Below, in pieces: positions 1-64,000 of a stretch of 64,000 nt of DNA. The notes below the pieces were generated by a model, which did no database searches, was not told the DNA's origin, and saw only the letters and a list, made by a program, of their open reading frames with translations. The DNA is from Lysobacteraceae bacterium NML95-0200 (GTDB taxonomy: Bacteria; Pseudomonadota; Gammaproteobacteria; Xanthomonadales; Xanthomonadaceae). Every line of letters begins with the position of its first letter. The stretch's first letter is position 1. The translations under genes and the position numbers were made by a program. The stretch spans positions 62,001 through 126,000 of the forward strand of contig NWQQ01000020.1 in assembly GCA_002798255.1 (NCBI GenBank), read 5' to 3'.

Positions 1-440
1 GTATTCAGCACCACGTTGGCGGTTTTGCGGCCTACGCCGGGCAGGGCTTCCAGGGCTTCGCGATTGGCGGGCACTTCGCCGCCGTGCAGTTCCAGAATCT
101 GTTGCGAGAGCGCCACCACATTGGCGGCCTTGGTGTTGTAAAGGCCGATGGTGGCGATATACGGCTTGAGTCCTTCCACGCCGAGTGCGGCGATGGCCGC
201 AGGGGTATTGGCAACCGGAAAGAGTTTGCGGGTGGCTTTGTTGACGCCCACATCGGTGGCTTGCGCCGAGAGGGTGACGGCGACCAGCAGCTCGAATGCG
301 CTTTGGTATTCCAGCTCGGTTTTCGGCTCGGGCTCCAGCTCTTGCCAGCGGCGGAAGGCTTCCTCGATTTGCGCAGGCGACATGTGCGCAAGTTTGGGTT
401 TGCGGCTGCGGGCGGTTTGGGTCGTGGTCTTGCGGCTCAT
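1..440 (-). CDS. nth: Endonuclease III (partial, cut by window start)
   Basis: This is the N-terminal 146 residues of a bifunctional DNA glycosylase/AP lyase that removes oxidised pyrimidines in base-excision repair. The helix-hairpin-helix LPGVGRKTANVV is at residues 133-144. K139 in it corresponds to the catalytic lysine of the family. The catalytic Asp and the four-Cys Fe-S cluster lie beyond the window edge. The start is the ATG at 440, giving an N-terminal extension rich in basic and Thr residues; an internal Met at residue 20 is a possible alternative. The start overlaps the stop of the upstream small gene by 4 bases, so the two are probably translated together. Confidence 0.93.
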   Translation of the reverse strand, partial: MSRKTTTQTARSRKPKLAHMSPAQIEEAFRRWQELEPEPKTELEYQSAFELLVAVTLSAQATDVGVNKATRKLFPVANTPAAIAALGVEGLKPYIATIGLYNTKAANVVALSQQILELHGGEVPANREALEALPGVGRKTANVVLN

Positions 441-784
441 CGTTTGGCTTTGGCCAGGGCGCGTGCCAGGGCAGCGGCGGCAGCGCCGGAAAGCGCCGGT
501 TTGCCGCTGCTGTTGGTGGCAAGGGTTTGTGTTTGTCGTTGCTTGCGTTCGGCTTCCTGGCGGGACAGGCGTGCCTGACGGTTTCGATAACGCTCGCGGG
601 CGGCCAGTGCCGTGAGGCGTTCATCGCGTAGCTGCGCTATCAGATGGATTTGCGCATCGGCAAGACCCGCAGCAGCCAGGCTGCGGGTATCGCCATCCCA
701 GCGCAAAAGGCCAAGCTCGATGGCGCTATCGAGGTCATCGTCCGCAATGGCAGCGGCGAGCTTGCGCCAGTCGATAGCATCCAT
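437..784 (-). CDS. Small hypothetical protein upstream of nth
   Basis: A 115-residue protein of unknown function. The N-terminal half is acidic and helical, opening MDAIDWRKLAAAIADDD. The C-terminal half is very basic, with many Arg, Gln and Ala residues and a predicted coiled-coil look. No catalytic motif or signal peptide is visible. Its ATG overlaps the stop of the enoyl-CoA hydratase by one base (TGATG), and its stop overlaps the nth start by 4 bases. It therefore sits in a tight three-gene leftward operon, and the coupling is the best evidence that it is real. Confidence 0.72.
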   Translation of the reverse strand: MDAIDWRKLAAAIADDDLDSAIELGLLRWDGDTRSLAAAGLADAQIHLIAQLRDERLTALAARERYRNRQARLSRQEAERKQRQTQTLATNSSGKPALSGAAAAALARALAKAKR

Positions 785-1566
785 CAGCGGCCTTGGAAAA
801 CGGGTTTGCGTTTTTCCAGAAAGGCGCCGGTGCCTTCGCGCATATCCTCGGTGGAAAACATCAGGCCGAACTGGGCGGATTCATATTCCAGGCCTTCTTC
901 GATGCCGCACTCGCCGCCGATATGGATGCAGTCGAGCATTGCGCGCAGTGCCAGCGGCGCCGCATTGGCAAGGCTTGCGGCAAGTTTCCGGGTTTCATCG
1001 GCAAGCTCGGCAGCGGGCACCACGCGGTTGACGATGCCAAGTGCCAAGGCGCGCTCGGCGGTGATGGGCGCGCCGGTCAGGCACATCTCCAGCGTGGCGG
1101 CACGGCCTGCCAGGCGCAGCAGGCGCTGACTGCCGCCAAAGCCCGGAATCAGGCCGAGATTGATTTCCGGCTGGCCGAGTCTGGCGGTATCGGCGGCGAT
1201 GCGCAGATGGCAGCACATGGCCAGCTCCAGCCCGCCGCCAAGCGCAAAGCCGTTGATGGCGGCAATCACCGGCTTGGGCATTTTTTCCACAAAACGCATC
1301 ATGCGCTGGCCGCGCAGCGAAAAATCACGGCCCTGTACTGCGGAAAGGGTATTCATTTCGCTAATGTCAGCGCCAGCCACAAAGGCTTTCTCGCCTGCGC
1401 CGGTCAGCACGATGACGCGTACCGCATCGTCCCCGGCAGCTTCGCCAAAAGCCTGATGCAGGGCATCAAGCGTGGCCGAATTGAGTGCGTTCAGTTTGTC
1501 CGGGCGGTTGATGGTAATGGTGCGGATACCGGCATCGGTGCTGATAAGAAGTGGAGATGTGGACAT
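784..1566 (-). CDS. Enoyl-CoA hydratase/isomerase (crotonase family)
   Basis: A 260-residue crotonase-fold enzyme, the usual length for a short-chain enoyl-CoA hydratase, adding water across trans-2-enoyl-CoA in beta-oxidation or related acyl-CoA pathways. The oxyanion-hole region AFVAGADI is near residue 61. The two catalytic glutamates are in place: E114 in GGGLELAM and E134 in GQPEINLGLIPGFGG. Hydratase activity is therefore likely, but the substrate cannot be read from sequence. It is the first gene of the leftward operon leading to nth. It starts at ATG 1566, divergent from the FKBP gene across about 160 bases. Confidence 0.9.
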   Translation of the reverse strand: MSTSPLLISTDAGIRTITINRPDKLNALNSATLDALHQAFGEAAGDDAVRVIVLTGAGEKAFVAGADISEMNTLSAVQGRDFSLRGQRMMRFVEKMPKPVIAAINGFALGGGLELAMCCHLRIAADTARLGQPEINLGLIPGFGGSQRLLRLAGRAATLEMCLTGAPITAERALALGIVNRVVPAAELADETRKLAASLANAAPLALRAMLDCIHIGGECGIEEGLEYESAQFGLMFSTEDMREGTGAFLEKRKPVFQGR

Positions 1567-1729
1567 GACTTCCTCGTGATGTGATGGGGAACCAAAACCC
1601 GCTGGCGTTGTCTTAAAGCGGTGCGCATGACACAGCGTCAGTGGCGGTTAAGGCCGTAGCTGATTATGCTAGCGCCTGTTTGCCGGGCATGTCGCCCGTT
1701 TTCTCTTAATGGAAAGACAAAGGAATACT

Positions 1730-2425
1730 ATGAAATCTCGTTTGCTCTCTGCCACGATCGCGGCCATCTTCCTGACTGCCGGTGTTGCCGGGGCGCAGGA
1801 CATGAGCTCGGAAAAGTCCCGGCTGAGCTATGCCTTTGGTTATGACTTTGCCCGCAACCTGGCTGAAAGTGGCGAAGAGCTCGATACCGCTGCTGTGGTG
1901 CGCGCTGTGCAGGATGGCCTTGCCAAGAAGCAGCCGGCCATCAGCCCGGAACAAGCGCGCCCGGCATTGGAAAACTTCCAGAAGCGCCAGCAGGCCAAGG
2001 CTGAGGCGGCACAGGCCGAGTTCAACCGTGTGGCGGCTGAAAACCAGACCAAGAGCACGACCTATCTCAATACCTTCAAGGCGCAGTCTGGCGTCAGGAA
2101 CCTTGCCGGTGGCGTGATGTACCGGGTGATGGAAAACGGCACGGGCGCCAAGCCGACCCTGAATAATACGGTGAGCCTGGAAGTGTCCGGCCCGTTCCCG
2201 TTCGGCCAGCGCCCGCAGCAGGCTCAGCCGGCGCAAACGCCGAGCATCAAGGTCAGCGAAATCGAAATGCAGGCGATGCGTGATGTCATCACCCAGATGC
2301 CGGCAGGCTCGAAGTGGGAAGTGGTGCTGCCGGCCGACAAGGCCTTTGGCAATGACCCGCGCAGCGGTTTCCCGCCGAATGTGGCGGTGGCTTTTGAAAT
2401 CAAGCTGGTTCGCGTCAGCAACTAA
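1730..2425 (+). CDS. Periplasmic FKBP-type peptidyl-prolyl isomerase-like protein
   Basis: Starting at ATG 1730, behind AAGGA at 1719-1723, the 231-residue protein has a clean signal peptide (MKSRLLSATIAAIFLTAGVAGA, cleavage before QD). An upstream in-frame ATG at 1709 has no ribosome site and would spoil the signal. The mature N-terminal part (KSRLSYAFGYDFARNL, then AALENFQKRQQAKAEA) is the helical dimerisation domain found ahead of FKBP domains in FkpA/Mip proteins. The C-terminal FKBP half is short and divergent, ending VAFEIKLVRV, so isomerase activity is uncertain and a pure chaperone role is possible. A strong terminator follows. Confidence 0.85.
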   Translation: MKSRLLSATIAAIFLTAGVAGAQDMSSEKSRLSYAFGYDFARNLAESGEELDTAAVVRAVQDGLAKKQPAISPEQARPALENFQKRQQAKAEAAQAEFNRVAAENQTKSTTYLNTFKAQSGVRNLAGGVMYRVMENGTGAKPTLNNTVSLEVSGPFPFGQRPQQAQPAQTPSIKVSEIEMQAMRDVITQMPAGSKWEVVLPADKAFGNDPRSGFPPNVAVAFEIKLVRVSN

Positions 2426-2440
2426 GCACGAGCGCGCAAG

Positions 2441-2472
2441 ACGCCGGCTCTTTGGAGTCGGCGTTTTGTTTT
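2441..2472 (+). terminator. Rho-independent terminator after the FKBP gene
   Basis: A 10-bp stem (ACGCCGGCTC pairing with GAGTCGGCGT, one G-T pair) closed by a TTTG loop is followed by a T-rich tract. It ends 5 bases before the DUF1289 start, so the DUF1289 operon either reads through it or has a promoter within it. Confidence 0.8.
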
Positions 2473-2477
2473 AGGCC

Positions 2478-2672
2478 ATGAACGATGCCCTGAAAACCAT
2501 CGAAAGCCCATGCAGTGGCGTTTGTCAGCTTGACCCGGCGGGCCTGTGCCTGGGCTGTCGCCGCAGCGGTGATGAAATCGCCCGCTGGCGGCAAATGACG
2601 GATGAGGAGCGCCGCTATCTGATGCAGGTCGTGCTGCCTGCGCGCGGCTGGCAACCGGTGGGCAGCGCATGA
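2478..2672 (+). CDS. DUF1289 family protein
   Basis: A 64-residue protein with the four-cysteine signature of DUF1289: PCSGVCQLDPAGLCLGC followed by DEIARWRQM. The Cys pattern suggests a bound metal ion or a small Fe-S or zinc site, but no function is established for the family. Its stop overlaps the ATG of the Nudix hydrolase (ATGA at 2669), the first of a run of coupled genes continuing to the sulfurtransferase. Confidence 0.87.
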   Translation: MNDALKTIESPCSGVCQLDPAGLCLGCRRSGDEIARWRQMTDEERRYLMQVVLPARGWQPVGSA

Positions 2673-3274
2673 ATCTTGCCGATTTGCAGGCTGTGCTGCA
2701 TCCCTTGCAGTCAGCGCCAGTCGGTCAGGGCTGGAATACCGCACTTGCGGCCTTGCTGGCGCCGCCCTTGCGTGAGGCGACCGTACTGGTGGGCTTGGTG
2801 GCGCGTGAAAACGGCTGGCAGGTGGTGTTTACCCGGCGCAGCGAACGCCTGCGCCATCATGCCGGTGAGGTGAGCTTTCCCGGCGGTGCGGTGGAAGCCG
2901 AGGACGCCGATGCGGTGGCTGCGGCGCTGCGCGAAACGCAGGAAGAAATCGGTATCCCGGCAGCGGATATCAGGCCACTTGGATTTCTCGACCCGCTGCT
3001 GACCATCAGTGGTTTCCGGGTCACGCCGGTGGTGGCGCAGTTGTGCAGCGACTATCAGCCAACACCCGACCCGCAGGAAGTGGCCGAAGTTTTTGAGCTG
3101 CCACTTTCCTTTTTGCTGGCGCCCGAAAGCCTGTTTCATAGCAGCCGACAATGGCAGGGGCAGACACTGCGGATTGCAGAGCTGCATCCCTGGCCGGGAC
3201 ACCCGGCGCGGGTCTGGGGCGCAACGGCGATGATTATCGAAAACCTGCGCACGCGATTGGAGGCGGCAAGATGA
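2669..3274 (+). CDS. nudL: Nudix hydrolase, CoA pyrophosphatase type
   Basis: A 201-residue Nudix enzyme. It carries the CoA-pyrophosphatase signature FTRRSERLRHHAGEVSFPGG directly ahead of the Nudix box GGAVEAEDADAVAAALRETQ, which continues EEIGI. The box has the two-residue insertion usual in this subfamily, and the REXXEE glutamates are present. The expected reaction cleaves CoA and derivatives to phosphopantetheine and 3',5'-ADP. It overlaps DUF1289 upstream and the sulfurtransferase downstream by 4 bases each. The CoA specificity is inferred from the pre-Nudix motif. Confidence 0.9.
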   Translation: MNLADLQAVLHPLQSAPVGQGWNTALAALLAPPLREATVLVGLVARENGWQVVFTRRSERLRHHAGEVSFPGGAVEAEDADAVAAALRETQEEIGIPAADIRPLGFLDPLLTISGFRVTPVVAQLCSDYQPTPDPQEVAEVFELPLSFLLAPESLFHSSRQWQGQTLRIAELHPWPGHPARVWGATAMIIENLRTRLEAAR

Positions 3275-4110
3275 GTTGGACTACCCTGGTAAGTGTCGAT
3301 GCTCTGGCACAGGCGGCCGCATCCTGCGTATTGCTGGACTGCCGCGCCGTGCTTGGCGATATTGAGGCGGGTATTTGCCAATATCAGGCCGGGCATATTC
3401 CCGGCGCGTTTCATGCCGAGCTTGAGCGTGACCTGTCTGATATGCAGCAAACCGGGCAGGGGCGCCACCCCTGGCCGATAGCCGTGCAGTTTGCGCAAAA
3501 ACTGGCAGGCTGGGGTATCACCCCGGACACCCAGGTGGTGGCCTATGATGCCGGCAATGGCATGTTTGCCGCGCGCGCCTGGGGTTTGCTGCGTTTGTTC
3601 GGGCATCAGCCGGTGGCGGTGCTGGATGGGGGGCTGGCGGCCTGGCAGGCGGCGGGGCTGCCGCTTGTGACGGAAAGCCCTTCACTGCAAAACGCTCCGC
3701 CTCTGCCCGGAGATTTTGATTATTCACGGCTGTTTGACCATCAGGATATCATCACCCATCTGGCGCATGGCGGCCTGCTGCTGGATGCGCGCGCGGCCGA
3801 GCGTTTCCGTGGTGAAGTTGAGCCCGTCGATAGCCGCGCAGGCCATGTGCCGGGGGCGCTGAACCGCCCGTTTGCCGAGAACTTGACGGCCGATGGCCGC
3901 TTCAAGTCATCACAAGCCCTGTTTGCCGAGTTCGCCCAGTTGCTTGGCGGGCGTACCCCCTCGGACATGGTGGTCATGTGCGGCTCCGGTGTCACCGCCT
4001 GTCATCATCTGCTGGCCATGGCGCATGCCGGGCTGGTCGGCAGCAAACTTTACAAAGGCTCGTGGAGCGGCTGGATCAGCGACCCCGAGCGTCCCGTCGC
4101 CACTTCCTGA
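3271..4110 (+). CDS. sseA: Sulfurtransferase (thiosulfate/3-mercaptopyruvate, rhodanese repeat)
   Basis: A 279-residue tandem rhodanese protein. The N-terminal inactive rhodanese domain contains RAWGLLRLFGHQPVAVLDGG. The C-terminal domain has the active-site loop CGSGVTAC with C237 as persulfide-forming cysteine. CGSGVTA is the form found in 3-mercaptopyruvate sulfurtransferases, which transfer sulfane sulfur from mercaptopyruvate to cyanide or thiols. The start at ATG 3271 has GGAGG seven bases upstream and overlaps the Nudix stop. It is cytoplasmic; no signal peptide is seen. Confidence 0.9.
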   Translation: MSWTTLVSVDALAQAAASCVLLDCRAVLGDIEAGICQYQAGHIPGAFHAELERDLSDMQQTGQGRHPWPIAVQFAQKLAGWGITPDTQVVAYDAGNGMFAARAWGLLRLFGHQPVAVLDGGLAAWQAAGLPLVTESPSLQNAPPLPGDFDYSRLFDHQDIITHLAHGGLLLDARAAERFRGEVEPVDSRAGHVPGALNRPFAENLTADGRFKSSQALFAEFAQLLGGRTPSDMVVMCGSGVTACHHLLAMAHAGLVGSKLYKGSWSGWISDPERPVATS

Positions 4111-4121
4111 AAGAGGTCATC

Positions 4122-4577
4122 ATGAAAAACATTGCCATTGCCGCCTTGAGCGTAGTATTGGCCGCGAGCTTTCCGGCCAGCGCCGGGCAGCGCACGCAAA
4201 CGACCGAGGCCGATTGCCAAGTCGTGATTGCCGATGGCTGGATTCGCCTGCTGCCCGGTGGCATGCCGATGCACGCAGGCTTTGCCCGGATTGAAAACCG
4301 CTGCGACAAAGCCGTGGAAATCGTTGCCGCCACAAGCCCTGTGTATGCGGAGGTGGAGCTGCATGAAACCGCACGGGTGCAGGGGGTCAGCCGCATGCGG
4401 CAGATTCATGCCCTGCCGGTGGCGGCCAATGGTACGGCACGCTTGCAACCGGGAGGGCTGCATTTGATGCTGATGCGCCCGCAACGCCAGTTGCAGGCTG
4501 GCGAGCTTGTGGATATTCACTTCAAACTGGCTGATGGCCGCGAAGTGGCAGGCAAATTTGAAGCGCGCGAGCCGTGA
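4122..4577 (+). CDS. PCuAC-family periplasmic copper chaperone
   Basis: A 151-residue secreted protein; start ATG 4122 with AAGAGG upstream and a signal peptide ending near PASAG. The mature part has the PCuAC (DUF461) pattern: a histidine in VELHE, a methionine in SRMRQIH, then GGLHLMLM giving the second His/Met pair. Family members bind Cu(I) with these His and Met residues and deliver copper to the CuA site of cytochrome c oxidase. It starts 11 bases after the sulfurtransferase gene, so it is probably its operon partner. Confidence 0.88.
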   Translation: MKNIAIAALSVVLAASFPASAGQRTQTTEADCQVVIADGWIRLLPGGMPMHAGFARIENRCDKAVEIVAATSPVYAEVELHETARVQGVSRMRQIHALPVAANGTARLQPGGLHLMLMRPQRQLQAGELVDIHFKLADGREVAGKFEAREP

Positions 4578-4636
4578 ACCATTGGTTGATGTGAGTTGCC
4601 CAAGGGTATGACTGGCAAGGCTGCACAGCCCCGCTT

Positions 4637-4930
4637 TTAGTCCTCGTCTTCCTCGAACTCCACCACTGCATCCAGGTCGAAGGCCAGTTCTTCCAGCATC
4701 TGGCGCACGCGCCGTACCGTGGCGGTATTGGGGGCGTCGATTTCCAGTTCGTGAACATTCGGGCCGCGTACATCGGACAGCCCGGCCGAGCTGGAGTCGG
4801 CATCATCCATATGCGGCATCAGGTCGGCGACTTCCTCGACATGCTCAACGCCATCCAGGCTTTGCAGCAGGTTGCTCATGGCGCGAATATCCGCTTCGCT
4901 GCCGGTAATGCGCATGCGTAACAGGGGCAT
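4637..4930 (-). CDS. Small acidic hypothetical protein
   Basis: A 97-residue protein starting at ATG 4930 with AGGAGAAC just upstream. It opens MPLLRMRITGSEADIRAMSN and ends in the acidic run VEFEEDED. The alternation of a short strand, a helix and a strand at both ends (RMRITG... and HELEIDAP...VRRVRQMLEELAFD) looks like a small ferredoxin-like or ACT-like fold, but this is only a pattern impression. No function is recognised. It is convergent with the copper chaperone and lies downstream of the cyclophilin gene on the same strand. Confidence 0.78.
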   Translation of the reverse strand: MPLLRMRITGSEADIRAMSNLLQSLDGVEHVEEVADLMPHMDDADSSSAGLSDVRGPNVHELEIDAPNTATVRRVRQMLEELAFDLDAVVEFEEDED

Positions 4931-4979
4931 GATGGTTCTCCTCAATGCGGCAACAAGCCAATGATAGGCCGGTTTACGC

Positions 4980-5909
4980 TTACTGGCGCGGTTTGGCTTT
5001 TTCCCGCACCGGCACGCTGATATTGCAGAGGTCGATATGGCCTGCCGGCTGCACGTACCAGGCATCACGGCGGTTGCGGCGGGCTTCCACCGCTTCGGCA
5101 AACGAAGGCGCATCGGTACGCATCACCTCCAGCTGCAAACGCTCGGACGCGGGGATTTCACTGCCAAGACGGATGCGATTGATGGGCGTGTGCATTGCCG
5201 GGTCGGTGTACATGCCGAGCGGCTCGGGGCCGCGTGGCAGTACGCTCAAAAATTCCATGCCGCGCAACACTCGGCCAACACTGGTGATATTGCCGTCCAG
5301 AGCCCGTGGTGACTGCCCGGTCACTACATACAGCTCCGCGCCGATGCTGCTGTCCGGCGCGTTGCCACGGCCTGCACCCAGCAGCCCATAGCAATGCGTC
5401 ATCCAGGCCTCGCCATCGGCCTGGTTGCGGGCAGCGTGAAAGCCATCGACAAAGCCCACCTCCGCCGCCCAGCCATCGTGGTCGGGGATTGCGGTAAAGG
5501 CCAGCCCCCGGGCACTGCGCTTGAATTCTGCGGGCAATTTTTGTGCGACATCCTTGGGGATAGGCTTGGCTTTGGCTGGCTCGTCAGCGGCGGCGTCACC
5601 AAATTGCACCACGAAGTTGTCCTGCGAGCGGTAGATGGAAGTACCATCCCAAAAGCCGCCACGCGCCAGACGGCGAATGTTTTCCACATGCCGGGGGGCA
5701 AACTGCGGAGCCAGCTCGATGATGGCCAGTCGTCCCTCGCCAAACTCCATGTAAAGAAGGTTCTCTGGCACCGGCGTGCGCCAGGCGCTGGCCGGGGCGG
5801 CGTCAATGATTTCCTTGCTGCTACGGTAGGCGGGTTTTTCCTCTGCGATGAGCGTTGTGGGCGCGGCGATGGCAGCCAGCAGCGCGACGGTGAGCAGATG
5901 GTTTTTCAT
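4980..5909 (-). CDS. Periplasmic cyclophilin-type peptidyl-prolyl isomerase
   Basis: A 309-residue protein beginning at ATG 5909 (AGGAGT five bases upstream) with a signal peptide (MKNHLLTVALLAAIAAPTTL, cleavage near IAEE). The core has cyclophilin features: IIELAPQFAPRHVENIRRLA, DGTSIYRSQDNFVVQFGD, and a late GRVLRGMEFL. About 45 residues of C-terminal extension follow the isomerase domain. The classical catalytic FxRxxxxFxxQ region is represented by the modified YRSQDNFVVQFG, so activity may be reduced. It is divergent from the methyltransferase gene with 44 bases between starts. Confidence 0.85.
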   Translation of the reverse strand: MKNHLLTVALLAAIAAPTTLIAEEKPAYRSSKEIIDAAPASAWRTPVPENLLYMEFGEGRLAIIELAPQFAPRHVENIRRLARGGFWDGTSIYRSQDNFVVQFGDAAADEPAKAKPIPKDVAQKLPAEFKRSARGLAFTAIPDHDGWAAEVGFVDGFHAARNQADGEAWMTHCYGLLGAGRGNAPDSSIGAELYVVTGQSPRALDGNITSVGRVLRGMEFLSVLPRGPEPLGMYTDPAMHTPINRIRLGSEIPASERLQLEVMRTDAPSFAEAVEARRNRRDAWYVQPAGHIDLCNISVPVREKAKPRQ

Positions 5910-5953
5910 GCAGGACTCCTGACGGCAAAGCAGTGTTTGGATAGCATGCCACG

Positions 5954-6544
5954 ATGATGAAGCAATATGACCGCGAATATTTCGACCGCTGGTATCGCCG
6001 AGAGAGGCTCCACGATGACAAGCGGCTGGCGCGCAAGGTGGCGCTGGCCGTGGCAATGACCGAATACCATCTGGAGCGGCCACTGCGCACGGTGCTGGAT
6101 ATCGGCTGTGGCGAAGGCGCCTGGCGTGCGCCACTGATGAAACTGCGCCCGGATGCCGAATATCTGGGCTTTGACAGCAGCCAATACGCCATCGGGCGCT
6201 ATGGCCGCAGCCGCAATCTGCATTACGCCCGTTTTGCCGATTTCCGTTATCTGCGCCCCTGCGCGCCGGTGGATTTGCTCATTTGCAGCGATGTATTGCA
6301 TTACCTGGATGCCCGCGAGCTGGGGCAGGGGTTGCCGGGACTTGCCGAGCTGACCGGCGGCGTGGCATTTTTGGAGCTGTTTACCGCCGAAGATGAAATG
6401 GAGGGCGATACCGAAGGCTTTCATGCCCGTCCTGCCAAGTGGTACCGGCAGCGTTTTCGCCGCGCAGGCTTTGTCCAAGCCGGGGCACATCTATGGCTGC
6501 CGTCCCGGCTTGCTGCACAGGCCAGTGCACTGGAATTGCTTTGA
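5954..6544 (+). CDS. Class I SAM-dependent methyltransferase
   Basis: A 196-residue enzyme with motif I VLDIGCGEGAW at residues 47-57, the acidic residue after strand 2 in YLGFDSSQ, and the motif-IV-like LLICSDVLHYLD. These identify a Rossmann-fold SAM methyltransferase; the substrate is unknown. Two tandem ATGs (5954 and 5957) could start it. It ends at a strong hairpin terminator shared with the convergent TonB receptor gene. Confidence 0.87.
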   Translation: MMKQYDREYFDRWYRRERLHDDKRLARKVALAVAMTEYHLERPLRTVLDIGCGEGAWRAPLMKLRPDAEYLGFDSSQYAIGRYGRSRNLHYARFADFRYLRPCAPVDLLICSDVLHYLDARELGQGLPGLAELTGGVAFLELFTAEDEMEGDTEGFHARPAKWYRQRFRRAGFVQAGAHLWLPSRLAAQASALELL

Positions 6545-6565
6545 ACTTTGCGGTTTTGCCATGAA

Positions 6566-6593
6566 GAATGGGGCCTGGCGGGCCCCATTCTTT
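6566..6593. terminator. Bidirectional terminator between methyltransferase and TonB receptor genes
   Basis: A perfect 10-bp stem, GAATGGGGCC with GGCCCCATTC, around a 5-base loop, followed by TTT on the plus strand. It lies between two convergent genes and can serve both. Confidence 0.75.
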
Positions 6594-6614
6594 ACATTGC
6601 CGCTTTGCAGGACA

Positions 6615-8993
6615 TCACCACTGGAAGCCCACCTTGGCATACACATAGGCACCGTTGAAGCCGAACGGTGAGAGGTTGCTGTAGGGGAACTGGCCGTTGG
6701 TGGAGTTGCCGAAGATGCTTTCATCCGGGTATTGGTTCAGCACATTGTCGGCGCCCAGGGTGAACTTCCAGCCACCGTGCTTGTAGCTGGCGGCAACATC
6801 GGCCAGCCATTTGGCGGCATAGGTTTGGTCAAGCGCGGCGTTGTTTGGCGTGGTGCTGACACTGCCGTAGCGGGTAGCGGCCAGTGACAGCTCCCACTGG
6901 TCGCTGTTCCACTGCCCGGAAAGCAGCAGTTTGTTGCGCGGGAAGCCTTTTTCAATACGGCCGCGCTCCACCCGGTCAATGCGCTCAAGGTTCAGGCCAT
7001 TGCTCTCAAGTTGCTGCGGGTTGGCCGCCACGCGCAGGATTTCGGTCTTGCTGTGGTTATAGCCCAGGGTGAAGTCCAGGCTGCTTTGGGCAAGTTGCCA
7101 GCGATAGCTGCCGACCACGTCCACGCCGCGGCTGCGGGTGTCGATGGCATTGGTGAAGTAGCGGCCGCCGTTGACGCCATAAATGCCTTGTGATTCCAGC
7201 AGGGCGCGCACGCCTGAGCCGGTCAGATTGGAGGAGAGCACGATGCGGTCATCGACATCGATTTGGTAGGCGTCGATGGTGAGGTACAGGCCGTTGGCCG
7301 GTTGCAGTACCAACCCGAGGCTGGCGGATTTGGAGGTTTCCGGCTTCAGTGGTTCGGAGCCGAAGGCTTGCGCAACCTTGCTTGAGGCCGGGAAGGTGCG
7401 GACTTCAAACGGTGTGGCGATGCCCGGCAGATAAATGGTGCTGATGGTCTGGAAGTATTGCTGCGGCAGCGATGGCGCACGGAAGCCGGTGGCGAGCGTG
7501 CCGCGCAGGGCAATGGCCGGGCCAAATTCGTAACGTGCCGAGAGCTTGCCGGAAGTGCGGTTGCCAAAGTCGCTGAAGTCTTCGTAACGCACCGCACCGC
7601 CCAGATTGAACTTTTCGGTCAAATCCGCTTCCACGTCCAGATAGGCGGCATGGCTGCGGCGGTCGTAATGGCCTGAAATTTGCGGTGAGAAACCGGCAAA
7701 GCCCTGTGCGCCGCCGGGTTTGGTGAGGTCAGGCTGCGCATAGGAGCCGTATTCGCCCGGTGACTGGTTCCATTTGTCGTAGCGATATTCTAGGCCGAAG
7801 GCGATATTCAGCGGTGAGGCCAGCCCCACCTCAAAGCCTTTACGGAAATCCAGATTGGCCACGTTCTGGGTGGTTTCCAGCATGCCGTCGTAAAACTCGC
7901 GTGGCGAGGCAGCGCCGAGGCTGGCGTTCAGGGTATTGCGGGTATGGAACAGCAGCTGGTTATGGCCGTAGTTATAGCTGAAGTCCCAGTCCCAATCATT
8001 GCCGAATACGCCGCGTGCGCCGATGACGGCCGAGCGATCCTTGGAAATATTGTTGATATTGGGCAGATAGCCATCGGGGTAAATCGTGCGGATGTTCTGC
8101 CGCAGGTTGCCCGGTGCGCGGAAGAATGCGTAGGAGGTGATATCGCGGTGGCTGGCCGTGCCCCAGCCGTACAGGGTGAAGTTGTCGGTGAGGTCAAAAG
8201 CACTGTTTACCGATACTGCGGCAAAGTCGGCGCCGGGGTCGCCAATCACGAACGCCTTTTGGCCGACAGCCGGCTGGTTGGGGCTGGGAGCGCCGGCATA
8301 GGCGCGGGCGCGGTCGGTGCGCTCCTGGGTGCCGACTTGCGCCGAGACATGGGCAAAGCCGCGACTCTCGCCCAGGGAAAATCCGGCATTGCCGGCCAGC
8401 TGGAATTGCTCGCCATCGCCCGCACTCATCTTGCCATGGCTGAAGCCGACGCTGCCGCCGCGCGCTGCGCTTTTCAGCACGACATTGACCACACCGGCAA
8501 TGGCATCGGAGCCGTATTGTGCCGAGGCGCCATCACGCAGCACTTCCACGCGGTCGATAGCGGAAATCGGGATGGTGTTGAGATCCACCGGCGCCGAGCC
8601 GCGGCCAATGGTGCCGTTGAGATTGAGCAGCGATGAGGTATGGCGGCGCTTGCCGTTCACCAGTACCAGCACCTGGTCGGGCGAAAGGCCGCGCAACTGT
8701 GCCGGACGCACCGCGCTGGTGCCGTCGGTCAGCGCCGGGCGTGGAAAATTCAGCGAGGGCAGGGCGCGCGCCAGTGCCGTGGCCAGCTCGGTGGTGCCGG
8801 TGGCTTGCAGCGCCTCGGTGGTGATGATGTCAATCGGTGCAGAAGACTCGGCGACGGTGCGGTCGGCTGCACGGGTGCCGGTGATAATGATTTGGTCGAG
8901 CACCGATTTGTCCTGCGGGGCGCTTTCCTGTGCCTGGGCAGCAGTGGCGGAAAGTGCCAGCACGATGGACGAAACAAGTAGATGGCGCTTCAT
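6615..8993 (-). CDS. TonB-dependent outer-membrane receptor
   Basis: A 792-residue receptor with signal peptide (MKRHLLVSSIVLALSATAAQA), a TonB-box-like IIITGTRAADR, and a plug domain (SSAPIDIITTEAL ... LNTIPISAIDRVEVLRDGAS with AQYGSDAIAGVVNVVLK). A long beta-barrel follows, ending in the outer-membrane C-terminal signature VYAKVGFQW. It imports a ligand across the outer membrane using TonB energy. The substrate is not determinable; no neighbouring uptake genes or Fur box were recognised. AGGA precedes the ATG by about eight bases. Confidence 0.93.
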   Translation of the reverse strand: MKRHLLVSSIVLALSATAAQAQESAPQDKSVLDQIIITGTRAADRTVAESSAPIDIITTEALQATGTTELATALARALPSLNFPRPALTDGTSAVRPAQLRGLSPDQVLVLVNGKRRHTSSLLNLNGTIGRGSAPVDLNTIPISAIDRVEVLRDGASAQYGSDAIAGVVNVVLKSAARGGSVGFSHGKMSAGDGEQFQLAGNAGFSLGESRGFAHVSAQVGTQERTDRARAYAGAPSPNQPAVGQKAFVIGDPGADFAAVSVNSAFDLTDNFTLYGWGTASHRDITSYAFFRAPGNLRQNIRTIYPDGYLPNINNISKDRSAVIGARGVFGNDWDWDFSYNYGHNQLLFHTRNTLNASLGAASPREFYDGMLETTQNVANLDFRKGFEVGLASPLNIAFGLEYRYDKWNQSPGEYGSYAQPDLTKPGGAQGFAGFSPQISGHYDRRSHAAYLDVEADLTEKFNLGGAVRYEDFSDFGNRTSGKLSARYEFGPAIALRGTLATGFRAPSLPQQYFQTISTIYLPGIATPFEVRTFPASSKVAQAFGSEPLKPETSKSASLGLVLQPANGLYLTIDAYQIDVDDRIVLSSNLTGSGVRALLESQGIYGVNGGRYFTNAIDTRSRGVDVVGSYRWQLAQSSLDFTLGYNHSKTEILRVAANPQQLESNGLNLERIDRVERGRIEKGFPRNKLLLSGQWNSDQWELSLAATRYGSVSTTPNNAALDQTYAAKWLADVAASYKHGGWKFTLGADNVLNQYPDESIFGNSTNGQFPYSNLSPFGFNGAYVYAKVGFQW

Positions 8994-9072
8994 GGGGATT
9001 CCTGATTGAAATTGTTAGCAGGACATTAAAGCCGCCCTTGCTGCACTGCAATCAACTTTCCTGAATGCAGCT

Positions 9073-10005
9073 TCAACGCGATATCCGCTGGCAAATGCGG
9101 TAATCAATGCCGCTGAACTCGGCAAACTGGTGCAGGTTGCGGACATCGCCCAGGCCATAGATGCCTTCAATCTCGCCCCGAACCAGCGCCAAAAGCCGCG
9201 CGTCGCTGCGCGCAGCCAGGGTTTGCCAGCGGATTTCACGGGCGGCTTCTTGCGCCGGGCTCCAGTGCTGCGAGGCATAGTCCTGCCCGGCCTGTTTGTA
9301 CAGATGCAGCAGCGGAATCCAGTCCTGACGCGGGTGAACGATATCCCAGCCGCGCGTCCAGGCGCGCAATGCCAGGTTCTGCTCTTCGCCGTGGAAATAC
9401 AGCAGGCGGTCATATGGCACTTCTGCAATGAAACGACTATGGGCAAAGATGAAACCGGCGGCCAGATGAAAGCCCAGTGCCAAGTCGGCACCGGCTTTCC
9501 AGTCGGCACGAAAACGCAAGGTGGCGCAGTCCGGGCGCAGCGTCTCGCCGTCCTCCGGGACGATGATGGACACCTCGGAGGCGGCCGCGCGGCGCACCAT
9601 CGGGTCGCCATCGGCATCAAACTCAAACGGCGGCGGGTAGGCGGAAATCAGTGGTTTGGGCAGCCGCTGCTCCAATTGCCGATGCAGGTCGATCAGCGCC
9701 TCGTCCCAGCCGGGGAAGAAAAACGTATGCGAATCGATTTGCAGGAAATATTCCTCGCCCTGATGCAATTGCATGGCCAGATGCCGCGCCCAGCACACCC
9801 CCTCGGACAGCGCCGGGTCTATCTGCCTATGGCGTACCTGCCGCTGCCAGGGCTTGCCGGCCATCCATGCGGCATGATCATCGTGTGACTGGTCAATCAG
9901 CCCCACGAAAATGCGTTCGGGCAGGGCGGCCTTGCTGAAAATCTGTTCCAGCGTAAAGGCCAGATGCGGCTCGCAATAGGCGGCCAGGCTGATGAAAATG
10001 CGCAT
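9073..10005 (-). CDS. PF11397-type (Skp1 GlcNAc-transferase-like) glycosyltransferase
   Basis: A 310-residue protein starting MRIFISLAAYCEPHLAFTLE. It contains GVCWARHLAMQLHQGEEYFL, then QIDSHTFFFPGWDEALI, and later YFHGEEQNLALRAWTRGWDI. This layout matches the GlcNAc family (PF11397) related to the eukaryotic Skp1-hydroxyproline GlcNAc-transferase. The DSH triad is the likely metal/nucleotide-sugar binding DXD equivalent, and HGEE is the likely second catalytic region. The bacterial substrate is unknown; protein or surface glycan are both possible. It is probably cytoplasmic, as no signal peptide is visible. The start is ATG 10005. Confidence 0.85.
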   Translation of the reverse strand: MRIFISLAAYCEPHLAFTLEQIFSKAALPERIFVGLIDQSHDDHAAWMAGKPWQRQVRHRQIDPALSEGVCWARHLAMQLHQGEEYFLQIDSHTFFFPGWDEALIDLHRQLEQRLPKPLISAYPPPFEFDADGDPMVRRAAASEVSIIVPEDGETLRPDCATLRFRADWKAGADLALGFHLAAGFIFAHSRFIAEVPYDRLLYFHGEEQNLALRAWTRGWDIVHPRQDWIPLLHLYKQAGQDYASQHWSPAQEAAREIRWQTLAARSDARLLALVRGEIEGIYGLGDVRNLHQFAEFSGIDYRICQRISR

Positions 10006-10050
10006 GGCGACGTTTTTATCAGATTTTGGGCAAACCCTGTTGCCCCGCAT

Positions 10051-10134
10051 CCCGTCACCCTGCGCGTAGTCGCAGGGTCTTTGCGGGAGTTCCAAGGGAT
10101 TCTGCGACGGCGCTACGCTTGCGCAGAATGACAG
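10051..10134. repeat. Dispersed intergenic repeat, copy 1 (84 bp)
   Basis: This 84-base unit recurs at 10507-10590 with only a few differences and in part at 10416-10453. Each has two internal dyads: CCCTGCG with CGCAGGG, and ATTCTGCG with CGCAGAAT. The arrangement resembles the REP/BIME-like intergenic repeats common in Xanthomonadaceae and is non-coding. Confidence 0.85.
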
Positions 10135-10337
10135 TTGATTTTGCTTGTTGTTGTTTTTGCCGTTGCCTTTGACTTTTCGCCCTGTTCGGACGCGCCGAGT
10201 ACCGCAGCGGCCAATGGGAGAAGGCTGGGCTTTGTTTGAGCATCGTGCAACGATGCGAGTTTGCCCTGCCGCCATTGGTCGCGAGGAACGCAGGGAACCT
10301 TGCGAAGCAAGGCGCGGTAGCAGGGCTGGTTTCTTTG

Positions 10338-10367
10338 CCTCTTTTCTTTGCCAGCAAAGAAAGGAGG
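10338..10367. repeat. Long hairpin inside the gene-free stretch
   Basis: CCTCTTTTCTTTGC and GCAAAGAAAGGAGG form a 14-bp stem (one mismatch) over a 2-base loop. The surrounding 10140-10400 has no convincing gene on either strand. It looks like a second dispersed repeat type inserted between the two 84-bp copies. Confidence 0.65.
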
Positions 10368-10415
10368 TGCGCCGCCGGGCGCAATCCCGGCGTTGAGAAA
10401 ACATCGAAACTCAGA

Positions 10416-10453
10416 AGATTCTGCGACGGTGCTGTGCTTGCGCAGAATGACAG
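10416..10453. repeat. Dispersed intergenic repeat, partial copy
   Basis: Only the right half of the 84-bp unit is present, the dyad ATTCTGCG...CGCAGAAT followed by GACAG. It carries GTGCTGTG where the full copies read GCGCTACG. Confidence 0.8.
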
Positions 10454-10506
10454 GTGGTTTTTCAGATTCGATAAGCCCAACCATCTTGCGCAAGTCACAC
10501 CCACAA

Positions 10507-10590
10507 CCCGTCACCCTGCGCGCAGTCGCAGGGTCTTTGCGGGAGTTTCAAGAGATTCTGCGACGGCGCTACGCTTGCGCAGAATGACAG
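10507..10590. repeat. Dispersed intergenic repeat, copy 2 (84 bp)
   Basis: A full-length direct copy of the unit at 10051-10134, ending 50 bases before the ABC-F start. It may lie within that gene's promoter region. Confidence 0.85.
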
Positions 10591-10639
10591 CCGGGTTTTG
10601 CCGCGCCCAAGATTCCATGGGCAGCTTACAATCTGCCCC

Positions 10640-12508
10640 ATGATTTCTTTCCGTCATTTTGCCCTGCGCCGGGGCGAGCGTCTTTTGCTTTCCGATGTTG
10701 ATCTTGCCCTGCATGCCGGTTATCGCGTCGGCGTGGTGGGGCGCAATGGCGCTGGTAAATCTTCGTTGTTTGCGGCTCTGCTGGGTGAGGTCGAGCCGGA
10801 CAGGGGCGATTTGGACTTGCCCGGCAAGGCGCGTATCGCCAGTGTCGCACAGGAAACCCCGCATCTGCCCGACCCGGCGCTGGACTATGTGATGTCCGGC
10901 GATATCCAGCTGCACGCGGCGGTGCGCGCCGAGCGCGAGGCGATGGCGCGTGAGGACTGGGAGGCCGTGGCCGAGGCGCATCAGCGCCTTGCCGAAATCA
11001 ATGGTTATGACGGTGACGCCCGCGCCGGGCGGCTGCTGCACGGACTGGGCTTTGCCGCCGCGACCCATGACAAGGCGGTGGCGGATTTTTCCGGCGGCTG
11101 GCGGGTGCGGCTGAATGTCGCCCGGGCGCTGATGATGCCAAGCGACTTGCTGTTGCTGGACGAGCCCACCAACCACCTGGATCTGGATGCCGTGGTCTGG
11201 CTGGAAGACTGGCTGCGCCGCTATGACGGCACTTTGCTGGTCATCAGCCACGACCGCGAGTTTCTGGACAACGTCACCACTCACATCCTGCATCTGCATG
11301 ATGGCCGCGCCAAGCTGTATGCGGGCAATTACACCGCCTTCGAGCGGCAACGCGCCGAGCATCTGCGCCAGCAGCAAATCGCCTTTGAAAAAGAGCAGGC
11401 CGAGCGCGCGCATTTGCAGAAATTCATCGACCGCTTCAAGGCCAAGGCCAGCAAGGCGCGGCAGGCGCAGAGCCGCATGAAACGCCTGGAAAAGCTCACC
11501 GGCACCGAGGCGGTGCGTGCCGAGCGCGCCCTGCATATCGACTTCCCAGAGCCTGCGCGGATGCCCAATTCGCTGCTGACGCTGCGCCATGTGGATGCCG
11601 GCTATGGCTCAGATGCCAAGATTCTGGGTGATGTTGGCTTTGCATTGGAGGCTGGCGATCGGATTGGCCTACTGGGGCCCAACGGTGCGGGCAAGTCCAC
11701 CCTGGTGAAAACCCTGGTCGGCGAGCTGGCGGTGATGGCGGGCGAGCGCATCGCCCACCCGGATTTGGTGATTGGCTATTTCGCCCAGCACACCGTGGAA
11801 TCGCTGCTGGCGGGCACATCGCCCATCGACCATTTGAAAGCCCTCTCGCCGGATACGCCGACGCAGGAATTCCGCAACTTCCTGGGGCGCTGGCAGTTCC
11901 CCGGCGACCGCGCCTTTGAAGTCATCGACAATTTCTCCGGTGGCGAAAAAGCCCGTCTGGCGCTGGCGCTGATTGCCTGGCGCAAGCCGAATGTGCTGCT
12001 GCTGGACGAGCCGACCAACCATCTGGACTTGGAGATGCGCGAGGCGCTGGCCGAGGCGCTGAGTGATTTTGACGGCGCCATCGTCATGGTCAGCCATGAC
12101 CGGCATTTGATTGGTTTGGTTTGTGACGAATTCTGGCGGGTGCACGATGGCCAGGTGCAGGCTTTCAATGGCGACCTCGACGACTACGCTGCCTGGCTGC
12201 GCGCCCGCCCGGCGGAAACCGGCAAGGCCGAAGCGGCGGCCAAAACGCCAGCGGAAAAGCCCGTCGAGACTGTCAAACCCGCGGCAAAACCTGCGGTCAA
12301 GCCTGCCAAGGTCAATCCGCACAAGCTGAAAGAAGCCGAAGCGCGGGTAGAGCGCTTGAGTGTCCAGCTTGCCGAATGCGAAGCGGCGCTGGCTGACCCG
12401 GCGGTGTATTCGGATGCCGGAAAAGTCGCCGCACTCGGGCGCGAGCAAATGCAGTTGCGTGAAGCGCTGGAAGCGGCGGAAGAAGCCCTGCTCGTGCTGT
12501 ATGGCTGA
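10640..12508 (+). CDS. yheS: ABC-F family ATPase (YheS-like)
   Basis: A 622-residue protein with two ABC domains and no membrane segments. Domain 1 has Walker A GRNGAGKSS at 34-42, signature FSGGWRVRLNVARAL and Walker B LLLDEPTNHLD. Domain 2 has GPNGAGKST at 346-354, FSGGEKARLALAL and LLLDEPTNHLD. The charged helical interdomain linker (LRQQQIAFEKEQAERAHLQK) is the ABC-F hallmark, and a Lys/Ala/Pro-rich spacer leads to a C-terminal coiled coil. ABC-F proteins act on ribosomes. Closest in layout to E. coli YheS; assignment to YheS rather than Uup is by length and linker. Confidence 0.9.
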   Translation: MISFRHFALRRGERLLLSDVDLALHAGYRVGVVGRNGAGKSSLFAALLGEVEPDRGDLDLPGKARIASVAQETPHLPDPALDYVMSGDIQLHAAVRAEREAMAREDWEAVAEAHQRLAEINGYDGDARAGRLLHGLGFAAATHDKAVADFSGGWRVRLNVARALMMPSDLLLLDEPTNHLDLDAVVWLEDWLRRYDGTLLVISHDREFLDNVTTHILHLHDGRAKLYAGNYTAFERQRAEHLRQQQIAFEKEQAERAHLQKFIDRFKAKASKARQAQSRMKRLEKLTGTEAVRAERALHIDFPEPARMPNSLLTLRHVDAGYGSDAKILGDVGFALEAGDRIGLLGPNGAGKSTLVKTLVGELAVMAGERIAHPDLVIGYFAQHTVESLLAGTSPIDHLKALSPDTPTQEFRNFLGRWQFPGDRAFEVIDNFSGGEKARLALALIAWRKPNVLLLDEPTNHLDLEMREALAEALSDFDGAIVMVSHDRHLIGLVCDEFWRVHDGQVQAFNGDLDDYAAWLRARPAETGKAEAAAKTPAEKPVETVKPAAKPAVKPAKVNPHKLKEAEARVERLSVQLAECEAALADPAVYSDAGKVAALGREQMQLREALEAAEEALLVLYG

Positions 12509-12539
12509 TGCTCATACCGGGCATGTCTGCAAATTAATT

Positions 12540-12565
12540 TATCGCTTTATGCGAATATAGCGATA
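12540..12565. promoter_or_regulatory. Inverted repeat upstream of metY (candidate operator)
   Basis: TATCGCT at 12540-12546 and AGCGATA at 12559-12565 form a perfect 7-bp dyad around an AT-rich 12-base centre, about 70 bases before the metY start. It lies in the only AT-rich part of the intergenic region. It looks like a repressor site, perhaps for a methionine-metabolism regulator, but the regulator is not in the window. Confidence 0.5.
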
Positions 12566-12633
12566 TTTGATGTTAGAGTGGCCGCCCGCCCGGTCATCGC
12601 GGCCAGGCGCGCTTCCCCACTGGAGACATCCGC

Positions 12634-13920
12634 ATGACACAACAGCGCTTTGAAACCTTGGCTCTGCACGCTGGCTATACGCCGGAGCCGACCACCCACG
12701 CGGTGGCCGTGCCGATTTATCAAACCGTGGCCTATGCCTTCGATAGTGCCCAACATGCCGCCGACCTGTTTGACCTCAAGGTGCCCGGCAATATCTACAG
12801 CCGCATCATGAACCCGACTTGCGCGGTACTGGAGCAGCGCGTGGCGGCGCTGGAAGGCGGCCTGGCCGGACTGGCGCTGGCCTCCGGGCAGGCGGCGATC
12901 ACCTATGCCATCCAGACCATTGCCGGTCAGGGCGACAATATCGTCAGCGCCCAGTCGCTGTATGGCGGCACCTGGAACCTGTTTGCGCACACCTTGCCGC
13001 AGTTCGGCATCGAGGTACGCTTTGCCGATGAGCGCAACCTGGCTGCGCTGGAGGCCCTGATTGATGCCCGCACCAAGGCGCTGTATGTGGAAAGCATCGG
13101 CAACCCTTCCGGGCGGGTGGCGGATATTCCGGCACTGGCCGAGCTGGCGCATCGCCATGGCATTCCGCTGATTGTCGATAACACCGTGGCCTCGCCCTGG
13201 CTGCTGCGGCCGATTGAGCATGGCGCCGATATCGTGGTGCACTCGCTGACCAAATACATCGGCGGCCATGGCACCTCCATTGGCGGCATGATTGTCGATA
13301 GTGGCCGCTTCCCCTGGGCCGAACACGCCGGGCGTTTCCCGCAGTTGACCACCCCCGACCCCAGCTATCACGGTGTGGTCTATACCGAGGCGCTGGGCGA
13401 GGCGGCCTTCATTGGCCGCGCCCGTGTCGTACCGCTGCGCAATACCGGCGCGGCCTTGTCACCGTTCAATGCCTTTCAAATTTTGCAGGGGCTGGAGACA
13501 CTTTCATTGCGCATGGAGCGCATCGTGGGCAACACCCTGGCGGTGGCGCGCTATCTGCAAGACCATGAAAAAGTGGCCTGGGTGAGCTATGCAGGCCTGC
13601 CCGGTCATCCCGACCACGACACCGCACAGCGGCTGCTGGGCGGCAAAGCCTCGGGGCTTTTGACCTTCGGCCTGGCAGGCGAAGATGGCCGCGCCGCAGG
13701 CGAGCGCTTTTTGGATGCACTGAAACTGTTTACCCGCCTGGTCAATATTGGTGACAACAAATCCCTGGCCACGCATCCGGCCAGCACCACCCATCGCCAG
13801 CTCGATGCGGATGAATTGCAGCGCGCCGGCGTGCGCCAGGAAACAGTACGCCTGTGCGTGGGCATCGAACATATCGACGACCTCCTGGCCGATTTGCAGC
13901 AGGCGCTGGCTGCGGTTTGA
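12634..13920 (+). CDS. metY: O-acetylhomoserine aminocarboxypropyltransferase (sulfhydrylase)
   Basis: A 428-residue Cys/Met-metabolism PLP enzyme converting O-acetylhomoserine plus sulfide or methanethiol to homocysteine or methionine. It has the family opening FETLALHAGYTPEPTTHA, the PLP phosphate region YSRIMNPT and SGQAAITYA, and the Schiff-base lysine K207 in HSLTKYIGGHG. The late NIGDNKSLATHPASTTH is typical of MetY rather than MetB/MetC, as is the longer C-terminal half. GGAGA lies seven bases before ATG 12634. Confidence 0.92.
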   Translation: MTQQRFETLALHAGYTPEPTTHAVAVPIYQTVAYAFDSAQHAADLFDLKVPGNIYSRIMNPTCAVLEQRVAALEGGLAGLALASGQAAITYAIQTIAGQGDNIVSAQSLYGGTWNLFAHTLPQFGIEVRFADERNLAALEALIDARTKALYVESIGNPSGRVADIPALAELAHRHGIPLIVDNTVASPWLLRPIEHGADIVVHSLTKYIGGHGTSIGGMIVDSGRFPWAEHAGRFPQLTTPDPSYHGVVYTEALGEAAFIGRARVVPLRNTGAALSPFNAFQILQGLETLSLRMERIVGNTLAVARYLQDHEKVAWVSYAGLPGHPDHDTAQRLLGGKASGLLTFGLAGEDGRAAGERFLDALKLFTRLVNIGDNKSLATHPASTTHRQLDADELQRAGVRQETVRLCVGIEHIDDLLADLQQALAAV

Positions 13921-14045
13921 TTGCCTGACAGCCCCCTGCTGGCATTCTTTGAGCCGGGCATGATTTTTGCGACTTAACCCAGTGCAATGCGCAGCCGCAG
14001 CCACTTCAATCAGTGGAAACAGCCGGGTAGCGCGAGCAGGCATGC

Positions 14046-15851
14046 TCAAGTGGCAGCGCTGGCCGGAGGCTCGGCGAGCGCGTTGTCGTCTTCAATGGGC
14101 GGGGCGATGCGCATGATGTGCAGAATATCCATCAGCCCCTGGCCGATACGGCGGGCATAGTTGCTGTCATTCATCAGTGATGAAGTCTGCCAGCCATCCA
14201 GTTCCTCGCTGCGCAATTTGACCATGACGCGCCCACGGAATACTTCCAGCCGGCCAATATGCGCCTCCAGTGCAGCCAGACATTCGGGCCATTGCGGGCT
14301 ATCTGCAGGCAGGCGTGTCATTTGCCGGAACTGCCGCAGGGTTTTGAACAGATGCCGGCGTAGGCGCAGATAATCCGGGTGGGTCGGGCTTTGCGAGTTT
14401 TGCAGGTTCAGTTGCAGATTCTTTTGCAGATGCTTGCCGTGCTTGATGACTTCCACCAACTGGAAAGCGGCCATATGCGCATTGCCCAGCAGGTCTTGCT
14501 GTGCCTCGTCATGCAGGTCTATCTTGCTGGTGAAATCCAGAAGTGCGCTGTAAAGCGGCTTGATTTGATACTCGTACAGGATTTGCGCATCCACCGGCAG
14601 TGGCGGCGGTGGCAGTGGCGGGTTTTTTGGCGCATCGGTGGCGCGCAGGTCGTCATCTGCGATATAAAACATCCGCGCCAGCACTTCCAGGCTGACCGAG
14701 CCCAGGTAGCGTACTTCCTGCAATGCCGCCTGCAATGCGGTATCACCGGCGCGCAGCATATTGGCATTGAGATAGCGTGGGCGCAGCGGCTTGTTGCTGG
14801 CAAGCAAGGCTTCTTGCTGGCTGTTTGGCAGCCACTGGCACAGGCGCTCAGCCAATTGTTTTTGCCACGGCCAGAACACTGCCAGCCCGAGCAGATTGAA
14901 CAGGCTGTGAAACAGTGCCAATTGCAGCAGTGGGCTCATGTACGCGATGTAACCGAGATACATTACAAGGTTCGACAGCGGCCGCCACAAAATCAGCGAG
15001 AGCAGGGCGGTGACGCAGTTGAACAAAAGATGTGCCAATGCCAGGCGCTGGCCGCCGCGCTCACTGCCGAGCATGCCGACAAAGGCGGTGGAGGCACTGC
15101 TGCCGACGTTGGAGCCGATGGCGATGGCAAAGCCCTGTGTCAGGGTGATTTGCCCGCCGCCGAGCGCGGCCAGGGTGAGAATCAGCGTGGCGTGCGATGA
15201 CTGCAACACAATGGTCAGTAAAAGCCCGGCAAGGCAGAACATCAGCACTTCCAGCAGCCCGCCCACCTTGAGGGTGCTCAAGTCCATTTGCCCGACTGCC
15301 TGAAAACCTTCCTTGATGGCATCAATGCCAAGAAAAATCAGGGCGATACCGACCAGAATCCGGCCAAACGCCTTGCTGCGGTCTTTGAAAAAGCCAGCCA
15401 GGATGCCAAATACCAGCATCGGAATCGCCGCCGGAGACAAGCTGACGCTTTGCCCGGCCAGTGCCAGCAACCAGATGCCACTGGTCGCGCCCAGATTGGT
15501 GCCCAGCAGCACCGCGATACCGCCGGCAAGGGTAATCAGCCCGGTACTCAGGAAGGCCATGGTCAGCAGTGAGACCAGGGTGCTCGATTGCAGCAGGAAA
15601 GTGGCGCCGACACCAAACAACATGCCGCGCAACGGGGTGGCCGTGCTGCGCGCCATCAGTCGCTCCAGCATGCCGCCTGCGGTGTTGTGCAGGCCTTCTT
15701 CGATGCACTGCATGCCAAACAGGAACAATGCCAGCCCATAGCAAAGCTGCAACCAGGAGGCGCTGTACCAAAAGCTCCAGCCGAGCAGTGCCAGTAACAG
15801 CGCAATGGACAGCCATTTGAGCGTGGCAGCTTGGATGACAGGCAGTTTCAT
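14046..15851 (-). CDS. Na/Pi cotransporter family protein (NptA/YjbB-like)
   Basis: A 601-residue inner-membrane protein with about eight to nine hydrophobic segments in the first 350 residues. The paired QSS motifs that mark the Na/Pi-II fold are LQSSTLVSLLTMAFL and LQSSHATLILTLAAL; GTNLGATSG and GSNVGSSAS are the matching loops. The C-terminal 200 residues form a helical PhoU-like domain rich in Leu, His and Gln. The likely role is sodium-coupled phosphate movement, in E. coli YjbB as an exporter. It is convergent with metY and divergent from ubiM. Confidence 0.88.
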   Translation of the reverse strand: MKLPVIQAATLKWLSIALLLALLGWSFWYSASWLQLCYGLALFLFGMQCIEEGLHNTAGGMLERLMARSTATPLRGMLFGVGATFLLQSSTLVSLLTMAFLSTGLITLAGGIAVLLGTNLGATSGIWLLALAGQSVSLSPAAIPMLVFGILAGFFKDRSKAFGRILVGIALIFLGIDAIKEGFQAVGQMDLSTLKVGGLLEVLMFCLAGLLLTIVLQSSHATLILTLAALGGGQITLTQGFAIAIGSNVGSSASTAFVGMLGSERGGQRLALAHLLFNCVTALLSLILWRPLSNLVMYLGYIAYMSPLLQLALFHSLFNLLGLAVFWPWQKQLAERLCQWLPNSQQEALLASNKPLRPRYLNANMLRAGDTALQAALQEVRYLGSVSLEVLARMFYIADDDLRATDAPKNPPLPPPPLPVDAQILYEYQIKPLYSALLDFTSKIDLHDEAQQDLLGNAHMAAFQLVEVIKHGKHLQKNLQLNLQNSQSPTHPDYLRLRRHLFKTLRQFRQMTRLPADSPQWPECLAALEAHIGRLEVFRGRVMVKLRSEELDGWQTSSLMNDSNYARRIGQGLMDILHIMRIAPPIEDDNALAEPPASAAT

Positions 15852-15936
15852 GCGGCCAGTTTCAGCCGGGTTTCATCGGTATGCAAGGCATGGCTCACAT
15901 CCGGGTGATAATAGGCCGGAACATTCAGGAGCCGCC

Positions 15937-17172
15937 ATGTCTTGGGATATTGTCGTTATTGGTGCCGGGCCTGTGGGCTTGTGTTTTGCGCGTGCGCTGG
16001 CAGGCAGCGGCCTGCGCGTGGCGGTACTGGAGCAGCAGCCGGGCAGCGTGCTGGAAAACCCCGAGGACGATGGCCGTGAAATCGCACTGACCCATCGCTC
16101 GCACCGCCTGCTGCATGATTATGGGCTGTGGCCGCATATTGCCGACGAGAATGTCGCCACCTTGCGGGATGCGGTGGTGCTCGATGGCGATGATGAGCAA
16201 GGGCTATTGTTCTCGCACCGCGAAAGCGGCCAGTCGCAGCTGGGCTGGTTGGTGTCCAATCACGCCATCCGCCGTGCCGCCTGGCAGGCCTTGCAGGCCG
16301 AGAACGCTGGCAATGTGGAAATCATCGACAATGCCCGCGTCACGCATGTGGAGGCCAACGCCCACGGCGCCAAAGTCAGGCTGGCCGATGGCCGCGAGTT
16401 CGCCGCCGAGCTTTTGGTGGCGGCAGACAGCCGCTTTTCCGAAAGCCGGCGCGCGCTTGGCATCCGTGCGGATTTTCTCGACTTTGGTCGCAGCATGTTG
16501 CTGGTGCGCATGCGCCACGAGGTTCCGCATGATTCGGTGTCCTGGGAATGGTTCCGCTACGGGCAGACGCTGGCGCTGTTGCCGCTGCACGATGCCAATA
16601 CTTCATCGGTGGTGCTGACCCTGACCCGCGCCGAGCTGGATGCGTTGCTGGCAATGGACGAGGACAGCTTCAATGCCGATATCGCCCGCCGTTTCGATGG
16701 CCGCCTCGGGCAGATGCAGCGCATCAGCGCCTGCCGCCAATACCCGCTGGTGGGGGTCTATCCCGAACGCTTCTACAGCACCCGTTTTGCGCTGATTGGC
16801 GACGCTGCCGTCGGCATGCACCCGGTGACCGCGCATGGCTTCAATTTCGGCTTGCTGTCGGTCGATGCGCTGGCGCGGCGCATTCTCGATGCCTTGCAGC
16901 ATGGCGAGCCTATCTGGCATGAGCATTTGCTGGCCGATTACGATGCCGAGCATCGTGCCGCCACCCGTCCGCTCTACCTGGCCACCACCCTGGTGGCGCG
17001 GCTTTATGGCGATGACCGCCCCCCGGCCAAAGCGCTGCGCAAACTGGCGCTGGGGGCAGGGCGGCTTGCCAAACCTTTCCGGCAACTGGTGATGCACGGC
17101 CTGACCCACCCCGATGAGGACATGCCGCTGGGCAGCCTGCGCAAATGGGCGATGCGACTGCGGCCGCGTTGA
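15937..17172 (+). CDS. ubiM: FAD-dependent 5-demethoxyubiquinol hydroxylase (UbiM type)
   Basis: A 411-residue class A flavoprotein monooxygenase. The FAD-binding GAGPVGL is at 9-15, the motif DGREIALTHRSHRLL follows, and the second FAD motif is GDAAVGMHPVTAHGFNFGLL. The MHPVTAHGFN form and the ending DDRPPAKALRKLAL match the UbiM subgroup of the UbiH/F/I/L family, which hydroxylates the ubiquinone ring in organisms lacking some of the classical enzymes. The start ATG 15937 has AGGAG five bases upstream. Which ring carbons it modifies cannot be told from one locus. Confidence 0.85.
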   Translation: MSWDIVVIGAGPVGLCFARALAGSGLRVAVLEQQPGSVLENPEDDGREIALTHRSHRLLHDYGLWPHIADENVATLRDAVVLDGDDEQGLLFSHRESGQSQLGWLVSNHAIRRAAWQALQAENAGNVEIIDNARVTHVEANAHGAKVRLADGREFAAELLVAADSRFSESRRALGIRADFLDFGRSMLLVRMRHEVPHDSVSWEWFRYGQTLALLPLHDANTSSVVLTLTRAELDALLAMDEDSFNADIARRFDGRLGQMQRISACRQYPLVGVYPERFYSTRFALIGDAAVGMHPVTAHGFNFGLLSVDALARRILDALQHGEPIWHEHLLADYDAEHRAATRPLYLATTLVARLYGDDRPPAKALRKLALGAGRLAKPFRQLVMHGLTHPDEDMPLGSLRKWAMRLRPR

Positions 17173-17185
17173 GTGCGGGATTTGC

Positions 17186-17656
17186 TCAGGCGCGATGGTA
17201 GGGGTGGTTCATCAGCATCGACTGGGCGCGGTAAAGCTGCTCGGCGACAATCAGCCGGACCAGCATGTGTGGCAGGGTCATCGCGCCCAGTGACCAGGAC
17301 TCATCGGCGCGGGCGATGACATTGGGTGCATGGCCTTCGGGGCCGCCAATCAAAAATGCCAGGTCGCGCCCCTGGCCGCGCCAGTGTTCCAGACGCTCGG
17401 CGAGTTTCTCCGAGCTCCAGCTCTTGCCCCGGCCATCAAGCGCCACCACCCAGGCAGCTTTGGGAATGGCCGCCAGGACGCGCTCGCCTTCTTCCTGCAT
17501 GGCGCGCTGGCTATCGCGGCCTTTGCCACGGATACCGGGGGCGATTTCCAGAAGTTGCAGGGGCAGGCCGTGAGAGAGGCGTTTTTGGTACTCGCCAAAG
17601 CCTTCGGCCACCCATGCGGGCGCGCGCTCGCCCACGGCAATCAGGCTGGCTTTCAT
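17186..17656 (-). CDS. rlmH: 23S rRNA pseudouridine-1915 N3-methyltransferase
   Basis: A 156-residue SPOUT methyltransferase of normal family length. The trefoil-knot SAM site is seen in FLIGGPEGHAPNV and SLGAMTLPHMLVRLIVAEQLYRA, ending in the conserved NHPYHRA. It methylates the 70S ribosome at helix 69. It is the last gene of the leftward leuS operon, nine bases after rsfS, and convergent with ubiM. Confidence 0.96.
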   Translation of the reverse strand: MKASLIAVGERAPAWVAEGFGEYQKRLSHGLPLQLLEIAPGIRGKGRDSQRAMQEEGERVLAAIPKAAWVVALDGRGKSWSSEKLAERLEHWRGQGRDLAFLIGGPEGHAPNVIARADESWSLGAMTLPHMLVRLIVAEQLYRAQSMLMNHPYHRA

Positions 17657-17665
17657 GCAAGGGGA

Positions 17666-18061
17666 TTATTCGTCGTCCTGCGGGGCTTCATCGCCCACTG
17701 TCCACAGCCGCTCCAGCGCGTAGAACTCGCGTACTCGCGGCAGCATCACATGCACCAGCACATCGCCCAGATCCACCAGCACCCATTCGGCTTCTTGTTC
17801 GCCTTCCACACCCAGCGGCTGGTAGTTGAGCTGTTTGGCAAAGCGCACCACTTCATCGGCAATGGCTTTGACATGGCGGGTGGAGGTGCCCGAGCAAATC
17901 ACCATATGGTCGCAGACGCTGCTCTTGCCACGTACATCCAGCGCCACCACGTCCTGTGCCTTGAGGTTTTCTACGGCGTCGTGGGCGGTTTTCAGAAGGA
18001 CATCCACCGGCGGCGCGGGGTTGGGGGCGGTGGTTTTGACGATATGGGCCTGGCTGGACAA
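17666..18061 (-). CDS. rsfS: Ribosomal silencing factor
   Basis: A 131-residue RsfS (formerly Iojap) protein. The core has KAQDVVALDVRGKSSVCDHM, then VICSGTSTRHVKAIADEV and GEQEAEWVLVDLGDVLVHVM, all conserved in the family. It binds ribosomal protein L14 and blocks subunit joining in slow growth. An N-terminal extension of about 20 residues (rich in Thr, Pro and Ala) precedes the domain and differs from the shorter E. coli form. Its position between nadD and rlmH is the usual one. Confidence 0.95.
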   Translation of the reverse strand: MSSQAHIVKTTAPNPAPPVDVLLKTAHDAVENLKAQDVVALDVRGKSSVCDHMVICSGTSTRHVKAIADEVVRFAKQLNYQPLGVEGEQEAEWVLVDLGDVLVHVMLPRVREFYALERLWTVGDEAPQDDE

Positions 18062-18094
18062 ATCGGTGACTCTCGGTTGATGGATGCGGGGATT

Positions 18095-18745
18095 TTAACG
18101 CCTGCGGTAAAGCTGGTGGGCATTGATGTACTGGGCAACGGCAGGTGTTGTCCATGCCTGCCAATGGGGCTTGCCCTGCGCGATTGCCTGGCGCAGCGCG
18201 CTGGAGGACTCTGGCCGCAGCTGCAGCGACAGCCGGTACCAGTATCCGGCCGCAGTTTGCTGTAGCGGTTGTGGTTGGTTTTGCCAGCGGCCTTCGGCAA
18301 TCGCTGCCAGTTCCGGCGGCAAATCATCTGCGGCAAGCGCACTGCCGGGGCGTTCGGCAATCACGATATGCACCTGGGCAAGCAGCTCACGCCAGCGCCG
18401 CCAGCTGGGCAGGGAAAGAAAACTGTCCGCGCCCAGCAGCAAGGCCAGTGGCCTGTCTTTGCCCAGTTCGGCGCGCAGCGCCAGCACGCTGTCGATGCTG
18501 TAGGAAGGGCCTTCACGCTGTAGCTCGCGGGTGTCGATGGCAAGCCCGGGTTCGGCGGCGATGGCCAGTTGCAGCATGGCAAGACGCTGGCTTGCATCGG
18601 CAGCGGTCGGGGCTTTGTGTGGCGGGTCGGCGGCCGGCATGAAATGCACCGTGGCGCGCAAGGTATCGCGGGCTGCGCGGGCGACTGCCAGATGCCCGAG
18701 GTGTACCGGGTCGAAACTGCCGCCGTACTGGATGCGCAGGCTCAT
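18095..18745 (-). CDS. nadD: Nicotinate-nucleotide adenylyltransferase
   Basis: A 216-residue enzyme making deamido-NAD from nicotinate mononucleotide and ATP. The nucleotidyltransferase motif GGSFDPVHLGH is at residues 8-18, and the second conserved region is ALLLGADSFLSLPSWRRW. The C-terminal ISSTxxR-type element is poorly recognisable here, with the tail reading TTPAVAQYINAHQLY. The start overlaps the holA stop by 4 bases. Confidence 0.94.
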   Translation of the reverse strand: MSLRIQYGGSFDPVHLGHLAVARAARDTLRATVHFMPAADPPHKAPTAADASQRLAMLQLAIAAEPGLAIDTRELQREGPSYSIDSVLALRAELGKDRPLALLLGADSFLSLPSWRRWRELLAQVHIVIAERPGSALAADDLPPELAAIAEGRWQNQPQPLQQTAAGYWYRLSLQLRPESSSALRQAIAQGKPHWQAWTTPAVAQYINAHQLYRRR

Positions 18746-19776
18746 GCCGGAAGCAGTCGCAGGGCGCGCGGCTCGGCCACCGCGACCAGCAGGCGCTCAA
18801 GCGCCAGCCAGGCATCACCTGCGGCACGGCCTTTGGCGATGCGGTCGATGTGTCCGGCCTCGGCCAGGAACTGGCGCCAGCGCGCGCTATCGTGGCGCTT
18901 CAGGGCGCGCAGGTAGAGCGCCTGCTTGGCTTCCCAGATGCGCAGCGCCCTGAACTCGGCTTGCAGGTTGCCGCCGCGTGCCTGTAGCGTCGCCAGTTTT
19001 TCCGCAATTTGCAGCTCGCGAATCACCATGCCCAGCAGTGCCGGGACGGCTTCGCCTTCGGCGCGCAGCCCGGCCAGCACGCGCGTGACCTGGGCCGCCT
19101 GGCCGTTCAGCGCCGCATCGCCCAGGCGGAAAACATCAAAACGCGCGGCATCAGCGACCAGGTCCTGCATCGCCGCCACATCCAGCATTTGTCCGGGCGC
19201 AGCCAGCAAGGCCAGCTTGTCCACCTCTTGTGCGGCAGCCAGCAGATTGCCTTCCACGCGTGCCGCCAACTGGCTGATGGCATCACGCTCGGCGCGTAGC
19301 CCGCGGCTGCGCAGGCGCGTATCCAGCCAGTCCATCAATTCATGCGGTTTGACTGCCCAGGCAATCGCCAGATGCCCGGCCTTGGCAATCGCCTCGCTCC
19401 ATTTGCCGGCATGCGATTTGCTCCAGTCATTGGCGATGATGAGCAGGGTGATGCCTTCTGGCGGTGCGGCGCAGAACTCGCTGATAAGTGCGGCGCCATC
19501 CTTGCCGGGCTTGCCAGTGGGCAGGCGCACTTCAATCAGCCGCTGGCTGCTGAACAGCCCCATGCTGGCAAAGGCGCCACGCAGCTGCTCCCATTTGAAA
19601 TCGCGCGGCTCGGCATCGAATACTTCGCGCTCGGTGCAGCCCATGGCGCGGGCATGGGCGCGTACCGCATCGGCAGCCTCCAGCACCCGCAGCGGCTCGA
19701 CCCCGGCAACCAGATAAATGGGGCGCAGCGGCTCTTTGGGCAGCTGGGCAATCAGGCGTTCGGTATTGAGTTCCAC
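18742..19776 (-). CDS. holA: DNA polymerase III subunit delta
   Basis: A 344-residue clamp-loader delta subunit that opens the sliding clamp. It starts with the family pattern LIAQLPKEPLRPIYLVAGVE. It continues through the divergent AAA+ region (QLRGAFASMGLFSSQRLIEV and VEGNLLAAAQEVDKLALL) to the helical collar domain. It overlaps nadD downstream and follows lptE by ten bases. Confidence 0.94.
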   Translation of the reverse strand: MELNTERLIAQLPKEPLRPIYLVAGVEPLRVLEAADAVRAHARAMGCTEREVFDAEPRDFKWEQLRGAFASMGLFSSQRLIEVRLPTGKPGKDGAALISEFCAAPPEGITLLIIANDWSKSHAGKWSEAIAKAGHLAIAWAVKPHELMDWLDTRLRSRGLRAERDAISQLAARVEGNLLAAAQEVDKLALLAAPGQMLDVAAMQDLVADAARFDVFRLGDAALNGQAAQVTRVLAGLRAEGEAVPALLGMVIRELQIAEKLATLQARGGNLQAEFRALRIWEAKQALYLRALKRHDSARWRQFLAEAGHIDRIAKGRAAGDAWLALERLLVAVAEPRALRLLPA

Positions 19777-19786
19777 CGTGAATCAG

Positions 19787-20284
19787 TCAGCGCGGCTCGC
19801 GCAGTGCGGCATCGACCCGGCGCAGGATGGCGGCGGCCATTTCCCGGCGCAGTTCCTTGCCCAGCAGCTCGGTTTCGCTGTCGGTGCCGATAGCTTCGGT
19901 CGGCTGTGCCAGATAATCGCGTGAAAGCTCGACCGATTGCTGCGGCACGATATCCTTGCCCTCGGCATCACGCATGGCAAAAATCACCGCATAGCGCAGG
20001 CTGTATTCCTGCGCACGGCCATGTGCATCCAGGCTGATGGGCAAATTGCCCCAGCGTTCGGAAATGATTTCAAGCCGTGCGGTTTTCGTCCCCGCTGCGG
20101 ATGCCGGCATTTCGGCACCTGCGCGCGCTACGGCCTCACGCAAGGATTCGGCCAGCTGGCTGTAAGTGCCGGGGGCGACCACGCGCACCGGCCCCAGGTT
20201 GGGCGGCAACTCCAGCGGGCGGCGCAGATGGAAACCGCAACCGGCCAGGGTGAGGGCAAGAATCGGGACGAGGAGTTTTTTCAT
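19787..20284 (-). CDS. lptE: LPS-assembly lipoprotein LptE
   Basis: A 165-residue lipoprotein: MKKLLVPILALTLAGC is a signal peptide with lipobox LAGC, followed by GFHLRRP, the family hallmark. It forms the plug of the LptD barrel and helps insert lipopolysaccharide into the outer membrane. It sits between leuS and holA as in most gammaproteobacteria. The start is ATG 20284; longer in-frame starts would destroy the lipoprotein signal. Confidence 0.93.
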   Translation of the reverse strand: MKKLLVPILALTLAGCGFHLRRPLELPPNLGPVRVVAPGTYSQLAESLREAVARAGAEMPASAAGTKTARLEIISERWGNLPISLDAHGRAQEYSLRYAVIFAMRDAEGKDIVPQQSVELSRDYLAQPTEAIGTDSETELLGKELRREMAAAILRRVDAALREPR

Positions 20285-20320
20285 GGTGCAAAGTCTGGAC
20301 GATGGGCTGGCAGGGGGCAA

Positions 20321-20346
20321 TGCTGCGGGCTGAATGGCCCGCAGCA
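20321..20346 (-). repeat. Perfect hairpin between leuS and lptE
   Basis: TGCTGCGGGC and GCCCGCAGCA form a 10-bp stem over a 6-base loop in the 67-base gap after leuS. No T-run follows on the minus strand. It is more likely an mRNA-stability or weak termination element than a full terminator. Confidence 0.6.
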
Positions 20347-20351
20347 CAGGC

Positions 20352-23093
20352 TTACACAACGATATTGACGATACGCCCCGGGACGACGATGACTTTCTTT
20401 GGGGGTTGTCCGTCAACAAGGCTGGCTACCGCAGGCAGGGCCAGGGCTTGCGCCTGGATGGCTTCACGGCTGGCATCGGCGGCGACTTCCATCTGCCCGC
20501 GCAGCTTGCCGTTGACCTGTACCGCCAGCGTCAGGCTCTCGCGCACCAGGGCGGCAGTATCCGCCTGCGGGAACGGCACATCATCCAGCACGGTTTCGGC
20601 GTGTCCCAGCCGCTGCCACAGGGCGTGGCTGATATGCGGGGTAATCGGGTTCAGCATCAGTACCAGCGCGCTGAAGGCTTCATGCTGTACGGCGCGGCCT
20701 GCCGGGCTTGGGTCGCTGAATTTGCCAAGGTGGTTGAGCAATTCCATGCAGGCGGCGATGGCGGTATTGAAGCTGTGGCGGCGGCCATAGTCATCGCTGA
20801 CCTTCTGGATGGTTTCATGTAGCTGGCGGCGCAGGGTTTTCTGCCCGGCATCGAGGGCGCCCACATCCAGCGCGCCGGGCTGGCCGGCCGCCATATGCTG
20901 TTCCACTTCGCGCCACAGGCGGCGCAGGAAGCGGCTCATGCCTTCCACCCCGGCCTCGTTCCATTCCAGCGATTGCTCCGGCGGCGCGGCAAACATCGAG
21001 AACAGTCGTGCGGTATCAGCGCCGAATTTTTCCACCAGGCTATGCGGGTCAACGCCGTTGTTCTTGGACTTGGACATCTTCTCAACGCCGCCGGGGAAAA
21101 CCGGCAGGCCGTCGCTGCGCAGGCGGCCACCGATGACCTTGCCCTTGTCATCGCGCTCGATATCCACATCAGCAGGATTGAACCAGTCGCGGCTGCCATT
21201 GGGATTTTCGCGGTACCAGGTATCGGCAATCACCATGCCCTGGGTCAGCAGCCCCTTGGCCGGTTCATCCGCATGCACCATGCCGACATCGCGCAGCAGC
21301 TTGTGATAGAAGCGGAAGTACAAAAGGTGCAGGATGGCGTGCTCGATGCCGCCGATGTACTGGTCCACCGGCAGCCAGTAATTGGCGCGGGCATCCACCA
21401 TGTCCGCCGCGCCCGGCGAGGTATAGCGGGCGTAATACCAGCTCGATTCCATGAAGGTATCGAAAGTGTCCGTTTCGCGCTCGGCTGCCTTGCCGCATTG
21501 CGGGCAGCTAGTCTTGCGCCATTCAGGGTCAGACTTGATCGGGCTTATCACCGCACCCGGCGTGGCAAAGGCTTCGGCCACGTCCTCGGGCAGCAGCACC
21601 GGCAATTGCTCTTCGGGCACCGGCACGGCGCCGCAGTCCGGGCAATAAATCACCGGAATCGGGCAGCCCCAGTAACGCTGGCGGCTCACGCTCCAGTCAC
21701 GCTGGCGGTAATTGACCACGCGCCGGCCGCTGCCTTCGCGCCCGAACTTTTCGGCCAGTGCGTCGAAGGCTTCCTGGTAGTCCAGCCCGTTGAATTCACC
21801 AGAATTAATCAGCCAGCCGCGCTCGGTATAGGCCGCATCGCTCAGCCCGTGCAGATAGCTGCGCACCACCTCCACCGCCGCGTCGGTGTCATACACATCC
21901 AGGGCCTTCTGTTTGCCAAGCGCGGCCTGCATCGGGTCGGCATGGGCGGCTACGTCATCGGAAATATCCAGCAGTGCATCGCGTACTTCCAGCGGCACGA
22001 TGACCGGGCGAATCGGCAGACCGTACTTCAGCGCGAATTCGTGGTCGCGGGCATCGTGGGCAGGCACAGCCATCACCGCGCCGGTGCCGTAATTCATCAG
22101 CACGAAGTTGGCCACATAGATCGGCACGTCTTCGCCAGTGATGGGGTGAATCGCCCACTGGCCGGTCGCCATGCCGCGTTTTTCCTGGGTTTCCAGTTCT
22201 GCTTCGGAGACGCCGCCCTGCTTCAATTCTGCAAGAAATGCGGCCAGTTCCGGGTTGTTGGCGGCGGCCTTTTGCGCCAGCGGGTGGTCGCCGGCAATCG
22301 AGATGAAGCTCACCCCCATCAGTGTGTCCGGGCGGGTGGTGAATACCGTCAGCGGCGTGTCTTCGCCATCGACCTTGAAACTGATTTCCAGCCCTTCACT
22401 GCGACCAATCCAGTTGCGCTGCATGGTTTTGACCGACTCCGGCCAGCCTTCCAGCGTATCCAGCCCGTCCAGCAATTCTTGCGCGTAATCGGTGATGCGC
22501 AGGAACCATTGCGGAATCTCGCGCTTTTCCACCAGCGTGCCAGAGCGCCAGCCGCGACCGTCGATAACTTGCTCGTTGGCCAGCACGGTTTGGTCAACCG
22601 GGTCCCAGTTCACCACTGCATTTTTGCGATAGGCCAGCCCCTTCTTCATCAGCCGCACGAACATGCGCTGCTCGTGGGCGTAATACTCCGGTGTGCAGGT
22701 GGCGAATTCACGCGACCAGTCAATCGCATAACCCAGCGCCTTGAGTTGCGCGCGCATATTGTCGATATTGGCATAGGTCCATTGGGCCGGTGCCGTGCCC
22801 TGCTTGATGGCGGCGTTTTCCGCCGGCAGGCCAAAGGCATCCCAGCCCATCGGCTGCAACACGTTGAAGCCGGTCATGCGCTTGTAGCGGCTGATGACAT
22901 CGGCGATGGTGTAATTGCGCACATGCCCCATATGCAGCGCCCCCGAGGGGTAGGGCAGCATCGCCAGACAGTAGTATTTCGGCTTGTCGCCCGACTCCTG
23001 CACTTCATAAGCGCGATGCGCCTGCCAGAACGACTGGGCAGCGGCTTCAACGGTGGCGGGGGAATAGCTGTTTTCTGTGGCTTCTTGACTCAT
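20352..23093 (-). CDS. leuS: Leucyl-tRNA synthetase
   Basis: A 913-residue class I synthetase. The ATP-site motif HMGH is at 54-57 within [16 protein letters not shown], and KMSKS is at 672-676. Between them lie the editing (CP1) domain ([20 protein letters not shown]) and the zinc-like segment [11 protein letters not shown]. The C-terminal anticodon-binding domain and LQVNGKLRG-type ending ([13 protein letters not shown]) are intact. ATG 23093 ([12 protein letters not shown]) is preferred; ATG 23105 is also possible, and neither has a clear ribosome site. Confidence 0.96.
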
Positions 23094-23260
23094 GGCGCGG
23101 GGCATCGACAGGGGACTGTGCAGACTACCGCAGCGCAATAATCAGCGCCAGCCACCTGCCAGTGCGAAAACACCCAGCAGCCACAGCAATATCGCTCAAT
23201 GAAGATTTCTAATGTCGAATTTTCCGGGGATGCTGCTGTTATTGTGTCCGCAACGCTTCG

Positions 23261-23632
23261 ATGAATATATTGCGGCGGATGCAACGGACACTCGCCAAAC
23301 TGAAAAGTACCATCGCCGCACTGCTGATTGCAGTGCTGGCGGTACTACCCGTTGCCGATGCGTTTGCCTGCTCGGTTGAATTGTTCGATGTCCATACGGC
23401 AACCACTGCGGGCAATCATACTTCGCCATTGCATGACAGCGCCGACAAGGCGGATGGCTCTGGCGACATGCATGGGGCTTGCACCCACGGCCACTGTCAT
23501 CACTCGGCGGCCAATATCTCATCCGGTACGGCATTGGATTGCGCCCCGATGCGCAGTAGACCAGGCGCATCACTGGATACGCCTCGCCCCTCCGAACTGC
23601 TTGAGCAACCGCTGAGACCTCCGCGCGGCTGA
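23261..23632 (+). CDS. Small secreted His-rich protein ahead of the czc operon
   Basis: A 123-residue protein with an N-terminal signal (hydrophobic STIAALLIAVLAVLPVADAF) and a mature region crowded with His and Cys: HTATTAGNHTSPLHD, DMHGACTHGHCHHSA. Such a composition suggests periplasmic binding of divalent metal. Its place directly before czcC recalls small CzcI/CnrX-like accessory genes, but I do not recognise the family. Translation could also begin at an internal ATG at 23279. Confidence 0.68.
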   Translation: MNILRRMQRTLAKLKSTIAALLIAVLAVLPVADAFACSVELFDVHTATTAGNHTSPLHDSADKADGSGDMHGACTHGHCHHSAANISSGTALDCAPMRSRPGASLDTPRPSELLEQPLRPPRG

Positions 23633-23688
23633 CGTGCGCCTTGCCCGTCCCGACGGGCTTTCACGTCACTATTGATTATGGAGTCCCC

Positions 23689-24948
23689 ATGTTTACAGCA
23701 CTTGGACGGTCGTTTGTCGCGACCGTGCCGGTTGTGGCTGCCCTGGCATTCTCATCGCCTGCAATGTCGAGTGATGCTGCCATCAATGCCGCCCCGACCT
23801 ACGATGATTTGCTCACCCGGCTCGATACGTTGCCTTCAGTTCGCGAAGCTGTGGCACGCCATGATGCCGCCACTGCCCGTGTAGAACAGGCGCGCGCCCT
23901 TCCCAATCCTTCAATGGCCTACAGCCAGGAAAACGTTTACGGCAGCGGCCCCTATCGTGGCGCCGGCAGCGGTGAAATGACGCTGTCACTCACCCAGCCA
24001 CTTGAACTGTTTGGCAAACGCACAGCCCGGATTGAGGCGGCGCGCTCCGAGGCCAATGCCGCCAATCTTCGTCGCGTGCAGGTACGCTGGCAGCTCGCCA
24101 GTCAGTTGGCATGGCGCTATGCCGAAGCTGAAGCTGCTGCACGACGTTATGAACTTGCTGCCGAAGCCCTATCGTTGACCGAGCAGGATGCGAACGGAAC
24201 TGCCGCGCTGGTTGAGCAAGGACGCGAACCGCTGTTGCGCGCTGTCCAGGCGCAAAGCGAAGTCGAGTCAGCCAAAGCCGCACTCGATGAGGCTCGGGCG
24301 CTGCGTAACAGCGCATTCGCACAGTTGTCGGCAGTCGCCATGCTTGACAGTCCCATTCAGGCCATCGGCACCAGCCTGCTGGATCGCGTTCCCGAGGCGG
24401 CAAAAGCCAGCGCAGATGCGCCTATCGCCATCCAGCTCGCCCGAGCCGACCTTGATACCGCAAGCCAGCAGGTGAAAGTCGAACAACGCCGCACACTTCC
24501 GGACATCAGCGTCACTGTCGGCAAAACCCGGTTTCAGGAAACCGCCGATCAGGCGTTTACGCTCGGCATTGAGCTGAGCATTCCCTTGTTTGATCGCAAC
24601 CGGGGCGGCATTCGCGCTGCGTATGCCGAGCAGCAGGCCGCAGAAGCCCGGCTGATGGCGCAGCAGCAAGCAGTCCATGCCGGGCGGCTGGCCGCAGAGG
24701 TCACGCTGTCTGCCTCGAACAGCCGGACACGCGCCGCTGATAGCGGCGTTGCCGCCGCCGAAGAAGCCTATCGCCTGTCCCGTATCGGTTTCGAAGCAGG
24801 GCGAATCTCGCAACTTGAACTGCGCAGCACGCGCGCAGCGTTAATCGCTGCGCGCAATGCCGCTGTGGATGCACGACTTGCGCGCGTCCTTGCCGAAATT
24901 GATCTGGCGCTTCTGGAAGGTCGAATCCCATTTGGAGCATCCCGATGA
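23689..24948 (+). CDS. czcC: CzcC-like outer-membrane efflux channel
   Basis: A 419-residue TolC-fold protein (outer membrane efflux protein family). ATG 23689 has GGAG five bases upstream and starts a signal peptide; the mature chain has two long helical repeats (VEQARALPNPSMAYSQENVY and LELFGKRTARIEAARSEANA are typical of CzcC). It forms the outer-membrane tunnel of the efflux complex. Its stop overlaps the czcB start by 4 bases. Confidence 0.88.
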   Translation: MFTALGRSFVATVPVVAALAFSSPAMSSDAAINAAPTYDDLLTRLDTLPSVREAVARHDAATARVEQARALPNPSMAYSQENVYGSGPYRGAGSGEMTLSLTQPLELFGKRTARIEAARSEANAANLRRVQVRWQLASQLAWRYAEAEAAARRYELAAEALSLTEQDANGTAALVEQGREPLLRAVQAQSEVESAKAALDEARALRNSAFAQLSAVAMLDSPIQAIGTSLLDRVPEAAKASADAPIAIQLARADLDTASQQVKVEQRRTLPDISVTVGKTRFQETADQAFTLGIELSIPLFDRNRGGIRAAYAEQQAAEARLMAQQQAVHAGRLAAEVTLSASNSRTRAADSGVAAAEEAYRLSRIGFEAGRISQLELRSTRAALIAARNAAVDARLARVLAEIDLALLEGRIPFGASR

Positions 24949-26141
24949 AAGCAGATCGCAAGTCGTTGATTTACCTCATCGTACTTTTGGGCGCCTTCGC
25001 CACAGGCTTTACCCTTGCACGGCTCACTGGCAACGTCAGCGCCGGGACATCCGTTGATGCCCCGGAAATCAGCACCAATGATGATGCCGCCGGCAAAGAC
25101 GCCGCTGAAGATGAGGCGGGCGAAAATGAAGATGGCTTGATTGCTCTGACCCGGCAGCAAATCGAAGTTTCAGGGCTTCAGGTGGTTCCTGTCAGCCGCG
25201 GGGGAGGCAGTCAGACACGGCTGAATGGACGTGTTGAATACGCCATTGGCGCGCACGCGGCCATTGCTGCTGCCATCGGTGGCCGTGTGGAGCGCGTCAT
25301 CGTCGCGCCCGGCAGCAAGATTGTTGCCGGGCAGCCTTTGGCCGTGATAGTCAGTGGTGAAGCGGCAGCGCTGCGAGCAAGTGTGGATGCAGTGCGCGCC
25401 GAAGCGGAAGCGGCACGACGGGTCTATCAGCGCGATCAGGCCTTGATGGCTCAAGGCGTGGTCGCCCGGCAAGAGCTGGAAGCCTCACACGCTCGCACAC
25501 TCGCCGCCGAGGCGGCGGCGCGCGCTGCCGCCGCCCAGCTTGTCGCAGCTGGTTCGCCAGGCGCGAATGGGCAAGTCAACATCACCAGCTCGATCACAGG
25601 CGTGGTGAGCGCCGTCCAGGTGACACCCGGCAGTGTGATCGCCGCCGGTGACACCGTGGCCCGGGTGGCCGACCCGACGAAAACTGAGCTGGTCTTTTTC
25701 GCGCCGCCCATGTTTGCAGCGCAAATCGAGGCCGGAACACGCATTGAAGCCAAAAGTTCGGGCAGCCACTTCAGCGCCGTAGTGATCGGCGTCGCTGTTG
25801 ACCGGGGCTCACAAGGCGGCATGGCGATCATCCGTGCGCGCCCGGAGTCTGTCGCACCGCTTCCTGCGGGTATGCCGGTGTCCGGCATCGTGGTCGCGGC
25901 AGCTCAAGACAACGCGCTGACCGTACCAGCCGATGCCGTGCAAACCGTGGAAGGGCGTTCGGTCGTATTCGTGGCCGATGGTGACAAGGGCTTTCGAGCA
26001 ATACCTATACTCGTCGGTCGCCGTGCGGGCGGGCATATCGAAATCCTCAAGGGCTTGTCGGGAGATGAGCGCGTGGTTGGCAGCAATGCGTTTTTGCTGA
26101 AGGCTGAGCTCGCCAAGGGCGAGTCAGGACATGCTCACTGA
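24945..26141 (+). CDS. czcB: CzcB-like periplasmic adaptor (membrane fusion protein)
   Basis: A 398-residue adaptor with one N-terminal anchor (LIYLIVLLGAFATGFTLARL) and an acidic Asp/Glu/Asn-rich linker. It has the lipoyl half GGRVERVIVAPGSKIVAGQP, a coiled-coil hairpin (AEAEAARRVYQRDQALMAQG), the second lipoyl half and beta-barrel domains. It ends GESGHAH, a small His tail. It links the RND pump to CzcC. The 4-base overlap with czcC indicates one operon. Confidence 0.88.
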   Translation: MKADRKSLIYLIVLLGAFATGFTLARLTGNVSAGTSVDAPEISTNDDAAGKDAAEDEAGENEDGLIALTRQQIEVSGLQVVPVSRGGGSQTRLNGRVEYAIGAHAAIAAAIGGRVERVIVAPGSKIVAGQPLAVIVSGEAAALRASVDAVRAEAEAARRVYQRDQALMAQGVVARQELEASHARTLAAEAAARAAAAQLVAAGSPGANGQVNITSSITGVVSAVQVTPGSVIAAGDTVARVADPTKTELVFFAPPMFAAQIEAGTRIEAKSSGSHFSAVVIGVAVDRGSQGGMAIIRARPESVAPLPAGMPVSGIVVAAAQDNALTVPADAVQTVEGRSVVFVADGDKGFRAIPILVGRRAGGHIEILKGLSGDERVVGSNAFLLKAELAKGESGHAH

Positions 26142-26151
26142 GGATATCGTC

Positions 26152-29100
26152 ATGTTCAGACATCTCATCGAAACCGCAGTACGCCTGCGCTGGGCGGTGG
26201 TTTTTGCCGCCGCCATTACCGCAGCCTATGGCTTGTTTCAGCTTGGCAGATTGCCGATCGACGCAGTGCCGGATATCACCAATCGGCAAGTACAGATCAA
26301 TACCATCGCACCCGCGCTTGCGCCAGACCAAATAGAGCGGCAGGTAACCTACCCGCTTGAAACGGCGCTGGCCGGCATCCCTGGCCTGACCGGCACCCGT
26401 TCGCTTTCGCGCAATGGGTTCTCGCAGATCACCGCCGTCTTTACCGATCAAACTGATATTTATTCCGCACGTCAGCACGTGGCCGAACGTATGCGGGAGG
26501 TGCAGGACGACCTGCCCGACGGCGTGTCCCCTGTGATGTCACCGGTCACCACCGGGCTTGGCGAAGTGCTGATGTGGACGGTAGATTTCATCCCCTACAA
26601 CCCAAAAAATGCCAGCAAGCCGGATATGCCCGGATGGCAGTCTGGCGAGGTTTATCTCACGCCGGAGGGGGAGCGTCTTGCAACAGCAAAGGCACGCGCC
26701 ACTTACCTGCGCACGGTACAGGACTGGATCATCGCGCCCCAGATGCGCCAAACACCCGGGCTGGCCGGGGTCGATACGATTGGCGGCTATGTCAAGGAAT
26801 ACGCCGTTCGCCCCAATAGCGAACAACTGGCCGCCTACGGTCTTGGCCTGGGTGATTTGGTACGGGCAATTGAGCGCGCCAATGTCCAGGCTGGTGCAGG
26901 CTTTGTCCAACGTGCCGGCGAAGGCTGGGTTGTCCGGGGCGATGCCCAGGTACAGACGGCTGAAGATCTTGCGCAAATGCCAGTGGCCAAGCGTGGCGAA
27001 GCGGTGATTCGTGTTGCCGATGTCGCCAGGGTCGAACCGGGACAAGCGCCACGACTGGGCGCAGCGACTCGAGATGGGCATGAAGTGGTTCTTGGAACGG
27101 CATTGATGATTGCCGGCGGCAACAGCCGCACGGTAGCGCAGGCAGCAGTGGCGCGGCTGGCCGAAATCAATCGCACTTTGCCCCCCGGCATCACTGCCAA
27201 GCCTATGTTGGATCGCAGCATGCTGGTCAATGCCACGATAAAAACAGTCGCCAAGAATCTCGCTGAAGGCGCGCTGCTGGTCATCGCGGTGCTGTTCCTG
27301 ATGCTCGGCAACATCCGTGCTGCGGCAATCACGGCGCTGGTGATTCCGCTGTCGTTCCTGTTTGCAGTGATAGGCATGAACCGCTTCGGCATCAGCGGCA
27401 ACCTGATGAGCCTTGGCGCGCTGGATTTCGGCATCTTGGTCGATGGCGCTGTGGTCGTAATCGAGGCAACACTGCTGATGCTTGGACAGAAACAGGCCGA
27501 GCTGGGACGCAAACTTTCTGCTGATGAACGTTTGGCAATCGCAAGCCAGGCCGCACAAAAAATGGTGCGACCCGCTGCATTCGGGCAACTCATCATTCTG
27601 CTGGTGTTTGCTCCGCTTCTTGCATTGGAAGGTGTCGAGGGCAAAACATTTCAACCGATGGCTGCCACCCTCATGATCGCACTGGTCGGCGCGTTCATTT
27701 TTTCCTTCACTTTGGTGCCCGCCATGGCAGCCTTGTTTGTGCGTCCGCCCAAACTGGAAGCTGCACATGCATTGCCATCGGAAAAAACACAGCGGCGCGA
27801 TGATGAACATGAAACCCGCATCATGCGTCTTGCGCGTAGCAAGGCCGAACCACTCATCCGGGCGGCGGTTGCGCACCCTCGCATGATTTTGTCTGGTGCA
27901 GTCCTCATGCTTGCCGTTGGCCTTGGCACATTCGTTTCGCTGGGACGAGCGTTCATGCCAACCCTCGATGAGGGCAGCCTGGCGATGCAGGCGCTGAGAA
28001 TCCCATCCACATCGCTGGAGCAATCATTGGCGATGCAGATGAGCCTGGAGAAAGCCATTGCCAATGAACCTGAAGTGGAAACCGTTTTCTCCCGAACCGG
28101 CACCGCAGAAGCTGCCATCGACCCGATGCCGCCCAATATCTCGGACAGCGTAATTGTGCTCAAATCAAAATCCGAATGGCCAAACCCCGGCTTGGGCAAA
28201 GAGGCGCTGATTAACCGGTTCGAGGGCATCGTTGGCCAGCATATCGGCAACGCCTTCGAATTCAGCCAGCCAATTGAATTGCGTTTCAACGAGCTGATTT
28301 CCGGTGTTCGTACGGACTTGGCCGTGATGGTATTCGGTGACGACTTTGGCATCCTGCAACCGATTGCCGAGCAAATTTCGCTCAAGCTGCGGCACATTGA
28401 TGGCGCGGCAGATGTACGCGTGGAGCAGGTATCGGGTTTGCCGATGCTTACTGTGCGGATCGATCACGCCGCTGCGGCACAGTATGGCTTGAGTGCGGCG
28501 GATGTCAGCGAAGCACTAAGCACCGGCATTGGGGGGACTGCTGCGGGCAAGATTTTCGAGGGTGATCGCCGTTTCGAGGTTGTGGTTCGGCTTGATGAAG
28601 AGACCAGGAATGATCCCGCTGAACTTGCGGCGCTGCCCGTGCTGACACCCGATGCCACAACCGTGCCGCTGTCCTTGATCGCCAGTATCGAGGTCAGCGA
28701 AGGCCCCAACCAAATTAGCCGGAACAATGGCAGCCGTCGTATCGTGGTTCAGGCCAATGTCCGTGGCCGCGACTTGGGGGGATTCGTCAAAGAAGCACAG
28801 GCAGCGGTAGCCGATATCGCCCTGCCCAGCGGGGTTTATCTCAATTGGGGCGGGCAATTCGAAAATCTGCAACGCGCCGAAGCTCGATTGGCACTACTGA
28901 TTCCACTGGTATTCCTGATGATCGGCGTGCTGCTCTACATCGCGCTTGGCAGTATCCGTGAGGCAGCTCTGGTCTTTGTCTGCGTACCGCTGGCTCTGAT
29001 CGGCGGCGTATTCGCGCTATGGTTGCGTGGCATGCCGTTCTCGGTTTCTGCCGCTGTTGGCTTCATCGCTGTTTCCGGCGTCGCAACGCTCAATGGCCTG

Positions 29101-29409
29101 GTGCTGATGCAGGCCATCGGCGAGCGTCTGCGCGCCGGAGATATGCCTCTGGAAGCCGCCACAGCCGGTGCATCCGCTCGCCTGCGCGCTGTATTTACCA
29201 CAGCCCTGGTCGCCATCGCCGGCTTCATTCCGATGGCCATTGCCACAGGTTCCGGCGCCGAAGTGCAAAAACCGCTGGCAACCGTGGTCATCGGCGGGCT
29301 GATTACGGCAACCGTGCTGACTTTGCTGGTCTTGCCTGCCTTCGCAGCATTTGCTGCCGTGAAACATCAAGCCAAACTGCGCACAACAGGAGAGGCTCGC
29401 CCATGCTGA
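26152..29409 (+). CDS. czcA: CzcA-like heavy-metal efflux RND pump
   Basis: A 1085-residue inner-membrane proton antiporter of the HME-RND group. The ATG at 26152 has GAGGA seven bases upstream and is preferred to an earlier ATG at 26131 inside czcB. N-terminal residues MFRHLIETAVRLRW and the porter segment PDITNRQVQINTIAPALAPD are typical. The fourth helix has D425, D431 and E438 (LDFGILVDGAVVVIE), the spacing that CzcA uses for proton relay, favouring Zn/Co/Cd over Cu/Ag. The end of helix 12 is intact, and a terminator follows. Confidence 0.92.
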   Translation: MFRHLIETAVRLRWAVVFAAAITAAYGLFQLGRLPIDAVPDITNRQVQINTIAPALAPDQIERQVTYPLETALAGIPGLTGTRSLSRNGFSQITAVFTDQTDIYSARQHVAERMREVQDDLPDGVSPVMSPVTTGLGEVLMWTVDFIPYNPKNASKPDMPGWQSGEVYLTPEGERLATAKARATYLRTVQDWIIAPQMRQTPGLAGVDTIGGYVKEYAVRPNSEQLAAYGLGLGDLVRAIERANVQAGAGFVQRAGEGWVVRGDAQVQTAEDLAQMPVAKRGEAVIRVADVARVEPGQAPRLGAATRDGHEVVLGTALMIAGGNSRTVAQAAVARLAEINRTLPPGITAKPMLDRSMLVNATIKTVAKNLAEGALLVIAVLFLMLGNIRAAAITALVIPLSFLFAVIGMNRFGISGNLMSLGALDFGILVDGAVVVIEATLLMLGQKQAELGRKLSADERLAIASQAAQKMVRPAAFGQLIILLVFAPLLALEGVEGKTFQPMAATLMIALVGAFIFSFTLVPAMAALFVRPPKLEAAHALPSEKTQRRDDEHETRIMRLARSKAEPLIRAAVAHPRMILSGAVLMLAVGLGTFVSLGRAFMPTLDEGSLAMQALRIPSTSLEQSLAMQMSLEKAIANEPEVETVFSRTGTAEAAIDPMPPNISDSVIVLKSKSEWPNPGLGKEALINRFEGIVGQHIGNAFEFSQPIELRFNELISGVRTDLAVMVFGDDFGILQPIAEQISLKLRHIDGAADVRVEQVSGLPMLTVRIDHAAAAQYGLSAADVSEALSTGIGGTAAGKIFEGDRRFEVVVRLDEETRNDPAELAALPVLTPDATTVPLSLIASIEVSEGPNQISRNNGSRRIVVQANVRGRDLGGFVKEAQAAVADIALPSGVYLNWGGQFENLQRAEARLALLIPLVFLMIGVLLYIALGSIREAALVFVCVPLALIGGVFALWLRGMPFSVSAAVGFIAVSGVATLNGLVLMQAIGERLRAGDMPLEAATAGASARLRAVFTTALVAIAGFIPMAIATGSGAEVQKPLATVVIGGLITATVLTLLVLPAFAAFAAVKHQAKLRTTGEARPC

Positions 29410-29444
29410 TGGCAAAGCGAAATTGTCGAATGCCCACAACAAAC

Positions 29445-29469
29445 GCGCGGCTCAAAGCCGCGCTTTTTT
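29445..29469 (+). terminator. Terminator of the czcCBA operon
   Basis: An 8-bp stem, GCGCGGCT with AGCCGCGC, over a CAA loop followed by six Ts. Confidence 0.85.
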
Positions 29470-29502
29470 ATCCAAAAAACACAACACTTGTTGCTTGTTT
29501 GC

Positions 29503-30102
29503 TTATGAGCGGTTGCGGAACCGTCCGCCGCGAACTATCAGTACCATCAAAATCCACAGCAATACTGCCAGACGCAGCGCCAGCGCCCCGCCGGTGAATG
29601 CCGGCGCCAGCAGTGCCAACGCCGGTATCGCCAGCCATAACAGCGCCATCCAAAGCCGACCTCTGCCCGGCAAGGTGCGTGCCAGCATCGCACAGCCTGC
29701 CATCAGCCATAGACATAGCCACCACAGCATCCCGGCCAGGACATGCAGGCGGTTCGCGTCCTCGTCTGCCGGGCGTGCCGCATCAAACGGCAGCACTCCC
29801 TGCAGCGCAAACGCCAATGCCGCCAGCAGAGCCATTTGCCAGGCCAGCCGCAGTCCCAAACCACTGCCTTCGGGCAAGCGGTCGCGGGTGCGGTGCGCAT
29901 GCCAGGCCATGCCCAGCCCCGGCCACAGAAATAGCGGGATGCCCAGCCACGGCGCATGCGCGGCAAGCTGCGAGAGCGAATGCCGCAGGTGTGAGTATTC
30001 TGGCCATGCCAGCGTCGCCCAGGCCACCACCACAAGCGGCGGCAACCAGGTCAATACCATCCACCTGCTCGCTGCCTTGCAAACCGCGCTGTCTGACACC
30101 AT
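29503..30102 (-). CDS. DUF998-like integral membrane protein
   Basis: A 199-residue very hydrophobic protein with about six transmembrane segments (for example VLTWLPPLVVVAWATLA, GMLWWLCLWLMAGCAMLA and LALRLAVLLWILMVLIV). The segment WPEYSHLRHSLSQLAAHAPW resembles the early loop of DUF998 proteins. Function unknown. Translation may start at 30102 or at the ATG at 30060 (MVLTWLPPL); neither has a good ribosome site. It is divergent from cnoX, 31 bases apart. Confidence 0.7.
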   Translation of the reverse strand: MVSDSAVCKAASRWMVLTWLPPLVVVAWATLAWPEYSHLRHSLSQLAAHAPWLGIPLFLWPGLGMAWHAHRTRDRLPEGSGLGLRLAWQMALLAALAFALQGVLPFDAARPADEDANRLHVLAGMLWWLCLWLMAGCAMLARTLPGRGRLWMALLWLAIPALALLAPAFTGGALALRLAVLLWILMVLIVRGGRFRNRS

Positions 30103-30133
30103 CTACACATCCATCAACCCATCCAAGGCCACC

Positions 30134-31000
30134 ATGATGACCGATTCCAGCAATAACCCCCATGTTTTTGATGCCGCAGCCGCCAGTTTCGAGGCCGATG
30201 TCATCCGCGCATCCGTTGACACCCCGGTACTGGTGGATTTTTGGGCGACCTGGTGTGGCCCGTGCAAAACCTTGGGGCCGGTACTGGAAAAACTCGCCGC
30301 CGAGTACAACGGCGCCTTCCGGCTTGCCAAGGTGGATGTCGATGCCGAGCAGCAACTGGCTGCGGTTTTTCAAATCCGTTCGGTGCCGACGGTGATGCTG
30401 GTCAAGGGTGGACAACTGGTGGACGGCTTCCCCGGCGCCCTGCCCGAAGGCGAGCTGCGCAAGTTTTTGGCAAGCCATGGCATCGAGCCACTGGCAGGCG
30501 AGGAAAGCGCCGAAGCCGCGCCGCTTGACCCGCATCAGCAAGTCATCCGCCTGCGCAAGCTGGTCGAAGAAGAGGCCGACAAGGCCGAGCACCGTCTGGA
30601 TTTGGCGCTTGCCCTGCTCGCCACCGGCGCTGCCAGCGAGGCCGAACAGTTACTGGACGGACTGCCCGCCAATCTCGCCACCGACGAGCGCACCGTCAAG
30701 GCGCGCGCCCGGCTTGGCTTTGCTGCCCTGCTAAAGGACGCGCCACCGCGTGAAGTGCTGCAAGCGGCCATCGCCGCCAACCCCGATGACCTCACCGCCC
30801 TGCATCTTCTGGGCGTGCATGAAATCGTCAGCGGCGATGCCGAGCAGGGCTTGCAAGCCTTCATGACCATGCTGCGCCAGGACCGGCAATTCAACGACGG
30901 CCTGCCGCGCCGCGCCCTGATTGATGCCTTCAACATCCTGGACGACGCGGCGCTGGTCTCCAAATACCGCCGGCAGATGTCCTCGATTCTGCTGGCCTGA
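30134..31000 (+). CDS. cnoX: Thioredoxin-TPR co-chaperone (CnoX/YbbN)
   Basis: A 288-residue protein with an N-terminal thioredoxin domain (about 10-115) carrying WCGPC at 40-44 and the cis-proline region SVPTVML. A C-terminal TPR-like helical half follows (HQQVIRLRKLVEEEADKAEH onward). This is the CnoX/YbbN layout; the family protects proteins under oxidative stress and hands clients to GroEL and DnaK. Both active-site cysteines are kept here, unlike E. coli YbbN. AAGG lies six bases ahead of ATG 30134. Confidence 0.9.
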   Translation: MMTDSSNNPHVFDAAAASFEADVIRASVDTPVLVDFWATWCGPCKTLGPVLEKLAAEYNGAFRLAKVDVDAEQQLAAVFQIRSVPTVMLVKGGQLVDGFPGALPEGELRKFLASHGIEPLAGEESAEAAPLDPHQQVIRLRKLVEEEADKAEHRLDLALALLATGAASEAEQLLDGLPANLATDERTVKARARLGFAALLKDAPPREVLQAAIAANPDDLTALHLLGVHEIVSGDAEQGLQAFMTMLRQDRQFNDGLPRRALIDAFNILDDAALVSKYRRQMSSILLA

Positions 31001-31058
31001 AGTTTTTTCAAACAAATGCGTGCGCTAGGCACATTGTGCCGCTATACTGCGCACCCGC

Positions 31059-31145
31059 GCCGGAGTGGCGGAATTGGTAGACGCAGCGGATTCAAAATCC
31101 GCCGCCCTTAAAAGCGTGTGGGTTCGAGTCCCACCCCCGGCACCA
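31059..31145 (+). tRNA. tRNA-Leu(CAA)
   Basis: An 87-base tRNA with encoded CCA. The anticodon stem GCGGA/TCCGC closes the loop TTCAAAA, giving anticodon CAA. A long variable arm and GGTTCGAGTCCC T-arm are present. The acceptor stem GCCGGAG pairs with CCCCGGC with an A6/C67 mismatch. A -10-like TATACT at 31043-31048 and a GC-rich discriminator precede it. The 3' flank carries an integrase remnant, so its 3' end has served as an attachment site. Confidence 0.95.
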
Positions 31146-31195
31146 CAAGGACGTTTCAAGGGGGGTTCCTGAATAAGCCAAAACCTCCTAAAAAG

Positions 31196-31216
31196 CCCGC
31201 CACGTGCGGGTTTTTT
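31196..31216 (+). terminator. Terminator after tRNA-Leu
   Basis: A CCCGC/GCGGG stem with loop CACGT, extended by A-T pairs and followed by six Ts. Confidence 0.8.
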
Positions 31217-31313
31217 CGTTTCTGAATGCTTCAAAGGGATTCTCTCAATCCCGACCAGTGTGGGGGTATCGAAAAAGTCATGCCACTATGTGCCCAAAAA
31301 GAGGGGTACGGGT

Positions 31314-31424
31314 ATGGCAAAGGAAACCGGCAAACTGCAAGCAGTCGCTCTCAAGCATTTACCCACAGGCAAACACGCCGACGGTGGCGGCACGTTCCTG
31401 CATGTGCAGAAGACAGGTGCACGG
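31314..31424 (+). pseudogene. Truncated tyrosine integrase (N-terminal remnant)
   Basis: From ATG 31314 (GAGGGG upstream) the frame reads about 37 residues ending GKHADGGGTFLHVQKTGAR. This matches the N-terminal DUF4102 start of P4-type integrases, where A(D/Y)GGGLYL is followed by V and a GSR turn. Homology stops abruptly near 31424, where the sequence becomes the reverse complement of the pncC 3' region. The other 350 or so residues, including the catalytic domain, are gone. Its position 170 bases downstream of tRNA-Leu is where such integrases normally sit. Confidence 0.72.
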
Positions 31425-31861
31425 CATCGCGGTCGCCGTCGAACTGGAATAGCCGGGTGCGGGCATAGTCGCCACGACGTTTCCAGCCAAACCAGACGGT
31501 ACCGACCGGTTTGTCCGGGGCGCCGCCGCCCGGGCCTGCGATGCCGGTGACGGCCACGGCCATGCTGGCGCCAGAATGCACCAGAGCGCCGGCAACCATC
31601 TCCGCCACGCATTCGCGGCTGACCGCGCCGTGTTTTTCCAGGGTTTCCGGGCGCACGCCGAGCAGTGCCTGTTTGGCCTCATAACTGTAGGCGACCATGC
31701 CGTAGTCGAACCATTCGGATGCGTCGCTGATGCCGGTGGCGGCTTTGGCAATCCAGCCGCCGGTACAGCTTTCGGCAGTGACCAGCATCAGGTGCTGGCG
31801 AGGCAGTGCCACGCCAGTTTGGGGGGAGCTGTTCAAGCTGGCTGTCGGTGGGGATATTCAT
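31351..31861 (-). pseudogene. pncC: Nicotinamide-nucleotide amidase PncC, frameshifted and 3'-truncated
   Basis: PncC deamidates NMN to NaMN in pyridine-nucleotide recycling. The body is well kept: TAESCTGGWIAKA, EAKQALLGVRPETLEKHGAV, VTGIAGPGGGAPDKPVGTVW. Two defects are visible. The natural ATG at 31861 (MNIPTDSQLEQL) is one base out of frame with the body; removing one G from the run of six at 31821-31826 restores LEQLPQTGVALPRQH. After GDRDAV the last helix (about 20 residues in the family) is replaced by a tail read from the integrase remnant. A TTG at 31836 could still start the body. It follows yggX by 13 bases. Confidence 0.75.
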
Positions 31862-31874
31862 CGGGTAACGACAT

Positions 31875-32144
31875 CTAGCCTTCCGGGGTGTAGCCGGCCG
31901 GTTTCTCAGCGCCTTCGCCAAACAGGAATTTGTCCATTTCTTTTTCCAAAAAGGCGCGGTGTTCGGGGTTCATCGGTGAGAGCCGGTTTTCGTTGATGAG
32001 CATGGTTTGGTGCGCAAGCCAGGCGGCCCATGCGGTCTTGCCGATATTGGCGAATACGCGCTTACCCATTTCGCCCGGCCAGGGGATGAAGTCCAGCCCT
32101 TCGGTTTGACGCTGCTCGCGTTGGCAAAAAACGGTTCGGCTCAT
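31875..32144 (-). CDS. yggX: Fe(II)-trafficking/oxidative damage protection protein
   Basis: An 89-residue YggX protein with the family signatures [30 protein letters not shown], then [18 protein letters not shown] and a C-terminal FLFGEG. It protects Fe-S clusters and is commonly found next to mutY. Its start overlaps the mutY stop by 4 bases. Confidence 0.95.
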
Positions 32145-33223
32145 GCTTGGGGTTCCTGTTCTATCAGTTTACGCACTGGGGCGGGGATGCCAAGTGTGAT
32201 GAGTTCTTCGCGGCTTGCCCAGCGCAGGCTGTTATTGTCGCCTACGCCCGGATGTGCGGCGAGTGCTTGCAATAAAAGCGGCTGGATTTGCAGCCGGAAA
32301 TGGGTGAATACATGCAAGATGGCGGGGAGTGGTGTCATCGTGATGTTATCGGGCAGGCGGGCGTATTGTCGGGCGATATTGATGAGTGTGGTGCTATCGC
32401 TGGCTTCGGGCAGTGACCAGAGTGAGGGCCAGACTCCGGTCGGTGGGCGGCGCAGCAGCAGGCTGCGGCCTGCGGCATCGCGCAGCCAGAGCATCTGCGT
32501 TTGCCGGACGGGAATGGTTTTTTTCGGGCGTGGCGCAGGCAGGCTGGCCGTGCGGCCGGTGTTTTTTGCAACGCAAATATCGGCAAACGGGCAGTGCAGG
32601 CAATGTGGGCGGCTGCGGCTGCACAGGGTGGCGCCCAGGTCCATCTGCGCCTGGGTATAGTAGGCCATGCGCTCTGGCGTTGCTGGCAGCGAGGCCCAGG
32701 CCAGTTGCCAGAGTTGCTTTTCAACTGCGGGCGATCCCGGCCAGCCCTCCACACCGTGCAGACGACTCAAAACCCGTTTCACATTGCCGTCAAGAATCGG
32801 GTAGGGCGCATTCCAGGCCTGCGCCAGAATCGCGCCAGCGGTGCTTGGGCCAATGCCGGGCAGGGCGAGCAGGGCATCGAAGTCTTGCGGCAACTGGCCG
32901 CCATGTTGCGCCACGCATTGCTTCGCTGCCGTATGCAGGTTGCGGGCGCGGCTGTAATAGCCTAGCCCCGACCAGAGTGAGAGCACCTGGTCGGGATGTG
33001 CTGCGGCCAGGCTCGGCAAATCGGGCAGGGCGGAGACAAAACGCTGGAAATACGGGATGACGGTTGCCACTTGTGTTTGCTGCAACATGATTTCCGACAG
33101 CCAGACCCGGTAAGGTGTGCGCGGCTGCATCCATGGCAGGTCATGGCGGCCATGCTGCTCGAACCAGGCAATCAGGCGTTCGGCAAATACCCGGCAGATA
33201 TGTTCGCTGTGGCCTTGCTTCAT
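32141..33223 (-). CDS. mutY: Adenine DNA glycosylase
   Basis: A 360-residue enzyme removing adenine opposite 8-oxoguanine. E44 in [11 protein letters not shown] and D145 in LDGNVKRVL are the catalytic pair. The helix-hairpin-helix is [13 protein letters not shown], and the Fe-S cluster ligands are C201, C208, C211 and C217. The C-terminal Nudix-like 8-oxoG recognition domain is present ([20 protein letters not shown], then [11 protein letters not shown]). It overlaps yggX and the AsmA-like gene by 4 bases each. Confidence 0.96.
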
Positions 33224-34500
33224 GGCGACAGGCTGGGGTCTTCGATGCCGATTTCAACGCCTTCCAGTACGGCGCCTTCGACAATCAGGCGCGGCGTGCT
33301 GACTTTGCCCTGCAGTGGTGGCAGTGGTGAGCTGTGAGCGTCTTGCGCCAGCCAGGCCTGCATTTGCCGGATGCGCAGCCGCGCCTCTAGGTGGCTGTCA
33401 TCGCGGCGCAGCTGCAAGTCGAGCGGCGCGGAGAAATCGGCATCGCCCTGATAGCCGATGGCAAATGGCAGTGGTGAGCGTGAGGCGTGCAGCGGTGCGG
33501 GCAGGGCAGGCCATGACGAAGGCCAGTGGGGAAGTTCGCCCTGCAAGGCCAGGTGCAGGTTTTCATCCAGTGCCAAGCGGCCATAGGCGCTGAAATCGGG
33601 GATGGACGCCTGGCCGCGAATGGCGATGGCAAGCGGCTCGGCCGTGATGGTGCCCGATGCCCAGTGCAGCCGGCCGTAAGCGCCGAATGCCAGCGCCAGC
33701 GGAGCGCCGTCTTCGGGCAGATACTGCAGTGCCGTGGACAGCCGGGCGCGCTCAAGTATGAGATGCCCATCTTGCTGGTGCAGATGGGCGCGCAGCCGGA
33801 TACGCGCGGGCAGTCGCCAAGTTGCATCGGCAACCTCAAGCTGGCCGGAAACGCCAAGGCCGGTGGAGATGGCGGCTTTGCTAAGTGCCAGATTCAGGTC
33901 AAAGTCCAGGCGGGTGCTGCCGGTGAGGGAGCGGCCTTGCAAGGCGGCCTGCAAGGGCGCATCCGGTGCGAAATGCGGGATATCGGCTTGCAGGTTTTCC
34001 ACGCGCCAGCCCTCGCCCTGCACGCGTCCCTCGCGGATGCCAAGGCCGCGCAGCAGGGTCGGCAGGCGGGTTTCAGCCGCGCTGGCCGGGCGGCTTTGCT
34101 GCCAGCTTTGCAGGGCGGCCAAGTCAAGGCTTGGAGCATCGAGTTCAATGCGCTCGATGTCGAGCACTTGGCCGCGGCGTCTCAGGGTTTTCCACGGCAC
34201 GGCCAGATATACGCGGCGTGCCTGAAACAGGGGCTTGGCGCTGCCCGTGGCGCGGGCGCTGACATCGTCCAGGCTTATATAAGGCGTGGCGCCCAGGCCA
34301 TAGCGTGCAGAGGCGGCCTGGATTTCAAGGCCGGTGGCCGCCCCCAGTTGTTTCAGGGCAATATCGGCCAGTGTGGATGGCCGCAGCATCAGCAGCATGC
34401 CCGCCAACAGCAAGGCCAGCGGTATCAGTGCAAGCAGGATTGCGCGCCTGCGCCGACGTGCGGGCTTTGGGGTGTCAGCGGCTTGGGCCGATGGACTCAC
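33220..34500 (-). CDS. AsmA-like membrane-anchored protein
   Basis: A 426-residue protein with one N-terminal transmembrane segment (AILLALIPLALLLAGMLLML) after a basic tail, then a large periplasmic beta-rich region. Features such as LKQLGAATGLEIQAASARYG and repeated strand patterns fit the AsmA/lipid-transfer superfamily. Members act in outer-membrane or lipid homeostasis. It overlaps both mutY and ftsY by 4 bases, so it is transcribed with them. Family assignment rests on architecture more than on a sharp motif. Confidence 0.72.
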   Translation of the reverse strand: MSPSAQAADTPKPARRRRRAILLALIPLALLLAGMLLMLRPSTLADIALKQLGAATGLEIQAASARYGLGATPYISLDDVSARATGSAKPLFQARRVYLAVPWKTLRRRGQVLDIERIELDAPSLDLAALQSWQQSRPASAAETRLPTLLRGLGIREGRVQGEGWRVENLQADIPHFAPDAPLQAALQGRSLTGSTRLDFDLNLALSKAAISTGLGVSGQLEVADATWRLPARIRLRAHLHQQDGHLILERARLSTALQYLPEDGAPLALAFGAYGRLHWASGTITAEPLAIAIRGQASIPDFSAYGRLALDENLHLALQGELPHWPSSWPALPAPLHASRSPLPFAIGYQGDADFSAPLDLQLRRDDSHLEARLRIRQMQAWLAQDAHSSPLPPLQGKVSTPRLIVEGAVLEGVEIGIEDPSLSP

Positions 34501-35645
34501 TGACTGAGTGATTCCGGCAGCAGCGCATCGACAAAGGCTTCGGGGTCGAAGATGCGCAGGTCTTCCGGGCGCTCGCCAATGCCGGCGTAGCGGATGGGAA
34601 TGCCAAACTCGCGCGCCAGCGCAAACACCACGCCGCCCTTGGCGGTGCCGTCCAGCTTGGTGACCACAAGCCCGGTGACCGGTACCTTGGCATTGAAGGC
34701 GCGCAGCTGCGAAATCGCGTTCTGCCCGGTGGTGCCGTCAATCACCATCAGCACTTCATGCGGAATGCCCGCGCCATGCTTGCCCAGCACGCGCACGATT
34801 TTGCCCAGCTCGTCCATCAGCCCACCCTGGGTATGCAGGCGGCCTGCGGTATCGGCAATCAGGATGCTGCTGCCGCGCGCCCTGGCAGAAGAATAGGCAT
34901 CGAACGCCACCGCGGCGGCATCGGCATCCTGTCCCTGCGCCACCACATGCACGCCATTGCGCTCGCCCCAGGCCTGCAACTGCGCCACGGCGGCAGCGCG
35001 GAAGGTATCGCCTGCCGCCAGCATGATTTGATGGCCATCCTGGCTGAAGCGGCGCGCCAGTTTGCCGATGGTGGTGGTCTTGCCCACGCCATTGACGCCG
35101 ATGGTAAGGATGACGAACGGGCGCGCGTTGCGGTCGATTTGCAGCGGCTTGGCGACCGGGCGCAACATCGCAATCAGGTCTTCGCGCAGTGCCGCCAGCA
35201 GCGCGCTGGCATCGGCAAATTCGCGGCGATTCATGCGCGTGCGCAGGTCTTCCACCAGCGTGGTGGTGGCCTTGATGCCGACATCGGCGGTCAGCAGCGC
35301 GGTTTCGATTTCTTCCAGCAAGCTCTCATCGAGCTTGGGATTGCGCGAGAACAGCCCGCCCAGGCTCTTGGCAAAGCTGCTGCCCTTGAGGCGCTCGCGC
35401 CAGCCGATTTTGCCGGCGGGCGCTGCCGGTGCGGCATGGGCATAGTCCGGGTCGTCGGCGCTGCTTGCGGGTGCGGCTTCCGCTGGCGGTGTCGGCGCCT
35501 GAGTTTTTTCAGCTTCCGGCGCGGGTGTGGGCGGAACAAATGGAATATCGCTGAGCACCGGCTCTGCCGTGACCGGCGGAGCAGTGGGTTGTTCGGCAGG
35601 TTTTTCGCTTTCAGCAGGCTTTTTGCGCCAGAACCAGTTAACCAT
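34497..35645 (-). CDS. ftsY: Signal recognition particle receptor FtsY
   Basis: A 382-residue SRP receptor GTPase. The first 80 residues are an acidic, Pro/Ala-rich A domain for membrane association. The NG domain follows with G1 GVNGVGKTT at 183-191, G3 DTAGR at 265-269 and G4 TKLDG at 329-333. It docks ribosome-SRP complexes on the inner membrane. The start is ATG 35645 (MVNWFWRKK). It is the first gene of the leftward ftsY-asmA-mutY-yggX unit and is divergent from rsmD. Confidence 0.96.
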   Translation of the reverse strand: MVNWFWRKKPAESEKPAEQPTAPPVTAEPVLSDIPFVPPTPAPEAEKTQAPTPPAEAAPASSADDPDYAHAAPAAPAGKIGWRERLKGSSFAKSLGGLFSRNPKLDESLLEEIETALLTADVGIKATTTLVEDLRTRMNRREFADASALLAALREDLIAMLRPVAKPLQIDRNARPFVILTIGVNGVGKTTTIGKLARRFSQDGHQIMLAAGDTFRAAAVAQLQAWGERNGVHVVAQGQDADAAAVAFDAYSSARARGSSILIADTAGRLHTQGGLMDELGKIVRVLGKHGAGIPHEVLMVIDGTTGQNAISQLRAFNAKVPVTGLVVTKLDGTAKGGVVFALAREFGIPIRYAGIGERPEDLRIFDPEAFVDALLPESLSQ

Positions 35646-35699
35646 GTGCGGTCGGTTGTCGGAAAATACGCGCATGGTAGCACTGGGCATCAGTTTGTC

Positions 35700-36290
35700 A
35701 TGAGCAAATCTCTTTCTTCTTCGGCCAGGGGCGCAGGCGCTGTGCGCATCATCGCCGGACGCTGGCGAGGCAGTCGCCTGACGGTGGCCGATGCGCCGGG
35801 CTTGCGGCCGACTTCCGACCGGGTGCGCGAAACCCTGTTCAATTGGCTGATGCCGTATCTGCCGGGCGCGACCGTGCTGGATGCCTTTGCCGGAAGCGGT
35901 GCACTGGGGTTTGAAGCCGCCTCGCGCGGCGCGGCGCAGGTCGTGCTGCTGGAGCGCGAGCCACGGCTTGTGCAGAGTCTTGCCCAGCAGATGCAAAAAC
36001 TTGAAGGCGCGCATGAGGTGGTCAACGTTTTGCCGGGCGATACGCTCAGCCTGTTGCCGACCCTGGCGCAGCAGGGGCAGCGGTTCGACATCGCCTTCAT
36101 CGACCCGCCGTTTGCCGAAAACCTGTGGGAGCGGGTTTTGCCGCAGCTGTTGCCGCTGATGAATACAGGCGGGATGCTATATGTGGAAATGCCCAAGAAC
36201 GCGCCGCCAGCGGTTTTGCCGCAAGACTGGCAGTTGCATCGCGAGATTGCCACCCGTGAAATGGTGGGGCGGCTCTATCGCCGTGACTGA
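35700..36290 (+). CDS. rsmD: 16S rRNA (guanine-966-N2)-methyltransferase
   Basis: A 196-residue methyltransferase acting on 30S precursors. It has the family opening RIIAGRWRGSRLTV, then GLRPTSDRVRETLFNWL, motif I VLDAFAGSGALGFEAASRGA and the catalytic FIDPPF (in the place of the usual DPPY). The start is ATG 35700; ftsY begins 54 bases away on the other strand. Confidence 0.94.
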   Translation: MSKSLSSSARGAGAVRIIAGRWRGSRLTVADAPGLRPTSDRVRETLFNWLMPYLPGATVLDAFAGSGALGFEAASRGAAQVVLLEREPRLVQSLAQQMQKLEGAHEVVNVLPGDTLSLLPTLAQQGQRFDIAFIDPPFAENLWERVLPQLLPLMNTGGMLYVEMPKNAPPAVLPQDWQLHREIATREMVGRLYRRD

Positions 36291-36848
<558 letters not shown>

Positions 36849-36860
36849 CCGGAAAACACC

Positions 36861-37364
36861 ATGAAAAACACCCAACGTCTGCTTCTCGTTGCTTGCCTTG
36901 CCGCCCTTTCCCTTGCTGCCTGCAAAAAGGAAGAAGCCGCTCCCGTGGAGGCCGCTCCCGTGCAGGTTTCCGTGCCTGCCGGTGAAGACCGCATGGAATG
37001 GCAGGCTTATCTGGGCTCGATTGCCGAAGCCAATATGGACGGCATCACCAATTCGCCGTATGCCTATTTCCTGCCTGCGGCCAGCAGCGAGGACTTCCAG
37101 GGCGAATATGAGCGCCTGCTCGAGCGCGTGCAGATGGATATTTCGCGCGGCATCGTCGGCGGCAATATGCTGATGTTCGGCTCGCCGCATTCTTCTGCCA
37201 CGCAACTGGCTGACCTGGTGGTCGAGGGCTTCAAGGACACCAAGCCCAACACCATGAAGGATGTGAAAGTGGTGTTCATTGGCAATCCCGCAGACAAGGA
37301 TCGCGTGGGCGAGGCCGTGACCCCGGCCGGTGTGAATTACATTTTTGTTTCCACCGCCAAGTAA
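36861..37364 (+). CDS. Hypothetical lipoprotein
   Basis: A 167-residue exported lipoprotein. MKNTQRLLLVACLAALSLAAC gives a signal with the lipobox LAAC and Lys at +2 and +3 after Cys (CKKEE). Lys at +2 is no inner-membrane retention signal, so outer-membrane sorting is likely. The mature part has an Ala/Pro/Glu linker then a mixed alpha/beta domain (GGNMLMFGSPHSSATQLADL, then VKVVFIGNPADKDRV). Function unknown. It lies 12 bases after coaD. Confidence 0.82.
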   Translation: MKNTQRLLLVACLAALSLAACKKEEAAPVEAAPVQVSVPAGEDRMEWQAYLGSIAEANMDGITNSPYAYFLPAASSEDFQGEYERLLERVQMDISRGIVGGNMLMFGSPHSSATQLADLVVEGFKDTKPNTMKDVKVVFIGNPADKDRVGEAVTPAGVNYIFVSTAK

Positions 37365-37374
37365 TGGTGACTGA

Positions 37375-39427
<2,053 letters not shown>

Positions 39428-39431
<4 letters not shown>

Positions 39432-40312
39432 AACTCTGGTCGATTCTTGGCAATTCGCAAAAACTCGATGGCGGGGCGATGTTCGGCAATGCACCGCGCG
39501 CGCTGTGGGAAAAATGGCTGCCCGCCGACGAACTCAACCGCGTGCCATTAGCCTGTCGCGCCCTGCTTGCCAGCGGTCTGAACGGAAAAAACGTGCTGTT
39601 TGAAACCGGCATCGGCGCCTTTTTCGAGCCAAAGATGCGCGAGCGCTACGGCGTGCAGGAAAGCCGGCATGTGCTGCTGGAGTCTTTGCAGGCTGCAGGC
39701 TTTGACCATCAGGACATCGACGTGGTGGTGCTTTCGCATCTGCATTTCGACCACGCAGGCGGGCTGCTGGCGCCGTGGGCAGAAGGCGCCGAGCCGCAAC
39801 TGTTGTTCCCCAATGCCCGGTTTCTGGTCAGCCGCGGCTGCTGGCAGCGTGCACTTGCCCCGCACCCGCGTGACCGCGCCAGTTTCATTCCAGGCCTCAC
39901 CGATTTGCTCGAAGCAAGTGGCCGGCTGGAGATTGTCGAGGGCGAATATTCGCAAGCGCTGGGACAAACCGTGCGCTTCCACTACAGCGACGGCCATACA
40001 CCGGGGCTGATGCTGGCAGAAATACTGGGGCCAGAAGTGGACGGCGAATCACGCGGCGGCCTCCTGTTCTGCGCCGACCTGATTCCCGGCAAACCCTGGG
40101 TGCATGTGCCCATCACCATGGGCTATGACCGCAATGCCGAGCTTTTAATCGACGAAAAACAGCGCCTGCTTGAAGACCTGTTGCAACGCGATGTGCGCCT
40201 GTACTTCACCCACGACCCGCACTGCGCCATGGCAAGCCTTGCCCGCGACGAGCGCGGCCGTTTCGCCACACGCGAAGAAACCGCCGGACTCAACGGCCTG
40301 GAGTTTTTGTAA
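39428..40312 (+). CDS. MBL-fold metallohydrolase
   Basis: A 294-residue metallo-beta-lactamase-fold enzyme. It has the metal motif [10 protein letters not shown], a second histidine in SDGHTPG, the bridging Asp in LLFCADLIP and a late His in YFTHDP. These are all ligands for a dinuclear zinc or iron site. The substrate is unknown; quorum-type lactonases and other MBL hydrolases share this layout. It is coupled to ggt by a 4-base overlap and has no signal peptide. Confidence 0.87.
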
Positions 40313-40373
40313 CTACGCAGACCATGCCTCTTGCAAGTCTGTACGCCGTGATGTCCGGAGCTTTTTGTAGTCA

Positions 40374-40402
40374 TTGCGCTGTTGGACAAGTTCCGGTATA
40401 CT
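40374..40402 (+). promoter_or_regulatory. Probable promoter of the rpmI-rplT operon
   Basis: -35 TTGCGC at 40374-40379, a 17-base spacer, and -10 TATACT at 40397-40402. It gives a transcript with a leader of about 130 bases. Confidence 0.6.
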
Positions 40403-40408
40403 GCACTG

Positions 40409-40538
40409 CTTCCCGCAAGTCGGGAGATTGGACCCGCCTGCAGCCTTGCAGGCCACAAACCGTTCAGGGCAGGATGGAAAGAGCAGAGCGCATGCCCTGC
40501 CGCCTTGGATAGTCATAAACCAAAGACAGGACATCACC
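40409..40538 (+). promoter_or_regulatory. Structured rpmI leader (candidate L20 autoregulation site)
   Basis: Three hairpins can be drawn in the leader: TCCCG/CGGGA near the start, CCTGCA/TGCAGG in the middle, and GGCAGG/CCTGCC closing a larger loop just before rpmI. The rpmI-rplT leader is the known L20 control site in E. coli and other bacteria. That this leader works the same way is inference. Confidence 0.4.
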
Positions 40539-40736
40539 ATGCCCAAGATCAAGTCGCATCGTGCTGCCGGCAAGCGGTTCAAGAAGACCGCCAGCGGCAA
40601 GTTCAAGCGTGGCAGCGCCAACCGCAGCCACATCCTCACCAAGAAGGCCACCAAACGCAAACGCGATCTGCGTCAGCCCGCCTATGTGCGTGCTGAAGAT
40701 GCAGGCCGCATCAAGCGCCAATTGCCCTACGCCTGA
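40539..40736 (+). CDS. rpmI: 50S ribosomal protein L35
   Basis: A 65-residue very basic protein: [20 protein letters not shown], continuing through the conserved [12 protein letters not shown]. Standard length. It is 19 bases upstream of rplT. The gene usually found just upstream, infC, is absent here and replaced by an MBL hydrolase gene. Confidence 0.98.
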
Positions 40737-40755
40737 GCCAGAGGAGAACTGAAAC

Positions 40756-41115
40756 ATGGCACGAGTCAAACGTGGCGTGACCGCACGCCGTCGTCACAAG
40801 AAAATCATCTCCCAGGCCAAGGGCTACTACAACGCCCGCCGCAAGGTGTTCCGCGTTGCCAAGCAGGCGGTCACCAAGGCGCAGCAGTACGCCTATATCG
40901 GCCGCAAGCTGAAGAAGCGCCAGTTCCGCAGCCTGTGGATTGCCCGTATCAACGCCGGTGCGCGCGCCAACGGCCTGTCCTACAGCCGCTTCATGAACGG
41001 TCTGTTGAAAGCCGGTATCACCCTGGATCGCAAAGTGCTGGCCGATATCGCCGTGCACGATGCAGCCGGTTTTGCTGCACTGGTGGAAAAGGCCAAGGGC
41101 GCCCTTGCTGCCTGA
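40756..41115 (+). CDS. rplT: 50S ribosomal protein L20
   Basis: A 119-residue protein: [20 protein letters not shown], then [19 protein letters not shown] and the C-terminal globular domain that also binds the operon leader in bacteria with L20 autoregulation. GAGGAG precedes the start. Confidence 0.98.
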
Positions 41116-42228
<1,113 letters not shown>

Positions 42229-42243
42229 GGGTGAGAGAGCATC

Positions 42244-44619
42244 ATGAAATTCTCTGAAAACTGGCTGCGCGAACATATCCGTACCGATGCCAGCCGCGAG
42301 CAGCTGGCCGCTGCGCTGACCGCGATTGGTCTGGAGGTGGAAGAGCTCACCGTACTGGGCGAAGGCTTGGCGCATGTGGTGGTGGCGCAGATTGTCAGCG
42401 CCGTCAAGCACCCGGAAGCCGACCGCCTGCAAGTGTGTGAAGTGGATGCGGGCGCACATGGCCGCCTGCAAATCGTGTGCGGCGCACCCAATGCCCGTGC
42501 GGGTCTGAAAGCGCCGCTGGCGATGCTGGGCGCACAGTTGGGCGATATCAAAATCAAGGCGGCCAAACTGCGTGGCGTGGAATCGAACGGCATGCTGTGC
42601 TCGGCCAGGGAGCTGGGGCTGGATGCCGATGCCAGTGGCCTGATGGAACTGCCCGAAGACGCGCCAGTCGGCACGCCAATTGCCGAATACCTGGGGCTGC
42701 CCGATAGCAGCATCGAACTCAAACTCACCCCGAACCGCGCCGACTGCTTCGGTATCCGCGGTATCGCCTTTGACGTGGCGGCCGCCACCGGCAGCGAAGT
42801 CAGCCATTTTGAAATCCCTGCCGTGCCTGCACACAGCACGGCCAAGCTGGAAGTGACGCTGGCCGCCGGTGCGGATGCGCCGCGTTACCTTGGGCGGGTG
42901 ATTGAAGGCGTGAATGGCGCGGCGAAAACCCCGCTGTGGATGGCCGAACGCCTGCGCCGCAGCGGTATCCGTCCGCTGAGTTTCCTGGTGGATGTCACCC
43001 AGTACGTGATGCTGGAGCTGGGGCAGCCGATGCACGCCTTTGACCGCGACCTGCTGCAAGGCTCGATATCGGTGCGCCATGCGCGCGCGGGTGAGTCGCT
43101 GAAATTGCTGGATGGCCGCGATGTGCGGCTCGATGAAAACTTCCTGCTGATTACCGATGCCGACCGCCCGGTGGCGCTGGCAGGCGTGATGGGCGGCTTT
43201 GACAGCCGCGTGACTGATGCGACCGGCAATGTGTTTCTGGAGGCTGCGCATTTTGCCCCCGCCGCCATCATTGGCCGCAGCCGCAAGCTCGGCCTGCATA
43301 CTGATGCTGCGCACCGCTTTGAGCGCGGCGTGGACCCGGAATTGCCGCGCGCGGCGATTGAGCGCGCCACCGCCTTGATTCTGGAGATTGCAGGCGGCAG
43401 CGCCGGGCCGGTAGTGGAAGCCGTGCACGAAGCGGATTTGCCAAGGCCCGCCACCCTGTTGCTGCGCCGCGCGCGCATTGCCCGGGTGCTGGGTATCGAG
43501 GTGGAGGATGCAGAAGTCGCGCGCATCATGCGCGCGCTGGGCTTTGCTGTGGACACTACCGCAGACGGTTGGCGCATCACCCCGCCAGCGCGGCGCTTTG
43601 ATATCGCCCTGGAAGAAGACCTGATTGAAGAAATCGCCCGCATCCACGGCTATGACCGCATCCCGGTGAAACTGCCTTCGGGCGCTGCACGGGTCATGGC
43701 AGCAGATGCCACGCGCGTGAGCGATGCCGGGCTGCGCCGCCAGTTGCTGGCACGTGACTGTCAGGAAGCCATCAACTATGCCTTTGTCGATGCGGCATTG
43801 CTTGAGAAATGGGGCATCGAAGGCGGTATCGCGCTTGCCAATCCGCTGAGCGCCGAGCTGGGGGTGATGCGGCCGATGCTGCTGCCGGGCTTGACCGCGG
43901 CGCTGGCGCGCAATGTACAGCGCCAGCAAAGCCGTGTGCGGCTGTTCGAGCTGGGGCGGGTGTTTGCCCGCGCCGGAGAGCAGGGGGCGGCGCCGCTGGA
44001 AACCCCGCGCATCGCTGCCGTGGTTTGTGGTAATGCCTGCGCCGAGCAGTGGGGCGAGCCAGGCCGTGGCGTGGACTTTCATGACCTGAAGGGTGATTTG
44101 CAGTCGCTGGCAGCCCTGTCCGGTGCGTGCCTTGAGTTCCGCCGCAGCACGCAGGGCTTCGGGCATCCGGGGCGCTCGGCGGATGTGTACCGCGATGGCG
44201 AATGCATCGGCTGGCTGGGCGAGCTGCATCCGCGGCTGCTGTCCGCCCTGGGGCTGGATACCGCCGTGCTGGGCTTTGAGCTGGACTTGGCGGCCATCGC
44301 CCGGCGTGGCGCGTCGCAGGCCGAAACCACATCGCGGTTCCCCTCGGTGCGCCGTGACCTGGCGCTGCTGGTGCCGGAGGCGCTGCCATGGCAGCAGCTT
44401 GCCGACACCGTGCATCAGGCCGCAGGCGTGTTGTTGCGCGAATTGCGGCTGTTTGACGTATATCGCGGCAAAGGCGTGGAGCCGGGCTTCAAGAGCCTTG
44501 CCATAGGCTTGATTTTGCAGGAAGAATCGCGCACTCTCACCGACTCGGACGTGGATGCGAGCATGGCAGCGGTCATCAGCGCGCTGGGCAGAGAACATGG
44601 CGTCAAAATCAGGGAATAA
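42244..44619 (+). CDS. pheT: Phenylalanyl-tRNA synthetase beta subunit
   Basis: A 791-residue beta subunit of normal length. It has the EMAP/OB tRNA-binding domain (about 40-150, VKHPEADRLQVCEVDAG), B3/B4 editing domain (LTPNRADCFGIRGIAFDVAA), B5 domain, catalytic-like core, and the C-terminal ferredoxin-like anticodon domain (SRFPSVRRDLALLVPEALPW). Confidence 0.97.
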   Translation: MKFSENWLREHIRTDASREQLAAALTAIGLEVEELTVLGEGLAHVVVAQIVSAVKHPEADRLQVCEVDAGAHGRLQIVCGAPNARAGLKAPLAMLGAQLGDIKIKAAKLRGVESNGMLCSARELGLDADASGLMELPEDAPVGTPIAEYLGLPDSSIELKLTPNRADCFGIRGIAFDVAAATGSEVSHFEIPAVPAHSTAKLEVTLAAGADAPRYLGRVIEGVNGAAKTPLWMAERLRRSGIRPLSFLVDVTQYVMLELGQPMHAFDRDLLQGSISVRHARAGESLKLLDGRDVRLDENFLLITDADRPVALAGVMGGFDSRVTDATGNVFLEAAHFAPAAIIGRSRKLGLHTDAAHRFERGVDPELPRAAIERATALILEIAGGSAGPVVEAVHEADLPRPATLLLRRARIARVLGIEVEDAEVARIMRALGFAVDTTADGWRITPPARRFDIALEEDLIEEIARIHGYDRIPVKLPSGAARVMAADATRVSDAGLRRQLLARDCQEAINYAFVDAALLEKWGIEGGIALANPLSAELGVMRPMLLPGLTAALARNVQRQQSRVRLFELGRVFARAGEQGAAPLETPRIAAVVCGNACAEQWGEPGRGVDFHDLKGDLQSLAALSGACLEFRRSTQGFGHPGRSADVYRDGECIGWLGELHPRLLSALGLDTAVLGFELDLAAIARRGASQAETTSRFPSVRRDLALLVPEALPWQQLADTVHQAAGVLLRELRLFDVYRGKGVEPGFKSLAIGLILQEESRTLTDSDVDASMAAVISALGREHGVKIRE

Positions 44620-44625
44620 GCAGGC

Positions 44626-44922
44626 ATGGCACTGACTAAAGCAGAAATGGCCGAACAGTTGTTCGAGCAAGTCGGCCTCAACAAGCGCGAGGCAAAAGAG
44701 TTTGTCGATGCGTTTTTTGAAACCCTGAGCGACGGGCTGGCCTCTGGGCGCCAGGTCAAACTTTCGGGCTTTGGCAATTTTGACTTGCGCCGCAAGAGTC
44801 CGCGTCCGGGGCGCAACCCCAAAACGGGTGAAGAAGTCCCAATCAGCGCCCGTACCGTGGTGACATTCCGCCCGGGTCAGAAACTGAAGGAGAGAGTGGA
44901 AGCCTATGCTGGACCCAGGTAG
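44626..44922 (+). CDS. ihfA: Integration host factor alpha subunit
   Basis: A 98-residue IHF-alpha: [20 protein letters not shown], then [14 protein letters not shown] and the DNA-intercalating arm with [17 protein letters not shown]. It bends DNA for recombination and transcription, and would be the partner of a lambda-type integrase such as the one 1.5 kb away. The next gene overlaps its 3' end by 17 bases. Confidence 0.97.
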
Positions 44923-45262
44923 TAACAAAGAGCTTCCGCCGATTCCGGCCAAACGCTACTTCACCATCGGTGAAGTCAGCGAGCTGTGCGATGTCAAGCC
45001 GCATGTGCTGCGTTACTGGGAGACTGAATTCCCCAGCCTCTCACCGGACAAGCGCCGTGGTAACCGTCGCTACTATCAGCGCCATGACGTCCTGAAAATC
45101 CGCCAGATTCGCAGCTTGCTGTACGAGCAGGGCTATACCATTGGCGGCGCCAGGCAGCGGCTTGAAAGCGGCGAGGGCAGGCAGGAAGCGGCGCTTCCGG
45201 TCGAGCTGATTCGCCAGATGCGGCAGGAGCTGGAAGAAGTTTTGCAATTGTTGCAGCGTTGA
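44906..45262 (+). CDS. MerR-family transcriptional regulator
   Basis: A 118-residue regulator: winged-helix [20 protein letters not shown], then [20 protein letters not shown] and a C-terminal helix ([15 protein letters not shown]) for dimerisation. It lacks metal-binding cysteines. It belongs to the group found directly after ihfA, whose target is not established. It overlaps ihfA by 17 bases. Confidence 0.92.
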
Positions 45263-45281
45263 GCCGAACTTCGGCTATAAT
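45251..45281 (+). promoter_or_regulatory. Probable promoter of tRNA-Pro
   Basis: A perfect -10 TATAAT at 45276-45281 with a -35-like TTGCAG at 45251-45256 and a long 19-base spacer. It lies across the 3' end of the merR-type gene. Confidence 0.55.
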
Positions 45282-45293
45282 GTCCGGCCTTTC

Positions 45294-45370
45294 CGGGGTA
45301 TAGCGCAGCCTGGTAGCGCACTTGTCTGGGGGACAAGTGGTCGTCGGTTCGAATCCGGCTACCCCGACCA
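45294..45370 (+). tRNA. tRNA-Pro(GGG), prophage attachment site
   Basis: A 77-base tRNA with encoded CCA. CTTGT/ACAAG closes the loop CTGGGGG, giving anticodon GGG. The acceptor stem CGGGGTA/TACCCCG is perfect. The integrase gene starts its 3' end 83 bases downstream, so the tRNA 3' half is the likely left attachment core. Confidence 0.97.
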
Positions 45371-45387
45371 AAAACATAAACAAAATC

Positions 45388-45421
45388 AGCGGCTTGTGGA
45401 TGCGTCCCGAGTCGCTTTTTT
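45388..45421 (+). terminator. Terminator after tRNA-Pro
   Basis: AGCGGCT pairs with AGTCGCT (one G-T pair) over a 15-base loop, followed by six Ts. It may have arrived with the phage. Confidence 0.6.
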
Positions 45422-45426
45422 GTTTG

Positions 45427-45457
45427 CACCCTATTTCCACCCTATTTCCACCCTATC
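45427..45457. repeat. Tandem 11-bp repeats, candidate integrase arm sites
   Basis: CACCCTATTTC occurs twice in direct tandem (45427-45437 and 45438-45448), followed by a shortened CACCCTATC (45449-45457) that overlaps the integrase stop. Clustered short direct repeats next to an att core fit arm-type binding sites of lambda-class integrases. Confidence 0.55.
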
Positions 45458-46553
45458 GCTTGAGGGTGAGCCCCGGCGCAACATCTGTCCATGGCAGGTC
45501 GTGACCGTCCAGATATACCTCGGTCATGTTGAGGCTGCCGTGACCCATCAGCGCCTGAACCTGCTGCTTTGTCCATCCGGCTTCACTTATCAAGAGGGCG
45601 CCGCCCAGGCTACGAATTTCATGGAAGGTGGGTGGGTTATCGCCTGTGATGCCCAGGCTCTCACGCACATCTGCAAAGGCGCGAGTGATTTGCTCTGGCA
45701 GCAATTGGGTATGGTGCTCACGGTGTGCGGCGCGCATTTCCCTTGGCCTGGCCTTGCCCGGCATGCGGTGAATCAGGTAGGGCGATACGACGTTATCCCG
45801 GCAGCGGGCAATCAGCGCTTGGAGTGTCGGTGTCATGCTGATGCGCAGTCGTACACTGGTGCTGCCTTCGGTCTTTTGGGGCACCACCCAGAGGGCGCCA
45901 TCGCGGATATCTTTGAACTGGGCAGCAGCCACATCTTCGCGGCGCAGCAGGGTAAGCAGCGATAAGTCCATAGCGTTTTGCAACCATGCAGGGGCAGCAG
46001 CATGGATGCGCTGGTATGTCTCAATGGTCAGGCGCTCACGCTTGCGTGAGTGAGCAAACTTGCGTGTTTGCTCCGCCGGGTTACTGTCAATCCAGCCCTC
46101 TTGCAATGCGCAGGCCAATATCCAGCCAAGCACCAGACGGTAGGTCTGGCGGCTGCGTGCAGACTCGGTAACGGTGCGGATATATTCGGCGCAGTCCTTG
46201 ACGGTCAAGCTTTCAAGCTCGCGTGTACCGAGGTCAGTCTCGATGCGGGCAATGAATACTGCATACCAGACAGCTGTCTTTTCTGCCCAGCCGCGACCGG
46301 GCATATCATCTTCGCGGAAGATACGGATGGCATCGGCCACGGTGTGCCGACCGCCGATAACCCGTCCGACCAAGTCGTTGCTTTGGGTTAACAGGGCATT
46401 GAGCTTTTTGGCAGCGGCAAATGCCTTGGCTTTATCCATGCCCATCCATGTTTCCTTGCGAGTGATGGGGTGGCGGTATTTGTAGCCGTTTCTGTTTGGA
46501 TAGAGATTATCCGGCCAGCCAGTACGGTTGCGGGCGCGCTTCCTGGGTGTCAT
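45453..46553 (-). CDS. int: Lambda-type tyrosine integrase
   Basis: A 366-residue site-specific recombinase. The N-terminal arm-binding domain has NLYPNRNGYKYRHPITRKE, matching the lambda Int arm domain. Catalytic residues can be placed as R204 (LLRREDV), K227, H311 and R314 (FHEIRSL), H338 (LMGHGS) and nucleophile Y347 (TEVYLDGH). It is the last gene of the leftward cluster, directly after xis. The complete catalytic set suggests activity. Confidence 0.95.
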   Translation of the reverse strand: MTPRKRARNRTGWPDNLYPNRNGYKYRHPITRKETWMGMDKAKAFAAAKKLNALLTQSNDLVGRVIGGRHTVADAIRIFREDDMPGRGWAEKTAVWYAVFIARIETDLGTRELESLTVKDCAEYIRTVTESARSRQTYRLVLGWILACALQEGWIDSNPAEQTRKFAHSRKRERLTIETYQRIHAAAPAWLQNAMDLSLLTLLRREDVAAAQFKDIRDGALWVVPQKTEGSTSVRLRISMTPTLQALIARCRDNVVSPYLIHRMPGKARPREMRAAHREHHTQLLPEQITRAFADVRESLGITGDNPPTFHEIRSLGGALLISEAGWTKQQVQALMGHGSLNMTEVYLDGHDLPWTDVAPGLTLKR

Positions 46554-46555
46554 GG

Positions 46556-46756
46556 TCAGGACTCTCCGGCCAGCACTCGCTCAACCAACGGGTCATTGGC
46601 CGCTGCAAATGCGTGCACATCGACATACCAGTTGCCACCTATTTTGCGACCGGGCAATTTGCCTTCGCGCAACCATCGCTGGAGGGTGGTGTCATGGGGG
46701 CGGCTGTCTTTGGAAAACGTGGTGTCTGCGAACTTTTTATAGTCAACCAGTTTCAT
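46556..46756 (-). CDS. xis: Excisionase-like protein
   Basis: A 66-residue winged-helix protein starting at ATG 46756 behind a strong AGGAGGT. The sequence DTTLQRWLREGKLPGRKIGG, then NWYVDVHAFAA, is the MerR-like/Xis fold, with a wing and a recognition helix. It is placed two bases before the int start. Function as directionality factor is inferred from position and size. Confidence 0.82.
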   Translation of the reverse strand: MKLVDYKKFADTTFSKDSRPHDTTLQRWLREGKLPGRKIGGNWYVDVHAFAAANDPLVERVLAGES

Positions 46757-47051
46757 GGTTACCTCCTGCATTTTCCGGCCACAGCAGCTTTTCGATTCGG
46801 TGCATGGTGTAACCCTCCCAATTCGCGGGGTCTGCATCGGCGCTGGCTGTGTTAGACAGCTCGGTGTGGATTTGCAGCAGCAGAGAGCGCATATCCGGCG
46901 CTGCGGCGATGAGGCGCGCATTTGCGACGGTGACGTCTTCACATTTTCCCGGAGCTACTGTGCAAATGTAGGGGCGGCTATCTGTGATGATTTCGGTATT
47001 TCCGTGCTCATCGGTCACGATATGCCACGGTCCTGGTGTGTGGCCACTCAT
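46743..47051 (-). CDS. Phage hypothetical protein (GPW...NARLIAAAPDM type)
   Basis: A 102-residue protein starting at ATG 47051 with GGAGG five bases upstream; a longer form from 47090 lacks a ribosome site. It has MSGHTPGPWHI near the start and ANARLIAAAPDM in the middle, a pattern seen in many small prophage proteins of unknown function. It overlaps xis by 14 bases. Confidence 0.82.
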   Translation of the reverse strand: MSGHTPGPWHIVTDEHGNTEIITDSRPYICTVAPGKCEDVTVANARLIAAAPDMRSLLLQIHTELSNTASADADPANWEGYTMHRIEKLLWPENAGGNHETG

Positions 47052-47086
47052 GCTCGCCTCCGGCTTTGGAGTGCTATTGGTGTGGC

Positions 47087-47437
47087 TCATGCGTAAAACC
47101 TCGTGAATTGCACATTGACTGGGCGTGGAATGCGTGTGTTGCTGTGGTCGAATCGCAGGCCGCCGTTTTTTTTGTTCAAGCCGCTGGCGTGGTCGGGTAG
47201 CCGTTCGATACGCCCGCCGGCGGCAACAAACTCATCCACGGTCGTGGCGTTTTTGATGGCCGGTGGTGCCTTGCGGGTGGCTTTGCGGATGGCCGCATCG
47301 CGGGTGGCGATGCCAGCCGGGCCGTAGTTACGGGCGCTGTTCTGAAAGCCGCTGTCCGTCCTAGCCTTCCGCTGCTTGTTTTGGGCAATCAGCTCGCGCG
47401 CCACGCGGCTGCCGGTGATGGGGGCATCCTTATTCAT
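47087..47437 (-). CDS. Phage hypothetical protein
   Basis: A 116-residue basic protein, MNKDAPITGSRVARELIAQN onward, with many Arg/Lys in the first 70 residues and a C-terminal NGGLRFDHSNTRIPRP. No family is recognised. Its ATG overlaps the exonuclease stop by one base (TAATG), which supports the start. Confidence 0.72.
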   Translation of the reverse strand: MNKDAPITGSRVARELIAQNKQRKARTDSGFQNSARNYGPAGIATRDAAIRKATRKAPPAIKNATTVDEFVAAGGRIERLPDHASGLNKKNGGLRFDHSNTRIPRPVNVQFTRFYA

Positions 47438-48273
47438 TACTGATGCTCCAGTGCACGCACAAGGTGGATGAGGGTGCACGCATCGCCGTCGGCCAGGTGC
47501 AGGTTTTCTTCGATGGTGCGCTCGATGGCTTCCTGTAGGCGGCGCGCGCGTTCTGCCTCCTTCTCCGCCCAGCGCTCGGCAAAGAGCAAGCAACTGGTGG
47601 TGGTGACGTAGCGGGTATCGCCGGTTTCCCAGTCGAAAAAGTTGAGCGCGGCCTGCCAAATCTCGGGCAGCGGGCTGCGTTCCCCCTTGAATCTGTCGGC
47701 GGCGGCCGGGCGGTTGTCGATGACATGGAAGTACACGGACTTGCAGGCGTGCATGTCGGCACGCGCATCGTGGGCGTTTTCAATCGGTTTGCCCATGTAG
47801 TGCTGATAGGCCTTGGCGAGGCTAGGGCCGTATGGCTTTTCCGGTTGCAGGCCGCGCGTGAGGTTTTGGGTGCAGAGGGCGCGGCCTTCTTGCCAGGCTT
47901 TCAGGGTGCGCGGGTCAAACTCTGCCGAGCACAGGGCGGAATGGATGATGGCGGCATCAAAGGTTTCGTTGTGGGCGATGCGCATGTCGGCGCGCGCCCA
48001 CAGGCTGAGGAATGCCTGGAGCGCTTGATGTGTGCTGATGCCAAACTGTTTGGCATGCTCGGTGGTGATGCCGTGAATGGCGGTGGCCTGGATGGGGATT
48101 TCCCAGTCGTCGGGGGCAATCAGCAGGTTGATTTCCTGGACGGTTTCGCGGGTATTGGCATCGACCAGGGCGGCGGCGAGCTGCACCAGCCGGGGCTGGC
48201 GCGCGTCGTTGGGGGGCAGGTCGTCGTGATACAGGCCGGTGGTTTCGGTGTCGTAGAACAGAAGCAGGCTCAT
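47437..48273 (-). CDS. DEDDh 3'-5' exonuclease (exonuclease X/DnaQ-like)
   Basis: A 278-residue protein with the DnaQ-like fold. D8 and E10 are in FYDTETTGL, the Exo II Asp is in HNETFDAAII, and the Exo III His-Asp pair is in NAHDARADMHACKSV. These are the DEDDh metal ligands. The C-terminal 80 residues are extra and helical (RWAEKEAERARRLQEAIERT). The likely role is degradation of DNA ends in phage recombination or host takeover. AGGAGA precedes ATG 48273, which overlaps the antirepressor stop by 4 bases. Confidence 0.87.
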   Translation of the reverse strand: MSLLLFYDTETTGLYHDDLPPNDARQPRLVQLAAALVDANTRETVQEINLLIAPDDWEIPIQATAIHGITTEHAKQFGISTHQALQAFLSLWARADMRIAHNETFDAAIIHSALCSAEFDPRTLKAWQEGRALCTQNLTRGLQPEKPYGPSLAKAYQHYMGKPIENAHDARADMHACKSVYFHVIDNRPAAADRFKGERSPLPEIWQAALNFFDWETGDTRYVTTTSCLLFAERWAEKEAERARRLQEAIERTIEENLHLADGDACTLIHLVRALEHQ

Positions 48274-49091
48274 GAGAAGTCTCCTTGGGCGGGCATCAGG
48301 GCGCGGACGGTGGGGGTGTTTTTGTTGCCTGCGGGGATTTCCACGAGGAAAGCCTTGGCTTCCGGGCGTTTGTGTAGGCAGGCGAGGATTTCCTGGCCGA
48401 TGAGCATCGACACGCTCCAGGCCTTGATGAGGTGGTGTTTGGCTTCGTCCAGGTTGAAGTCGTCTGCCACGGGGATCAGGACACGCGCTTCGGGCAGCGC
48501 CGGCAAGGCGGGGGCGGATTCCAGCGCGTGGCGGGCGATGAGGCTGACCGCTTCGCTGTACTGGCTGGCCGGGATTTCGCGGTAGGGCACGCCAAAGTGC
48601 GCCTTGAGCTTGCTCCAGCCGCGTTGCAGGAATGCGCCTTGCTGGGCGTGCGGGAGTTTTTGGGCGGCTTCGGTGAGCAGGCGGCGCAGTTCGTCGGCTT
48701 GTTCGGCGCTCAAGGTTTGGCCGGGCAGCACGGCGTAGGGGCGGGCGTCTTGCTTTTGCCAAGCTGCCCACAGAACATCATCGGCTTCATTTTGATACGC
48801 AATGATTTTTTCGCGCAGTTCGGGCTTGACTTTATTGGGGCTAATAGTTGCCAGCCAGCCGGGCAGTTTCCGAAGCGGCAAACAGACCATGCCTTGTGTG
48901 CCCCTTGAAGTAGGTATAACGATTTCCGTAATACCCCAGCGGGATGTGTTAGCTTTGAGTTTTGCGAACTGTGCTGCCCAATCCATCCCCATGCCAGAAA
49001 CTACTGGCTTCATAGGGACATAGGGCTGTTGGTTGTGTTCAACAACGAGAAGGGTTGCGCCGCGAAAGGCGACTTCGAGTGCCTGAGTCAT
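48270..49091 (-). CDS. Phage antirepressor, P22 AR-N type (full length)
   Basis: A 273-residue protein starting at ATG 49091 (AGGAG six bases upstream). The N-terminal 110 residues are a P22_AR_N domain: ATLLVVEHNQQPYVPMKPVV, then WAAQFAKLKANTSRWGI, VCLPLRKLPGWLATI and VKPELREKIIAYQNE. The C-terminal half carries AVLPGQTLSAEQADELRRLL and a helical domain. Antirepressors of this type bind and disable the prophage repressor. The next gene upstream is a paralogue. Confidence 0.86.
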   Translation of the reverse strand: MTQALEVAFRGATLLVVEHNQQPYVPMKPVVSGMGMDWAAQFAKLKANTSRWGITEIVIPTSRGTQGMVCLPLRKLPGWLATISPNKVKPELREKIIAYQNEADDVLWAAWQKQDARPYAVLPGQTLSAEQADELRRLLTEAAQKLPHAQQGAFLQRGWSKLKAHFGVPYREIPASQYSEAVSLIARHALESAPALPALPEARVLIPVADDFNLDEAKHHLIKAWSVSMLIGQEILACLHKRPEAKAFLVEIPAGNKNTPTVRALMPAQGDFS

Positions 49092-49092
49092 G

Positions 49093-49764
49093 TCATGCTC
49101 CTTGGTGAGTCTTAAAACTCCGGCCAGCCGTTTTGAAGCGGCATGGGCGGGCGAGATGTTCAAAACACGTACCAAGCCGTGCCGCCGTCCTCGCGGATAG
49201 GCGCATCTCGCCCAAAAAATCGGGCATGACAAAGCCGCGCTTTCGTGGCGGCTCTGACGCTTGGCATAGGTGTTTTGAAGCACCTGATACAACCCTAGCA
49301 TGGTCATGGTGGGAAATGCAAGCGTGGGAGGTATTGTGATTTTCCCAACACCTGAGTTCGTCGGCCTGTTCGGCGGAAAGGGTCTGGCCGGGCAGCACGG
49401 CGTAGGGGCGGGATTCGTCAGCCGCGCCGAAGTGCCGGGCGAGGACGTCGAAGCATTCGCGTTGGTACTGGATGAGCTTTTCGCGCAGTTCCGGCTTGGC
49501 GCGGCTGGCGTGGATGCCGAACAGCCAGCCGTTGAGTTTGTCCAGCGGGAGGCAGACGGTTTGCTGTGCGCCGCCTTTGGAAGGTATGTCCATTATGGAC
49601 ATACCTTCGGAAAGCACCGGGTGTCGCTTGATGCGCTTGAATTGAGCTTCCCATTGCAGGCCGATGGCTTCGGCGATGGGCTTGAGGGCGACAAAGGGCT
49701 TGCCTTCGATGGTGGTGGCAAGCAGGGTTTGGCCGTGGAAGGCCACAGGGACGAGCTTATTCAT
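49093..49764 (-). CDS. Phage antirepressor paralogue with shortened/altered C-terminus
   Basis: A 223-residue frame starting at ATG 49764 with AAGGA in its ribosome site. Residues 1-115 form a P22_AR_N domain (VPVAFHGQTLLATTIEGKPF, then PIAEAIGLQWEAQFKRIKRH, VCLPLDKLNGWLFGI). After AVLPGQTLSAEQADELR the sequence leaves the homology with its neighbour. The remaining 80 residues (CWENHNTSHACISHHDHARV onward) read through the leader of the next gene and look non-coding-like. It may be a 3'-deleted copy. Its ribosome site is the target of the C4-type antisense element. Confidence 0.8.
   Translation of the reverse strand: MNKLVPVAFHGQTLLATTIEGKPFVALKPIAEAIGLQWEAQFKRIKRHPVLSEGMSIMDIPSKGGAQQTVCLPLDKLNGWLFGIHASRAKPELREKLIQYQRECFDVLARHFGAADESRPYAVLPGQTLSAEQADELRCWENHNTSHACISHHDHARVVSGASKHLCQASEPPRKRGFVMPDFLGEMRLSARTAARLGTCFEHLARPCRFKTAGRSFKTHQGA
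49233..49321 (-). promoter_or_regulatory. Probable promoter and hairpin leader of the second antirepressor
   Basis: On the minus strand, -35 TTGCAT (49321-49316), an 18-base spacer and -10 TAGGGT (49297-49292) precede a hairpin AGCCGC/GCGGCT (49253-49233) with loop CACGAAAGC and a short T-run. The hairpin lies about 140 bases before the antirepressor start, leaving a long untranslated leader. Confidence 0.5.
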
Positions 49765-49773
49765 GGTTGGATT

Positions 49774-49811
49774 CCTTGTACGAGTGAGGAATCCGCCACG
49801 CCGCTGTCAAA
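49774..49811 (-). promoter_or_regulatory. C4 target site over the antirepressor ribosome site
   Basis: Reading leftward: box TTTGACAG (49811-49804) then box GTACAAGG (49781-49774), whose AAGGA tail is the Shine-Dalgarno of the antirepressor starting at 49764. Both boxes are complementary to the antisense boxes at 49834-49840 and 49846-49853. Confidence 0.7.
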
Positions 49812-49833
49812 CGAGGTGGCGGACGACGCGGGG

Positions 49834-50001
49834 TTGACAGACCGGGTACAAGGAACCGGCAGGGCGTGCGCCCTCCCCGCGCCGCCCGCCATTGAACGGG
49901 TTGCGCTGCGCAACAGGCCGCCACCGATGGGCGGGCAAAGAAAAAGCGCCGGGCATCGGAAGGATGGGCGCTGCTGCGCCTTGTACATCGGGCTGTCAAA
50001 C
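49834..50001 (-). ncRNA. C4-type antisense RNA controlling the antirepressor
   Basis: Reading leftward, the element holds sense boxes TTTGACAG (50000-49993) and GTACAAGG (49986-49979). About 125 bases of GC-rich, hairpin-forming RNA follow, then antisense boxes CCTTGTAC (49853-49846) and CTGTCAA (49840-49834). The outer boxes pair with each other to close a long stem, or can pair with the identical second set over the antirepressor start. That is the logic of the C4 RNA of phages P1 and P7, which represses ant translation in trans. No protein gene fits here. Confidence 0.72.
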
Positions 50002-50031
50002 CCGGCACGCGAATTGGCGCGTGCGGGGGTG

Positions 50032-50060
50032 ATGATGCACAGGTCGTGGGCGGGTGTCAA
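50032..50060 (-). promoter_or_regulatory. Promoter of the C4/antirepressor transcript
   Basis: A perfect -35 TTGACA (50060-50055), a 17-base spacer and -10 CATCAT (50037-50032), reading left. Transcription would start near 50025, some 25 bases before the first C4 box. Confidence 0.68.
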
Positions 50061-50063
50061 GTG

Positions 50064-50092
50064 TTGATGGCGTGTAATCGTTCGATTACTAT
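50064..50092 (+). promoter_or_regulatory. Promoter with palindromic operator for the DUF4258 operon
   Basis: -35 TTGATG (50064-50069), 17-base spacer, -10 TACTAT (50087-50092). The palindrome GTAATCG-TT-CGATTAC at 50074-50089 fills the spacer and half the -10. The ATG at 50100 would be at or very near the transcription start, so the message is probably leaderless. Autoregulation by the antitoxin-like protein is the obvious guess. Confidence 0.62.
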
Positions 50093-50099
50093 CGCGCCC

Positions 50100-50354
50100 A
50101 TGTTCAGTGAACGCTTCCAGCTTCCCATCCGCTTGAGCCGCCATGCCCAGATCCGCATGGTAGAGCGCGGTGTCGATGCGGCCATGGTGCTTGACTTGGT
50201 GGAAACCGGCACGCTCAAGTTCAAGGACGAGCGCCGCTTTTGGGCGTTCAAGCACTACGCAGGCCGTGAGGACAACCTGATTTGCGTGGCGGCTGTGCTG
50301 GAAGATGTGTTGTTCGTCAAGACGCTGATGCACCATTTCACCCCGGAGGATTGA
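50100..50354 (+). CDS. DUF4258 protein (toxin-like)
   Basis: An 84-residue protein: LSRHAQIRMVERGVDAAMVL, then DERRFWAFKHYAGRED and VLEDVLFVKTLMHHF. The HAxxRMxxRG start and the pair of beta strands are the DUF4258 fold, related to the RelE/MqsR barrel of mRNA-cleaving toxins. No ribosome site precedes ATG 50100. It heads a three-gene operon with DUF2283 and an HTH antidote-type gene. Confidence 0.82.
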   Translation: MFSERFQLPIRLSRHAQIRMVERGVDAAMVLDLVETGTLKFKDERRFWAFKHYAGREDNLICVAAVLEDVLFVKTLMHHFTPED

Positions 50355-50357
50355 ACG

Positions 50358-50543
50358 ATGCGAACCTCTTACGATGCCGAAGATGACATCCTTGTGTTGC
50401 GGATGAGCGACAAGCCCATCGTGCGGGAAACCTCGCAGGACTGGAACACCTGTATCAGCTATGCCGCTGATGGCACGGTGGTGGAAGTGGTGGTGCTGGA
50501 AGCCAGCCAGCAGGGCGCGTGGCCGTTGCAACAGGCGGCTTGA
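50358..50543 (+). CDS. DUF2283 protein
   Basis: A 61-residue protein, MRTSYDAEDDILVLRMSDKP followed by a strand-rich ISYAADGTVVEVVVLEAS. This is the compact DUF2283 fold commonly coded beside DUF4258 proteins. It may be the cognate antitoxin or a third component; this is inference from pairing. It lies three bases after the DUF4258 gene. Confidence 0.82.
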   Translation: MRTSYDAEDDILVLRMSDKPIVRETSQDWNTCISYAADGTVVEVVVLEASQQGAWPLQQAA

Positions 50544-50546
50544 GCG

Positions 50547-50813
50547 ATGACCGTGAAATCCATGACCGATAGCCCGGAAGATATTGCCGGGCATTTGTCG
50601 CGCGTGATGCAAAACCATGATCCGGCGCTGCTGGCAGCCGCCTTGGGCAGCCTTGCCAAAGCGCATGGCATGACCCGTGTGGCCGAAGAGTCCGGCCTGA
50701 CCCGCGAGGCGCTCTACAAGGCGCTGCGACCCGGCGCGCAGCCGCGCTTTGAAACAGTGCAGCGGGTGATGCAGGCCTTGGGCGTGGAGCTGCGGGTAGT
50801 GCCTGCCTCTTGA
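50547..50813 (+). CDS. Addiction-module antidote-like HTH protein
   Basis: An 88-residue protein with ALGSLAKAHGMTRVAEESGL, then TREALYKALRPGAQPRFETV and QRVMQALGVELRV. This is the signature of the HI1420-type putative addiction-module antidotes. The HTH is at about 42-70. It is the best candidate to bind the palindrome in the operon promoter. It follows DUF2283 by three bases. Its usual partner, a HigB/RelE-like HI1419 toxin, is not present. Confidence 0.85.
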   Translation: MTVKSMTDSPEDIAGHLSRVMQNHDPALLAAALGSLAKAHGMTRVAEESGLTREALYKALRPGAQPRFETVQRVMQALGVELRVVPAS

Positions 50814-50860
50814 GCGGGCAAGGCCAATCTCGGCGAGGTGAAGCGTTATGAGCGGTTCCA

Positions 50861-51766
50861 TCACTGCCCCGACTTTGAGGGGATTAAGACAAATGCATCC
50901 GTCAGCGCGGCGTAGAGTTCGCGCAGTTCGCCGGACATGAGGGTGAAGCGTGCGCGCAGCTCGTCTGCGAGGCTGTCGGTATCGGTGGGCAGGGAATCCG
51001 TAGCGGCATCAAGCAGCTTGAATTTGCGCAGCGCTAGTTGGTTGTCGAGCACGAAGCTGCATCGGTCGCGGAAGGTGAGTGCCAGACGATCAACGACTTT
51101 CCCCGCCTCTAGGTGGGTCTGGGCCTCGTCGCACTGGGGCAGGTGGTGGCGCATTTTGACGGTGGCGCCGTTATCTCCGGGGTCCACCAGGTCGATGCTG
51201 TCGGATAGCTGGAAGCCTTGCGGCAGGGCTTCCCCTGATGCCCACATGGTCATGCGGGCGCGGGGGTGGAGCGAGGCGCCTGCGGTGACGGGGATTGCCG
51301 GGCATGTGTCCAGGGTGCTGCGCAGGTAGCTGACCAGGTGCTCGGCCACGGTTCTGGATGCGGTGTCCACGGCCACAAAGCCTGCCCGGGTGTCGATGAT
51401 GGCATCGACTTGGGTGCTGATGATGAAGGCCTTGGGCAGCAATTCAGCGATGGCGGTTTCCTTGATGTTGCGCAGGGTGCCGCGTCCGGGTCTTGCGCCG
51501 GTTTCCTGTTCGATACGCTTGACTTCTGCTGCGATCTTGTCGGCAATGACGGATGCGGGCAGCAGGCGCGACTGGGTGCCGAGGGTAATGCCGGATACGT
51601 CCTGCTGCATGTAGGCCAGGCGGTCATCACCGGGAATGGGGGGGACAAAGCCGCACGAGGACATTTGGGACAAGGCTACCGGCTTGAGTGCGCCTTCTTG
51701 CAGGCGCGACTCAAGGTTGTCCGTGTGCAGCGGACCAAGCCGAAAAAAGGTGACGTTACGGAACAT
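50861..51766 (-). CDS. rdgC: Recombination-associated protein RdgC
   Basis: A 301-residue RdgC homologue: MFRNVTFFRL start, GFVPPI and later AFIISTQVDAIIDTRAGFVA, a family landmark. RdgC forms a ring on duplex DNA and restrains RecA. It is coded here in the phage recombination operon and overlaps recT by 11 bases. The start ATG 51766 fits the family; ATG 51769 and 51787 lie just upstream. Confidence 0.9.
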   Translation of the reverse strand: MFRNVTFFRLGPLHTDNLESRLQEGALKPVALSQMSSCGFVPPIPGDDRLAYMQQDVSGITLGTQSRLLPASVIADKIAAEVKRIEQETGARPGRGTLRNIKETAIAELLPKAFIISTQVDAIIDTRAGFVAVDTASRTVAEHLVSYLRSTLDTCPAIPVTAGASLHPRARMTMWASGEALPQGFQLSDSIDLVDPGDNGATVKMRHHLPQCDEAQTHLEAGKVVDRLALTFRDRCSFVLDNQLALRKFKLLDAATDSLPTDTDSLADELRARFTLMSGELRELYAALTDAFVLIPSKSGQ

Positions 51767-52646
51767 CATTACCGGCATCCTCGGCAATCAGGCTGGGCTG
51801 GGGGTCGCTGGTTTCTTCGGTGGCTTCCACATCGGCATTGACCTCGCCTTCGATGCGGTGGAACGCGCCGTCGATAACGAGCGGGTTGTCCTGCTGGACG
51901 CCAGCCTCGGCTTGCTCGTCCAGGCCGACCGCGCGCTGGATTTCGATACTGACCGGCAGGTACTTGAACAGTCGGCGCACAACGGTCTTCTTGGCCATTT
52001 CCTCGAAGTGCGTCACCCAAGGTCCGTTCTGCGCCGCTTTGCTTTGTGCGCGCACCTTCTCGATTTCGGCGCGTGACATGACCTCGAATTGCAGGCCGCC
52101 GTCTTTCAGTTTGGCGACGGCATAGACAAAGGTCAGCGCGCCACGGTCTTCGGCATCCCATGCCGGGCGATGGACGAGGCGCGAGTCCAGGCCGAGCTCC
52201 ACGTCGAACTTGTCGGCGGCGTACACGGCGCGGGCTTCAAGGGATTGGATTTGTCCGCTGCGGCGGGCGAGGTCAATCATGCCCCGGTAGCCGATGATGA
52301 GCTGGACGTCGGTGCCGACCGTCTTCCACTGGCCGCCGACCTTCTGGCGTTTGTCGAAGGGAAGCAGATAGGCGTGACCGAGCGCGCCGCCGGGTTCAAG
52401 ACCCAGCGCGGCACACTGCATGATGGCGCCAAGGAAGCTGGTCTGGTCGCATTGCGCGAGCTTCGGCACCTTGCGCACTTCGGTGAGTGCGATGCGGGCC
52501 AACCGGTCGGCGGTCATGTGTTTGGGCAGGGCAAGGGCCAGTTGCTGCTTGATGGCCGGTGAGGTGAGCAGTCCGGCGATGGTGGTGGGTTTGTCGGCAG
52601 CGGGGGCTTTGCCGGTGGCGGCAGCTTTTAATGCGGAGGTGGACAT
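51756..52646 (-). CDS. recT: RecT-family single-strand annealing protein
   Basis: A 296-residue annealing protein. It starts at ATG 52646 behind AGGAGAA, has IAGLLTSPAIKQQLALALP, the family core ALGLEPGGALGHAYLLPF and VQLIIGYRGMIDLARRSGQI, and an acidic C-terminal tail. With the neighbouring exonuclease it forms a RecE/RecT-like pair that recombines the phage genome. Confidence 0.95.
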   Translation of the reverse strand: MSTSALKAAATGKAPAADKPTTIAGLLTSPAIKQQLALALPKHMTADRLARIALTEVRKVPKLAQCDQTSFLGAIMQCAALGLEPGGALGHAYLLPFDKRQKVGGQWKTVGTDVQLIIGYRGMIDLARRSGQIQSLEARAVYAADKFDVELGLDSRLVHRPAWDAEDRGALTFVYAVAKLKDGGLQFEVMSRAEIEKVRAQSKAAQNGPWVTHFEEMAKKTVVRRLFKYLPVSIEIQRAVGLDEQAEAGVQQDNPLVIDGAFHRIEGEVNADVEATEETSDPQPSLIAEDAGNDVP

Positions 52647-52663
52647 AGGGGCTTCTCCTGTGG

Positions 52664-53578
52664 TCACTTGAGGCGGAACACGCGCGACTGGCTGGCCTGC
52701 TTGAATTGCTCGAACAGGTCAGGGTGCGCTTCTTTGAAGGCGGTCTGGTTGAATCGGTTGGCGGTCTGCGACTTCCACGTTGCCAGCGGCTGGCCGTCCA
52801 TCTTCAGTACGGCGGCATCGCGCATGTAGAGCTGCACTTGTTCGCGCAGGTCGGCGAACTCGTCGTTCAGCGGCTTGGTGATGGCGTTGATTTCGCGCAT
52901 CCTGCCAATGGCCTGCAAAGTCTTGGTGTCGGCTTCCAGTGAGGTTCCGGCGTCCCGGTCGAACATGGCGAGGATGTCGCTGACGCGGGTGGCCTCTGGT
53001 GGGTCTTTGCGCTGGACGCGCTGCCAGAACTCCAATTCCTTGGCGCGGATGGCGTCGATAGTTTCCTCGTCCCTTTCCACACGGTAGATGCGGAAGTCGT
53101 CACCACCGATTAGCACGCCGAATACGCATACTTTGCGATTTGTGACCATCAGGCCGTGCATGGCCTGCGCGGTGTAATGCACCGGCACGGAGTCGGTCTG
53201 TTCTTCGCCCCATTCCCACGCTTTGAAGGGGGATACGGTCTTGATTTCGATGTTCTCGCCGGTCTTGGCTTCGGCGTCGATTTCTGCCGCGAGGAACGGG
53301 TGCTCTGCGTCCAGGTAGCGGTTACCGCGCGCGACGATTTCCAGCCCGGATTCCTCGGCCAGCATGTCGATGACGTAGGGTTCCATGCGCTTGCCTCTGG
53401 CAAACACGCGCGCCTTGTTGCGGTCGGGCTCGCTGTTGCGCGGCTGCACCTTGTCCATGTACACGTCCAATGGCGTCTTCCACGGGCTGATGCCGAGGAT
53501 TCCGGCTACGTCTGAACCGCCGATTAGCTTCTGCCGGTCGTGCTGGTCGTGAGGGATGGTCTGAAGCTGCGCGCTCAT
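52664..53578 (-). CDS. YqaJ-type viral recombinase exonuclease
   Basis: A 304-residue lambda-exonuclease-fold enzyme. IGGSDVAGILGISPW opens the domain; E66, D101, E111 and K113 (EIDA ... IEIKTV) are the metal-binding D-E-x-K set. It resects double-strand ends 5' to 3' and loads RecT on the product. The C-terminal 100 residues are helical. It overlaps the 74-residue gene upstream by 4 bases. Confidence 0.92.
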   Translation of the reverse strand: MSAQLQTIPHDQHDRQKLIGGSDVAGILGISPWKTPLDVYMDKVQPRNSEPDRNKARVFARGKRMEPYVIDMLAEESGLEIVARGNRYLDAEHPFLAAEIDAEAKTGENIEIKTVSPFKAWEWGEEQTDSVPVHYTAQAMHGLMVTNRKVCVFGVLIGGDDFRIYRVERDEETIDAIRAKELEFWQRVQRKDPPEATRVSDILAMFDRDAGTSLEADTKTLQAIGRMREINAITKPLNDEFADLREQVQLYMRDAAVLKMDGQPLATWKSQTANRFNQTAFKEAHPDLFEQFKQASQSRVFRLK

Positions 53579-53799
53579 TCGCCAGCCTCCTGCTGTTCTT
53601 GGGGCTCGCCTGCGGTTTCCACTTGGATGCCTGCGCCAAGCAAGGTGACGAGGGCATCCTGGCTCGCAACAACAACATCGAAGGTATCGTTGGCTACGTG
53701 ACGGAGTGCCTGCGCTGTGTTGCTGGCGCGAATCAGGCGCTGGCTGGTGGGGCTGCTGGCGGAGTTGGTAACGACGTAGATGCGCTTTGGAGTGCTCAT
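53575..53799 (-). CDS. Small phage protein in the recombination operon
   Basis: A 74-residue protein beginning MSTPKRIYVVTNSASSPTSQ, with RLIRASNTAQALRHVANDTF and a Glu/Gln-rich end. The same design (IYxVT...RLIxAxxxAQALRHVA) occurs in prophages beside recombination genes, with no known role. ATGA couples it to the exonuclease. Confidence 0.78.
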   Translation of the reverse strand: MSTPKRIYVVTNSASSPTSQRLIRASNTAQALRHVANDTFDVVVASQDALVTLLGAGIQVETAGEPQEQQEAGE

Positions 53800-53884
53800 G
53801 GGGTTCCTTGGTGTGCTGTGTAGATGGCCCTGTCGCGGACGGTGGGCCAGGCCGTACTCGAACTGCCGCGACTCAGCTGGGGTA

Positions 53885-53992
53885 TCAGGGCAGACCGCCG
53901 CTTTCTGCGGCGAGTGCGAGCAGGAGTAGTCCTGCAACTGTCCAAAGCAGTGCAAAAGCCAGTGAAAGGAGGGTGCGATGTGTCTTTTTCAT
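53885..53992 (-). CDS. Possible 35-residue single-span membrane peptide
   Basis: From ATG 53992 the frame reads MKKTHRTLLSLAFALLWTVA, then GLLLLALAAESGGLP before a stop: a basic start and one transmembrane helix. It is on the operon strand in an otherwise empty gap. No ribosome site is clear, so it may be fortuitous. Confidence 0.35.
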   Translation of the reverse strand: MKKTHRTLLSLAFALLWTVAGLLLLALAAESGGLP

Positions 53993-54076
53993 GGGTAAGG
54001 CTTGATAAGGTGCGGCTGACCGGGCGGTGGGACAGCAGAACGTGGATGGGAAATGCCCGGCCAGCCGCGGAAGGGG

Positions 54077-54268
54077 TTAGGCGGCCTTGAGATGCCGCCA
54101 GGCAATGGAAACGGCGCGCGCCGGGGAGTGCCCGGAAGCCATGGCGTGCATGGCTTGTCGGATGGCTTCTTGGCAGTCGCTGGGCTGGGTATGCATTGCC
54201 TTGGCGCGTGCTTTGACGGCGGCCATGACGCTGCGTGCCTGGGCTGAAGGAAACGGGATGACGTTCAT
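54077..54268 (-). CDS. Phage hypothetical protein
   Basis: A 63-residue mostly helical protein, MNVIPFPSAQARSVMAAVKA to HSPARAVSIAWRHLKAA. Not recognised. Its ATG overlaps the stop of the upstream 133-residue gene by 4 bases, which supports it. Confidence 0.65.
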   Translation of the reverse strand: MNVIPFPSAQARSVMAAVKARAKAMHTQPSDCQEAIRQAMHAMASGHSPARAVSIAWRHLKAA

Positions 54269-54666
54269 GCGGCCAGCCTCCAGACTTCGAGGGTTTGACG
54301 ACAGGCCGAATCCATGCGGATGGCGGCTTCAACCATTCGGAGCCTGGCCATACCTGCGCTGATGGAATAGGCGCGGCGATGCCAGCGGTCATATTCGCCA
54401 CGGTAGGGCGGGAAAGCGGGGCGCGGAATCTTGTCGCGCTGAAAGCGGATGCACTCTGTTGCCCTTTTGCGGTAGTCCGCGATATGCAGTAGCGGGTCAA
54501 AGTCGGGTAAGGGCAGGTGGTAGCCGTGGAAGCTGCCGACCATCTCCGGCTTGGCGCGCTCGGCGATACCGTAGCCGCAGAACTTGCCGATGCTGATGCT
54601 GCTGTTGTGATTGCGTGCTGCGCGGGCTTTGCTGTGCCAAGCCCTGAACTCGCGGTGCGTTGCCAT
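54265..54666 (-). CDS. Phage hypothetical protein, first gene of the pL operon
   Basis: A 133-residue basic protein rich in Arg, His and aromatic residues, with FQRDKIPRPAFPPYRGEYDR near its middle. The fold and function are not recognised. GGAGA precedes ATG 54666, 34 bases after the pL -10, so it is the first leftward early gene. Confidence 0.7.
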   Translation of the reverse strand: MATHREFRAWHSKARAARNHNSSISIGKFCGYGIAERAKPEMVGSFHGYHLPLPDFDPLLHIADYRKRATECIRFQRDKIPRPAFPPYRGEYDRWHRRAYSISAGMARLRMVEAAIRMDSACRQTLEVWRLAA

Positions 54667-54699
54667 CGTTGTCTCCCATTGCCGTGTGGCGATGGGAGC

Positions 54700-54742
54700 A
54701 TGTTAGGAGTAGCTAACTAATGTGTCAATAGGAAGTCCTAAC
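54700..54742 (-). promoter_or_regulatory. pL early promoter with two repressor operators
   Basis: Reading left, -35 TTGACA (54728-54723), a 17-base spacer and -10 TAACAT (54705-54700). Operators RTTAG-N6-CTAAY lie at 54702-54717 (GTTAGGAGTAGCTAAC) and 54727-54742 (AATAGGAAGTCCTAAC), centres exactly 25 bp apart. They overlap the -10 and -35, so a bound repressor would block the promoter. Confidence 0.82.
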
Positions 54743-54800
54743 TTTTCTTCATCTTTCAACACTTCCCCGCAGTACTTCCTTTAGATTCAATGCGTTATAC

Positions 54801-54828
54801 GATGTCAACGACACGCCTATCGTTGACA
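54801..54828. repeat. Perfect 10-bp inverted repeat between the moron and pL
   Basis: ATGTCAACGA and TCGTTGACAT with an 8-base centre. It is unlike the repressor operators and not followed by a T-run. It could be a site for another phage regulator. Confidence 0.6.
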
Positions 54829-54836
54829 TGCGGGCA

Positions 54837-54861
54837 CAAAAAAGCCCCGCTGGGCGGGGCT
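54837..54861 (-). terminator. Leftward terminator bordering the moron
   Basis: On the minus strand an 8-bp stem AGCCCCGC/GCGGGGCT over a CCA loop is followed by six Ts. The rest of 54862-54972 has no gene I can support. Confidence 0.75.
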
Positions 54862-54972
54862 GGGTGTGGATATGTGCGCAATTTTGAGCAGGAAAGCGTG
54901 CTCGGTTCATGTATGGATGTGGTAGGCGTGGTAGGATTCGTCTTGTCATAGACCCATAAAATTTATGCCCCA

Positions 54973-55320
54973 ATGAATGTTGTGGACTTTCATCAGCACT
55001 CGAATGGTTTACCTCGAAACCTGACAGATACGGAGGCGCTAAAGATGGTTCGTGACTTGGCAGCAGAGGGCGGGCGTGTAGTGTTTAGCGAGCATGCCAG
55101 GCAACGGATGCGGCAGCGTGATGTAAGCACTCAGCAGGTGATGCAGGTGCTGTTGCGCGGTGAAGTTGTGGAGCCTGTGCGCTGGGACAGCGAGAGGAGG
55201 AACTATCGCTTGAAGCTGCGGGCATTGACTGCGGGCGAAGATGTTGAGGTTCCATGCGCCATTGATGTTGAGCAGTTAATGGGGCAGGTAGTGATAGTTA
55301 TTACGGTAATGGTTATATGA
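54973..55320 (+). CDS. DUF4258 protein (toxin-like, second in the phage)
   Basis: A 115-residue protein with FSEHARQRMRQRDVSTQQVM, then NYRLKLRALTAGEDVEVPCA and VVIVITVMV, a DUF4258 fold with an N-terminal extension of about 40 residues. It resembles the mRNA-interferase-like barrel, but catalytic residues are not known for this group. Its stop overlaps the HTH partner by 4 bases. It is on the plus strand between leftward genes and is lower in GC than its surroundings. Confidence 0.83.
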   Translation: MNVVDFHQHSNGLPRNLTDTEALKMVRDLAAEGGRVVFSEHARQRMRQRDVSTQQVMQVLLRGEVVEPVRWDSERRNYRLKLRALTAGEDVEVPCAIDVEQLMGQVVIVITVMVI

Positions 55321-55796
55321 GAGCGAGAGATGATATGAATAGCATGAAAGATGCACTGCACTTTACTGAGTGCGGCTTGGACAATGTGTATCTGATGAAC
55401 GGCTTTCGCTACGGCCAGACGAGCAATGGCGAAGAGGTGTTAATTATTCAGGATTTGCCTGGGCTTCATGCGGCCATCGCCATGTCGGTAGTGGACTCCC
55501 CAGAGCCATTAAATGCCAAGACGTTCAAGTATCTGCGCAAGCAGGTGGATATGGCACAGCGGCAGTTGGCTGGAATCTTGGGTGTGGAGGAGGGCACGGT
55601 ATCGCTTTGGGAGCGTGGAAAACAGCCCGTACCAAAGAGTGCTGACATCATTTTGCGTCTGATGGTCAGGGAAACCTGCAATGGCAATGCCCGCTTGGTT
55701 GAGCTGATTGAGCGGTTTAATGCACTAGACAGGGTTGTACATGAAAATATGTTGCAGTTGCAGATTGAGAATGACCACTGGCAAGCGTGCGCTTGA
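55317..55796 (+). CDS. HTH antitoxin-like partner (MqsA-like)
   Basis: A 159-residue protein with a conserved opening HFTECGLDNVYLMNGF and a C-terminal HTH: KYLRKQVDMAQRQLAGILGV, then EEGTVSLWERGKQ. It matches MqsA-like antitoxins that pair with DUF4258/MqsR toxins, except that only one Cys of the N-terminal zinc region is kept. ATG 55317 overlaps the toxin-like gene; ATG 55335 is an alternative start. A terminator follows. Confidence 0.82.
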   Translation: MRARDDMNSMKDALHFTECGLDNVYLMNGFRYGQTSNGEEVLIIQDLPGLHAAIAMSVVDSPEPLNAKTFKYLRKQVDMAQRQLAGILGVEEGTVSLWERGKQPVPKSADIILRLMVRETCNGNARLVELIERFNALDRVVHENMLQLQIENDHWQACA

Positions 55797-55818
55797 AGAG
55801 CGTAAAGTCGCATGACGA

Positions 55819-55846
55819 GAAAGCCCGCTTCGGCGGGCTTTCTTGT
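55819..55846. terminator. Bidirectional terminator with TTCG loop
   Basis: A perfect 10-bp stem GAAAGCCCGC/GCGGGCTTTC closed by the very stable C(TTCG)G tetraloop, with T-rich flanks. It ends the DUF4258/HTH pair and, from the other side, the lysogenic operon. Confidence 0.88.
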
Positions 55847-55849
55847 TAG

Positions 55850-56191
55850 CTATCCATGCTTTGGTATCACCTCTATCTTTCCACTTCTGGCTAAAAATAG
55901 GTAGGTTTCTTCATCTGCTAGTGCTGCACGTTGTATTGCTTTCTTTTTTAGATGACGGTTGATCATGTAAATTGGGACTGACAAAATTAATAATGGAAAT
56001 TTCCATTGCCATGACTCAGCGGCTGCGCCAAAAATAAATGAAAAAAATGCAATAATCCCAATGCTCAGTCTTAACTTCTTGCCCGGTAGGAAGTTCAGAA
56101 CATCTTGTTCCCATTGGAAGTTTGTTTCCAAATACCCTTTTCCTGTTGCGAGTAAACGAAGTGCCTCTTGGTAGGGGATTGGATTATACAT
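55850..56191 (-). CDS. Two-helix membrane protein, last gene of the lysogenic operon
   Basis: A 113-residue protein. An N-terminal cytosolic helix region (YQEALRLLATGKGYLETNFQ) is followed by two adjacent membrane spans (LSIGIIAFFSFIFGAAAE and FPLLILSVPIYMINRHL). A charged C-terminus follows. Codon use is clearly more AT-rich than in the neighbours, a sign of separate acquisition. It overlaps the 328-residue gene by 8 bases. No family is recognised; a membrane effector role is a guess from context. Confidence 0.72.
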   Translation of the reverse strand: MYNPIPYQEALRLLATGKGYLETNFQWEQDVLNFLPGKKLRLSIGIIAFFSFIFGAAAESWQWKFPLLILSVPIYMINRHLKKKAIQRAALADEETYLFLARSGKIEVIPKHG

Positions 56192-57170
56192 CCGGCCAGC
56201 CTGTCAATTTTGTTTGCTCGGCAAACAATATTGGCTCCAAGTCTTCTACCAACATGAGTCTTGGGACTCCGTTACGGTCAGGCTCGTATTCGCCGGATAC
56301 GCGGGCAAATTCTCCCAATACAGCTTTTGCCTGCCCTCTATCTAGCATTGGCAGTACGCAGCGCAAGATGCGACCGCTATTCGTTTCTCTTAAATGAAGC
56401 CTCTGCCGATCGAGGTCTATTTCACGCACTTCTCCCGTAAAAATTCCTCTTTTTCGACTTATAAGGTCGGGGCGTTTGAGCGCGGTATGCAATACCGTGC
56501 GTTCCCGTTGCGAGAGTGTTCCGCCTGTTCTGCCGGGTGAAGAAATGTCCAAAGTGTGAATGCCCACTTTCCCGGTGGGCGCAAGGTTATAGAGTGCGGT
56601 GAGTGATGCATCACGCTCTGCTGCATCGGGGACAATTTCAGCGGCCAGAGGCGTGACTTCTTCGTCATCAATCGCATCAGTCAACTCGGGAAGACTACGG
56701 AATACCTCCTTCAACTGAAGGAAGACTGGTTCATCTGAGGCAGGGATAATGTCCTGTGTTGGTGGTGCGAGTGCAAAGCCAAGGTACAGGCTGCCAGGAG
56801 CCATGCCTGTCAAGCGCAGGTCAATGGCCTTGCGTAGGCGCTTTTCGTCCTTCTCTTGCAGGTTGAACATCTCACCTGCGAGCTTGCGCAGTGACTGGTT
56901 GGTCTTGCTGGAAAGCCAGTTGAAGGCGGTCAACTGTGGTGCAGCGTCTCGAACAGCAGGGCCTTCTGCGTGGAGAACGAGGTCGGACTTTTCGAGGATG
57001 CGCTCTAGCGGGAACCCGGTATGGATGAGCTCAAGCAGGGTGCTCTCAATGCTGCGTACCATTTCGGATGGCGCAACGGTTTGGCCGTGCTTTTGCGCGG
57101 CCAGAGCCAGCGCGACCATGTTTTCAAGATGGGCGCGGAAGTAGTTGGTGGTGAGGGATTCCGTGGTCAT
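56184..57170 (-). CDS. Unknown 328-residue protein, partner of the nucleotidyltransferase
   Basis: The first 130 residues are helical (YFRAHLENMVALALAAQKHG, then SIESTLLELIHTGFPLERIL). The middle is acidic and includes APPTQDIIPASDEPVF and SLPELTDAIDDEEV. The last 90 residues look like a small beta barrel (FTGEVREIDLDRQRLHLRET ... VSGEYEPDRNGVPRLMLVED). I do not recognise the family. It overlaps both the nucleotidyltransferase (4 bases) and the membrane protein (8 bases), so the three are translated as one unit. Confidence 0.78.
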   Translation of the reverse strand: MTTESLTTNYFRAHLENMVALALAAQKHGQTVAPSEMVRSIESTLLELIHTGFPLERILEKSDLVLHAEGPAVRDAAPQLTAFNWLSSKTNQSLRKLAGEMFNLQEKDEKRLRKAIDLRLTGMAPGSLYLGFALAPPTQDIIPASDEPVFLQLKEVFRSLPELTDAIDDEEVTPLAAEIVPDAAERDASLTALYNLAPTGKVGIHTLDISSPGRTGGTLSQRERTVLHTALKRPDLISRKRGIFTGEVREIDLDRQRLHLRETNSGRILRCVLPMLDRGQAKAVLGEFARVSGEYEPDRNGVPRLMLVEDLEPILFAEQTKLTGWPDV

Positions 57171-57616
57171 AGCTGTACCCGCAAAATACCCTTTTTGTGA
57201 TGAATATCAAGATGAAGCTCGCTGGCGCACTTGTGCCCAGCGTATTGAAAAAATTTAGCTAGGTCGTTTGGGATAGATGGATGCCTTACGTGCGCATCTA
57301 CATGGTACGCTGATTTGAACGCGTCGTGGTGGCGGAAGATATGAAGCATCAGCTCCAAGGCTTTGGGTTCATCCCAATCGCAAATGTCTATCACGATGTC
57401 TATATCGGCAGGCACCGACTTGCTGCGAGTGAAGCTGCCGTTTATCCATAAGCATTGTGCGCCACGAGGGCGAACCTCTTTGGAGATGAACTGTTGAAGT
57501 CCATCCCACAAGGCGCATCGGTGTGGATTTGTGCAGAAAACAGTCTCAACTTCCGGCAAAGAGCAGTCCCATTGTCCCTTTGGCAGCAAACCGTTTTCAT
57601 CCAGTGGTGGAATCAT
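57167..57616 (-). CDS. Nucleotidyltransferase-fold protein (DUF6932-like)
   Basis: A 149-residue protein starting MIPPLDENGLLPKGQWDCSL. It contains the minimal nucleotidyltransferase motif NGSFTRSKSVPADIDIVIDI: G-S followed after nine residues by D-x-D, the metal and nucleotide site. The third Asp may be in YHVDAHVRH. Similar DUF6932-type proteins occur in mobile DNA. Its ATG overlaps the repressor stop by 4 bases, so it is made in lysogens. The substrate (protein, RNA or small molecule) is unknown. Confidence 0.8.
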   Translation of the reverse strand: MIPPLDENGLLPKGQWDCSLPEVETVFCTNPHRCALWDGLQQFISKEVRPRGAQCLWINGSFTRSKSVPADIDIVIDICDWDEPKALELMLHIFRHHDAFKSAYHVDAHVRHPSIPNDLAKFFQYAGHKCASELHLDIHHKKGILRVQL

Positions 57617-58032
57617 TGTGGCCGTCTCAACAGTGCACGCAGTGCGTTGGCGATGGATTCGTTATCAGGTGCTTCGGCATAGCGCGAAAGCAGGTCGGCT
57701 GCAGCTTTTCTGGTTGCCTCGTCGGCAGCAACCAGGGCATCTTGAAGGCTGCTCAATATGTCCGAGTTTGAGTCGGTTGTCGCAGATTCTGCGACTGGCA
57801 GGAGAAAGGCACTGGCGTTTCGCTCTGGGGCACCACGCCCAGTTGCAAGCCAAGTATCTGAAACATTCAGCGCGGCAGCCGCCTTTAGCAGGTTCTCGCC
57901 ACGCAAGAACTTTGACTTGCCGCTAAGCCATCCATTTACGGATGGGGGCTTCACCCCGCAGGCGCGAGCCAAATCTGCCTGGCTCACACCAGATTCAATC
58001 ATTGCTGCACGTAGCCGTTCAGAGAGTGACAT
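57613..58032 (-). CDS. cI: CI-like prophage repressor without peptidase domain
   Basis: A 139-residue repressor. The N-terminal HTH is SERLRAAMIESGVSQADLAR, then ACGVKPPSVNGWLSGKSKFL at about 10-45. The C-terminal 70 residues are helical and Ala-rich (DALVAADEATRKAAADLLSR) and contain no S24/LexA Ser-Lys region. RecA-stimulated self-cleavage is therefore unlikely. Operator OR3 overlaps its start codon. It heads the leftward lysogenic operon. Confidence 0.87.
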   Translation of the reverse strand: MSLSERLRAAMIESGVSQADLARACGVKPPSVNGWLSGKSKFLRGENLLKAAAALNVSDTWLATGRGAPERNASAFLLPVAESATTDSNSDILSSLQDALVAADEATRKAAADLLSRYAEAPDNESIANALRALLRRPQ

Positions 58033-58098
58033 TAGGCAATCCTAATAACAAGAAGGTTAGGAGTGGCTATTGATTTATTTGTTAGCTAGTCCTAAGAT
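58031..58098 (+). promoter_or_regulatory. pR promoter with three repressor operators
   Basis: -35 TTGATT (58070-58075), 17-base spacer, -10 TAAGAT (58093-58098). Operators lie at 58031-58046 (ATTAGGCAATCCTAAT), 58056-58071 (GTTAGGAGTGGCTATT) and 58081-58096 (GTTAGCTAGTCCTAAG). Centres are exactly 25 bp apart. The first overlaps the cI start codon and the last two cover the pR -35 and -10. Transcription would start near 58105, at the cro ATG. Confidence 0.83.
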
Positions 58099-58104
58099 TT
58101 GCAT

Positions 58105-58311
58105 ATGAAAAAGCATATGCATGCGGAAGTGATAAACAGGCTTGGCGGGACATTTGAGGTTGCGCGGCTTTGTCGCGTGAAGCCGCCATCGGTAAGTGCT
58201 TGGAAAAAGAGTGGAATCCCGCCTGCTCGCGAGCAATTTTTACGGCTTCTCCGCCCTGACATCTTCGGTCCCGCGCCTGAGGGCGAGCGGGAAAAGGAAA
58301 AGGCTGCATGA
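58105..58311 (+). CDS. cro: Cro-like regulator
   Basis: A 68-residue DNA-binding protein: MKKHMHAEVINRLGGTFEVA, then RLCRVKPPSVSAWKKSGIPP, a YdaS/Cro-type HTH, and a charged tail. It is the first gene from pR, divergent from cI. No ribosome site precedes ATG 58105 and the predicted start of transcription coincides with it, so translation is probably leaderless. Both HTHs share VKPPSV, consistent with shared operators. Confidence 0.87.
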   Translation: MKKHMHAEVINRLGGTFEVARLCRVKPPSVSAWKKSGIPPAREQFLRLLRPDIFGPAPEGEREKEKAA

Positions 58312-58637
58312 GTCGCGCAGAACGCCATGCGGTGCGCAACAGCCTGCCGTATCCGGCAGCGCTTGCGCCGTTCCGCTGCCCGGAAACTGGGCTGATTGTG
58401 CAAGACCATGAAGCCGTGGAAGCGCGCCTTGATGCCGATGCGTACTGGAAGCACTGGCAGGCACTTCGCCTTGCCAAGCGGGTGCGGCTGCTCAAGCGGT
58501 TCCGGGCGCTGCGTCGGCAGAAAGGATGGCTTTGGCGAGCGCGGCAAGGGCTTGCTGCTCTTTGGAAGAACCTTGGTAGCCGCTGGCGTTCGCCAGTGCC
58601 ACGGGCAGCGCTGCGTCGTTGGGGAGCGTTGAAATGA
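58308..58637 (+). CDS. Phage hypothetical protein after cro
   Basis: A 109-residue basic protein with an N-terminal MSRAERHAVRNSLPYPAALA and a long Arg/Trp/Leu-rich helix (YWKHWQALRLAKRVRLLKRF). Function unknown. ATGA couples it to cro. Its last 146 bases overlap an antisense frame that also looks coding. Confidence 0.65.
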   Translation: MSRAERHAVRNSLPYPAALAPFRCPETGLIVQDHEAVEARLDADAYWKHWQALRLAKRVRLLKRFRALRRQKGWLWRARQGLAALWKNLGSRWRSPVPRAALRRWGALK

Positions 58638-58731
58638 CGACCCGGGCAATCATTACAAGCGCGCTGCGCTGGGCTTGCAGCTCTGCATTGAGCCTGGCGA
58701 GTTCGTTGCGGGTCTTTTGCTCTTCGTACAC
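58492..58731 (-). CDS. Possible antisense-strand phage protein
   Basis: A 79-residue frame from GTG 58731 with CGGAGA seven bases upstream. It reads MYEEQKTRNELARLNAELQA, then QRSALVMIARVVISTLPNDA and an Ala-rich helix: coiled-coil composition like a true protein. It opposes the rightward operon and overlaps the previous gene, so only one may be expressed, or it may act through antisense transcription. Confidence 0.42.
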   Translation of the reverse strand: MYEEQKTRNELARLNAELQAQRSALVMIARVVISTLPNDAALPVALANASGYQGSSKEQQALAALAKAILSADAAPGTA

Positions 58732-58807
58732 GTCTGTCTCCGGTAGTGGTGGTGGGGTGGTACTCCCATCCTACCGGCAGGCAGGCGCCTTGTTGGGGGG
58801 CTGCTAA

Positions 58808-59023
58808 ATGACCGCGCCACTCAAAGACCTGCGGGCAAAAGTCACAGCCGAGACGTGGTGCGTCATCGAGGCGCGTCACCGCGTGACCGGGGAACAACAC
58901 GCGGAAATCGTCCGTGGAATCTTGCATGACTGGGCACTCGCTGAAATGCGCAAGGCCACGGTAATGCAGGGCCTTTTGAAAGCCGAGGGAATCGGCGGGA
59001 ACGTGAGGGAAGGTTTGAAATGA
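58808..59023 (+). CDS. Phage hypothetical protein
   Basis: A 71-residue protein, MTAPLKDLRAKVTAETWCVI onward, with a helical middle (VTGEQHAEIVRGILHDWALA). It looks like a small DNA-binding or CopG-like fold but no motif is decisive. It overlaps the following 23-residue frame by 4 bases. Confidence 0.68.
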   Translation: MTAPLKDLRAKVTAETWCVIEARHRVTGEQHAEIVRGILHDWALAEMRKATVMQGLLKAEGIGGNVREGLK

Positions 59024-59091
59024 ATGTGATTTCTCGCGTCGTTTTGGTGTTTCGTATCTGGCGCGGGCAGCGGTATGGGGGGGCATCATGA
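59020..59091 (+). CDS. Possible 23-residue coupled peptide
   Basis: ATG 59020 overlaps the preceding stop (ATGA) and its TGA overlaps the ATG of the replication gene (ATGA at 59088). The peptide MNVISRVVLVFRIWRGQRYG ends GAS: a short hydrophobic stretch then basic residues. Exact coupling on both sides suggests at least a translational bridge. Confidence 0.42.
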   Translation: MNVISRVVLVFRIWRGQRYGGAS

Positions 59092-60077
59092 GCATTCACC
59101 TGATGACTTCCGCTTGGCGGCTTGATATGCCTGCCAGCAAAAAGCTGGTTTTGCTGGCCTTGTGCGATTGGGCAAATGATGACGGTGCGAGTCTGCACCC
59201 ATCCATCGCCCGCATTGCCGAGCGTGGCTCAATGAGTGAGCGCAACGCGCAACGGGTGGTGCACAGCTTGATTGATGAGGGTTGGCTGGATGTTGTGGGC
59301 AATCACAACGGCGGCAAGCCTGGTTCGTCGCGCCAGTACCAGTTGAATGTGTCGGCTATCTACTCCGGCAGGCCGCCTGCTCAGACGGGTGACAAATTGT
59401 CATCCCACAAAAATGAGGGGGCGAGGGGTGACAAATTGTCACGGGTGACAGATGCCGAGACGGGTGACGCCCATGTCAGGGGTGACAAATTGTCACGGGT
59501 GACAGATGCCGAGACGGGTGACGCCCATGTCAGGGGTGACAAATTGTCACGGGTGACAAATGACGACGAAAACAGGGGGGGACGGGTGACACCCAGGGAC
59601 GAGACGGGTGACACCGGTGTCACCCTAACCGTCATAGATCCACCAATAAAAGCAACCGTCATGGAGAGAGAGAAAGAAAATGCGCGCGCGAGCGTTAGCG
59701 GAATTGCTAACGAGGCCGCCAGCCAGGATTGCGGCACGGTTGCGCAGCGAGGGGGGATGACTCCGGCTGCGGAATTGGCAACCGGCATCCGGCGAGTGCT
59801 TGGCCCTGCGTGTGGGGTTTCATCGGCGCACCCTGACGTCATCGCGGCGGCGGTAGAGGGCGTGACCGCTGCCGAGGTTCTGGAAATCCACGAGAGTTAC
59901 CCGGACAAGTCGGTGCTGTACGCCGTGGCGGTAGCACGAAGTTATCGCAGTCGTGAACCGAAAACGCTGGTCGTGGTGCCGTCTCAACGTGGGCTGGTTA
60001 CATCCGGCCATGCAGGGTATCAACCGACCAGCAAGCGCGCTGCAGCATTGCTGACGCTGGAAGCGATGAAGGGGTGA
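59088..60077 (+). CDS. Phage replication initiator (lambda O-like, HTH domain)
   Basis: A 329-residue protein. The N-terminal winged helix (about 1-95) contains WRLDMPASKKLVLLALCDWA and HPSIARIAERGSMSERNAQR, the HTH_36 type found in phage replication proteins. The centre has three copies of GDKLSRVT, two of them in an exact 18-residue repeat ending HVR, coded by palindromic DNA iterons. The C-terminal half may bind a helicase loader. By analogy with lambda O it binds the origin inside its own gene. Confidence 0.83.
   Translation: MSIHLMTSAWRLDMPASKKLVLLALCDWANDDGASLHPSIARIAERGSMSERNAQRVVHSLIDEGWLDVVGNHNGGKPGSSRQYQLNVSAIYSGRPPAQTGDKLSSHKNEGARGDKLSRVTDAETGDAHVRGDKLSRVTDAETGDAHVRGDKLSRVTNDDENRGGRVTPRDETGDTGVTLTVIDPPIKATVMEREKENARASVSGIANEAASQDCGTVAQRGGMTPAAELATGIRRVLGPACGVSSAHPDVIAAAVEGVTAAEVLEIHESYPDKSVLYAVAVARSYRSREPKTLVVVPSQRGLVTSGHAGYQPTSKRAAALLTLEAMKG
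59389..59550. other. Probable phage replication origin (palindromic iterons)
   Basis: The 15-bp palindrome GTGACAAATTGTCAC occurs at 59428-59442, 59482-59496 and 59536-59550, with a near copy ending T at 59389-59403. Spacings are 39, 54 and 54 bp; the last two units are exact 54-bp direct repeats. GGGTGAC half-sites lie in between. A short AT-richer stretch with many As follows near 59640-59690. The position inside the initiator gene is as in lambda. Confidence 0.72.
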
Positions 60078-60081
60078 GGGC

Positions 60082-60417
60082 ATGGAAGTCTGGATGAAAA
60101 ACGCGGTCATCGAGGGCTTTCAGCGTTTGACCTGCCTGGGGCTGGAGGGACAACCGGCTGCCGATGTGCTGCCGATGACGGTGGCAACCTGGTGCGAGGC
60201 ATTGAGCCTTGGCCGGGTGTGGGTGCAGGCGCGTGATGAGCCGCGCTTTCGTGTTGCCTTTGCCCGCCTGTGTGCGAGTAGCCGCCGCTGGCCGAGTGTG
60301 CCGGATTTCGTTGCGGCACTGCCTGCGGTGGAGCAGAAGGCGCTGCCTCGTCCGAAGGGCGACCCAGAGCACGCGCGCCGGGCGCTGGAGGAGCTTGCGA
60401 GGATTTTGCGGGCATGA
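60082..60417 (+). CDS. Phage hypothetical protein downstream of the initiator
   Basis: A 111-residue protein, MEVWMKNAVIEGFQRLTCLG onward, with WVQARDEPRFRVAFARLCAS, then SSRRWPSVPDFVAALP. Its position after an O-like gene suggests a role in helicase loading, but it is far smaller than lambda P and the sequence does not prove it. ATGA couples it to the next gene. Confidence 0.72.
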   Translation: MEVWMKNAVIEGFQRLTCLGLEGQPAADVLPMTVATWCEALSLGRVWVQARDEPRFRVAFARLCASSRRWPSVPDFVAALPAVEQKALPRPKGDPEHARRALEELARILRA

Positions 60418-60833
60418 GCGGGAAAAGGCGAGGGGCGGCTCGTGGTCAAGGCAAAGGAGCTGGCCGAGTGAAGTGCCCCCATCATCGCCCGGCCGTGCCG
60501 CCCGTGGTGGCGGTGGTCAATCCGCTCAATGTGATGCCGGCCGCTCACGCCGTACTGGCGCGCATGGAAAACATCTGGGCAGTGCACAAGTGCGCCGCGT
60601 GGCTGTTCGTTGACGACTGTTGCCGGGCAAGGGTGCTGCACGATAACCAGATGAGCCTGCCGCGATGGCAGCGCATGTACTTGGATCACTTGGTCGGCTG
60701 CTATACGCGGCGCGGGCAGATCAGCGTGTTTCGCATCGCAAACGATATGGACGCACACCTCGTTGAGCGGATGCTCGCTGACCAGTGGAGGCGAGATGGG
60801 GGATTGATTGTGTGCGCTGCTGATGCAAGGTGA
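60414..60833 (+). CDS. Phage hypothetical protein
   Basis: A 139-residue protein with a very basic Gly/Arg start and a pair of conserved-looking cysteines and histidines (VKCPHHRP, HKCAAWLFVDDCCRARVL). A zinc-binding fold is possible. Located where lambdoid phages code late regulators (antiterminator Q-like), but no such motif is visible. Confidence 0.68.
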   Translation: MSGKRRGAARGQGKGAGRVKCPHHRPAVPPVVAVVNPLNVMPAAHAVLARMENIWAVHKCAAWLFVDDCCRARVLHDNQMSLPRWQRMYLDHLVGCYTRRGQISVFRIANDMDAHLVERMLADQWRRDGGLIVCAADAR

Positions 60834-60837
60834 AAGG

Positions 60838-61170
60838 ATGACGGAAGAAAGTCGTAAAACCACTAAAAAAGTGGCGGCTACTGGAAGACCCAAGCCGCCT
60901 GCCGCTGGGAAAGGGCGACCCAAGGGGGCGAAAAACAAAACCACGCGCCAAGCACGCGAGGCGATTGCTTTGGCCGTGGACGGCAATGCCCACAAGCTGG
61001 GCGAGTGGCTGGACAAGATTGAGCGAGAGGATGGGGCAAGGGCTGCCTTTGAGTGCTTCATGAAAATGACCGAGTACCACGTCCCCAAGCTGGCGCGTAC
61101 CGAGCTGTCCGGCACCGATGGTGGGCCGCTTCAGGTCATCGTGCAGCGGTTCACGGAGGCCGGCGAGTGA
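60838..61170 (+). CDS. Terminase small subunit-like protein
   Basis: A 110-residue protein: a basic, flexible start (GRPKPPAAGKGRPKGAKNKT) followed by helical TRQAREAIALAVDGNAHKLG. GRPKGxKNK is typical of DUF5681/terminase-small-like proteins that recognise phage DNA for packaging. AAGG precedes ATG 60838 by six bases. GTGA couples it to terL. Confidence 0.75.
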   Translation: MTEESRKTTKKVAATGRPKPPAAGKGRPKGAKNKTTRQAREAIALAVDGNAHKLGEWLDKIEREDGARAAFECFMKMTEYHVPKLARTELSGTDGGPLQVIVQRFTEAGE

Positions 61171-62540
61171 CGGCCATCACGCTCCCGGCCAACGGATGGC
61201 GGCCGCGCCCGTATCAGCTGGGCGCCTGGGGGGCGCTGGAGCGTGGAGTAAAGCGCTTGGCGCTGGCATGGCATCGACGCGCGGGCAAGGACGAGCTTTG
61301 CCTGCACTGGACGGCATGCGCTGCGATGCAGCGGGTTGGGCCGTACTGGCACATGTTGCCGCAGGCCAATCAGGCGCGTAAGGCCATTTGGGATGCCGTC
61401 AATCCGATGACGGGGCGCCGGCGTATCGATGACGCATTTCCGCCGGAAATCATTGCCGACAGACGCGAAACCGACATGTTCATCCGTTTCAAAAACGGGG
61501 CGACATGGCAGGTAGTGGGCAGCGACAACTACAACTCGCTGGTTGGTTCGCCGCCGGTGGGCGTGGTGTTTTCCGAGTATGCGCTGGCCGACCCGCAGGC
61601 GTGGGCAATGCTTCGTCCGATTCTGGCCGAGAACGGAGGCTGGGCGCTGTTCATCAGCACGCCGCGCGGAAGAAACCATTTTCAACGAATGATGGATTTC
61701 GCGCGTGGCAATGACGAGTGGTATGGCGAGGTCTTACCTGTAAGCAAGACCAGGGCAATACCGGCACGGGTCATCGAGCAAGAGCTGGCCGAGCTGACCG
61801 CTGAGCGTGGCGAAATGGAAGCCCGGGCGGTCATCGCGCAGGAATACGAGTGCAGCTTTGATGCGGCCATCCCGGGCGCCTACTACGCGGATTGGCTCAA
61901 TACGGCAGAACAGGAAGGCCGTGTTGGCAGTGTGCCGCATGACCCGAGCCTGCCGGTGTTTACGGCGTGGGATCTGGGCATCGGCGACAGTACGGCCATC
62001 TGGTTTTATCAGATGAGCGGCGGCGAGCTGAGGGTCATCGACTATCTGGAAAGCTCCGGTGTGGGACTGGACTGGTATGCGGCCAGGCTGCGCGAGCGTG
62101 GCTACAGCTATGCCGGGCACACGCTGCCGCATGATGCCGATGTGAGTGAGTTGGGCACTGGCCGCCGCCGGGTGGACGTGTTGCGCAATGAGCATGGCAT
62201 CCATGCGCGGGTGCTGCCGCGTACCAGTGTGGATGACGGCATTCAGGCCGTGCGCCGTTTGCTGCCGCGCTGCCGGTTTGATGCAACGCGCTGCGAGCGA
62301 GGGTTGGACGCACTGCGCAACTATCAGCGTGAGTGGAGCGACAAGCTGCGCACCTTCCGCGACCGGCCGCTGCATGACTGGACGAGCCACGCGGCGGATG
62401 CGTTCCGCTATCTGGCACTGGGTGAGCGTGACATGACCGAAGCAAAGCCCGAGCGCAAGCCGGGCATCAAGCCGTTTACGCGCGAGTGGCTGTTTGCAGC
62501 CGAAAAAGAAACCACGATTTCCAAGGGGTATTACCAATGA
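61167..62540 (+). CDS. terL: Terminase large subunit
   Basis: A 457-residue packaging motor starting at GTG 61167 with GGAGG seven bases upstream. The ATPase has AWHRRAGKDEL as the variant Walker A and VGVVFSEYAL as Walker B, with STPRGRNHF as coupling motif. The RNase H-like nuclease starts AWDLGIGDSTAIW and includes LPHDADV and a late HAADAFRY. Both domains are complete. ATGA couples it to the portal gene. Confidence 0.92.
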   Translation: MTAITLPANGWRPRPYQLGAWGALERGVKRLALAWHRRAGKDELCLHWTACAAMQRVGPYWHMLPQANQARKAIWDAVNPMTGRRRIDDAFPPEIIADRRETDMFIRFKNGATWQVVGSDNYNSLVGSPPVGVVFSEYALADPQAWAMLRPILAENGGWALFISTPRGRNHFQRMMDFARGNDEWYGEVLPVSKTRAIPARVIEQELAELTAERGEMEARAVIAQEYECSFDAAIPGAYYADWLNTAEQEGRVGSVPHDPSLPVFTAWDLGIGDSTAIWFYQMSGGELRVIDYLESSGVGLDWYAARLRERGYSYAGHTLPHDADVSELGTGRRRVDVLRNEHGIHARVLPRTSVDDGIQAVRRLLPRCRFDATRCERGLDALRNYQREWSDKLRTFRDRPLHDWTSHAADAFRYLALGERDMTEAKPERKPGIKPFTREWLFAAEKETTISKGYYQ

Positions 62541-64000
62541 GTATCGAAGCGATGGCAGCGCTGGACGAGGGGCTGACTGTGGCCGATTTGGCGGGTGAGG
62601 CCGAGAGGCAGAAAGAGCGTGCTGTGCGCCAGCAGGTGCAGGCATGGCACAGCGAGCGTGAGGCAGCGCGCGAGTTCGACAAGGCCGTGCGTGAGCAGAT
62701 TGCAAAAGACCGCCGCTATGCGCGTGGCGACAGTGGCTTTGAGGTCTCGACCAACATTCTGGGGGCGAACATCGACACGATGGTGTCGTTCATCTACAGC
62801 CGTGACCCGGATGTGGACGTGTTGCCCGCGCAACTGGTGGAAGCGCCGAAGGAGCAGCCGCCGCAACCGCCTGGCGACTTGCAGCAGGCCGCGTTTGCTG
62901 CCGGTTCGCAACTGGCGGCCGAGCAGGCCGAGTATCAGCAAGCCATGGCCGAATACGAGCAGGCGATGGCGCTGTATCAGCAACAGCAGGCACAGCGTCG
63001 GCAGGTGCGCATCGAGCGGGCGCTGTTTGCGCAAACCATCGAAGTGGTGGTGGGCAAACTCTGGAAGCGTGCCCGGCTCAAGCGCCAAGCTCGCCGCGCC
63101 GTGCGCTCAACGCTGACCACTGGCATTGGCTGGGTGAAGGTGAGCTGGCAGGAACGCACACAGCGTGACCCGGTGGTGCAGAAGCAGCTCAATGACCTGC
63201 AAGACAACCTGCGCTGGATTGCCCGGCAAATCGACGAGTTGGACGACCCGGCCAATGCGGGAGAGCTGGAAGGCCGCAAGCTGGCCATCGAGCAGCAGAT
63301 GGCCGGGTTGCGTGAACGTGCTGAGCGCGTGGTGGCACGCGGGCTGGCGATTGATTTTGTCTCATCTGAAAACATGCAGGTGGCGCCCGGTGTTGCACTG
63401 ATGGAATACCAGGACGCGCCGTGGGTGGCTGAGCGCATTTTCATGACGCTGCACGATGCGGCCGTGCGCTGGCCGGACGTGCCCATCGACAAGCTGCGCC
63501 GGGCGACCCGCTGGCAGCGCCGCACACCCAAGCGTGAGCATGCCGCGCCGGAAGGTGACGTTGGCCAGCACGAGGCCGATCAGTTTGTGGCTGGTGACAG
63601 CGTGACCAGCGGGCAGCGCAGCGATAACGATTTCATCTGCGTGTGGGAAAAGTGGTCGCTTGATGACGGTCTGGTGTACCGCACCGCCGAAGGGCTGGAC
63701 TTCTGGCTGGACGAGCCAGCGCCGCCGAATGTGATGAGTGGGCGCTTCTATGGGTACTTCGCGTTGGCCTTCCTCGAAGTCGATGGCGAGCGTGCGCCGG
63801 AATCGTTGGTGGCGCGTAGCTGGAAGCTGGCGAACGAGTACAACCGCACGCGCAGCGCGTTGGCGGAGATGCGCCGCCGCAGCTATCCGGGTGTGCTGTT
63901 CGACGAAGGTGAGCTGGCGCCCAGTTATGCCGCCAAGTTGGCGAACAATGCGCGGCAGGAGTTCATCGGCATCAAGACGGTATCTGGCCGCACGGTGGGC
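62537..64000 (+). CDS. Portal protein (partial, runs off window)
   Basis: The first 488 residues of a portal-like protein. The start overlaps the terL stop. NILGANIDTMVSFIYSRDPD is the typical early portal segment, followed by a Gln/Ala-rich coiled region (AEQAEYQQAMAEYEQAMALY) and the stem/clip region WVKVSWQERTQRD. WKLANEYNRTRSALAEMRRR comes later. Identification rests on position after terL and these patterns. The 3' end is outside the window. Confidence 0.8.
   Translation, partial: MSIEAMAALDEGLTVADLAGEAERQKERAVRQQVQAWHSEREAAREFDKAVREQIAKDRRYARGDSGFEVSTNILGANIDTMVSFIYSRDPDVDVLPAQLVEAPKEQPPQPPGDLQQAAFAAGSQLAAEQAEYQQAMAEYEQAMALYQQQQAQRRQVRIERALFAQTIEVVVGKLWKRARLKRQARRAVRSTLTTGIGWVKVSWQERTQRDPVVQKQLNDLQDNLRWIARQIDELDDPANAGELEGRKLAIEQQMAGLRERAERVVARGLAIDFVSSENMQVAPGVALMEYQDAPWVAERIFMTLHDAAVRWPDVPIDKLRRATRWQRRTPKREHAAPEGDVGQHEADQFVAGDSVTSGQRSDNDFICVWEKWSLDDGLVYRTAEGLDFWLDEPAPPNVMSGRFYGYFALAFLEVDGERAPESLVARSWKLANEYNRTRSALAEMRRRSYPGVLFDEGELAPSYAAKLANNARQEFIGIKTVSGRTVG

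Follow-up and report, generated by a model that had tools for sequence, protein, structure and literature searches.

In the window (the whole stretch of 64,000 nucleotides that was analysed), a leftward leader in front of two antirepressor-type genes appears to be a prophage immunity switch in which one C4 RNA would act twice, blocking translation through the box pair a2b2 and transcription through the box pair a1b1; we put the probability of this reading at roughly 0.58. The locus has a C4 fold with two loops, complementarity to both box pairs, and a box b2 that lies on the Shine-Dalgarno site; past b1 there are two hairpins that exclude each other.

Under the proposed mechanism, a single transcript from the promoter at 50060 would carry a1-b1, an attenuator-like element, the C4 RNA, the a2-b2 leader and the two antirepressor genes. 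The C4 RNA would be cut from read-through transcripts and act in trans at two points. On a2b2 it would block translation of ORF1, and that of ORF2 as well by coupling. On the a1b1 of later nascent leaders it would occupy the first bases of strand 1 and break hairpin 1:2, which would free strand 2 to form the terminator hairpin 2:3 and end transcription ahead of C4 and the antirepressor genes. C4 would thereby hold both its own level and the operon low, and both blocks would lift where C4 is scarce, either on entry into a non-immune cell or when a short a1b1 RNA captures C4.

The promoter, a1-b1, b'-a', a2-b2 and the ATG at 49764 were all located within 49762-50060 on the minus strand. The features of the locus are as follows.

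50074-50089, no strand assigned: operator-like inverted repeat GTAATCG-TT-CGATTAC, directly upstream of the promoter and between divergent genes
50032-50060, minus: sigma-70-like promoter TTGACA-17-CATCAT (TTGACA at 50060-50055, CATCAT at 50037-50032)
50005-50024, minus: 5' leader hairpin GCACGCG-CCAATT-CGCGTGC
49993-50000, minus: box a1, TTTGACAG, in the loop of a small hairpin
49979-49986, minus: box b1, GTACAAGG, which shares its final two bases with the beginning of strand 1
49967-49980, minus: competing hairpin 1:2, GGCGC-AGCA-GCGCC, the proposed antiterminator
49937-49972, minus: terminator-like hairpin 2:3, AGCGCC ... GGCGCT with inner CATC/GATG, followed by TTTTTCTTT
49812-49896, minus: C4 antisense RNA (RF01695), for which analogy would put the mature 5' end near 49890
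49855-49846, minus: box b', TTCCTTGTAC, inside the C4 hairpin loop
49840-49834, minus: box a', CTGTCAA, unpaired in the C4 fold
49804-49811, minus: box a2, TTTGACAG
49772-49781, minus: box b2, GTACAAGGAA, over the Shine-Dalgarno site of ORF1
49093-49764, minus: ORF1, antirepressor-type protein with P22_AR_N (E 1e-35), PHROG 'anti-repressor Ant'
48270-49091, minus: ORF2, second antirepressor-type protein with its own P22_AR_N domain

The first-pass annotation had described a leftward transcript from TTGACA-17-CATCAT with boxes a and b, their complements in reverse order, and then a and b again with b on the Shine-Dalgarno site of an antirepressor gene starting at 49764. The promoter elements are present where it had put them on the minus strand, and no second promoter-like site was found in 49700-50200 (shuffles gave a mean of 0.1). 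All the boxes were likewise found as placed, with AAGGA inside b2, eight bases ahead of the ATG. The a pairing runs over 7 bases and not 8, its first T being unpaired. Box b' pairs over 8 bases with b1 and over 10 Watson-Crick bases with b2. Dinucleotide shuffling of 49762-50060 reproduced the complete order a1b1 - b'a' - a2b2 in 16 of 20,000 cases.

A covariance search with the Rfam C4 model, the check that the annotation had asked for, gave a match to RF01695 at 49896-49812 of 76.4 bits against a cut-off of 45 (E 3.7e-13). The C4 part folds into the canonical three-stem form (z-score -5.0), in which a hairpin loop holds b' while a' stays single-stranded, a' and b' are complementary to boxes on both sides, and b2 covers the Shine-Dalgarno site of a gene that does have the P22_AR_N domain and does match PHROG 'anti-repressor Ant'. 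The locus is a further C4 switch of the known type: the original observation is confirmed and its reading supported. The expected product needs revision, from a processed RNA of 100-200 nt ending near 49830 to one of about 49890-49812, because the analogous P1 C4 RNA is 77 nt long (PMC5320573). Repression of the antirepressor in lysogens, and immunity to related phages, would follow by analogy with P1 and P7.

The part of the leader that the annotation had missed is the three-strand element GGCGC-AGCA-GCGCC...GGCGC-TTTTT, which can fold either as hairpin 1:2 or as the terminator-like hairpin 2:3. Conservation of this element was followed in other C4 leaders. Of 60 genomes sampled among relatives, 9 have RF01695 matches, as do 73 of 398 genomes of the order and 24 of 369 genomes of the class, each count including the window's own genome. 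Among the matches listed in a scan of viral contigs, 33 of 120 viral stretches held a C4 match that was used; a model derived from 45 C4 sequences served to confirm the viral-contig loci. The resulting 152 distinct leaders, P1 and P7 included, were drawn by their C4 matches and are part of all matches; the genome samples are uneven and many of the leaders are related.

A hairpin followed by a T run stands upstream of C4 in 135 of the 152 leaders. At the window's leader, which has the hairpin and TTTTTCTTT, a strict scan for simple terminators called none. A competing hairpin whose 3' arm is the 5' arm of the terminator-like hairpin is found in 128 of these 135. At the score applied to the controls, 126 of the 135 leaders have one; so do 885 of 2700 shuffles and, among terminator-like hairpins elsewhere in the fetched DNA, 147 of 569. 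The chance of a competing hairpin is not small for any single leader, yet a frequency of 93% is not explained by chance. The competing helix takes 24 forms, one of them spurious (L026). GGCGC/GCGCC occurs in 93 leaders, the window's among them, P1 and P7 have TGCGG/CCGCA, and further forms include GCGGC/GCCGC, AAGCGT/GCGCTT, GAGAGC/GCTCTC, AGGCAC/GTGCCT and GAGCGC/GCGCTC. Three leaders in which the chosen hairpin is visibly spurious (L026, L100 and L239) were dropped from the 128, and 125 were kept.

In 125 of the 125 leaders kept, the b1:b' duplex ends inside strand 1, by 1, 2, 3 or 4 bases in 5, 83, 21 and 16 leaders, respectively, in a search for b1 whose span, from 12 bases ahead of the start of strand 1 to 4 bases past it, left no room for ends beyond 4. 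The overlap is two bases in the window, and the letters shared by b1 and strand 1 vary with the helix (GG, TG, AAG, GCG, GAG, TGG and GTGG). Since the duplex ends within strand 1, b' must fit two places at once, the Shine-Dalgarno sequence in b2 and, through b1, the beginning of the competing hairpin.

Both of the alternative helices have covariation scores above those of 500 out of 500 shuffles (0.205 vs 0.088 and 0.208 vs 0.133; 45 leaders), in a plain MAFFT sequence alignment (A2) in which several divergent rows are misplaced. The 45 come from 57 leaders chosen among the 125; the 12 left out, which are three near-copies (L010, L043 and L206c) and nine leaders of unusual geometry, may by their omission favour the structure, and relatedness inflates covariation counts. 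Controls slid along the alignment were lower in cells paired and in covariation score, but not on all measures (a slide of +2 gave 10 further pair types against 8). In leaders without GGCGC, a test that swapped strand 1 and strand 2 between leaders gave a weak result, with own pairs reaching the mark in 32 of 46 cases against 40% of swaps.

In folding predictions, blocking b1 in silico raised the probability of the window's terminator hairpin from 0.14 to 0.99. The median over 113 leaders, which were those with an automatic b1 call ending 1-5 bases inside strand 1, rose from 0.56 to 1.00; the automatic calling chose wrong loops in several leaders. The rise exceeded 0.1 in 82 of the 113, and a fall of more than 0.1 was seen in one (L003, the second module of this prophage, from 0.76 to 0.54). 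The median was 1.00 with the overlap bases alone blocked, 0.54 with b1 minus the overlap, and 0.51 with control segments. For P1 the probability went from 0.57 to 1.00 and for P7 from 0.96 to 1.00. Before strand 3 is made, hairpin 1:2 has a median probability of 1.00. The terminator is favoured even without C4 in 29 of the 113 leaders, and the window's leader with a longer 3' end also adopts the terminator form without C4, so the proposed mechanism needs hairpin 1:2 to form first. Two properties of an attenuator are found here: two mutually exclusive hairpins with the later one terminator-like, from predicted folds and covariation, and a regulator site that overlaps the competing hairpin, in the window and in all 125 leaders kept.

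The main alternative is that C4 acts here in the classical way only. It would block translation at a2b2, the a1b1 boxes would be a by-product of box duplication, and the hairpins would end some transcripts regardless of C4. The P1 record is in keeping with this, since it names a2 and b2 alone as targets of repression and calls a1 and b1 'putative'; competing hairpins also turn up in 26-33% of controls. The pairing of b' with its two boxes bears on both sides. At least 6 Watson-Crick bases between a leader's own b' and own b1 are present in 112 of 125 leaders, against 8.8% with swapped C4s, and for b2 the figures are 107 of 125 against 23.5%. Both boxes pair in 98 leaders, b1 alone in 14, b2 alone in nine and neither in four. 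The nine leaders that pair at b2 and lack a 6-base Watson-Crick pairing at b1 suit the classical account, while the 14 in the reverse situation do not; by these counts the conservation of a1b1 is on a par with that of the known target. A by-product would also have to account for an overlap of b1 with strand 1 that persists in 125 of 125 leaders as the letters change, and for covariation in both helices. We regard the classical account as unlikely, while giving it real weight, and favour control at both levels.

Some C4 leaders depart from this plan. No terminator-like hairpin was found in 17 of the 152 leaders. Twelve of those 17, together with L100 and L239, were assigned by eye to a large-hairpin class with no T run after b1 (L071, L057, L089, L100, L153, L165, L198, L215, L216, L222, L227, L228, L230 and L239). 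In most members a1 and b1 pair with C4 and no b2 was seen. Since this class mostly keeps the a1b1 pairing, a1b1 cannot serve only an attenuator. Unusual arrangements of the C4 unit itself were also encountered. Genome G677 has four tandem units within 1.4 kb (L206:1610-3092), upstream of a 570-aa ORF; three of them have the same b' loop and all four a' loops differ. Genome G001 has two units 364 bases apart (L175:9637-10085), and some genomes of genus g40 have at least 10 C4 matches. A Zoogloeaceae metagenome-assembled genome (L050) has the window's b' loop in an otherwise different C4 leader, with the competing helix GGCGG/CCGCC.

A different role for the upstream boxes would make the short terminated leader itself the regulator. 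This IsrK-like RNA, carrying a1b1, would capture C4 or remodel the long transcript and so activate the antirepressor, and the hairpins would set the ratio of short to long RNA. Such a role has been published for Gifsy-1, where IsrK is described as opening translation of orf45 (PMC4825925) and where supplying IsrK in trans increased anrP translation 140-fold and the level of the long transcript about 8-fold (PMC4825925). The effect on the long transcript fits the two-point mechanism as well, because IsrK would capture C4. Gifsy-1 STnc1160 (~80 nt) is probably C4, and the report that constitutive STnc1160 strengthened the IsrK growth arrest (PMC4825925) counts against such capture. The window's leader does match the isrK family (RF01394), with 45.9 at 50024-49939, below the cut-off of 50. 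Regulation by the short leader would leave unexplained why b1 ends within the competing hairpin in 125 of 125 leaders, and we think it improbable as an account in its own right; it is compatible with attenuation and may act alongside it.

The operon that C4 would control encodes two predicted antirepressors. ORF2 starts one base past the stop codon of ORF1 (TGACATG), is the longer of the two, and has a P22_AR_N domain that shares 50% identity with the ORF1 domain across 137 residues. An Icd-like protein between ORF1 and ORF2 was not found in NCBIfam (two proteins), the fetched loci or the phage records (one frame), so no gene here is named icd. Copies of a 53-base direct repeat of the 3' half of tRNA-Pro, one at 45324 and the other outside the window at 89250, delimit a prophage of about 44 kb in a host genome of 2.38 Mb. 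Genes for an integrase (45453-46553), RdgC, RecT and YqaJ are nearby, and a similarity search of phage DNA returned one weak match only, in an unannotated record. That the module is decaying, with ORF1 broken by recombination and the switch left without a working antirepressor to control, is very improbable: although the ORF1 tail past P22_AR_N matches nothing in the fetched loci apart from the window, every box is intact and so are the two hairpins, the two reading frames abut and the second brings its own P22_AR_N, and the direct repeat still flanks the prophage.

On the other side of the promoter, the inverted repeat GTAATCG-TT-CGATTAC is the sole exact copy in the 90 kb examined. Another perfect inverted repeat, CACAACATGTTGTG, stands at 83671, upstream of the second C4 module of the prophage, and the two are candidate repressor operators. 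A divergent trio at 50100-50813 on the plus strand (DUF4258, DUF2283 and an HI1420-type addiction module antidote) adjoins the C4 promoter and is perhaps a toxin-antitoxin or repressor unit.

The host genome has three C4 matches. Besides the one in the window, there is a match on contig C13 and another in the same prophage, about 33 kb rightward. The last of these belongs to the second module (L172:18491-19489, window coordinates about 82491-83489, beyond the window), which has different a and b boxes, scores 52.8 against the c4-a1b1 family (RF03163; cut-off 46.7) and stands before a Bro-N protein. By eye, the C-terminal part of this Bro-N protein resembles that of ORF2. Also beyond the window, L172:10169-18022 encodes a 2617-aa phage protein with LPD38, ART-PolyVal, PBECR3, MuF_C and LPD3 domains. 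The genome's third C4 locus (L002:1417-2555) has an isrK match upstream (53.4) and an int-alpA RNA match downstream; no Pfam family matched the two ORFs scanned past its C4. The b' loops are specific among the three loci, scoring 19 to 27.5 with their own b1 and b2 and 8 to 14.5 with foreign ones. For the a loops the separation is smaller (own 17 to 23, foreign 8.5 to 18), and the a' of C13 does slightly better with the a2 of the third listed locus (18) than with its own (17). The three modules would presumably not silence one another.

Beyond this prophage, we lean slightly towards a general scheme in which C4 systems widely, P1 and P7 included, would have a three-strand attenuator with an antiterminator that starts inside b1, and would shut the operon by premature termination together with a translation block. 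The C4, c4-a1b1 and isrK families would then be pieces of one element, and IsrK the terminated leader of a C4 locus. The scheme would give a role to a1 and b1, which are only putative sites in the P1 record, and a single mechanism would cover three RNA families as well as the two experimental systems, P1 c4 and Gifsy-1 IsrK. If it is true, one small RNA with one pair of loops exerts two levels of control on the antirepressor operon, and because b' has to suit a ribosome binding site as well as the beginning of an antiterminator, new immunity groups should be limited in how they arise.

The window's switch is like C4 of P1 and P7 in its covariance match, its b'-a' loops, the order a1b1 - C4 - a2b2, the placement of b2 over the Shine-Dalgarno site and the antirepressor operon, and the leaders of P1 and P7 also carry a three-strand element past b1. 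The P1 record lists no terminator in this leader. It is unlike them in its C4 loop sequences, and unlike P1, in which icd comes first after b2 and then ant1, its first gene is itself of the antirepressor type. In Gifsy-1, isrK is matched at 34316-34240 and C4 at 34214-34131 of the same strand, and because isrK adjoins the C4 match upstream, IsrK can be read as the terminated leader of a C4 locus. IsrK resembles the window's leader in its leader hairpins, its a1b1-like boxes and a terminator, in the window a terminator-like hairpin, immediately before the C4 match; it differs in that the competing hairpin is weak, with 3-4 pairs in our own reading. Judged by eye, the 34 isrK matches found in 274 genomes divide into 29 that stand directly upstream of a C4 match, three of these being in the window's genome, and five that do not. 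The c4-a1b1 family describes the same place and boxes, with the window scoring 32.4 at 50037-49985, below the cut-off.

Unlike C4, sar of phage P22 is not known to be processed out of the leader of the transcript that it targets. As a described antisense repressor of an antirepressor (PMC12197685), it is like C4 in being an antisense RNA against this type of gene. Acinetobacter C4-like RNAs are reported to be apparently cut from longer transcripts (PMC5320573), and isrK is listed beside C4 in Xylella (PMC12189769). Our literature search, which did not extend to the 1990-1995 papers on P1 and P7, turned up no paper recognisably about leader attenuation by C4; the terms 'c4 antisense' and 'phage P1' are absent from the main text of the IsrK paper (PMC4825925). 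The nearest precedent is a suggestion in that paper, whose authors considered that STnc1160 may act at the terminator like P4 CI (PMC4825925). The P4 CI RNA is described as a processed antisense RNA that pairs with seqA and seqC, up- and downstream of it, and causes premature termination (PMC4825925), and on the published description alone it resembles the action proposed here for C4.
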